35,462 nucleotides of DNA, from assembly GCA_004294095.1 (NCBI GenBank), contig RDZR01000054.1:1-35462 (forward strand), read 5' to 3'. Of this stretch, positions 1 to 35,462 are shown piece after piece. Position numbers and translations under genes: made by a program. Positions within the stretch are counted from its first letter, which is position 1. Each line of letters begins with the position of its first letter. The DNA comes from Verrucomicrobiota bacterium. GTDB taxonomy: Bacteria; Verrucomicrobiota; Verrucomicrobiia; Verrucomicrobiales; Akkermansiaceae. The notes beneath the pieces are model-generated. The model saw only the letters and a list, made by a program, of their open reading frames with translations, was not told the DNA's origin and ran no database searches.

Positions 1-92
1 GGGGGCGCGCCTTCGGCTATTTACCAAATCTCAACCGGCGCGATGGACCATTCAACGCACTCTTGCCAGTTTACGCCATCAATGCATCACTT

Positions 93-515
93 TCATGAAG
101 CACTCATCATGCCTTGGGAGGATTCCACCACTCGCAGCGATAACGGCTCACTATCCCCTGCTCCATGCTCAAACCACTCGCGCTGCAATCGACGCTGCAA
201 AGCGCGCAATGAGCGATGTTTTTCTAACAAAAGTCTTTCCATCGGCGCGATGGCCACTCCCGAATCCTCAACTTCCAACCTCAAACTCACCGCGAGCAGC
301 CGACGCAATCGATACATCGGTAAATAACAATCCACTTCAATCCGTTGCCGACATGTGAAAAAAACTTCAAGCACCTTCGCCCAGTCCTTGCCTGCTATCA
401 ATTCCTGACGCAAATCTAACAAAATATCCCAATGCTCTTTTCGGGCTTGACCGAACAATCCCTCCACCAACTCAACCGCATCGGCTCGCCATCCATTTTG
501 CTTCCATTGCTTCAC
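93..515 (-). CDS. Hypothetical helical protein, function unknown
   Basis: I do not recognise this 140-residue product. It starts at a GTG; an in-frame TAA lies only three codons upstream, so the frame cannot extend further. The protein is rich in Leu, Arg and Glu and looks almost wholly helical, with no signal peptide, membrane segment or metal motif. Two Leu-TTA codons followed by G sit in the reading frame (near 223 and 411), the same habit seen in the certain genes of this window, which supports it being genuinely coding. No Shine-Dalgarno sequence is visible. Overlapping plus-strand frames (43-358) look like shadows. It could be a small real gene or the remains of a longer one. Confidence 0.4.
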   Translation of the reverse strand: MKQWKQNGWRADAVELVEGLFGQARKEHWDILLDLRQELIAGKDWAKVLEVFFTCRQRIEVDCYLPMYRLRRLLAVSLRLEVEDSGVAIAPMERLLLEKHRSLRALQRRLQREWFEHGAGDSEPLSLRVVESSQGMMSAS

Positions 516-568
516 AGAGGTAGCTTACAAGAATGAGATTCATTCGCAATAGCTAATTTGCATTTCAC

Positions 569-606
569 AAAAAAACCACTCAGCGAAGGCATCACCGAGT
601 GGCTTT
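569..606 (-). terminator. Rho-independent terminator of dps
   Basis: Read on the minus strand, a hairpin with the arms CCACTC and GAGTGG is followed at once by a run of seven T. It lies about 30 bases past the dps stop codon, so it should end the dps transcript. Confidence 0.75.
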
Positions 607-633
607 GTGATTGATTCGATAAAATCTTAAAAT

Positions 634-1104
634 TCAGAGATTCTTCAGAAAGCTCTTAAGCATCCAGAGTGTTTTTTGATGAACTTGCACTCGCCCGATG
701 GCGACGTCTTGCGTTTCCAGATCGCCAGCAGCCTCAGCCGCCGCACGCAGCGCTGCCGAAGAAGCGATGACAATCTCGTAACTATCCACCAAATGGGCCA
801 CAAAATCCTTGGCAGGAGCCGGACCAGAAGCCATTTCAGTAATGGATGACATTTTAGCAAGCGTCACTAACCCGCCGGGTGCATACACTTCCAACGCTCT
901 CAAGCGTTCCGCCAAGTCATCAATCGCGGTGAATAATTCTTCGTATTGAGTTTGAAACGCGGTGTGAAGTTGGAAAAAATTAGGGCCTTCCACATTCCAA
1001 TGGGCGAGGTGCAGTTGGCCTAAAAGTGCGTAAGAATCCGCGAGCAGAGTTTGCAGCGCTTGGGCGACCGCAGAAGTTTTCGGTTGTGTGGAAATGGCAG
1101 ACAT
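634..1104 (-). CDS. dps: Dps-family ferritin-like DNA-binding/iron-storage protein
   Basis: Dps proteins form 12-subunit shells that oxidise Fe(II) with hydrogen peroxide and protect DNA. The 156-residue product carries the family signature HWNVEGPNF followed by LHTAF and DDLAERLRAL. The inter-subunit ferroxidase ligands fall at H35, H47, D62 and E66, with the same 12-15-4 spacing as the well-studied Listeria Dps (H31, H43, D58, E62). Length is normal for the family. The start was set at the second ATG because conservation begins nearby; an in-frame ATG at 1131 would add nine residues, and neither start has a good ribosome site. The gene is monocistronic, with a terminator at 569-606, and divergent from the small gene at 1168. 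Confidence 0.92.
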   Translation of the reverse strand: MSAISTQPKTSAVAQALQTLLADSYALLGQLHLAHWNVEGPNFFQLHTAFQTQYEELFTAIDDLAERLRALEVYAPGGLVTLAKMSSITEMASGPAPAKDFVAHLVDSYEIVIASSAALRAAAEAAGDLETQDVAIGRVQVHQKTLWMLKSFLKNL

Positions 1105-1167
1105 ATTGAGAAAATAATCAATAATCGACATTGCACAAGCGAATAGTTTGCATTATTGAGATTCCCG

Positions 1168-1359
1168 ATGGGAAAAACATTGTGCGATTGGTCAAAAAAA
1201 GACATTGAAAAGGACTTCTTGCGCCTTGCGGAGATTGTCGCATCGCCGCGCTATGCTTGCCGGAAATGCGCCCGCTCGGCTGGTGATTCCAAGTATTTAT
1301 GCAAGCCACGCAAGCTCTCGAAAGGGGCAAAATCACCCGATGCAACCGCCGTGCCGTAG
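1168..1359 (+). CDS. Small four-cysteine (CxxC) protein, possible zinc-binding
   Basis: This 63-residue reading frame looks protein-like rather than a shadow. It begins with a charged amphipathic segment containing C6 and W8. A CRKC pair (C31, C34), a fourth cysteine (C45) and a basic C-terminal part follow. Four cysteines with one CxxC pair suggest a small metal-binding or ribbon fold. I have an impression of similar short proteins in planctomycetes and verrucomicrobia but cannot verify it. The ATG at 1168 is preferred to an in-frame TTG at 1156. It is divergent from dps, so the two share a very short promoter region. Function is unknown. Confidence 0.5.
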   Translation: MGKTLCDWSKKDIEKDFLRLAEIVASPRYACRKCARSAGDSKYLCKPRKLSKGAKSPDATAVP

Positions 1360-1467
1360 CGAGTTTTTTTCGCGCTGATCTTTGCAGATACCTCTTGCTA
1401 TCTTGATCGGCGGGCTTATCATTTTTTTAGCTCCACGAAACCCATCTCGCTGAAGCTATCCTAAAAC

Positions 1468-1481
1468 GAGACAATTGTCTC
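1468..1481. promoter_or_regulatory. Perfect 14-bp palindrome, candidate operator
   Basis: GAGACAATTGTCTC is a perfect inverted repeat ending 31 bases before the pseudopilin ATG, in an A/T-rich leader. The size and place fit a binding site for a dimeric regulator. No regulator gene is next to it, so the binding protein cannot be named. Confidence 0.45.
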
Positions 1482-1512
1482 AATCATAATAAAAATAAAC
1501 ATACCTAATAAA

Positions 1513-2208
1513 ATGAAAATGAACCAAAAAATGCGTGGAGGTTTCACCTTGGTGGAACTTCTCGTCGTGATCGTGATTATCGCCGCTCTGGCTGGTCTCA
1601 CCGCTCCCATGGTGATTCGCCAACGGAAAAAGGCAGACCAAACGGAAGCTGTCAGCAATGCCCGTCAAATCGGCATCGCTCTGATGGAATTTGATACTGA
1701 ATACGGAAGTTTCCCAGGTCCAGATACGGCCAAAGCCGTCGCGGATGCCACAGAAACGACCATCTCATCTGGCACGACAGCGAATGATATGCTGCGTCAG
1801 TTAATCAGAGCCGGCATCGCCCAAACGGAATCCATGTTTTTTGCGAAGACAGCTTTCAGCCAAAAACCAGATAACGTGTTTAATGGAGCAACCAATGCGC
1901 TTGAGGCAGGTGAACTTGGATTCGGTTATATTGTCGGTGCTCAGAACAAGCCGCTGAGTTCAGCTGGAAATCCTAGCCGTCCGATCTTAGCTGCACCACT
2001 GGCGCTCGCGCTTGATGGGACGTTTGACTCCGATTATTACGATGGAAAAGCCGTGACTCTGCGCATGGACAACAGCGTCAGCTCCCTCAACATCGTCAAA
2101 TCAAGTGGCAAGGTGCTCCTCGCTGGTAAACCAATGTTAGATTCTGGAGATGATACCATTTGGGGCACACAAATCAGTCCTGCGTGGGCATATCCCATCA
2201 AAAAGTAA
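1513..2208 (+). CDS. Type II secretion/type IV-like pseudopilin
   Basis: The 231-residue product opens with a short basic leader and the prepilin motif RGG/FTLVELLVVIVII. A prepilin peptidase would cleave after G10 and methylate the new N-terminal Phe. The following hydrophobic helix (about residues 11-33) would anchor it in the inner membrane and pack in a pseudopilus. The rest is a soluble domain with a Gly/Ser/Thr-rich middle. Such stand-alone prepilin-type proteins are numerous in Verrucomicrobiota and Planctomycetota, many without an assigned role. No gsp or pil genes are nearby. It has its own terminator at 2234 and a palindrome upstream, so it looks monocistronic and separately regulated. 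Confidence 0.85.
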   Translation: MKMNQKMRGGFTLVELLVVIVIIAALAGLTAPMVIRQRKKADQTEAVSNARQIGIALMEFDTEYGSFPGPDTAKAVADATETTISSGTTANDMLRQLIRAGIAQTESMFFAKTAFSQKPDNVFNGATNALEAGELGFGYIVGAQNKPLSSAGNPSRPILAAPLALALDGTFDSDYYDGKAVTLRMDNSVSSLNIVKSSGKVLLAGKPMLDSGDDTIWGTQISPAWAYPIKK

Positions 2209-2233
2209 ATTAGCCATCAATTCAAAATTCACT

Positions 2234-2268
2234 CACCCGACCTCTTCACTGAGGTTGGGTGTTTTTTT
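2234..2268 (+). terminator. Rho-independent terminator after the pseudopilin
   Basis: An 11-bp stem with one mismatch (CACCCGACCTC and GAGGTTGGGTG), a six-base loop and seven T follow the pseudopilin stop codon by about 25 bases. Confidence 0.9.
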
Positions 2269-2376
2269 GTCTTCAATCTTGGGCTTAGAAAGCAGGACTC
2301 ATATTTCGATCCGTTTTTTACTTGCACCTTGGAGCCACGCACCAAGAATTTGCCCCCCACAGTGCGGCCCGATCCC

Positions 2377-3378
2377 ATGAGCGAAATTAGCCAAACCATT
2401 CTGCAAACCAGCTTTGATGAAATTGGCGAAATCATTCGGTCCCACCAATCATTCATCATCATGAGTCACGTGCGCCCAGATGGCGACGCGATCGGCTCCC
2501 AGCTCGCTCTCGGCTGCTCCCTGCTCGCCGCCAATAAAACAGTGCGCATGATCCACCAAGACGGCGTGCCTGAAAATCTTGCCTTCATGGCGGGTGCCGA
2601 GCTCATTGAGCCGCCCCCGAGCGAACCGATCCTCGCAGATGTCGCCATCGCGCTTGATACCGCTGCGAAACCTCGCCTCGGCGATGCGGTGATTCACGCG
2701 GCATCCAAGGCGAAGATTTGGCTCAACATCGATCATCATTTGTCCAACCCTGGCTATGGAGATTTGAATCGCATCGATCCTACCAGCCCCGCCACTGGAC
2801 AAATCATCTATCAGCTCATCACCAGCCAAAAACTCCCACTTCCAGCCGCATCCCGCGATGCCATTTACATCGCTGTTTCCACCGATACCGGATCATTCCA
2901 ATATCCCTCGACCAGCGCGGAAACCTACGAACTTGCCGCAGATCTTGTGCGACGTGGCTTGGAAGTCGGGAAAATCAATACGCAACTCTACGATAGCTAT
3001 CCATTCCGCCGCATCGAACTGATGCGCCGCTTGCTCAATTCACTCGAACGCCATGCCGATGGCCGCATTGCCGCATGGGAAATGCGCGATCAAACACGCG
3101 TCGAACTCGAACTCGTGCCGGACGATAGCGAAGGACTGATCGACCTAATCCGCGCCATCCGCGGGGTGGAAGTGGCCGTCTTTTTCGAAGAATTGCCAGA
3201 AGGAAAAATTCGCGTTTCAATGCGTTCAAAAAATCCACTCTACAACGTCTGCGAAATCGCCGTTGCGCTCGGCGGCGGCGGCCATGCACTCGCAGCCGGT
3301 ATCCGCATGGCGGGTCCGTTAGAAACAGCCAAAAAATTAGTGTTAGATGCCATTAAAAACCAATTGGCAAAAATCTAA
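2377..3378 (+). CDS. nrnA: DHH-family bifunctional nanoRNase / pAp phosphatase (NrnA-like)
   Basis: NrnA-type enzymes degrade short RNA oligonucleotides and dephosphorylate pAp in the cytoplasm using two Mn ions. The 333-residue product shows the DHH-DHHA1 order: SHVRPDGDAIGS (H31, D35, D37), D94 in ALDTA, the DHH triad at D119-H121, STDTGSF, and the C-terminal GGGGHALAAG substrate-binding loop from about residue 299. The ATG at 2377 was chosen because the family begins just before the first motif; an upstream in-frame TTG at 2329 would add 16 unconserved residues. truB follows after 22 bases, a common pairing in ribosome/RNA maturation clusters, so co-transcription is likely. Confidence 0.9.
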   Translation: MSEISQTILQTSFDEIGEIIRSHQSFIIMSHVRPDGDAIGSQLALGCSLLAANKTVRMIHQDGVPENLAFMAGAELIEPPPSEPILADVAIALDTAAKPRLGDAVIHAASKAKIWLNIDHHLSNPGYGDLNRIDPTSPATGQIIYQLITSQKLPLPAASRDAIYIAVSTDTGSFQYPSTSAETYELAADLVRRGLEVGKINTQLYDSYPFRRIELMRRLLNSLERHADGRIAAWEMRDQTRVELELVPDDSEGLIDLIRAIRGVEVAVFFEELPEGKIRVSMRSKNPLYNVCEIAVALGGGGHALAAGIRMAGPLETAKKLVLDAIKNQLAKI

Positions 3379-3400
3379 CTGAATTCCCTAACATGATTTC

Positions 3401-4138
3401 ATGACACATTCCTCACCTTATCAAGCCAACGGTCCCAGCGGAGTTCTCCTCGTCGATAAAGCACAAGAAATGACTTCGCACGATGTCGTTGCGATTGCCC
3501 GCCGTTCTCTCAACACCAAAAAGATCGGCCACTGCGGCACGCTCGATCCAATGGCCACTGGCCTGTTAATGCTCGTCATCGGGAGCGCGACGAAGATCCA
3601 AGATCTGTTGATGAGTGAAGATAAGCAATACGTGGGCAAGCTGACCCTCGGCGTGAGCACCAGCACGCAAGATCGCCAGGGCGAAGCAATTGCGACTCGC
3701 GAGGTGCCCGCCTTTGAGCGCAGCGCGATCGAAAAAGCCTTCAATCAATTCACAGGTCCATTCGAGCAAATTCCGCCGATGGTTTCTGCGATTAAAAAAG
3801 ATGGCGTGCCGCTCTACAAACTCGCTCGCAAAGGCATCGAGATCGTTCGCGAGCCGCGCCCAGTGCACGTCACTTCGCACACGATCACGGCCATTGAGCT
3901 GCCAGATGTCGTCTTCACCGTCGATTGCTCGAAAGGATTCTACGTCCGCACTTATGCCCATGACATCGGAGAAGTGCTCGGCTGCGGTGCTCACCTCAGT
4001 GATTTGCGCAGGACCCGCTCGGGCAAATTCACTCTCGACCGCGCGGTGACCATTGATGATCTCAAATCACTGCCGCGTGAGGAACTCTATCAGAAAATCA
4101 TTTCACTCGCAGAAATCTCTCTGATGCGCGGTGCTTAA
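3401..4138 (+). CDS. truB: tRNA pseudouridine(55) synthase TruB
   Basis: TruB makes the universal pseudouridine 55 in the T-loop of tRNAs. The 245-residue protein has the N-terminal motif GVLLVDK and the catalytic loop KIGHCGTLDPMATGLL with the nucleophile Asp at residue 49. It also has KKDGVPLYKLARKG (RNA contact) and the GFYVRTYAHDIG block. It is shorter than the 314-residue E. coli enzyme and ends soon after the catalytic domain, so it lacks the C-terminal PUA-like extension, as in several other phyla. It lies between nrnA and ligA on the same strand with short gaps. Confidence 0.95.
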   Translation: MTHSSPYQANGPSGVLLVDKAQEMTSHDVVAIARRSLNTKKIGHCGTLDPMATGLLMLVIGSATKIQDLLMSEDKQYVGKLTLGVSTSTQDRQGEAIATREVPAFERSAIEKAFNQFTGPFEQIPPMVSAIKKDGVPLYKLARKGIEIVREPRPVHVTSHTITAIELPDVVFTVDCSKGFYVRTYAHDIGEVLGCGAHLSDLRRTRSGKFTLDRAVTIDDLKSLPREELYQKIISLAEISLMRGA

Positions 4139-4167
4139 TCGAAAAATCTCGGGATTTCTCACTTTGA

Positions 4168-6926
<2,759 letters not shown>

Positions 6927-6959
6927 GTTTGGATAAACAAAAAGTGAATGATCAAAATT

Positions 6960-8219
6960 TTAGCGGTCGCACTCACCCATCACAAAATCGAGTGAGCCAA
7001 GAATGGCCGGAATATCCGAGACCATGTGCCCAACTAACAATTTGGAGGTGATGGATAAATTGCAAAACGATGGGCTGCGAATTTTCAAACGATAAGGCAC
7101 GCCGCCGCCCTTCGAATGAATGTAAAATCCGAGTTCACCTTTAGGATTTTCCGCGGCAAAATATACTTCCCCAGCAGGCGCATCAATGCCCTGTGTGGAA
7201 ACGATGAAGTGATGGATGAGTTCTTCCATCGACATCATCACCCGCTCTTTGTTGGGCAGCATGCTCTTAGGATCGGCCAAATTCACCGGCCCGTCTGGCA
7301 TTCTATCTAACACTTGGCGGCAGAGTGCAATCGATTGCCTCATTTCCTCCATGCGGACCAAATAGCGTGCGTAGCAATCGCCCTCTTCAGCAATCGGCAC
7401 GTCAAATTCATAATTTTCGTAGCCGAGGTATGGATTATCTTTGCGCAAATCACGCGCGACGCCGGATGCGCGCAAATTCGGGCCAGTCATGCCGTAAGAA
7501 ATCGCAGATTCGCGGCTGATGATGCCCACGTCCACCATGCGCTCGATGAAAATTTTGTTTTTATCTAACAATTTCGAGATCTCGTTGATCGATCCAGTGC
7601 ATTCGTCGAGGAAGCGGCGCACAGTCGCCTCAAAACCAGGCGGCATATCGCGCAATTGGCCACCCACGCGAGTGTAAGAAGTGGTGAAGCGAGCACCCGT
7701 GAGTTGCTCGCACATGTTGTAAATTTTTTCCCTCTCGGTGAAGGTGTAGAGGAAAACCGTCATCGCTCCCACATCCATCGCGCACACTCCCACGCCTAAC
7801 ATGTGGGAGGAAATACGAGCCAACTCGCAGCACAAAACCCGCAGGGCTTGGCCTCGCGGCGGCAGAGTCCAGCCCATCAATTTTTCCACCGCGCAGGCAT
7901 AGGCGACGTTGTTGGCTAACGGCGCGAGGTAATCAAGACGGTCCGTGTAAGGAACGAACTGATTGTAATGCATGTTTTCCGCAATTTTTTCGTCACCACG
8001 GTGTAAAAAGCCCACATCTGGAATGGCGGATTCGATCACTTCGCCGTTCAATTCCAAAATCAAGCGCAAGACACCATGCGTGGCAGGATGAGATGGCCCC
8101 ATGTTCAAAACCATGCGCTCACCGACTAAATCGTCAGTCTCTGCATGGTAATTTTCCGCTTCACGCGCTGTGCGGGCAAGGCTGTCCGGTGCTTCGATTT
8201 CTTGGGTGGTGTGACTCAT
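6960..8219 (-). CDS. nuoD: NADH-quinone oxidoreductase subunit D (NuoD)
   Basis: NuoD (49-kDa subunit) forms much of the quinone-binding pocket at the base of the complex I peripheral arm. The 419-residue product includes MVLNMGPSHPATHGVLRL, PDVGFLHRGDEKI and YTDRLDYLAP. It ends with the family-typical GSLDFVMGECDR, and no NuoC fusion is present. The ATG at 8219 is preferred; an in-frame GTG at 8258 would add 13 residues. nuoC, usually directly upstream, is replaced by an unrelated ATPase gene whose stop is about 60 bases away. nuoE follows. Confidence 0.96.
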   Translation of the reverse strand: MSHTTQEIEAPDSLARTAREAENYHAETDDLVGERMVLNMGPSHPATHGVLRLILELNGEVIESAIPDVGFLHRGDEKIAENMHYNQFVPYTDRLDYLAPLANNVAYACAVEKLMGWTLPPRGQALRVLCCELARISSHMLGVGVCAMDVGAMTVFLYTFTEREKIYNMCEQLTGARFTTSYTRVGGQLRDMPPGFEATVRRFLDECTGSINEISKLLDKNKIFIERMVDVGIISRESAISYGMTGPNLRASGVARDLRKDNPYLGYENYEFDVPIAEEGDCYARYLVRMEEMRQSIALCRQVLDRMPDGPVNLADPKSMLPNKERVMMSMEELIHHFIVSTQGIDAPAGEVYFAAENPKGELGFYIHSKGGGVPYRLKIRSPSFCNLSITSKLLVGHMVSDIPAILGSLDFVMGECDR

Positions 8220-8282
8220 GCGTAAATCCCTGCCCACTAAGTGCGCAAAATTGCCCACTTCGCAAGGGCTTTGTGAAAAATT

Positions 8283-9740
8283 TCACAAGGTGCTGCGCCC
8301 ATAACGATCGCGGAATTGGCGGAGCAATTCATCCACACGCTCGCTGTCTTCTTGGTTTGGCGGTGCGGCAGTGGGCTGATCTGCCGAAATGTCTTTCACC
8401 TCGGGTGATGGCGATGGGTGCTCCGGCTGCGTAGTTGGTTGCTCGTCCAGATAGTCATCAACTAGCTGAGTTCGCGGCTGCGGCTCATCTTCTAACGGCT
8501 CAGCGAAAGTTTCTGCCGAGGGCATTTCTTCGTCGCTAGGCACCGGTTGGGAAGTTTCTTCCAAGAAAACTGGCGGAGCTTCTGGCTCGGGCTCGACTTC
8601 TGCTTGGACTGGTGCATGCAGCTGCGAGCGAGCGATAGCCCATGCAACACCTGCTGCTTGCAGCAGCCCGCGTGCATGAGTGCCAGATTGCTTCAAATCG
8701 ATATGCGGTAGAACTACCGCACCCAAGCCAGGTGCGCGCGATTCTAACAGGGCGATGATTTCCTCTTCGGATAGTGGCTTCAACTCGATCACAATTTCAG
8801 ACAAGCGATCCGCAAGCCCCCCGCTCAAGCGTGGCAAGAACGCGCTTTCCCAAATATCTTGATTGACTGATAAAATGACTTCGAGCTGAGGCACCGCTTG
8901 GCGCAATGAACCGAGAAAAGCGGCAAAACGCATGGCTGCATTTTCATCCGTGGAAAAGGCCTCAACATCATCTGCGACGAGCACCACGCGAGTGACTAAG
9001 CATGTCATGCTAAGCAATGCCTGCACACGATCCATCTCCGAGGCATCTCCAGACTTTGCCGCATGAATATTTTTTGTTAGATCATCGAAGCGTGAAGAAT
9101 CTGCAAGCGAGGTATTGGCAAACTGAAATAAAGCACTCACCCAGAACGCGACCATTCCCAGCGGCATATGGCAGCGAGCGGCTATCTCATGGCTGAGGCG
9201 CTGGCTGAGTGCGTAAAAATTTTCTGCTGCCCAGTGTGCAGTGACGGCATTGGGATGATGGAAGTCGAACGTTTCGATTGGTCGGGTGCGTAGAGCTGCT
9301 AAAGCACTTTCCCGATCTTGACATGGCACTTCACCGGATGCGACCAAGGGCTGCAAAGAATACGCAAAAATACGGCGAACAATCAAATCCAGCACGCACA
9401 GGCCACCTGCTGCCGGCAAAGGACGGCTCAGGCGGCGAATCGTATCATCTAACAAAGAAGACGCATCCACACGGCAATGATAGCCGGCTTGGATCGGGAT
9501 AAATTCATGGCTGTTAGAGAGACCGTGCTGGACACGAGTCAGTAAGTGGCTTTTTCCATGCCCCGCTCGCGGCGCCCGCAAAAGTATGCACCGCCCGGGT
9601 TTTTCGACGGGCCCGTATAGCGCACGCATCAACTCATTGCAGGCATCACGATTGACGAGCTCAGCATGGGCTTGGGGAATTTGTCCAAGTGATTCGAACC
9701 ACCTTTGAAATGGATGATCTAGTTCAATAGCAGAATTCAT
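8283..9740 (-). CDS. Unrecognised P-loop ATPase with acidic Pro/Glu-rich tail
   Basis: I do not recognise this 485-residue protein beyond its fold. It has a Walker A-like loop LRAPRAGHGKSHLL (K63, S64; one residue longer than the strict consensus between Ala56 and GK). A Walker B-like strand VVLVADDVEAF follows (about 252-262). SVNQDIWESAFLPRLSGGLADRL may be a sensor/arginine-finger region as in AAA/STAND-like ATPases. From about residue 378 to 465 it becomes a low-complexity Glu/Pro/Gln-rich linker, then a short charged C-terminal helix with ELLRQFRDRYG that could bind a partner. No membrane segment. It sits between rlmN and nuoD on the same strand. A role in complex I assembly or as a general scaffold ATPase is only a guess. 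Confidence 0.75.
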   Translation of the reverse strand: MNSAIELDHPFQRWFESLGQIPQAHAELVNRDACNELMRALYGPVEKPGRCILLRAPRAGHGKSHLLTRVQHGLSNSHEFIPIQAGYHCRVDASSLLDDTIRRLSRPLPAAGGLCVLDLIVRRIFAYSLQPLVASGEVPCQDRESALAALRTRPIETFDFHHPNAVTAHWAAENFYALSQRLSHEIAARCHMPLGMVAFWVSALFQFANTSLADSSRFDDLTKNIHAAKSGDASEMDRVQALLSMTCLVTRVVLVADDVEAFSTDENAAMRFAAFLGSLRQAVPQLEVILSVNQDIWESAFLPRLSGGLADRLSEIVIELKPLSEEEIIALLESRAPGLGAVVLPHIDLKQSGTHARGLLQAAGVAWAIARSQLHAPVQAEVEPEPEAPPVFLEETSQPVPSDEEMPSAETFAEPLEDEPQPRTQLVDDYLDEQPTTQPEHPSPSPEVKDISADQPTAAPPNQEDSERVDELLRQFRDRYGRSTL

Positions 9741-9810
9741 GTGGTTTTACGTTGGGCAGGATTTTAGGGGATCACAAGAAAAGAGGCAAAAAATGTCCCG
9801 TTCAGAAATT

Positions 9811-10905
9811 TCAAGATGATTGCTTTGCCGGTGCGGCGATGATGCCTTCATGGGTTTCTTGTTTGAGGCGCAGTTGGCCACATGCAGCATCAATGTCATG
9901 ACCTTTTTCCAAGCGCAGGTTGGCGGTGATACCGGAGCGGCGGAGGACTTCACGAAATGCCTTGCAACGATTATCGGAGGGCCTTTTCCATGACAAGCCA
10001 TCCACTTTATTGTAGGGAATCAGATTCACTTTTGCTTGGATTTTTTGAGCACGCTTGGCGAGGATTTCAGCTTGCTCCAAAGCGTCGTTCACGCCCTCGA
10101 TGAGAATGTATTCGAGGGTGAGTTTTTGTTTTTTACGGGCATTCCAATACTCTAAAGCGGCAAACAACTCGGCAACCGGCCACTTGCGGTTGATCGGCAT
10201 GATTTGTTCGCGCACTTCGTCAGTTGCGCCGTGAAGTGAAATAGCCAATCGGATCTGCTGCGGATGCTCGGCCAATTGACGGATCTGCGGCACTAAACCC
10301 GAGGTGGAAATCGTGAGATGGCGTGCTCCGAGATGGAGTGATTGCTCATGAGTGATTAAGGAAATGGCGACCAGCAATTGATCCAAATTTGCCAACGGCT
10401 CCCCCATGCCCATGAAAACGAGCGAATCCACCCGCTGGCCGCTGAGTTGCTCGGCGGCCAGCACTTGGCCTGCGATTTCCGAAGCATCGAGATGACGAGT
10501 GAATCCTGCTAGACCCGATGCGCAAAATTTACAGCCATACGCACAGCCAACTTGTGAAGAAACACACAGCGTGAGGCGATCCGAGGCTTGCCCATAAAGT
10601 GCCGGATTGGCAGGAATCAAAACGCTCTCAACATAGCGCCCATCATGCAGACGAAACAAAAATTTCCTGGTGGTATCGGCCGCTCCCTGCGTCTGCGAGT
10701 GATCTAACGAAGTGATGCGAAACGCTTGCGCCAACTGCTCGCGCAATGCCTTGGGCAGATTGGCCATTTCATCAAATGAACGAACCTGCTTTTTCCAAAC
10801 CCATTCAAAAATTTGCTGCGCGCGAAAGGCCGGCTGCCCCGCAGACTGAAGCCAGCCGACCAGAGCATCCGCCGAGAGTCCCGTTATCGCTGGAAGCATG
10901 ATCAC
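9811..10905 (-). CDS. rlmN: Dual-specificity 23S rRNA/tRNA adenine-C2 methyltransferase RlmN
   Basis: RlmN is a radical SAM enzyme that methylates C2 of A2503 in 23S rRNA and A37 in some tRNAs. The 364-residue product has the CxxxCxxC iron-sulfur motif at C121, C125 and C128. It also has the preceding catalytic Cys at C114, the MGMGEPLAN motif, and the C-terminal methyl-carrying Cys (C342) in GHDIDAACGQLR. An alternative ATG two codons downstream (10899) cannot be excluded. The gene is 33 bases after the HIT gene and 70 bases before the ATPase gene on the same strand. RlmN is preferred to Cfr because of overall length and the context among housekeeping genes. Confidence 0.95.
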   Translation of the reverse strand: MIMLPAITGLSADALVGWLQSAGQPAFRAQQIFEWVWKKQVRSFDEMANLPKALREQLAQAFRITSLDHSQTQGAADTTRKFLFRLHDGRYVESVLIPANPALYGQASDRLTLCVSSQVGCAYGCKFCASGLAGFTRHLDASEIAGQVLAAEQLSGQRVDSLVFMGMGEPLANLDQLLVAISLITHEQSLHLGARHLTISTSGLVPQIRQLAEHPQQIRLAISLHGATDEVREQIMPINRKWPVAELFAALEYWNARKKQKLTLEYILIEGVNDALEQAEILAKRAQKIQAKVNLIPYNKVDGLSWKRPSDNRCKAFREVLRRSGITANLRLEKGHDIDAACGQLRLKQETHEGIIAAPAKQSS

Positions 10906-10938
10906 GATCTTAGTATTGCCGAGCTTGGCGGAAAAGAA

Positions 10939-11376
10939 CTATCTCGCATCGATCAACGCCGCACGCGCTGCATTGACGATCGCTTCAATCTCTTGCGGAT
11001 CGCGCGGCTGCCAGTCTGAGTGAGCCCACACCGTGCCGGGCCACGCCGGATCATCACAATTACGAGCCACTAAATGAATATGCATTTGCCTCACTTGATT
11101 ACCGATGCAGGCGACATTGAGTTTTTCCGGCTTAAAAAAATTTGTTAGGAAAAAGGAAATTTTGCGAATCGCTTGGCACACCTCAAGGTAGCGCTCATCA
11201 TCTAACTGATGGAGATCCTCAATTCCGTCTGCCACCTCTGGCACCAAAATCATCCACGGAAAATGCGCGTGATCTTTGAGCAAAAGCACGCAGCCGTCTA
11301 ACTGCCCAATCAAATGACTGCGCTGGCCCAATTTTGGATGGAGCGAAAAACTCATGCCCACGCTTAACGGATGCAT
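10939..11376 (-). CDS. HIT-family nucleotide hydrolase/transferase
   Basis: HIT proteins act on nucleoside phosphoramidates or dinucleoside polyphosphates. The 145-residue product has the C-terminal motif VRQMHIHLVARNCDDPAWPG. In it the first of the three usual His is Gln, as in the small bacterial HIT subgroup I know with this Q-hydrophobic-H-x-H pattern, so the catalytic His pair is kept. Substrate is not predictable. The gene begins 16 bases after the clpB stop and leads into rlmN, so it is probably read from the clpB promoter. An internal ATG at 11355 is an alternative start. Confidence 0.85.
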   Translation of the reverse strand: MHPLSVGMSFSLHPKLGQRSHLIGQLDGCVLLLKDHAHFPWMILVPEVADGIEDLHQLDDERYLEVCQAIRKISFFLTNFFKPEKLNVACIGNQVRQMHIHLVARNCDDPAWPGTVWAHSDWQPRDPQEIEAIVNAARAALIDAR

Positions 11377-11392
11377 CCTGCGCGGGGCGATC

Positions 11393-13987
11393 TTATTTTA
11401 AAAAATTCCAAGCTCCATCGCGGTAGTCCACTTGTATGACATCGCCTTCGGAAAAATTGCCTTCTAACACTTGCAAGCTCAGTGAGTCTAACAGGTGATT
11501 CTGAATCGCACGCTTCAACGGCCGAGCACCGTAAATCGGATCATAGCCGAGCACCCCGAGTTGAATTTTTGCTGCCTCGCTCAAGGCAAGCCCTAGCCCT
11601 TGTTTGGCAAGCCGCTTGCGCACCCGGTCCAGCTGGAGATCCACGATCATGGTGATGTCATCCTGCGCGAGGCGATCGAAAACAATCGTCTCATCAATGC
11701 GATTGAGAAATTCTGGACGAAAATGCCCGCGCAAGGCCTCCATCACCAATGCTTCGCGCTGCTCTACATTACTCTCTTGGAGAATAAATTGAGAACCGAT
11801 GTTCGATGTCATGATCAACACCGTATTGCGAAAATCGACGGTGCGCCCTTGGCCATCGGTGATGCGGCCATCATCGAGCACTTGCAATAAAACATTGAAA
11901 ACGTCCGAGTGAGCTTTTTCCACCTCATCAAACAACACCACCGAATACGGGCGCCGCCGCACTTGCTCGCTGAGCTGCCCACCTTCCTCATAGCCAACGT
12001 AACCTGGCGGCGCACCAATCAAGCGCGCGACGCTGTGTTTTTCCATGTATTCAGACATGTCGATGCGGACCATCGCCATTTCATCATCGAATAAAAATTC
12101 TGCGAGAGCCTTGGAAAGCTCGGTTTTACCAACCCCTGTGGGCCCAAGAAAAAGAAAAGATCCAATCGGGCGATTCTCATCCTGCAAGCCAGCCCGCGCC
12201 CGTCTAACAGCATTGGCCACCGCGCGGATGGCCTTTTTCTGGCCGATGACTCGCTGCCCAAGGCGCTCTTCCATCGAGACTAACTTTTGTTTTTCGCCTT
12301 CTTGCAATCGGTTTACCGGAATGCCCGTCCATGACGAAACAACGCGCGCGATGTCCTCTTCCGTCACTTCTTCTTTAAGCATCGCACCGGAGTGTTGTAA
12401 CTCGCCTAAGTGATTCTTCGCCGTTTCTAACAAACGATTCGCTTCAGGCAAATCACCATAGGTAATTTGGGAAGCTGTTGTTAGATCGCCAATGCGTTGC
12501 GCTTTTTCCGCATCGCCTTTGAGCGTCTCAATGCGTTCTTGAGCAGTGCGAACTTGCTCAATGATCGCCTTTTCGTTGCGCCACTGGGTCATCAGTCCGC
12601 CGGATTGCTCTTTGAGATTGGCCTGCTCTTCACGCACTTTTTCCAAACGAGTGGCAGATGCTTTGTCCGTCTCTTTTTCAAGTGCTTTTTTCTCCATTTC
12701 TAACTGAAGAATCTGCCGTTCTAACACATCGATCTCAGTCGGCATCGAATCGAGCTCAATCTTCAATCGAGACGCGGCTTCATCGACCAAATCGACAGCC
12801 TTGTCCGGTAAAAAACGATCTGAAATGTAACGATCAGAAAGCATGGCCGCCGCAACGATGGCACCATCTTGAATGCGCACGCCGTGGTGCACTTCGTAAC
12901 GTTCTTTGAGCCCGCGCAGAATCGCCACTGTGTCATCCACGGATGGCTCGCCGACCATGACCGGTTGGAAACGTCGCTCGAGCGCGGCATCCTTCTCAAT
13001 ATGCTTGCGGTATTCATCCAATGTCGTCGCGCCAATGGTGTGCAACTCGCCTCGCGCCAATTGCGGCTTGAGTAAATTGGCGGCATCCACCGCGCCTTCG
13101 CTCGCACCGGCACCGACGATGGTGTGCAATTCATCGATGAACAAAATGATCTGCCCTTGGGACTCGCTCACTTCTTTTAAGAATGATTTGAGGCGTTCTT
13201 CAAATTCGCCTCGATACTTGGCCCCCGCGAGCATGCTGCCGAGATCGAGCGCGATGATGCGTTTGCGCTTCATTGAATCCGGCACATCCCCGGAAACAAT
13301 CCGGCGCGCTAGCCCCTCGACGATTGCCGTTTTCCCCACGCCCGGCTCACCAATGAGGACCGGATTATTTTTCGAGCGCCGCGACAGGACTTGCATCACC
13401 CTGCGAATTTCATGGTCGCGCCCAATCACCGGATCGATTTTCCCTGCACGTGCTCTTTCTGTTAGATCGGTGCCGTATTTTTCTAACGTCTGGTATTTCC
13501 CTTCAGGAGCATCGTCCGTCACTTTTTGCGATCCACGAATATGCTTCACCGCCTGCAATCCTTTTTCGTGATCAAAGCCAGCCGCCTTGAGTAATTTGCC
13601 GGCTGGAGAATCACCCTGCAATGTGCCTAACAAAAAGTGTTCCACACTCAGGAAATCATCTCCTAACAATTCACGCTGCCGATCGGCCGCCTCCAGCGTG
13701 GCCCGCAGCCCCATGCTGATTTGCGGCTGCGTGCTCGCACCCTGCACGCTCGGCTCGCGGCTAAGAGCGGCGGCGGCAGATGCTTTGAGTGCGTTTACAT
13801 CAATGCCAGCTTGCTGCAAAATTGGCACGACCACGCCGCCATCTTGTTGCAACAGGGCAAGCAGCACATGCAGGCTTTTAAGTTCGGCATGGGCTGATTT
13901 GGAAGCGAGACTTTGGGCAGTTTGCAGCGCTTCCTGCATTTTTCGCGTCATTTTTTCTAATCCCATCGGTTTGGTTTGTTTGGTCAA
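11393..13987 (-). CDS. clpB: ATP-dependent disaggregase ClpB
   Basis: ClpB is a hexameric AAA+ chaperone that pulls polypeptides out of aggregates together with DnaK. The 864-residue product has the full order. It opens with a Clp N-domain (two repeats, about residues 10-150) and a first AAA+ domain (Walker A GEPGVGKT at 213-220, Walker B ILFIDE). A charged coiled-coil middle domain (about 410-540) identifies ClpB rather than ClpA/C. The second AAA+ domain (GPTGVGKT near 610, VVLFDE) and the C-terminal small domain with [15 protein letters not shown] complete it. It is the first gene of a minus-strand run; a 7-bp dyad lies 43-67 bases upstream, but no CIRCE element is seen. Confidence 0.97.
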
Positions 13988-14029
13988 ATTTTTCTAACTG
14001 ATTTTATAGCGTCGCCTACCGACAATTCT

Positions 14030-14054
14030 ATTCATCGCACTCGCGGTGATGAAT
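14030..14054. promoter_or_regulatory. Dyad in the clpB/terC divergent promoter region
   Basis: Arms ATTCATC and GATGAAT are separated by 11 bases, about midway between the clpB start (13987) and the terC start. It is not the CIRCE sequence. It may be an operator for either gene, or only a hairpin by chance. Confidence 0.3.
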
Positions 14055-14135
14055 AAAACTCTCTGCTGCTAATGGCCACGGCGACAAAACAAGATTGCAG
14101 ATTTGTCGGAGATCGCAATCATCGGCCCACAACCG

Positions 14136-14939
14136 ATGGATTGGACAACGATGATTTTAGGGCCGGACCCAGCTGCTGGGTTGATGGTGATTTTAATTCT
14201 AATTTTAATTGAAGGGATTCTATCGGTCGATAACGCAGCGGTGCTCGCGACGATGGTGATGAAATTGCCGCCCGAGCAGCGAGGAAAAGCCCTGCGCTAC
14301 GGGATTCTTGGAGCCTATCTTTTTCGCGGTATTTGCCTCGTTGGCGCAGCGTGGTTGATCACCATTTGGTGGTTAGAACCGCTTGGTGGGCTTTATTTGT
14401 TGTGGCTCGCATATTCACACTTTTTTGGCAAAAAAACCGATGGCGATGAAATGACCGCTGAGAGCTCACCGCGGAAATCTTCTTGGCTTATGCGCTACAG
14501 TGTAAATCTGTTAGGCCCGTTTTGGTCCACTGTCTGTGCCATCGAGATCATGGATCTTGCGTTCTCGATCGATAACGTGGTCGCTGCGGTGGCTTATGTG
14601 AAAAATTTCCCAATGCCCTCGAAATTGATCTTGGTCTGCACGGGAGTTTTTCTGGGCATTTTAGCGATGCGGTTCGCGGCAAAAGGATTTGTGGTGCTGA
14701 TGGAGAAATTCGCATTTCTGGAAACCTGCGCGTTTCTGGTCATCGGTCTGTTAGGTGTGAAATTACTCTTGAGTGTGCCGAGGCATTTTCTCGGAGAAGG
14801 CAACCCGGTGCATGACTTTTTAGCGAGCAAGGGCTTTGACATAGGAGCCTCGTTGCTGACTTTACTGATTTTTGTGGTTCCCGTGTTGCTGCACTGGATC
14901 AAAAACCGGAAGACGTTAGATCCCTCACCTGGAGCTTAA
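14136..14939 (+). CDS. TerC-family integral membrane metal exporter
   Basis: TerC/Alx-family proteins are inner-membrane proteins linked to tellurite resistance and manganese or calcium export, often serving metalated exoenzymes. The product (267 residues from the ATG used) has about seven hydrophobic segments. It also has the two characteristic acidic motifs, EGILSVDNAAVLATMV in the first helix and EIMDLAFSIDNVVAAVAY in the middle, whose Asp/Glu/Asn residues line the ion path. An in-frame TTG at 14103 would add 11 residues. The PKS-like gene starts 20 bases after its stop, so the two are probably co-transcribed. Ion specificity cannot be told from sequence. Confidence 0.88.
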   Translation: MDWTTMILGPDPAAGLMVILILILIEGILSVDNAAVLATMVMKLPPEQRGKALRYGILGAYLFRGICLVGAAWLITIWWLEPLGGLYLLWLAYSHFFGKKTDGDEMTAESSPRKSSWLMRYSVNLLGPFWSTVCAIEIMDLAFSIDNVVAAVAYVKNFPMPSKLILVCTGVFLGILAMRFAAKGFVVLMEKFAFLETCAFLVIGLLGVKLLLSVPRHFLGEGNPVHDFLASKGFDIGASLLTLLIFVVPVLLHWIKNRKTLDPSPGA

Positions 14940-14959
14940 GAATTTTCCTCACACTCATT

Positions 14960-17900
14960 ATGGCAAAAACTGCGCTGCACATCGCATGCTGCCAAATTCC
15001 AGAAACAAAGCTACTGCTATCGAATATGAGAAATGAATCATCCGCAGCGGAAGCCATCGCAATCATCGGCATCTCTTGCCGTTTCCCGATGGCGGAAAAT
15101 CCTGATGCGCTCTGGTGCAATCTGATGGCTGGTCGTGATGCAATCACACGCGTTCATGACCAGCAGGCTGAAGCCGAAAATGATGTGATGCCGTGCAATG
15201 TGTTAGAGTATCCAGAAATGTTTGACGCCGAATTCTTCGGCATTTCCCCAAAAGAAGCTGCACTGATGGACCCTCAGCAGCGCATTTTCTTAGAATGTGC
15301 ATGGGAGGCGTTGGAAGACGGAGCTTACGATCCGCACACCTACTCTGGAATGATTGGTGTCTATGCCGACTTTAGTCTGAATGCCCACTCGCAGCATAAT
15401 CTAGCAGAAAAATGTCAGGCAGGAGCTGATCAAAAAATTGTTTCAAATGATAAGGACTTCATGCCCGTGCGAGTCTCTTATAAGCTCAATTTAAGAGGTC
15501 CTCATATCACCGTGCGGTCTGGTTGCTCCAGCTCACTGGAGGCGATTGCTCAAGCGGCGACTGCACTGCTAACTCATCAATGCGAGATGGCCCTCGCAGG
15601 TGGAGTTTCGATCACATTCCTACAAGGATGCGATTCTTTCCAGAAAAACGAGGGCATGATGCCCGCTGATGGGACGTGCGGCACGCTTGATGCTCTAACA
15701 GCAGAGACTGTTCCTAGCAATGGCTGCGGAGTGATACTACTCAAAAGGTTGAGTGAAGCGATTGCAGACGGAGATGCGATTCATGGCATCATCAGAGGCT
15801 GGGCTGTGAACCATGATGGATCTGATAAAATCGGCTTGAAGACCACAAGCATGGCATCTCAGGCAGAAGTCATCGCGAGAGCGCACAAATCAGCGGGAGT
15901 GCATCCTAGGAAAATTTCATACATCGAGGCACATGCCTCACTGCATAGAGACTCTATCGAGATAGCTGCACTCACTCAAGCATTTCAAGAAGCAGGGGCA
16001 ACGCTCCCGGAAACCTGCGTCATCGGCACCGGCAAATCCTATATTGGCGACCTCGGTTGCGCAGCAGGAGTCACCGGAGTGATTAAAACACTGCTCCAAT
16101 TCCGCCACCAAAAAATTCCTGCCACTCTGCACGATTCGCAGCAACATGATGCAATCGACTTTTCTAACAGTCCGTTTATAGCAGCAGCCAACGACATCGA
16201 TTGGCCCGTCAAAGATCAGGCTCGTTTTGCTGGAGTGAATGAGTTTGGTGTTGGTGGCACCAATGCACATATTGTGTTAGAAGAACCTCCGTTTGCGCAA
16301 GCAAGTGATGATGGAAAGTTCACGCATTTACTCATTCTTTCCGCGCACTCACACGCAGCGTTAGATACGATGTCTCGTCGTCTCGCAGATCGTATCGAAG
16401 CACATGAACCTAACCTCGCAGATGTGAGCTTTACTCTAGCAATGGGCAGGCATGCATTTCCTGTTAGGCGCTATGTGGTGTGTAAAGACACCCAAGAAGC
16501 TGTTCAAAAATTACGCGCGCCATACACACCACAATCCGCAACTAAACATAAGACCGCGCCAATCTTTTTGTTTCCCGGTCAAGGCGCGCAATCGGTCAAC
16601 ATGAGCCGCCGTTTATACGACACCTCTGACATCTTCAAACAAGCGGTGGACGAGTGTGCTTTATTATTGCGCCCATGGCTGCACTTCGATATCCGCAGCA
16701 CGCTCTATCCATCTGCCCATGAAATCGCGGAAGCCGAGAATGCGATTCACCAAACTCGACTAACTCAGCCATGTATATTCGCCGTTGAATATGGACTCGC
16801 CAAGCTCTGGATTTCCTTAGGCATCATGCCATCGGCGGTGATTGGATATAGCATCGGCGAATATGTTGCAGCAGTGATTTCAGGTGCCATGAAATTAGAG
16901 CACTCGCTGCAACTGTTAGTAAAACGAGCAGAATTAATGCAAGCATTGCCAAATGGTGCGATGTTAGCCGTGCGTGCGAGTGCAGAATCCCTGCAACTTC
17001 CAAACAATTTGGATCTCGCCGCAATCGATAGCCGTGAGCACTGCACCGTCTCGGGCACTCATGAAGCAATCGCTGATTTCCAGCTCTCATTGAATTCTAG
17101 AGAAATTCCAAACCACACATTGCAAACATCACATGCTCTTCATTCCAGAATGATGGATGGCATGCTCGATGGCTTTACCGAAGAAGCCTCGATGATACCA
17201 TGTGAAGAACCAAAGCGACCTTGGATTTCTTCTCTAACAGGTAAAATCATCACTTACCAAACACTTACGGGGCAAGCCTACTGGACGCGCCAACTCAGAG
17301 AGACTGTGCGCTTCGCCGATGCTCTAAACACCGCACAATCCGCAGAGGTGATTTCATTTTTTATTGAAGTAGGCCCAGGGCAAGCGCTTTCTACTTTTTT
17401 GTTAGATTCTACTGCATCTGCTCATGGAAATTTGATTACATCGCTTCCTGGGCTTGATACAGAAATTGAAAACCTGTTAGACCAAGTAGGGTTCTTATGG
17501 AGCCACGGTATAACGCTAGATTGGTCAGAATTTTTCAAAAACGAAAATCGCAAACGGGTTCATCTGCCCACATATCCATTCCAGCGCAAAGCGCTTTCAT
17601 CCATGCTGGCAGAAGATGCCCAAACGATCGAGCAACCTCCACATTTGCAAGCGAAGTTCAGCCATGCTGAAAATGAATGCCTAACAGAAACACAACAAGT
17701 TGCGCTCATTGCTCTAACTGCTCGTTACATCGCAAAAACTCAACAATCCAAAAATTTCGCAGCCGGAAATTTCGCCCACCATGTGGACTCGAAGGCGCCA
17801 GTCACATTCAAATCGATGTGCAATGAAATGGCATATCCGATTCTCTCAGATGGCTCGAAAGGGTCCAAACTTATCGACATTGATGGCAATTCCTACGTCG

Positions 17901-19645
17901 ATGTGACGCTGGATCCTGGGTCATTCATCTTTGACCAATCTCCGGACGAGTTGCTTGATGCGGTTGAAAAGCAATGGCGAAGTAGCCTTGATTTGGCAGA
18001 ACGCGTCAGTCGATTTTGCCGAACATTGAATGATCACTTTCAGAAAATTCGGGTGCCCATTCACCTCTCAAACTTCAGTGCATGTGCAGCCATAGAGCAC
18101 GCCAGTGATTTAAAATTTGTGAGCCTGTTATGGATTTATCTAAAGGAAAAAGGCATTTATATTTGGGCAGGAAAGCCGCTGCAATTTACCACAGCACACA
18201 CAAATGAAGATTTTGATCACCTTGTCTGCGCCTTCTCTCAGGCAGTCCTAGAAATGCAAAATGCTGGATTTCTGCCACTTCATGCATCGGCAACGGACAT
18301 CGAAGCACCCAAACAATTTCCGCGCATTGATCAAGCACCTACCACTCAGGCACAACGAGAAATTTTTAACACACTTCTGTTAGGTGACGAGGCCAATTGT
18401 GCATTCAATGAGTCTAAGATCATTTCCATGGAGGGGAATCTCGATCGTGAAGCACTTCAACTCGCCTTGTTAGACGTGATCACGCGCCACCCTGCATTGC
18501 GCAGCACGTTCTCAGCAGACGGGATGACTCAATATTATCATCCTGCACCTAAAATGTTAGAAGTGATGACTCATGATTATTCAAACTTCACAGACCAATC
18601 GCCATCGAAACTTCTACCGCTTAACTTAATAAAAAAAGCAGAATGTTCCACCCCCTTTGACTTACAAAAAGGCTCAATCGTCCGGCTACATGTCATCCAT
18701 CTGGCAGGAAATCGGCATGAGCTCTTATTCACGACTCACCAATTAGTGTGTGATGAGTGGTCTTTTAAAATCGTTCTAACTGATTTGGCTAAAGCATACA
18801 ATGCTCGCAAAGCCAAGCGTTTGCCGCGATTGGCCGCAGCGATGTCCTTTGCTGATTTTGCCCGGAAAGACAAACTTGAACGCGACCTTTGCAACAACCA
18901 ACACCGGGATGATGATTGCTTGAATTTTGATGGCTGCGGCTACCCGACGCTGAATTTACCGACTGATCGACCTCGCACGCAAATCAAAGAATACGCCGGT
19001 GGAACGGAATACCTCACTCTGGATCCGGATCTCTATTCGCAGTTGAAAGAAGCGTCACCTCAACTCGGCGGCACTTTGTTTGTATCGCTCCTATCCGCCT
19101 ATGCAATTCTCCTGCACCTCCTAACCGATCAAAATCAACTACTCATCGGCGTGCCCATCGCTATCCAGCTACCTACTGGCTCCGATGAGTTGATTGGGCA
19201 TTGCATTAACATTCTGCCACTGCGCTTATCGCCCAATCCTGAGAGTTCATTTCGTGATTTCACCAATGCGGTGCAGACCAAGATGTTAGATGCATTTGAT
19301 CACCATGATTGCACTTGGGATATGGATACCAACCAACCACCTGTAATTTCCTGCCTCTTAAGGTTCGATCATATCAACTCAAATCAGCTTCGTTTCGACA
19401 AAATCCAATTTGAAATCACCACCAATCCAAAGCAATTTGTCAACTTCGATCTGTCATTTAATCTCCAGCAAAATGAAAATCGAGTTGTGTTGAAATGCGA
19501 ATACAGTGCGGCTTTGTATGACGCGAAAACGATTCGCCATTGGCTTGCGATATATGAAAAAATCATCGAAGTAATTCTGAAAAACGCCGACGCTAAAATT
19601 CATCATCTTGCGCATTTAATCTTACCATTAGATCCAAAATTATAG
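14960..19645 (+). CDS. Degenerate PKS/NRPS-like megasynthase (KS-AT-truncated aminotransferase-C)
   Basis: This 1561-residue protein has the domain order of the loading part of mycosubtilin/iturin-type hybrid synthetases. A ketosynthase spans about residues 30-445 (Cys in GCSSS at C189, His in EAHAS at H325). A linker and acyltransferase run to about 868-877 (LPTYPFQRK), with FPGQGAQ, nucleophile S631 and H728. A glutamate-semialdehyde aminotransferase-like segment (915-1105) and a condensation domain (1121-1555) follow. Many active-site signatures are altered: the second KS His is D364, HGTGT is HASLH, the AT GHS is GYS, and the condensation HHxxxDG is HQLVCDE (Q1261, E1266). The aminotransferase lacks its PLP-lysine core, and no carrier domain is visible. 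No frameshift or stop is present. The ATG at 15026 is an alternative start. Probably a catalytically altered or repurposed protein; its function is unknown. Confidence 0.85.
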   Translation: MAKTALHIACCQIPETKLLLSNMRNESSAAEAIAIIGISCRFPMAENPDALWCNLMAGRDAITRVHDQQAEAENDVMPCNVLEYPEMFDAEFFGISPKEAALMDPQQRIFLECAWEALEDGAYDPHTYSGMIGVYADFSLNAHSQHNLAEKCQAGADQKIVSNDKDFMPVRVSYKLNLRGPHITVRSGCSSSLEAIAQAATALLTHQCEMALAGGVSITFLQGCDSFQKNEGMMPADGTCGTLDALTAETVPSNGCGVILLKRLSEAIADGDAIHGIIRGWAVNHDGSDKIGLKTTSMASQAEVIARAHKSAGVHPRKISYIEAHASLHRDSIEIAALTQAFQEAGATLPETCVIGTGKSYIGDLGCAAGVTGVIKTLLQFRHQKIPATLHDSQQHDAIDFSNSPFIAAANDIDWPVKDQARFAGVNEFGVGGTNAHIVLEEPPFAQASDDGKFTHLLILSAHSHAALDTMSRRLADRIEAHEPNLADVSFTLAMGRHAFPVRRYVVCKDTQEAVQKLRAPYTPQSATKHKTAPIFLFPGQGAQSVNMSRRLYDTSDIFKQAVDECALLLRPWLHFDIRSTLYPSAHEIAEAENAIHQTRLTQPCIFAVEYGLAKLWISLGIMPSAVIGYSIGEYVAAVISGAMKLEHSLQLLVKRAELMQALPNGAMLAVRASAESLQLPNNLDLAAIDSREHCTVSGTHEAIADFQLSLNSREIPNHTLQTSHALHSRMMDGMLDGFTEEASMIPCEEPKRPWISSLTGKIITYQTLTGQAYWTRQLRETVRFADALNTAQSAEVISFFIEVGPGQALSTFLLDSTASAHGNLITSLPGLDTEIENLLDQVGFLWSHGITLDWSEFFKNENRKRVHLPTYPFQRKALSSMLAEDAQTIEQPPHLQAKFSHAENECLTETQQVALIALTARYIAKTQQSKNFAAGNFAHHVDSKAPVTFKSMCNEMAYPILSDGSKGSKLIDIDGNSYVDVTLDPGSFIFDQSPDELLDAVEKQWRSSLDLAERVSRFCRTLNDHFQKIRVPIHLSNFSACAAIEHASDLKFVSLLWIYLKEKGIYIWAGKPLQFTTAHTNEDFDHLVCAFSQAVLEMQNAGFLPLHASATDIEAPKQFPRIDQAPTTQAQREIFNTLLLGDEANCAFNESKIISMEGNLDREALQLALLDVITRHPALRSTFSADGMTQYYHPAPKMLEVMTHDYSNFTDQSPSKLLPLNLIKKAECSTPFDLQKGSIVRLHVIHLAGNRHELLFTTHQLVCDEWSFKIVLTDLAKAYNARKAKRLPRLAAAMSFADFARKDKLERDLCNNQHRDDDCLNFDGCGYPTLNLPTDRPRTQIKEYAGGTEYLTLDPDLYSQLKEASPQLGGTLFVSLLSAYAILLHLLTDQNQLLIGVPIAIQLPTGSDELIGHCINILPLRLSPNPESSFRDFTNAVQTKMLDAFDHHDCTWDMDTNQPPVISCLLRFDHINSNQLRFDKIQFEITTNPKQFVNFDLSFNLQQNENRVVLKCEYSAALYDAKTIRHWLAIYEKIIEVILKNADAKIHHLAHLILPLDPKL

Positions 19646-19687
19646 GATGCCGCTTGCGCAATAGAAGTAATCGCCTATCGATGAAGC

Positions 19688-22600
19688 GTGCCTGACGCAC
19701 GCATTCTATCCAGCGGCTTGATTGCACGAGCCGCTCATCATCCAGACTTCACAGCGCATCTTCTCTCAGGCGGAAAAGATGTCGGGCCAATCGTGCTCGG
19801 ACACATCACAGAATCCGCGCAAGCCTTTGCTTGCTGCACAGTGATGCATGCCGTGCGAGCCAGCGGCAAAAACCGATTTTGGATCGTCTGCGAAAGACCA
19901 CGGCAACGTGAACGCCTCGCCATGGAAATGGCACTTTGGGGAATCAACGCACTCGTTTTACCCGCAGGCCCTGGCGAGGTGCGGGAGGAGATGTTAGGCG
20001 ATCCGGAAGCCACTGCGGAATGGTTGTGTGTGTTAGAGGAAATAGCGCGCAACGAATCGATTGTCATCCTCTGCGGCAGTGAAGACTTCAATCAAACCGC
20101 ACCAGCACCGTCTGCTCTGTTAGGAAATCGCGAAGTCCTGCAAGTGGGCGATTCGCTCGAGCTGCGGCAATTTACCGAAATGCTCACCGGTCGTGGCTAC
20201 GAGCAAGTTCCCATGGTCACCAGCCGTGGCCAATGCTCAGTGCGAGGCGGCATCTTGGACGTTTTTCCCTTCCATGGATTAAAGCCGCTTCGCATCGAAT
20301 TTTTTGATCAGGAAATTGAATCGATCCGCGAATTTGATCTCGATAGTCAAGCATCGATCAAACGTCTCAATCTAGCAGAAATTCGTTTTGGTGAGCCAGC
20401 AAACCAAGCATGCATCTCAGATTATCGGCTGCCGAATGATTTTACGATCGCGATCGATCAAGCCTGCACTGCGGACGTTCAAATCACGGAAGACAATGGC
20501 ACATTGGAAGGTGAAGAAGATTTTACTCTCGCCCACTTTCACAGTCCGTTAGGAAATTTCGACGCGGGCGATTTTGTGTTAGATGAAGCTCGCCGCGAGC
20601 AATTTTTCACCCAACTCAGCGATTGGAAAAAAGACGGCTGGGACGTGCTGATGGTCTTCAGCAATCAAGGCGAGCAAGAACGCTTCACCGAATTGGCAGG
20701 TAAAAATTTGCTCCGTGATCTAGGAATCGAGCCAATGACCGGCGAATTATTCGGTGGCTTCACCGTGCCGTATCTTCGATTGGCCGTGCTCGCCTCTTCA
20801 GAACTTTTTGGCCGCTACCGGGCACCACTGAGCCATCGCCGCAGCTACATCGAGCATGCGCAAACAATCCGTTCGCGGAAAATGTTAGATGAAATCGATG
20901 AAGGCGATCTCGTGGTGCATTATGAATATGGCATCGCTCGCTATCGCGGGATCGAATCCGGCGATGAGGGCGATGAACTTTCGTTAGAATTTCGCAACGG
21001 CATGCTGCTCGCCGTGCCACTTGATCAAGCACACCTTGTCGGCAAGTTTATCGGCATCGGCGGCAAGCCACCCGAGCTCACCAAACTCGGTGGCACCTCA
21101 TGGAAAAATGCGCGGAAGGCCGCAGAAAAATCGATCATGGATTACGCGGCGCAATTGCTCCGTGTGCAAGCTGAGCGGCAATCCGAGCGCGGCCATGCAT
21201 TTGCTGCAGACACCAAATGGATGTGGGAATTCGAGCAATCGTTCCATTACGCCGAGACCAAAGATCAAAAGCTCGCGATCGAAGCGACCAAGCGCGATAT
21301 GGAAGCCGCTCGTCCGATGGATCGTTTGATCTGCGGCGATGTCGGCTTTGGTAAAACCGAAGTGGCCATCCGCGCCGCGTTTAAAGCGATCACTGGCGGC
21401 AAACAAGTGGCGCTGTTAGTGCCTACCACTGTTCTAGCAGAACAACATTGGCGCACGTTCCGCGAGCGCATGTCCGACTACCCGATGCGAGTTGAACTGC
21501 TCAATCGTTTCCGCTCTGCTAGCGAGATCCGCTCGACGATTGAAGGTCTAGCAGATGGATCTGTCGATTTAGTCATTGGCACGCACCGGCTTGTTTCGCC
21601 CGATGTGCACTTTAAAAATCTGGGCCTCGTCATCATCGATGAAGAGCAACGATTCGGTGTCGCTCATAAAGAATCGTTCAAGCAACGCTTCACCCATGTG
21701 GATGTGCTCACCTTATCCGCCACGCCGATTCCGCGCACACTTTACATGGCGATGATGGGCACTCGTGACATGTCCACCATCGAGACTCCCCCACCCAATC
21801 GCGTGCCGGTTTCTACATCGATCTGTGCCTACGATGAGCGCGTGATTCGCGATGCCATTCGCAGGGAAATCAAACGCGGCGGACAAGTATTTTTCCTACA
21901 CAATCGGGTGAAAACCATCGAAATGATGGGCAGAAAAATTCGCGAACTCGTGCCCGAGGCGAAACTCCTCATCGGCCACGGCCAAATGGCCAAAGATGAT
22001 CTCGAAGTGGTCATGCACGAATTCGTCAACGGCCATGCGGACGTTCTGTTAGCCACGACGATCATCGAAACGGGCATTGATATCCCCAATGCAAATACCA
22101 TCCTAATCGACCGCGCAGATCGCTTTGGTCTAGCAGATCTCTATCAGTTGCGAGGGCGCGTCGGCCGCGCTGGAGAAAAGGCATACGCCATTTTATTGCT
22201 GCCGCGCGACATGCTCACGCAAGGTGATGCACGCAAGCGCATTCACGCGATCAAGCAATACACAGAGCTTGGATCGGGCTTTAAGATCGCAATGAAAGAT
22301 CTCGAAATTCGCGGCGCGGGAAATATGTTAGGCACGCGCCAATCGGGCCACGTCGCGCAGATTGGCTTTGAGCTATACTGCCAATTGCTGCGTCAATCCG
22401 TCGAGCGCTTGAAAGGCAATGGCAGCATCCGCAGCTTGCAAGATTGCACATTCAAAGCAGATTGTGTGGTGATGCGAGAAGCGGCGTGGCTTTCGCGCCA
22501 GTGCGCGGATCAAGTTCCCGCCTTTCTCTCAAGCGAGTGGCTAGAAGACACCGGACTTCGCGTCGCCGCTTACCGAGAGCTCGCAGAGCTGGCAGATCAG

Positions 22601-22864
22601 GCGTCCATTGATGCTCTGGCCAAAACGTGGCATGATCGTTTTGGGCCACTTCCGGAAACTGCATGCAATTTGCTGCTCATTCAAAAAATCCGCGCCGTAG
22701 CAAATCGCCACCAAATCGATGCCGTAGAAATTTCTGGTCAGCGCCTGATGCTGCAACGCCATGGCGAGTCGATCCTGCTTGAAGAACGCAGATTTCCGCG
22801 GCTCACGTCGTCTTGCCCACAGCGAAAATTGGAAGAATGCCTGACGATGCTGCAACGCTTTTGA
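19688..22864 (+). CDS. mfd: Transcription-repair coupling factor Mfd
   Basis: Mfd displaces RNA polymerase stalled at DNA lesions and recruits UvrA. The 1058-residue product shows the UvrB-homology N-terminal modules (SRGQCSVRGGILDVFPF), then the RNA-polymerase-interacting domain (DLVVHYEYGIARYRGIE). The superfamily 2 translocase follows, with Walker A GDVGFGKTE (K556) and DEEQ (D651-Q654). RecG-like helicase motifs (TATPIPRT-like LSATPIPRTLYMA, ETGIDIPNANTI, QLRGRVGR) and the C-terminal TRCF domain close it. It is a little shorter than E. coli Mfd (1148). It begins at a GTG 42 bases after the PKS-like gene; an ATG seven bases earlier is out of frame. Native codon habit. Confidence 0.96.
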   Translation: MPDARILSSGLIARAAHHPDFTAHLLSGGKDVGPIVLGHITESAQAFACCTVMHAVRASGKNRFWIVCERPRQRERLAMEMALWGINALVLPAGPGEVREEMLGDPEATAEWLCVLEEIARNESIVILCGSEDFNQTAPAPSALLGNREVLQVGDSLELRQFTEMLTGRGYEQVPMVTSRGQCSVRGGILDVFPFHGLKPLRIEFFDQEIESIREFDLDSQASIKRLNLAEIRFGEPANQACISDYRLPNDFTIAIDQACTADVQITEDNGTLEGEEDFTLAHFHSPLGNFDAGDFVLDEARREQFFTQLSDWKKDGWDVLMVFSNQGEQERFTELAGKNLLRDLGIEPMTGELFGGFTVPYLRLAVLASSELFGRYRAPLSHRRSYIEHAQTIRSRKMLDEIDEGDLVVHYEYGIARYRGIESGDEGDELSLEFRNGMLLAVPLDQAHLVGKFIGIGGKPPELTKLGGTSWKNARKAAEKSIMDYAAQLLRVQAERQSERGHAFAADTKWMWEFEQSFHYAETKDQKLAIEATKRDMEAARPMDRLICGDVGFGKTEVAIRAAFKAITGGKQVALLVPTTVLAEQHWRTFRERMSDYPMRVELLNRFRSASEIRSTIEGLADGSVDLVIGTHRLVSPDVHFKNLGLVIIDEEQRFGVAHKESFKQRFTHVDVLTLSATPIPRTLYMAMMGTRDMSTIETPPPNRVPVSTSICAYDERVIRDAIRREIKRGGQVFFLHNRVKTIEMMGRKIRELVPEAKLLIGHGQMAKDDLEVVMHEFVNGHADVLLATTIIETGIDIPNANTILIDRADRFGLADLYQLRGRVGRAGEKAYAILLLPRDMLTQGDARKRIHAIKQYTELGSGFKIAMKDLEIRGAGNMLGTRQSGHVAQIGFELYCQLLRQSVERLKGNGSIRSLQDCTFKADCVVMREAAWLSRQCADQVPAFLSSEWLEDTGLRVAAYRELAELADQASIDALAKTWHDRFGPLPETACNLLLIQKIRAVANRHQIDAVEISGQRLMLQRHGESILLEERRFPRLTSSCPQRKLEECLTMLQRF

Positions 22865-22923
22865 AGCCGCCCGCCGGATAATTTCCATTGCCAGTGACTC
22901 GCCTCAGTCTAACCTCACGGCAC

Positions 22924-24375
22924 ATGCACCGTTTGATTATTTTCATGCTGCTGGCTTTATTTTCGAAGCCACTATTGGCGAAAGAAGCTCGAGATATCTA
23001 TCGCTCGGTTCTGCGCATTGAAGTTGCTACCCAAAATCCGGACTACTCTGAGCCGTGGACCACTGGACGATTTAGCGGCGGCATCGGCACCGGATTCATC
23101 ATCGGTCCTAACAAAATTCTAACCAATGCTCACGTCGTATCCAACGCGCGTCGCATCCTGATTACCATCTATGGCAGTCCGAAAAAATACCCAGCACGCG
23201 TCGAGCACATCGCGCATGATTGCGATCTTGCGCTGCTTACCTTGGAAGATTTTTCTGAGCTCGAAGCATTCCACGTTTTTGAATTTGGTGATGTCCCGAA
23301 GCTCGAATCCCAAGTGCGCGTGATCGGCTACCCTATTGGTGGCGATCGCCTCTCGGTGACTCGCGGCGTCGTCTCACGCATCGATTTCCAGCCATACGCT
23401 CATACCCGCGTGGACTCACATCTCACCGTTCAGATTGATGCGGCGATCAATCCTGGAAATTCGGGTGGACCGGTGTTGCAGGATGAAAGTGTCGTCGGCG
23501 TGGCATTTCAAGGCCTGACCCAAGCGGATAACACCGGCTACATCATTCCAACCCCCGTCATCAGGCGCTTTCTCAAAGATGTTGAAGATGGAACGTATGA
23601 CCACTACACCGATTTGGGAATCAATACGTTTCCTCTCTTCAATCAAACCATGCGCCAAGCCTTGAAATTGGCTGACAATAACAGCGGCGTTCTTGTTAGA
23701 AATGTGGTCCCGCAAAGCTCTGCGGATGGAGCCTTACAAGCTGGAGACGTGATTGTCTCTCTGGATGGCAATGAAGTGGATAGCGCAGGCATGGTCAATT
23801 TGGACGGTGAAAATGTGAACTTAAACGAAATCATCGAACGCAAATTTACCGGAGATAAAGTCGCCGTGCGCTTCCTACGCGAGCAGACTTGGAACGATAT
23901 CGAAATCACACTCAAGCCGCTGGTATGGGCCAGAATGTATTCCATCCAATACGAAAAAAATCCTCGCTTCGTCGCATTTGCTGGCTTGGTTTTCCAACCG
24001 TTAGACACCAATTTATTTGCTGCTAGAAAATTTGAAGATCTGCATGTTAGACGCTTCTATTCGGACTACACTCGTGAAGGTCTTTTCATCAAACATCCTG
24101 ATATTGTGATTCTTACCCGGGTGGAAAGTGACTCAGTCACGAGCCGCCTCGATGGATACGCCGGACTTGCCGTCCATAAAATCAATGGCACGGAAGTGAA
24201 GGATCTACAACACGCCAGAGACCTCCTGTATCCTAAAGAAGCGCCCGAGTTTTTCATCATCGAATGCTTCGGCGGCCAACGCCCGATCATCATCGCTGCA
24301 GCGGATGTAGAAGCAGCAAATCAACGCATGAAAGATAATTACGACATGCCGGATCTGGAAAATCTAACTGAATAA
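22924..24375 (+). CDS. Exported DegP/HtrA-like serine protease with PDZ domain
   Basis: The 483-residue product starts with a hydrophobic signal sequence (MHRLIIFMLLALF, likely cut near LLA/KEA), so it should act in the periplasm. The trypsin-like domain contains the complete triad: H70 in TNAHVV, D101 in HDCDLALL and S180 in GNSGGP. A PDZ domain follows (about 215-330), with a long C-terminal region resembling a second, divergent PDZ, an arrangement reminiscent of the plant Deg9 type. HtrA enzymes degrade misfolded envelope proteins. The ATG at 22924 gives a good signal peptide; a TTG at 22888 would add 12 residues. It lies between mfd and folK, only five bases ahead of folK. Confidence 0.88.
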   Translation: MHRLIIFMLLALFSKPLLAKEARDIYRSVLRIEVATQNPDYSEPWTTGRFSGGIGTGFIIGPNKILTNAHVVSNARRILITIYGSPKKYPARVEHIAHDCDLALLTLEDFSELEAFHVFEFGDVPKLESQVRVIGYPIGGDRLSVTRGVVSRIDFQPYAHTRVDSHLTVQIDAAINPGNSGGPVLQDESVVGVAFQGLTQADNTGYIIPTPVIRRFLKDVEDGTYDHYTDLGINTFPLFNQTMRQALKLADNNSGVLVRNVVPQSSADGALQAGDVIVSLDGNEVDSAGMVNLDGENVNLNEIIERKFTGDKVAVRFLREQTWNDIEITLKPLVWARMYSIQYEKNPRFVAFAGLVFQPLDTNLFAARKFEDLHVRRFYSDYTREGLFIKHPDIVILTRVESDSVTSRLDGYAGLAVHKINGTEVKDLQHARDLLYPKEAPEFFIIECFGGQRPIIIAAADVEAANQRMKDNYDMPDLENLTE

Positions 24376-24380
24376 AATAG

Positions 24381-24908
24381 GTGAGAGCGGGCATCGCACT
24401 TGGATCGAATGTGGGTGATCGTCTTGCGCATTTGTTCGCTGCCTATCAGAAGCTGAGTGCCATCTCGACACCCAATGAGCCAATCTTATGTGCCTCGATC
24501 TATGAAAGTGAGCCGATGGATTGCCCGCCGGACTCACCACTTTTTCTGAACACCGTCATCGAAATTGATTTTGATAAATCTGTTAGTTTTTTGTTAGAAA
24601 ACACCCAACGCATCGAACGCGAATTGGGCAGAAAACAAAAAACAATCCGCAATGCTCCGCGTGAAATTGATTGTGACATTCTTTACCTCGGCCAAGAATC
24701 GATTCTAACAGACAGCCTCACGCTTCCCCACCCGCGCATCTTCGAGCGGCGCTTTGTTTTGGAACCTCTAGCAGAAATTTGTCCCGATCTTGTTCTCCCT
24801 CACGCCTCAATCAGCATGAAAGCCGCATTTGATCAGCTTCGCGATGATTCGCCCCGCGTGCGCGCGGTGGCCAGCGGCTTCAGCGCGTTGCAATCACCTG
24901 CATCGTAA
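24381..24908 (+). CDS. folK: 6-hydroxymethyl-dihydropterin pyrophosphokinase FolK
   Basis: FolK transfers pyrophosphate from ATP to 6-hydroxymethyl-7,8-dihydropterin in folate synthesis. The 175-residue product begins at a GTG five bases after the protease stop. It shows the family blocks IALGSNVGDR, YESEPMDCP, FLNTVIEI, ELGRKQKTIRNAPREIDCDILYLG (the signature with the Mg-binding Asp residues) and LPHPRIFERRFVLEPLAEI. The tight spacing implies translational coupling with the protease gene. Its last 29 bases overlap the 3' end of the convergent methyltransferase gene. Confidence 0.93.
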   Translation: MRAGIALGSNVGDRLAHLFAAYQKLSAISTPNEPILCASIYESEPMDCPPDSPLFLNTVIEIDFDKSVSFLLENTQRIERELGRKQKTIRNAPREIDCDILYLGQESILTDSLTLPHPRIFERRFVLEPLAEICPDLVLPHASISMKAAFDQLRDDSPRVRAVASGFSALQSPAS

Positions 24909-26040
24909 ATCCTTTTAAATATCCTGTTTCTGGCAGGCTTACTAACACCGGATGATCGGCACGCTGATGATGGTCCATCAGCCAACGCAGCGATTTTTTG
25001 GCATCGACCGATGCGTCTAACACATTTTCAAGAAACAACTCCCGCTTGGCGTGATGCGAACAACAAAAAGTGGATAGCAGCCCACCTTTTTCTAACAATT
25101 TCAACGAGCGCAGATGAATTTCTTTGTAGCCGCGCATCGCATCAACCAGCGATTTTTTATTTCGTGTGAAAGTCGGCGGATCCAAAATGATGCAATCGTA
25201 TTCCGGCTTCGCGTGTTTGAGAAAATCGAAAACATTGTGCTCGATGACGTCGATGCTCAAGCCGTTGAGCGTTGCATTTTGGCGAGCCGCTTCACATGCC
25301 ACGGCAGAGACATCCACCGCTGTGACCTTCGCCGCACCTGCCTTCGCGCACGCTAAGGCAAAGCCGCCTTGGTTGGTGAAGCAATCCAGCACCCGCTTTC
25401 CTTGCGTCCATCGAGCGACCTCGCCGTGCGCTTGAAGTTGGTCCAAGTAGAGTCCTGTTTTTTGGCCATCTAACAAATCCACCTCAAAAATCATTTCATT
25501 CGCAGTCACACGGATGACGCCCGGTGAAACGCCATGCATCACCCGAATCTCCGGCTCAATCCCCTCCGCTTTGAGCGACGATGAGTCATTTCGCAAAATC
25601 ACACATTTGGGATCCAACGTCTGAATCAGCGCCTCAAGAATGATTTCCCGCCGCAAATGCATTGCGAGAGTGAGCGTCTGCAGCACCAAATGCCCCTCAT
25701 ACGCATCGACAATCAGCCCAGGCAAGCCATCGGATTCAGACCACACCAATCGAGCCAACTTCGGATCAATGCCGCGCTCGATTCGATAATCCACCGCCTG
25801 ACGAATCCGCCGAGAGAAAAAATCCAAATCCAAATCCTGCCGCCGCCGCGAGAAGCGCCTCGCCACAATTTGCGATTGAGGATTGTAAATGGCAGTGCCC
25901 AACGGCCGGTCGCGGAAATCCTTGAGCGTAATCACATCGCCCGGCTGCGGTTCGCCAAATGATTTTTTAATCTCAGTCGCATAAACCCATTCATGACCAT
26001 GAAAGATGCGAGCGCGCGGTGCGATGATAAGTCCTGCCAT
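24880..26040 (-). CDS. Class I SAM-dependent rRNA methyltransferase (RlmI-like)
   Basis: RlmI methylates C5 of C1962 in 23S rRNA. The 386-residue product has an N-terminal PUA domain (RARIFHGHEWVYATEI, GDVITLKDFRDRPLGTAIYNPQSQIVARRF). A central EEHEE-type domain with DGQKTGLYLDQL follows, then a Rossmann methyltransferase domain (VLDCFTNQGGFALACAKAGA for SAM, DPPTFTRNK as the catalytic-loop motif, and a Cys pair in STFCCSHH). Length fits the family. The ATG at 26040 is preferred because the PUA domain starts there; ATG 26061 would add seven residues. It is convergent with folK and divergent from the metal-resistance block. Confidence 0.9.
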   Translation of the reverse strand: MAGLIIAPRARIFHGHEWVYATEIKKSFGEPQPGDVITLKDFRDRPLGTAIYNPQSQIVARRFSRRRQDLDLDFFSRRIRQAVDYRIERGIDPKLARLVWSESDGLPGLIVDAYEGHLVLQTLTLAMHLRREIILEALIQTLDPKCVILRNDSSSLKAEGIEPEIRVMHGVSPGVIRVTANEMIFEVDLLDGQKTGLYLDQLQAHGEVARWTQGKRVLDCFTNQGGFALACAKAGAAKVTAVDVSAVACEAARQNATLNGLSIDVIEHNVFDFLKHAKPEYDCIILDPPTFTRNKKSLVDAMRGYKEIHLRSLKLLEKGGLLSTFCCSHHAKRELFLENVLDASVDAKKSLRWLMDHHQRADHPVLVSLPETGYLKGFTMQVIATR

Positions 26041-26131
26041 TGGAGGGAAAGACCAACCCAATCACCAAGCTTTGTCGATGATGAATCCCTCGAATGAATT
26101 CCTCGGGCGCCGACACCCCTGAAATTCGTCC

Positions 26132-26160
26132 TTGCACGTAAGGGCCGGGATAGTTATTTC
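26132..26160 (+). promoter_or_regulatory. Possible sigma70-like promoter of the metal-efflux operon
   Basis: TTGCAC and TATTTC are separated by 17 bases, 23 bases before the ATG of the His-rich peptide gene. The match is only moderate and no operator is apparent. Confidence 0.3.
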
Positions 26161-26183
26161 ACTCTCGCTTTCAATACGTATCG

Positions 26184-26549
26184 ATGCAGTCGCGAAAACC
26201 AATGGGCATGCTCGCCACCCTCACCGCAGGGGTGCTCATGTTTGCCATGATACTTGGCGCGTTCGCCGGAAATGAGGTTGTTGTTAGGTTCGAGCATTCC
26301 CACGAGGAAGGCCATCACGAGGAATCCAAGCACGGACATCCATCAGATGATAGCCATGACGACCAAGCGCCTAGCGATGACACTCACCACCACCATCTGA
26401 CAGTGCAGATTTCACCGGCCATTTTCACGCCGCTCACTTCCCTTTGTATCTCATTTTCTCCCATCCTAGGCTATCTCGGATTGCCCCGTTCCCTGCATTG
26501 CCCAGAAGGGCCTTACTTTGAGCTGATCAAGCCGCCGCAGAACGTTTGA
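26184..26549 (+). CDS. His-rich membrane-anchored or exported small protein
   Basis: The 121-residue product begins with a basic N-terminus and a hydrophobic segment (about residues 10-30) that would export or anchor it. A strikingly His/Asp/Glu-rich stretch (about 38-73, with HSHEEGHHEE and THHHH) should bind divalent metal. The rest is hydrophobic with a Pro-rich end. Small His-rich proteins often precede czc-type efflux operons, where they act as periplasmic metal buffers or regulators (CzcI-like). Homology to CzcI is not claimed. It is first in the operon, 122 bases ahead of the outer membrane factor gene, and that gap contains three small hairpins. Confidence 0.7.
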   Translation: MQSRKPMGMLATLTAGVLMFAMILGAFAGNEVVVRFEHSHEEGHHEESKHGHPSDDSHDDQAPSDDTHHHHLTVQISPAIFTPLTSLCISFSPILGYLGLPRSLHCPEGPYFELIKPPQNV

Positions 26550-26555
26550 GCGCTC

Positions 26556-26641
26556 CGGCACCCTTGTGCCGTCGAAGCCCCTACGTCCTATCACTGCCGC
26601 CATACAGGCGGACGGAGTTCGCCGCTCAGGCGCGATGCGCC
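26556..26641 (+). promoter_or_regulatory. Three consecutive short hairpins before czcC
   Basis: Between the His-rich peptide stop and the czcC-like ATG are three perfect stems: CGGCAC/GTGCCG with a 4-base loop (26556-26571), CCGCC/GGCGG with a 5-base loop (26597-26611) and GGCGC/GCGCC with a 3-base loop (26629-26641). They could affect mRNA processing, stability or attenuation within the operon. This is inference from the sequence only. Confidence 0.35.
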
Positions 26642-26671
26642 GTTTCCTTTGAACAACCAACAGTATCTATC

Positions 26672-27907
26672 ATGATCAAATACAACATTCTACTAATCTT
26701 AGTCTGGACGCTGTCCGCCTCACTACCCATCCATGCTGAAGTCCTTCCGCTTTCCACCGCGCTGCGCGAGGGACTAAAGAATCACCCTGACATCCTAACC
26801 GCTGATGCGAATCTCAAGATTCGTTTGGCGGAAAAACTCGCATTCACGCAAATACCCAATCCGATTCTTGAAGCCGAGTTCCGGACGCTCACTGGCAAAC
26901 CTGCGATCGAATTGAGACTCATGCAGCCCATCAAGCGCAGCTACTTTGGCCTTCGGCAAAACTACGCCATCATTGAGAGTGCATCCGCCAATGCAGACGC
27001 CCGCGCCCAAGTAGCAGGAGTGCTCAATGATGTTTATAGCCGCTATGTTGAGCTGTGGATCGTTCAAGAACTGCAATCCATCCGGGGAAAAAACCGCGAG
27101 GACTTAGTTTCCTTGCACGAGCCGATGTATAAAAGCGTGAAAGCTGGCCTAGGCGGCACAGTGGAACTCGCACTCCTCGACGCAGAAATCGCCAATGAAT
27201 CTACTGAGGCAGAGGCGCTCGAAAGCCAGAAGCTCGCACGCAGCGCAGCTCTTGCTAGGCGAATCGGATACCGTAGTGGAAATGTAATCGTTGTGGAACG
27301 CCCATCGGGGCTGTCACTTCCATCTAACAGTAGCGGCTTGGAAAAATTTGCCGTCAAGCGCACCCCCTTGCGACTCGCGCTGCTGAAACGCGAGCAAGCG
27401 GCGCGCGCACAACTCGCCATCGCACAGTCAGATCGCTTCGGCTCCATTCAGGCAGGAATTCTAGCAGAACATGATACCGATGTTGGTGGAACCTTTCTTG
27501 GACTTGGCTTCGCCTTCGATCTTCCCTTGTGGAACCGCAACGAAGCCGCCATCGCCGGGGCGCAAGCCTCCATCGACGCAGCCAAGGGTGAACTCAAACA
27601 GTTCGAACCAGCCCGCGTCGCTGCTGTCGTAAAGCTCCGCTACCGCAGCGCCCTCACCGCCGAGCAAAGTGCCATACGTTATCGCTCGGAGGTCGTGCCG
27701 CTTTTTGAAACCGCGCTATCCAAAGCGCAAGAAGCTATGGCAAAAGGCCAAGGAGGCATCTCCCAAATACAGCCGATCATCAACCGACTCACCCAGACCC
27801 GCATGCGCGCCTTTGAACTCAGTAACGCCGCCCTTGAAGCCCGTGCTGAACTTGAAGGAGCACTCGGTGGACGCCTCGAAGAAGCACTCGGTTTTCCCAT
27901 TAAATAA
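26672..27907 (+). CDS. CzcC-like outer membrane efflux factor (TolC family)
   Basis: Outer membrane factors form the trimeric exit channel of tripartite RND pumps. The 411-residue product starts with a signal peptide (MIKYNILLILVWTL, cleavage near IHA/EVL). It has two long helical repeats typical of the TolC/CzcC family, with a GLGFAFDLPLWNRNEAAIAGAQ block as in other metal-efflux members. The frame is open upstream to 26546, but the signal peptide makes 26672 the likely start. The CzcB-like gene follows after 26 bases. It is GC-richer and poorer in TTA Leu codons than the genes to the left, as expected for transferred DNA. Confidence 0.88.
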   Translation: MIKYNILLILVWTLSASLPIHAEVLPLSTALREGLKNHPDILTADANLKIRLAEKLAFTQIPNPILEAEFRTLTGKPAIELRLMQPIKRSYFGLRQNYAIIESASANADARAQVAGVLNDVYSRYVELWIVQELQSIRGKNREDLVSLHEPMYKSVKAGLGGTVELALLDAEIANESTEAEALESQKLARSAALARRIGYRSGNVIVVERPSGLSLPSNSSGLEKFAVKRTPLRLALLKREQAARAQLAIAQSDRFGSIQAGILAEHDTDVGGTFLGLGFAFDLPLWNRNEAAIAGAQASIDAAKGELKQFEPARVAAVVKLRYRSALTAEQSAIRYRSEVVPLFETALSKAQEAMAKGQGGISQIQPIINRLTQTRMRAFELSNAALEARAELEGALGGRLEEALGFPIK

Positions 27908-27933
27908 ATCAAACAAAAAAATTTTCTACCATT

Positions 27934-29205
27934 ATGAAAGTTATCATTCTCACCGCTAAAGTTCTAGCAACACTCGCCATTCTTGCTGGAAGTTATTTCA
28001 TCGGCATCCGCATCCTCCGTGAAAAACCAGCCACATCCGCATCCGGCGAACATGGCGAAGCCGCCGCCGCAGACTACGAACGTGGCCCCCACGGCGGACG
28101 CATGCTCCGCGACGGTAACTTCGCTGTCGAGGTCACCATTTACGAGCCGGACATCCCGCCGCTTTCCCGGGTCTATCCGTTCTTCAATGACAAACCCATC
28201 GACCCCGGTTCGGTGAAGCTCCTTATGGTGCTGAATCGTTTCGGCGACCGAGTGGACGAGTTCACCTATGAGAAGCAGGACGACTACCTTCTCGGAAACC
28301 GCATTGTCGAGGAGCCGCATTCCTTCGATGTCACCGTAATGGCGGAATACAAAGGGAAGAAAGCCCAATGGACGTATGATTCCTATGAAGGCCGCACGAA
28401 AATTTCCGAAGATGGCGCGGCCAGCGTTGGCCTTGGATTAGAAGAAGCAGGCCCTCGCACAATCCGTAAGATTGCGAAGATGAACGGACGCATCATCCCA
28501 GATGAGAACCTGATCGCGAAAGTCACCCCCCGCTTCCCCGGCATCGTCATGGAAGCTACCAAAAATCTCGGGGAAACGGTTCGGAATGGCCAGTTACTTG
28601 CTGTCGTGGAAAGCAATCAGAGCCTGACGAAATACGACATCCAGGCACCGATCTCTGGGGTCGTTATCGACCGCGATATCGCTGTTGGTGGTGCAGTCGC
28701 CTCCGAGAAATCCATCTACACGATCGCAGATTTCAGTAGCCTCTGGATCGAGCTAAAAGTTCATTCCGAAGATCTTTTCGCCGTCGAGGTCGGGAAGAAA
28801 ATCATGATCAAAGATGAGGCAAGCGGGATGGAGGGAACTGCCGAAATCGCCTACATTTCCCCCTTCGGTAGCCAGGAAACCCAAAGTCTCCGGGCAATCG
28901 CCACCTTGCCGAATCCCGAGGGAAAATGGCGCACCGGACTTTTTGTCGATGCAGAAATCGTTATTGATGAGCGTGAAGTTCCCGTGGCGGTCAAGATCAA
29001 GGCACTCCAGAATTTTCGCGATTGGGATGTCGTCTTCATGAAAGACGGCGAAACCTACGAGATCGCCTTGCTGGAGCTGGGCGAGCGCGATGGTGATTGG
29101 ATCGAAGTTATCTCTGGGCTGGAAGCCGGCACCACCTACGTCACGGAAAACGCCTTCGTCGTGAAAGCCGATGTCCTCAAGAACGGCGCTACCCACGGCC
29201 ACTGA
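27934..29205 (+). CDS. CzcB-like RND periplasmic adaptor
   Basis: The adaptor (membrane fusion protein) joins pump and outer membrane channel. The 423-residue product has an N-terminal membrane anchor (about residues 5-25) and a GPHGGRML motif (from 51) opening an extra N-terminal domain of the kind found in heavy-metal adaptors. The biotinyl-lipoyl halves (RFPGIVMEATKNLGETVRNGQLLAVVES and YDIQAPISGVVIDRDIAVGGAV), a beta-barrel domain and a membrane-proximal domain follow. The gene lies 26 bases after the czcC-like gene, and its stop is 38 bases before the pump ATG. Metal specificity is not readable from it. Confidence 0.9.
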   Translation: MKVIILTAKVLATLAILAGSYFIGIRILREKPATSASGEHGEAAAADYERGPHGGRMLRDGNFAVEVTIYEPDIPPLSRVYPFFNDKPIDPGSVKLLMVLNRFGDRVDEFTYEKQDDYLLGNRIVEEPHSFDVTVMAEYKGKKAQWTYDSYEGRTKISEDGAASVGLGLEEAGPRTIRKIAKMNGRIIPDENLIAKVTPRFPGIVMEATKNLGETVRNGQLLAVVESNQSLTKYDIQAPISGVVIDRDIAVGGAVASEKSIYTIADFSSLWIELKVHSEDLFAVEVGKKIMIKDEASGMEGTAEIAYISPFGSQETQSLRAIATLPNPEGKWRTGLFVDAEIVIDEREVPVAVKIKALQNFRDWDVVFMKDGETYEIALLELGERDGDWIEVISGLEAGTTYVTENAFVVKADVLKNGATHGH

Positions 29206-29243
29206 TTCCAGGTTCAACTTACAAATTCCAACCTTCCCAAATC

Positions 29244-32200
29244 ATGTTAGAAAAAGTTCTGCAATTTTCCATCAGGCACCGCTGGTTCATCCTGATGGCT
29301 TCCCTCGCGGTTGCCGCGCTGGGCGTTTACAATTACAAAAACCTGCCCATCGACGCCGTGCCGGACATCACCAACGTCCAAGTGCAGATACTCACCGAGG
29401 CTACCGGCTTCTCGCCACTCGAAGTGGAACAACGCATTACCTATCCGGTGGAAACCGCAATGGGTGGCCTTCCCGCACTGGATTATACCCGTTCCGTTTC
29501 CCGCTACGGCATCTCGCAAGTCACTGTTGCATTCAAGGACGGCACCGACATCTACTTCGCCCGTCAGCTCGTCGCCGAGCGTTTGCAGCAGGTGAAGGAG
29601 AATATCCCGCAAGGACTCAGTCCGGCTATGGGACCCATCGCGACCGGCCTCGGGGAAATCTTCATGTTCACCGTGAAGCCCCTGCCTGGCGCGAAAAACC
29701 CCGATGGAACACCGGTCACGCCGACCGATCTCCGCACTATTCAGGACTGGGTCATCAAGCCCCAGCTTCGCAGCGTCCCCGGCGTGGTCGAGGTGAATTC
29801 CATCGGCGGATTCCAGAAGCAATTCCACGTTAGTCCCGATCCCGACAAGATGCTCTCCTATGACATCGGCCTTGATGATATCATGGAAGCGTTGGAAAAT
29901 AATAACTCCAGCGTCGGAGCTGGTTTCATCGAGCGGAACGGCGAACAATACCTCATCCGCGCACCCGGCCAGCTCAAGGATCTGGAAGCGATCAGGAGAA
30001 TCACCGTCGCCACCCGTGGCAACGTTCCGATCAGCCTCGATCAGATCGCGGAAGTCGGCTACGGCGAAGAATTGCGAACCGGAGCGGCCACGGCGGACGG
30101 GCAAGAAGTGGTTCTTGCCACCGTGCTGATGCTCGCCGGAGAAAACAGCCGCGTCGTTTCCAAACGCGTCGGGGAGCGTCTGAAAGAAATCAACCGCACC
30201 CTACCCGAAGGCATCGTCGCCGATCCGGTTTACGACCGCACCACCTTGGTGGATGCCACCATCGATACGGTGAAGACGAACCTCTTCGAAGGCGCGGTTC
30301 TAGTGATTCTCGTCCTGCTCTTGCTGCTCGGAAATATCCGCGCCGCGATCATCACCGCAATGATCATTCCACTGTCCATGCTCTTTACCATCACCGGCAT
30401 GGTGAACACGAAAATGTCCGGAAATCTTATGAGCCTCGGTGCATTGGACTTTGGAATCATCGTTGATGGCTCGGTCATTATTGTGGAAAACTGCATCCGC
30501 CGGCTTGCCGAGGCGCAGCACCGACTCGGACGCATACTGACCTTGGAAGAGCGGATGAAAACCACGTTCAACGCCACCAAAGAAGTCCGCAAGGCTACGA
30601 TGTTTGGCGAGCTGATCATCATGGTCGTCTATCTGCCCATCCTCACCCTCACCGGCGTGGAAGGGAAAATGTTCCACCCCATGGCCTACACCGTCCTGCT
30701 TGCCCTTGGCGCAGCGATGATCCTTTCGGTGACATTCATCCCCGCATCCATCGCCATTTTTATGCGCGGCAAGATTTCGGAAAAGGAAAACTTCTTGATC
30801 CGTGGAGCGAAAGCCCTTTATCTGCCGCTGCTGCGTATCGCCGTGGCGAACCGTTTCGTAGTCGCTACGGGGGCAGCCGTCCTCGTCGCCCTCAGCCTGC
30901 TGCTAGCCAGCCGTATGGGCAGCGAATTCATCCCGAACCTCGATGAGGGTGACCTCGCCGTCCACAGCCTCCGCATCAACGGCACCAGCCTGACGGAAGC
31001 CGTGGAGTTGCAAAACAAGGTAGAAACCGCCTTCAAGAAATTCCCCGAGGTCGAGAAAACTTTTTCGAAAATCGGCACGGCGGAAGTCGCCACCGATGCG
31101 GTGCCGCCGAGCACGGCGGATGGATTCGTGATGCTCAAGCCGCGTTCCGAATGGCCGGATCCAAGCCTGCCGAAAGAAGAACTCATCGCGAAAATGTCGG
31201 AATCGCTCGAAGGTGTGCCCGGCTCGAAATACGAGTTCCTCCAGCCCATCGAGATGCGCTTCAACGAACTCATCGCCGGTGTCCGCAGTGATGTGGCGGT
31301 AAAAGTTTTCGGTGATGATCTCGAGGAGCTGCTTGCCGCCGCGAATGAAATCAGTGCTGTCCTCGAAGGCATACCCGGAGCGAAGGATGTCAGCGTCGAG
31401 AAGATAGACGGCATGCCGATGATGAGCATCACCATGAAGGAAGACGCGCTCTCACGCTACGGGCTCAATGTCTCCGATGTGCAGGAAGTCGTCAGTATCG
31501 CCCTGGGCGGTATGCAAGCGGGGCAGATTTTCGAGGGCGACAAGCGCTTCCCTCTCATCCTCCGTTTTCCCGAAGAGGTTCGCAGTGACATAGACGCATG
31601 GAAACATATTCCCGTCCGCATTCCCGGCCAGGAAATGAATGGCACCGTTTCCACCTTGGAAACCGGAATACCGATGTTCGTGCCATTGGGCGACCTCGCG
31701 GATTTCGATCTTGCCCCCGGCCCGAGCCAGGTCAGCCGCGAGAACGGCAAGCGGCGCGTCGTCGTCACCGCGAACGTCCGTGGACGCGACCTCGGCTCTT
31801 TCGTCTTGGAGGCACAGGAAATGACGCAAGACATCGAGCTACCCGCAGGAAGCTGGATCACCTGGGGCGGCACCTTCGAGCAACTCACCTCCGCATCCCA
31901 ACGGCTGAAGATCGTCGTTCCAGTCGCACTGATCCTGATCTTCGGTTTGTTGTTCATGACCTTCGGAAACGTCCGAGACTCCATGTTGGTTTTCACCGGG
32001 GTCCCATTGGCGCTAACCGGTGGTATCGTCGCCCTTTGGCTACGTGATATTCCGCTCTCCATCACCGCTGGAGTCGGCTTTATCGCGCTCTCCGGTGTGG
32101 CGGTGCTCAATGGCCTTGTTATGATCTCATTCATCAACGACCTACGCCGCGAAGGCAAGACCTTGGATGAAGCGGTGATTGAGGGTGCCGTCACACGCCT

Positions 32201-32423
32201 TCGTCCCGTCCTGATGACCGCACTGGTCGCTTCCCTCGGCTTCGTCCCTATGGCACTCGCCACCGGCCCCGGAGCGGAAGTCCAACGTCCGCTCGCCACC
32301 GTTGTGATCGGCGGAATCATCTCCTCCACTTTACTAACATTATTCGTGCTTCCTGGACTTTACCGGATCTTCAGGAGTGCGCGGAGAAACGACCCCGATC
32401 TCATTCATCAAACTTCTAATTAA
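29244..32423 (+). CDS. CzcA-like heavy-metal RND efflux pump
   Basis: This is the proton-driven inner-membrane pump of the tripartite system. The 1059-residue product has the 12-helix RND layout with two large periplasmic loops. In helix 4 the motif DFGIIVDGSVIIVEN places D402, D408 and E415 at the residue numbers of the proton-relay residues known in Cupriavidus CzcA. This marks a divalent-cation (Zn/Co/Cd/Ni) HME-RND type rather than a Cu/Ag CusA type. The ATG at 29244 is preferred: the frame is open further upstream but would overlap the adaptor gene. It is followed 16 bases later by the HupE/UreJ-like gene. Confidence 0.93.
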   Translation: MLEKVLQFSIRHRWFILMASLAVAALGVYNYKNLPIDAVPDITNVQVQILTEATGFSPLEVEQRITYPVETAMGGLPALDYTRSVSRYGISQVTVAFKDGTDIYFARQLVAERLQQVKENIPQGLSPAMGPIATGLGEIFMFTVKPLPGAKNPDGTPVTPTDLRTIQDWVIKPQLRSVPGVVEVNSIGGFQKQFHVSPDPDKMLSYDIGLDDIMEALENNNSSVGAGFIERNGEQYLIRAPGQLKDLEAIRRITVATRGNVPISLDQIAEVGYGEELRTGAATADGQEVVLATVLMLAGENSRVVSKRVGERLKEINRTLPEGIVADPVYDRTTLVDATIDTVKTNLFEGAVLVILVLLLLLGNIRAAIITAMIIPLSMLFTITGMVNTKMSGNLMSLGALDFGIIVDGSVIIVENCIRRLAEAQHRLGRILTLEERMKTTFNATKEVRKATMFGELIIMVVYLPILTLTGVEGKMFHPMAYTVLLALGAAMILSVTFIPASIAIFMRGKISEKENFLIRGAKALYLPLLRIAVANRFVVATGAAVLVALSLLLASRMGSEFIPNLDEGDLAVHSLRINGTSLTEAVELQNKVETAFKKFPEVEKTFSKIGTAEVATDAVPPSTADGFVMLKPRSEWPDPSLPKEELIAKMSESLEGVPGSKYEFLQPIEMRFNELIAGVRSDVAVKVFGDDLEELLAAANEISAVLEGIPGAKDVSVEKIDGMPMMSITMKEDALSRYGLNVSDVQEVVSIALGGMQAGQIFEGDKRFPLILRFPEEVRSDIDAWKHIPVRIPGQEMNGTVSTLETGIPMFVPLGDLADFDLAPGPSQVSRENGKRRVVVTANVRGRDLGSFVLEAQEMTQDIELPAGSWITWGGTFEQLTSASQRLKIVVPVALILIFGLLFMTFGNVRDSMLVFTGVPLALTGGIVALWLRDIPLSITAGVGFIALSGVAVLNGLVMISFINDLRREGKTLDEAVIEGAVTRLRPVLMTALVASLGFVPMALATGPGAEVQRPLATVVIGGIISSTLLTLFVLPGLYRIFRSARRNDPDLIHQTSN

Positions 32424-32439
32424 AACTGACCAAATAAAC

Positions 32440-33201
32440 ATGAAACGAATCCTATTTCTATTGGCTAACTTGGCGATCACCATGACCGCATCCGCCCACG
32501 GTATTTCCGATGCGGATAAAGAAGGCATTCTTGCAGGTGGCAACCTTGAATACATCAAGCTGGGAGCCTCCCACATGCTGACAGGTTACGACCACCTGCT
32601 GTTCCTGTTCGGCGTGATTTTCTTCCTCACGAAGTTCAAGGACATCGTGAAGTTCATCACCGCCTTCACCCTCGGGCACTGCATCACGCTCGTCTTCGCC
32701 ACGCTGCTGCAAATCCAAGCGAACTTCTACCTGATTGATGCCGTCATCGCACTGACCGTCTGTTACAAAGCGTTCGATAACCTCGGCGGCTTCAAGAAAC
32801 ACTTCGGCATCGAATCTCCCAACCTTCTCGTCGCGGTGTTCCTGTTTGGTCTCATCCACGGCTTCGGTCTTTCCACTCGTCTGCAGCAACTGCCATTGGG
32901 TCACGATGGTCTGATTTTAAGAATCCTGTCGTTCAACGTCGGGGTCGAAGTCGGACAAATTGCTGCTTTAGCCGGTATGTGGGTTGTTCTGATCCAGTGG
33001 CGGAAAAGCCCGTATTTCCTGCAATTCAGCAAGGCGGCGAATGTGGTGCTGATGGCTGCGGGACTGCTCTTGCTCGTGATGCAACTTCACGGCTACCAGC
33101 ACACCCGCTTCGTCGATGACTTTCCTCTGAACAAAGACGAGCACTATCACATCCACGAGGCCATGGACACCAATCGCGATCTCGAAACAATCGAAAACTG
33201 A
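32440..33201 (+). CDS. HupE/UreJ-family membrane protein
   Basis: HupE/UreJ proteins are small membrane metal permeases, best known for nickel or cobalt uptake. The 253-residue product has a signal-like first segment and about six further hydrophobic helices. It shows the family motif HMLTGYDHLLFLFGV (H45, D51, H52), FTLGHCITL, LFGLIHGFGLS and a FNVGVEVGQ block. The C-terminus is charged and His-containing. The ATG at 32440 is chosen; the open frame reaches back into the czcA end. Its place right behind a czcA-like gene suggests a role in the same metal response, perhaps Ni or Co. Import versus export is uncertain. Confidence 0.85.
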   Translation: MKRILFLLANLAITMTASAHGISDADKEGILAGGNLEYIKLGASHMLTGYDHLLFLFGVIFFLTKFKDIVKFITAFTLGHCITLVFATLLQIQANFYLIDAVIALTVCYKAFDNLGGFKKHFGIESPNLLVAVFLFGLIHGFGLSTRLQQLPLGHDGLILRILSFNVGVEVGQIAALAGMWVVLIQWRKSPYFLQFSKAANVVLMAAGLLLLVMQLHGYQHTRFVDDFPLNKDEHYHIHEAMDTNRDLETIEN

Positions 33202-33261
33202 CTCGATTCAAATTCTCCCCAGCAAAAACAAAACAACAAAACAATAACTCGATACTAGATT

Positions 33262-33672
33262 ATGAAAACACTCGCAAAACTGGCCATGAGCCTCCTCGCC
33301 CTCTCATCCTTGACTCTGTCCCAGGCTTCCGCCCAAGGCCACAGTCACTTCATTAAAATTCCAGAAACCGTCGAAGGCATCTGGAAAGAAATCGGCAACC
33401 AGCAGACAAAACTCGATGCCGTCGTAGCAGCAAAAAATCTAGGAGAAGCGCACGACCATGGCTTCGCCATTCGTGACTTGGTGAGAGCCTTACCTGCCAA
33501 GGTCGCGGCAGAGAGGAAATCCAAGGCGGAAGAAGCCGTCCCGGAAATCAACAAGCTCGCCTCCGCCATCGACAAATCCGCCGCTGGGGGCGCGCAAAAA
33601 ACCACGGAAGAAAACGTTAAGAAGTTAGCCACCGCAGTCACCACGCTGCAAACCGCCCTTAAGGCAAAATAA
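33262..33672 (+). CDS. Small periplasmic helical protein, function unknown
   Basis: The 136-residue product begins with a clear signal peptide (cleavage near ASA/QGH). The mature part is helical and Lys/Glu/Ala-rich, with His at its start (GHSHF) and an AHDHGF motif that could bind metal. I do not recognise a family. It follows the HupE/UreJ-like gene after 60 bases and is followed by a hairpin, so it is the likely last gene of the metal operon. A periplasmic metal sensor or chaperone role is only inferred from place and His residues. Confidence 0.75.
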   Translation: MKTLAKLAMSLLALSSLTLSQASAQGHSHFIKIPETVEGIWKEIGNQQTKLDAVVAAKNLGEAHDHGFAIRDLVRALPAKVAAERKSKAEEAVPEINKLASAIDKSAAGGAQKTTEENVKKLATAVTTLQTALKAK

Positions 33673-33695
33673 ACATCGAGAATGGGAAAAAGACC

Positions 33696-33735
33696 GGAAG
33701 CAGTCGCCTCATACGGAGACTGCTTCCCCTTCTAT
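33696..33735 (+). terminator. Hairpin terminator closing the metal-efflux operon
   Basis: A perfect 10-bp stem (GGAAGCAGTC and GACTGCTTCC) with a 12-base loop is followed by a T-rich but interrupted tract, 23 bases after the last operon gene. Confidence 0.65.
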
Positions 33736-33772
33736 TTAATTTGGAGTTAAACCCCATCTTTTGGATTACCCC

Positions 33773-34975
33773 ATGAGCACCCAGCCTGCACCCATTCCAC
33801 CATTATGGAAGCACCGCGTGTTCCAACAGCTCTTCTGGGCGCACGCCCTGAGCCTTTTTGGCAGCGGATTGTCATCGCTGGCGCTTGGCTTATTGGCTCA
33901 CCAACTTGTGGGCGCGTCCGCATCCACGGTGTTGGGTATTACGCTGGCCATTCGCATCGTCGTCATCGTTCTTTGCTCGCCATTGGCTGGTCAGTTGGCA
34001 GCGAAATGGGGCGCGCGAAGGATGATGGCTTTCTCGGATGTGATGCGCTGCGGCGTGCTCGTCGGGTTCTTTTTCGCGGATGCTGTCTGGCAAATTTACG
34101 CCCTTGCTGTGTTGCTGAACCTCGGCTCGGCGATTTTCACACCAATCTATCGAGCCGTCATTCCGGACGTGGTCACGCCAGAGCAGTATCCAAAAGCGGC
34201 GGCTCTTGGTTCGATCGCCTATGATACTGCCAATATCCTTAGCCCTTCAATCGCCGCACTAGTGATCGCCCTAGTGGGATTCAGGGGTAATTTCGTGATT
34301 GATGGTTTTACGTTTCTTGCCAGTGCCGCTCTCATCATCGGATTGCCACGACTGGCGACGGAACATGCAACCAACGCGAAGAAATCTACGGTTTCGGTGG
34401 GTCATGGACTCAAGGCGATGTTTCACCGCATGCAACTACGACAGTCGTTGTTTCTTGCGTTACAAACAAGTATCGCCGGAGCTTTTGTCATCGTGTCCAC
34501 CGTGGATCTCGTGAAAAACGAACTGCGACTCAGCGACACCGCCTATGCCTGGATCATGGGGGCATTTGGAGTCGGCTCGGTTTGCGGCGCTTTGTTGTAT
34601 GCCCGGCTTTCCACCCGTTTACGCAACTTCTGTGTAAAAAGCTCGGCTCCCCTCATGCTGGTGGCATTGGTGGCGGTTGCCATTGCTCCCCGCTACGCCA
34701 TAGTTATGGCCGCATGGTCGTTGATCGGCACGAGCTATAGCATTCTCGGTGTCCGCGGCAGCGAATTGCTGGCGGAAAACAGCAGCGGCGACGAACGCCC
34801 GCACATTTTCGCGGCTCATTTCGCGCTCAGCCACGCGGGCTGGGGACTCACCTATCCGCTGGCCGGATTTCTAACCACTGCCCTTGGATTTGGGGAAACC
34901 GGCTGGGTCTTCGCTGTGATCATGGCTTGTGTCTCCATCCCGACATGGATCGCGAAGACCCGTGAATTCCCTTAA
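33773..34975 (+). CDS. EntS-like major facilitator superfamily exporter
   Basis: The product (400 residues from the ATG, 404 from a TTG at 33761) has about 12 hydrophobic helices. It shows features of the MFS_3/EntS group of exporters: FQQLFWAHALSLFGSGLSSLALGLLAHQLVGAS at the N-terminus, PLAGQLAAKWGARRMMAFSD (the loop 2-3 motif) and IYRAVIPDVVTPEQYPKAAAL. Members export siderophores, drugs or macrolides; the substrate here cannot be stated. It is separated from the metal operon by a terminator. It lies next to a transposase, so it may be part of the same mobile cargo. Confidence 0.82.
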   Translation: MSTQPAPIPPLWKHRVFQQLFWAHALSLFGSGLSSLALGLLAHQLVGASASTVLGITLAIRIVVIVLCSPLAGQLAAKWGARRMMAFSDVMRCGVLVGFFFADAVWQIYALAVLLNLGSAIFTPIYRAVIPDVVTPEQYPKAAALGSIAYDTANILSPSIAALVIALVGFRGNFVIDGFTFLASAALIIGLPRLATEHATNAKKSTVSVGHGLKAMFHRMQLRQSLFLALQTSIAGAFVIVSTVDLVKNELRLSDTAYAWIMGAFGVGSVCGALLYARLSTRLRNFCVKSSAPLMLVALVAVAIAPRYAIVMAAWSLIGTSYSILGVRGSELLAENSSGDERPHIFAAHFALSHAGWGLTYPLAGFLTTALGFGETGWVFAVIMACVSIPTWIAKTREFP

Positions 34976-35058
34976 CAAGGCTGGGAGCTTTGGATTTCTT
35001 GGGTCTTTTCGATTTCACTTTTTCAAAACGCGATTATCCTCCCGACTAACTTAAACTG

Positions 35059-35462
35059 TTATGCGGCGGCGGGGTGGAGGACGAAACCCAGTGCTGCGGC
35101 TTGTTTTTCGAGTGCTTTGCGGCGCCGTGCCTCGCTTTGTGAGCTGAGCTTGAACGCTTCTTTTTCGTCGTAGGGTTTCTGGCTCTTGATCATACCGTGG
35201 ACGATTCGAGCCAGCTTGTGCGCGGCGGCGGTGGTTCCCTCCGCCTTGCCTAGCTTGCCCTTCATCCGGCGCAAGTATCCTCCCATCCGGGTTTGGGAGC
35301 GTTGCAGTCCGAACACGCCGAGCCGGAACGCTGCCGCCAATCGGCTTTGCACCTTGCGCGTTTTGGCTTTGAGCACTTTGCCGCCACTGATCCGGTTGTC
35401 CGGACACAGACCCATCCATGAGGCGAATCGCTCCGGGGTCGGAAAGGCTGCCAGCAGTTGTT
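35059..35462 (-). CDS. IS110-family transposase, 3' part (runs off the window)
   Basis: The frame is open from the window edge to a TAA at 35059, giving 133 residues. ERFASWMGLCPDNRISGGK, RSQTRMGGYLRRMKGKLGKA and EGTTAAAHKLARIVHGMI match the C-terminal Transposase_20 part of IS110-type DEDD transposases. These use a bridge RNA encoded at the element end. The N-terminal catalytic part lies outside the window, so intactness cannot be judged. No inverted repeat is seen at 34976-35058, as expected for IS110 elements. The element borders the metal-resistance block. Confidence 0.88.
   Translation of the reverse strand, partial: QLLAAFPTPERFASWMGLCPDNRISGGKVLKAKTRKVQSRLAAAFRLGVFGLQRSQTRMGGYLRRMKGKLGKAEGTTAAAHKLARIVHGMIKSQKPYDEKEAFKLSSQSEARRRKALEKQAAALGFVLHPAAA

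Follow-up and report, generated by a model that had tools for sequence, protein, structure and literature searches.

Genomic context

The DNA analysed here, referred to as the window, is a stretch of 35,462 nucleotides from an Akkermansiaceae (Verrucomicrobiota) genome (assembly GCA_004294095.1, contig RDZR01000054.1, positions 1–35,462, forward strand). It contains a single long open reading frame (ORF) with domains of a PKS/NRPS hybrid synthase, lying between two genes that the original prediction had named terC and mfd, a placement that the coordinates bear out. The features of the locus are as follows.

14103..14939, + strand: upstream ORF, putative TerC-like (name from the original prediction; ORF listing and relatives)
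14960..19645, + strand: whole synthase ORF, 1561 aa (ATG start, ORF listing; no internal stop)
15050..16294, + strand: ketosynthase (KS), residues 31–445, with the Pfam match at 31–391 (Pfam, motif alignment)
16562..17449, + strand: acyltransferase (AT), residues 535–830 (Pfam, motif alignment, structure model)
17591..17674, + strand: short linker in place of the ACP (alignment to homologues)
17672..17980, + strand: N-terminal aminotransferase (AMT) fragment (alignment to homologues)
17981..18274, + strand: C-terminal AMT fragment, fused in frame to the N-terminal one (alignment to homologues)
18329..19609, + strand: condensation (C) domain, residues 1124–1550 (Pfam, motif alignment)
19688..22864, + strand: downstream ORF, putative mfd (name from the original prediction; ORF listing and relatives)

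The first 22 residues of the synthase ORF are without counterpart in most homologues, and because the homologue alignments begin at residue 23 against their own residue 1, the true start is probably Met23 at 15026. The neighbouring genes are on the same strand and tightly spaced, with 42 bases separating the synthase ORF from the mfd ORF, and promoter-like sites (3 against 7.3 expected) and terminator-like sites (8 against 6.3 expected) occur at chance level. The GC3 of the synthase ORF (0.453) is below that of all 13 other measured genes of the window (0.50–0.63). The terC-like ORF has relatives of up to 72–75% identity within the genus, and the mfd ORF has a match at E ≤1e-100 in 69 of 73 genus genomes, its own included. 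A conserved synteny of both genes around the synthase, which the original prediction had proposed to look for, was ruled out: of 40 further genomes of the genus in which a terC-like gene was matched, often distantly, 38 also have an mfd match, and none carries the two within 50 kb on one contig, as read by eye from the positions.

Domains and active-site residues

The Pfam families that score above cut-off in the protein are ketoacyl-synt/Ketoacyl-synt_C, Acyl_transf_1 and Condensation, and the KS-AT linker is recognised as well, which agrees with the KS, AT and C parts of the domain order first read from the sequence. The aminotransferase of that order is present only as two end fragments, and Pfam lists no Aminotran_3 match in the protein. 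The motif residues of KS, AT and C domains have known catalytic roles, and alignment of these motifs with homologues indicates an uneven state of preservation. The KS retains Cys189 and His325, while the third catalytic His has become Asp364, breaking the Cys-His-His triad of a modular PKS/NRPS hybrid; its HGTGTxxGD loop is altered and two residues shorter than in the homologues. In the C domain the HHxxxDG motif reads HQxxxDE, with Gln1261 in place of the catalytic His. On these motifs both the KS and the C domain are judged to be inactive. The AT retains GQGAQ, QP, Ser631, Arg656, His725 and His728, among them the GxSxG serine, Arg and His (Ser631, Arg656, His725) that define the domain in modular type I PKS/NRPS hybrids. 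Its serine motif is GYSIGE as against GHSIGE in the homologues, the His of which is present in 9 of the 9 homologues shown.

Aligned with the 16 homologues that cover the AMT, the protein lacks sequence at two internal places: the ACP that follows the AT, and 251 columns of the AMT that form its PLP core. In the case of the ACP, a BLAST gap at residues 878–903 corresponds to residues 864–1062 of a full-length homologue (L023). A hidden carrier domain was ruled out, since Pfam lists no PP-binding match in the protein at E up to 1 and the alignment has the short linker instead of an ACP, as the original prediction of a carrierless protein of 1561 residues had anticipated. The ORF stops after the C domain, and the adenylation domain and downstream PCP of MycA-like hybrids are absent from the protein. 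An intact KS-AT-AMT-C enzyme was likewise ruled out, the AMT core being missing and the KS and C sites broken. The mycosubtilin/iturin-type synthetases, of which MycA is an example, share the order of KS-AT, aminotransferase and C at the PKS-NRPS junction, but differ in having a working aminotransferase and carrier and unbroken KS and C sites; the present protein is about half as long as the corresponding subunit of its own relatives.

Structure models

Among solved structures, the best sequence matches are KS-AT proteins (8xjy, 554 bits, residues 32–876). In a model of the KS-AT part, the AT is mostly at pLDDT 78–96, falling to 58–67 near its end, and most of the first 250 residues of the KS are below 50, a value from a single model that is not taken as unfolding of the KS. 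The AT model superimposes on the AT of SpnD (5yda; Z 39.3, rmsd 2.1, 394 aligned) and on the pneumococcal MCAT (3im8; Z 35.3, rmsd 2.2, 293 aligned). The model of residues 876–1561 has a mean pLDDT of 59.8, with the AMT remnant mostly low and not shown to fold by itself, and matches both C and X domains (Z about 19–22, rmsd about 9–12); the X-domain matches (Z 20–21, rmsd 9–10) are equalled by those to ordinary C domains.

Descent from a three-gene cluster

The protein has matches at E ≤1e-30 in 40 of the 195 genomes of the family and 26 of the 73 of the genus, its own genome being counted in both, and part of these matches are other types of PKS at 33–42% identity. The best matches sit in frames of about 3000 aa unless these are broken by contig ends, and the identity to the same-genus homologues of this length is 52–56% over KS-AT and 50–53% over the AMT end and C domain. 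In one relative, Pfam resolves the cluster into a 608-aa A-PCP loading protein, a 2976-aa KS-AT-ACP-AMT-C-A-MT-PCP subunit and a 1367-aa C-A-PCP-TE protein, and this three-gene layout fits the ORF lengths in most of the other fetched loci (an example of the large subunit is L023:5947–14874). The records with matches that were listed include Akkermansiaceae and Verrucomicrobiaceae bins, Haloferula sp. and Luteolibacter marinus, and we infer that the relatives bearing the cluster belong to the Akkermansiaceae. In a KS-AT tree the window protein stands beside Akkermansiaceae copies, on a long branch. The cluster itself is, to our knowledge, uncharacterised.

On these alignments, the window protein is a deletion derivative of the subunit of about 2976 aa of the relatives' three-gene PKS/NRPS cluster. 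It is homologous to that subunit over KS, AT, AMT ends and C at about 50–56% identity, but is about half its length, has a broken KS and C, lies among other neighbours and is without the ACP, the AMT core and the A, MT and PCP domains, the loss of the A-MT-PCP tail being evident from a Pfam-annotated homologue that continues past the C domain. This origin stands in place of the earlier picture of a KS-AT-AMT-C protein: the protein is a deletion product in which three catalytic parts (KS, aminotransferase and C) are inactivated.

In relatives such as L023 (1–4068), the intact cluster adjoins genes that resemble, by eye, Wza/Wzc polysaccharide export proteins, and ORFs of Wza/Wzc-like length recur beside the cluster in several other loci.

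Damaged copies in related genomes

A first scan for related loci found no relative. A second, using the AMT-fragment alignment, took the best 80 loci among 448 relatives; screened with regular expressions, 10 of them were flagged for having no ACP motif upstream and 13 for having no core motif. On reading, one of the flagged loci (L092) had its ACP just beyond the searched stretch, several were at a contig edge or frame-broken, and others had the AMT core sequence with a variant motif; the ACP motif is absent in two Streptomyces loci (L138 and L167). Only one of the 80 listed loci (L091, on a contig of genome G202) clearly has no ACP separating AT from AMT, and there the contig breaks off ahead of the core. 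The AMT core deletion of the window protein was in none of the 80 listed loci, and a second genome with the same architecture was not found among the genomes searched.

The G202 copy, besides lacking the ACP, has the AT Ser replaced by Gly and a loading module that is truncated and frameshifted, in a cluster whose decay is visible. The end points of its ACP deletion seem to differ, in the alignment, from those of the window protein, and the copy groups in the KS-AT tree with L023 and L025, both with an ACP (support 55–56; 94 for the wider clade including L022). Because of this grouping with ACP-bearing copies, its ACP loss looks independent of that in the window protein. The copy of a further genome, G178, has a TAA stop and a frameshift, for which a sequencing error is possible. 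From the G202 and G178 copies beside the window protein, the synthase gene is taken to have been damaged on more than one occasion within the genus. A repeat-rich ORF of 2955 aa adjoins the damaged copy in G202 (contig C260, L045, 3803–12667).

The open reading frame

The frame is fully open, as originally noted, with no stop or frameshift in the ancestral frame over 1561 codons; the indels add up to lengths that preserve the frame, as they must in an open ORF, and the protein aligns to its homologues in one frame. Under simulated neutral drift to about 15% changed residues, 1561 codons would have acquired a mean of 11–17 stops, depending on mutation bias, and none of the simulated sequences (60 runs per setting) was stop-free, in a simulation that takes the KS excess as neutral and starts from the present sequence. 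Scaled by proportion to the KS, AMT ends and C (1052 codons), 7–11 stops are expected, and a second count, on 225 changed invariant codons, gives 12 were all of the changes neutral; none is seen in either case. Because the expected stops are absent, the frame has probably been under selection for a large part of the time in which the protein was relaxed. Either the protein itself would have been selected, for a residual and probably AT-based function, or the frame has stayed open otherwise, through polarity on mfd or a recent release from constraint.

Rates of change and selection

In a first count, 75 of 261 KS residues that are invariant elsewhere were changed in the window protein, compared with 0–5 of about 190 per homologue. 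The extreme acceleration of the KS suggested by this count was subsequently corrected, since the host lineage is itself long-branched in Mfd, and for this reason rates were re-expressed relative to the host proteins Mfd and LigA. The comparison used those 8 of 17 homologues with an Mfd locus in the genome (7 for AMT and C, where the G202 copy is cut off). In the host controls, 102 of 666 (Mfd) and 51 of 373 (LigA) invariant residues are changed, together 153 of 1039 or 14.7%. Against this background the AT, with 25 of 139 changed, does not stand out (p 0.31), the AT and C offering fewer columns, while the KS (83 of 283, p 6e-8), the AMT ends (39 of 118, p 3e-6) and the C domain (29 of 104, p 0.001) exceed it; the direct contrast of AT and KS is moderate (p 0.013). 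Distance ratios are 1.73 for the AT and 1.91 for C, beside 1.95 for Mfd and 1.43 for LigA, and reach 2.87 for the KS and 3.9 for the AMT. By these measures the AT, the best preserved part of the protein, is changing at host pace, and the KS and AMT remnants are relaxed.

The character of the replacements adds to this picture. Those in the KS are as radical as expected of neutral change (BLOSUM mean −0.47 against −0.53), those in the C domain are conservative (+0.23 against −0.37 neutral) and comparable to those in Mfd, and those in AT and AMT are intermediate with wide errors. The C columns of the rate comparison are limited by a truncated copy (G131), and allowing one gap gave 78 changed C positions. 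Judged from these scores, constraint is not unique to the AT, the C replacements being conservative. Omega=1 for the branch as a whole is rejected by a codon model, with lnL differences of 75 for KS, 54 for AT and 47 for C, in fits of at most 40 iterations, some of which ran into the limit set on the branch length; owing to saturation of the synonymous sites, no omega value is given for the branch.

These rates bear on two alternatives to a surviving AT activity. A close rival, which is tentative but quite possible, regards the protein as a remnant without function at a late stage of a cluster loss that is under way in parts of the genus, its frame being open through recent release or because stops would have a polar effect on mfd. 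The relaxed KS and AMT, the low GC3 and the damaged G202 and G178 copies are in keeping with such decay, and the same-strand mfd ORF 42 bases downstream, together with the chance level of promoter- and terminator-like sites, would suit the polarity version. Neutral change of the observed size nevertheless predicts roughly 7–17 stops where there are none, and polarity alone leaves unexplained both the host pace of the AT and the conservative C replacements. The original view that long residence and selection, rather than fresh decay, account for the gene stands in part: neutral drift explains the open frame poorly, but KS, AMT and C are inactivated, and KS and AMT are relaxed.

The second alternative, which goes back to the original prediction, takes the protein for a pseudoenzyme that serves as a scaffold or in binding, its KS and C folds forming a platform. 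The inactive X-domain of glycopeptide synthetases serves as such a platform for P450 enzymes, and it resembles the window's C domain as a condensation fold without the catalytic His, although X-domains differ in being part of working synthetases that recruit P450s. The conservative C substitutions despite the lost His, and the X-domains among the structural matches, would be consistent with a scaffold. The KS, however, which is the dimer-forming part of a synthase, is the most relaxed of the large domains, the neighbourhood suggests no partner, and ordinary C structures match equally well, which makes this an improbable account.

Partners in the genome

The assembly (3.0 Mb, 113 contigs, 96.96% complete) contains a single PP-binding match, in a frame of 93 aa (AcpP), and a single PF01648 PPTase match, in a frame of 129 aa (AcpS-like). 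No other KS-AT or C protein was found in it, the only further match being a FabF-like frame (E 3e-18), and the description of the protein as an orphan without a partner in trans is upheld in this assembly. Because of this paucity of partners and the broken KS and C sites, assembly-line synthesis by the protein is very unlikely unless the partners lie in the roughly 3% that is unassembled. That a partner synthetase with carrier domains acts in trans and keeps the protein in an assembly line draws on this incompleteness, and is hardly credible given the single carrier and PPTase and the broken active sites. The remainder of the cluster is gone from the assembly, the protein has lost its ACP, AMT core and A-MT-PCP tail, and its KS and C domains no longer have their active sites; as far as its sequence can tell, it is thereby shown to be unable to build a product now.

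The AT and the absence of fabD from the assembly

The only TIGR00128 (FabD) match in the assembly is the synthase AT itself, at 120–124 bits and below the cut-off of 260.9 bits, and FabD exceeds the cut-off in each of the 47 other genomes of the genus with a completeness of at least 90% and a contamination of at most 5%. The catalytic Ser, His, Arg and Gln of FabD/MCAT and the AT fold are present in the synthase AT (Z 35.3 to 3im8, as above), which differs from FabD in its score, in being embedded in 1561 aa and in a sequence nearer to PKS ATs. These observations raise the prospect that the decayed synthase AT is now the malonyl-CoA:AcpP transacylase of the organism, fabD having been lost, and that the protein is essential for that reason; the AT would then feed fatty acid synthesis, and its active site would be kept and its frame open within a housekeeping run on that account.

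A precedent comes from polyunsaturated fatty acid synthases, in which a malonyl transacylase domain likewise embedded in a megasynthase (PfaA) is reported to serve type II fatty acid synthesis: in Photobacterium profundum, fabD is dispensable by itself but shows synthetic lethality with pfaA, and an E. coli strain deleted for fabD is complemented by Pfa synthases (PMC8174602). PfaA differs in acting beside an intact Pfa pathway. By analogy, replacement of FabD by a megasynthase AT would be mechanistically reasonable.

The genomic surroundings of fabD in relatives speak against it here. A tRNA-Asp(gtc) gene adjoins fabD in 15 of the 20 best-scoring loci, as well as in G045, G158, G076 and G127, and in a similarity search with the gene of one relative it was not found in the present assembly, the matches being His, Arg, Ala and Lys tRNAs or non-tRNA sequence. 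Since the cell needs tRNA-Asp, which is missing together with fabD, one assembly gap over both is the simpler account and likelier than replacement, which is accordingly a possible but unlikely reading. A gene that we take to be der-like lies next to fabD in four relatives, and its counterpart in the present genome (contig C5) has neither fabD nor tRNA-Asp beside it; gene order around it did not settle whether fabD is absent. The same contig (L209, 660–2516) carries, by eye, Cas1- and Cas2-like ORFs followed by a frame of repeated units, probably a CRISPR locus.

A reduced synthase with a candidate surviving activity

The reading preferred here, to which we give a probability of about 0.4, is that of a reduced PKS/NRPS subunit whose frame is kept under selection, the surviving activity most likely being that of the AT. 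The losses in the large subunit (ACP, AMT core, A-MT-PCP tail, active sites of KS and C) and of the rest of the cluster from the assembly are shown by the sequence; the reading frame would have been selected since, as the absence of stops suggests. The AT would charge Ser631 with malonyl, or a similar acyl group, taken from CoA and hand it on in trans to AcpP, the single carrier found in the assembly, or else it would hydrolyse acyl thioesters, with the KS and C folds acting as inert support. The points against a function of the AT are the change to GYSIGE, the low GC3, KS replacements as radical as neutral ones, the moderate contrast of AT and KS, and the lack of a second genome with the architecture. 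Overall, the original prediction is partly supported: the protein is a real, reduced and carrierless synthase relic, and for any residual function it may have, the best candidate is the AT acting on AcpP.

Among the papers listed in literature searches, none describes such a protein by its title or the opening of its abstract, and none came up on polyketide synthases in Akkermansiaceae together with Luteolibacter; PMC5826242 mentions one NRPS cluster in a Verrucomicrobiaceae bin.

The locus presents an assembly-line protein that nature has pared down, with cuts close to the domain borders and a frame that is still open across 4.7 kb. With full-length, damaged and absent states in one genus, what becomes of large synthases once their cluster is lost can be tested. 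Should the AT indeed work on AcpP, it would show how a domain of secondary metabolism in nature enters, or takes over, a step in the primary synthesis of fatty acids, a transfer with an experimental precedent in PfaA (PMC8174602). The protein is a useful case of megasynthase reduction, and would be remarkable only if FabD had indeed been replaced.

Pentamer composition

The dense GTTAG/CTAAC occurrence described in the original prediction is confirmed as an approximately two-fold over-representation, in the window (110 against 52.4 expected) as in the gene (22 against 10.1). In 128 kb of own-genome DNA, consisting of the window and the stretches L200, L201, L202, L209, L216 and L217, it is the top over-represented pentamer (378 against 181.5 expected), with T preferred before it and A after it, longer words bringing no gain. 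A similar excess occurs in L022, L023 and L192, and little or none in L193, L195 and L199.
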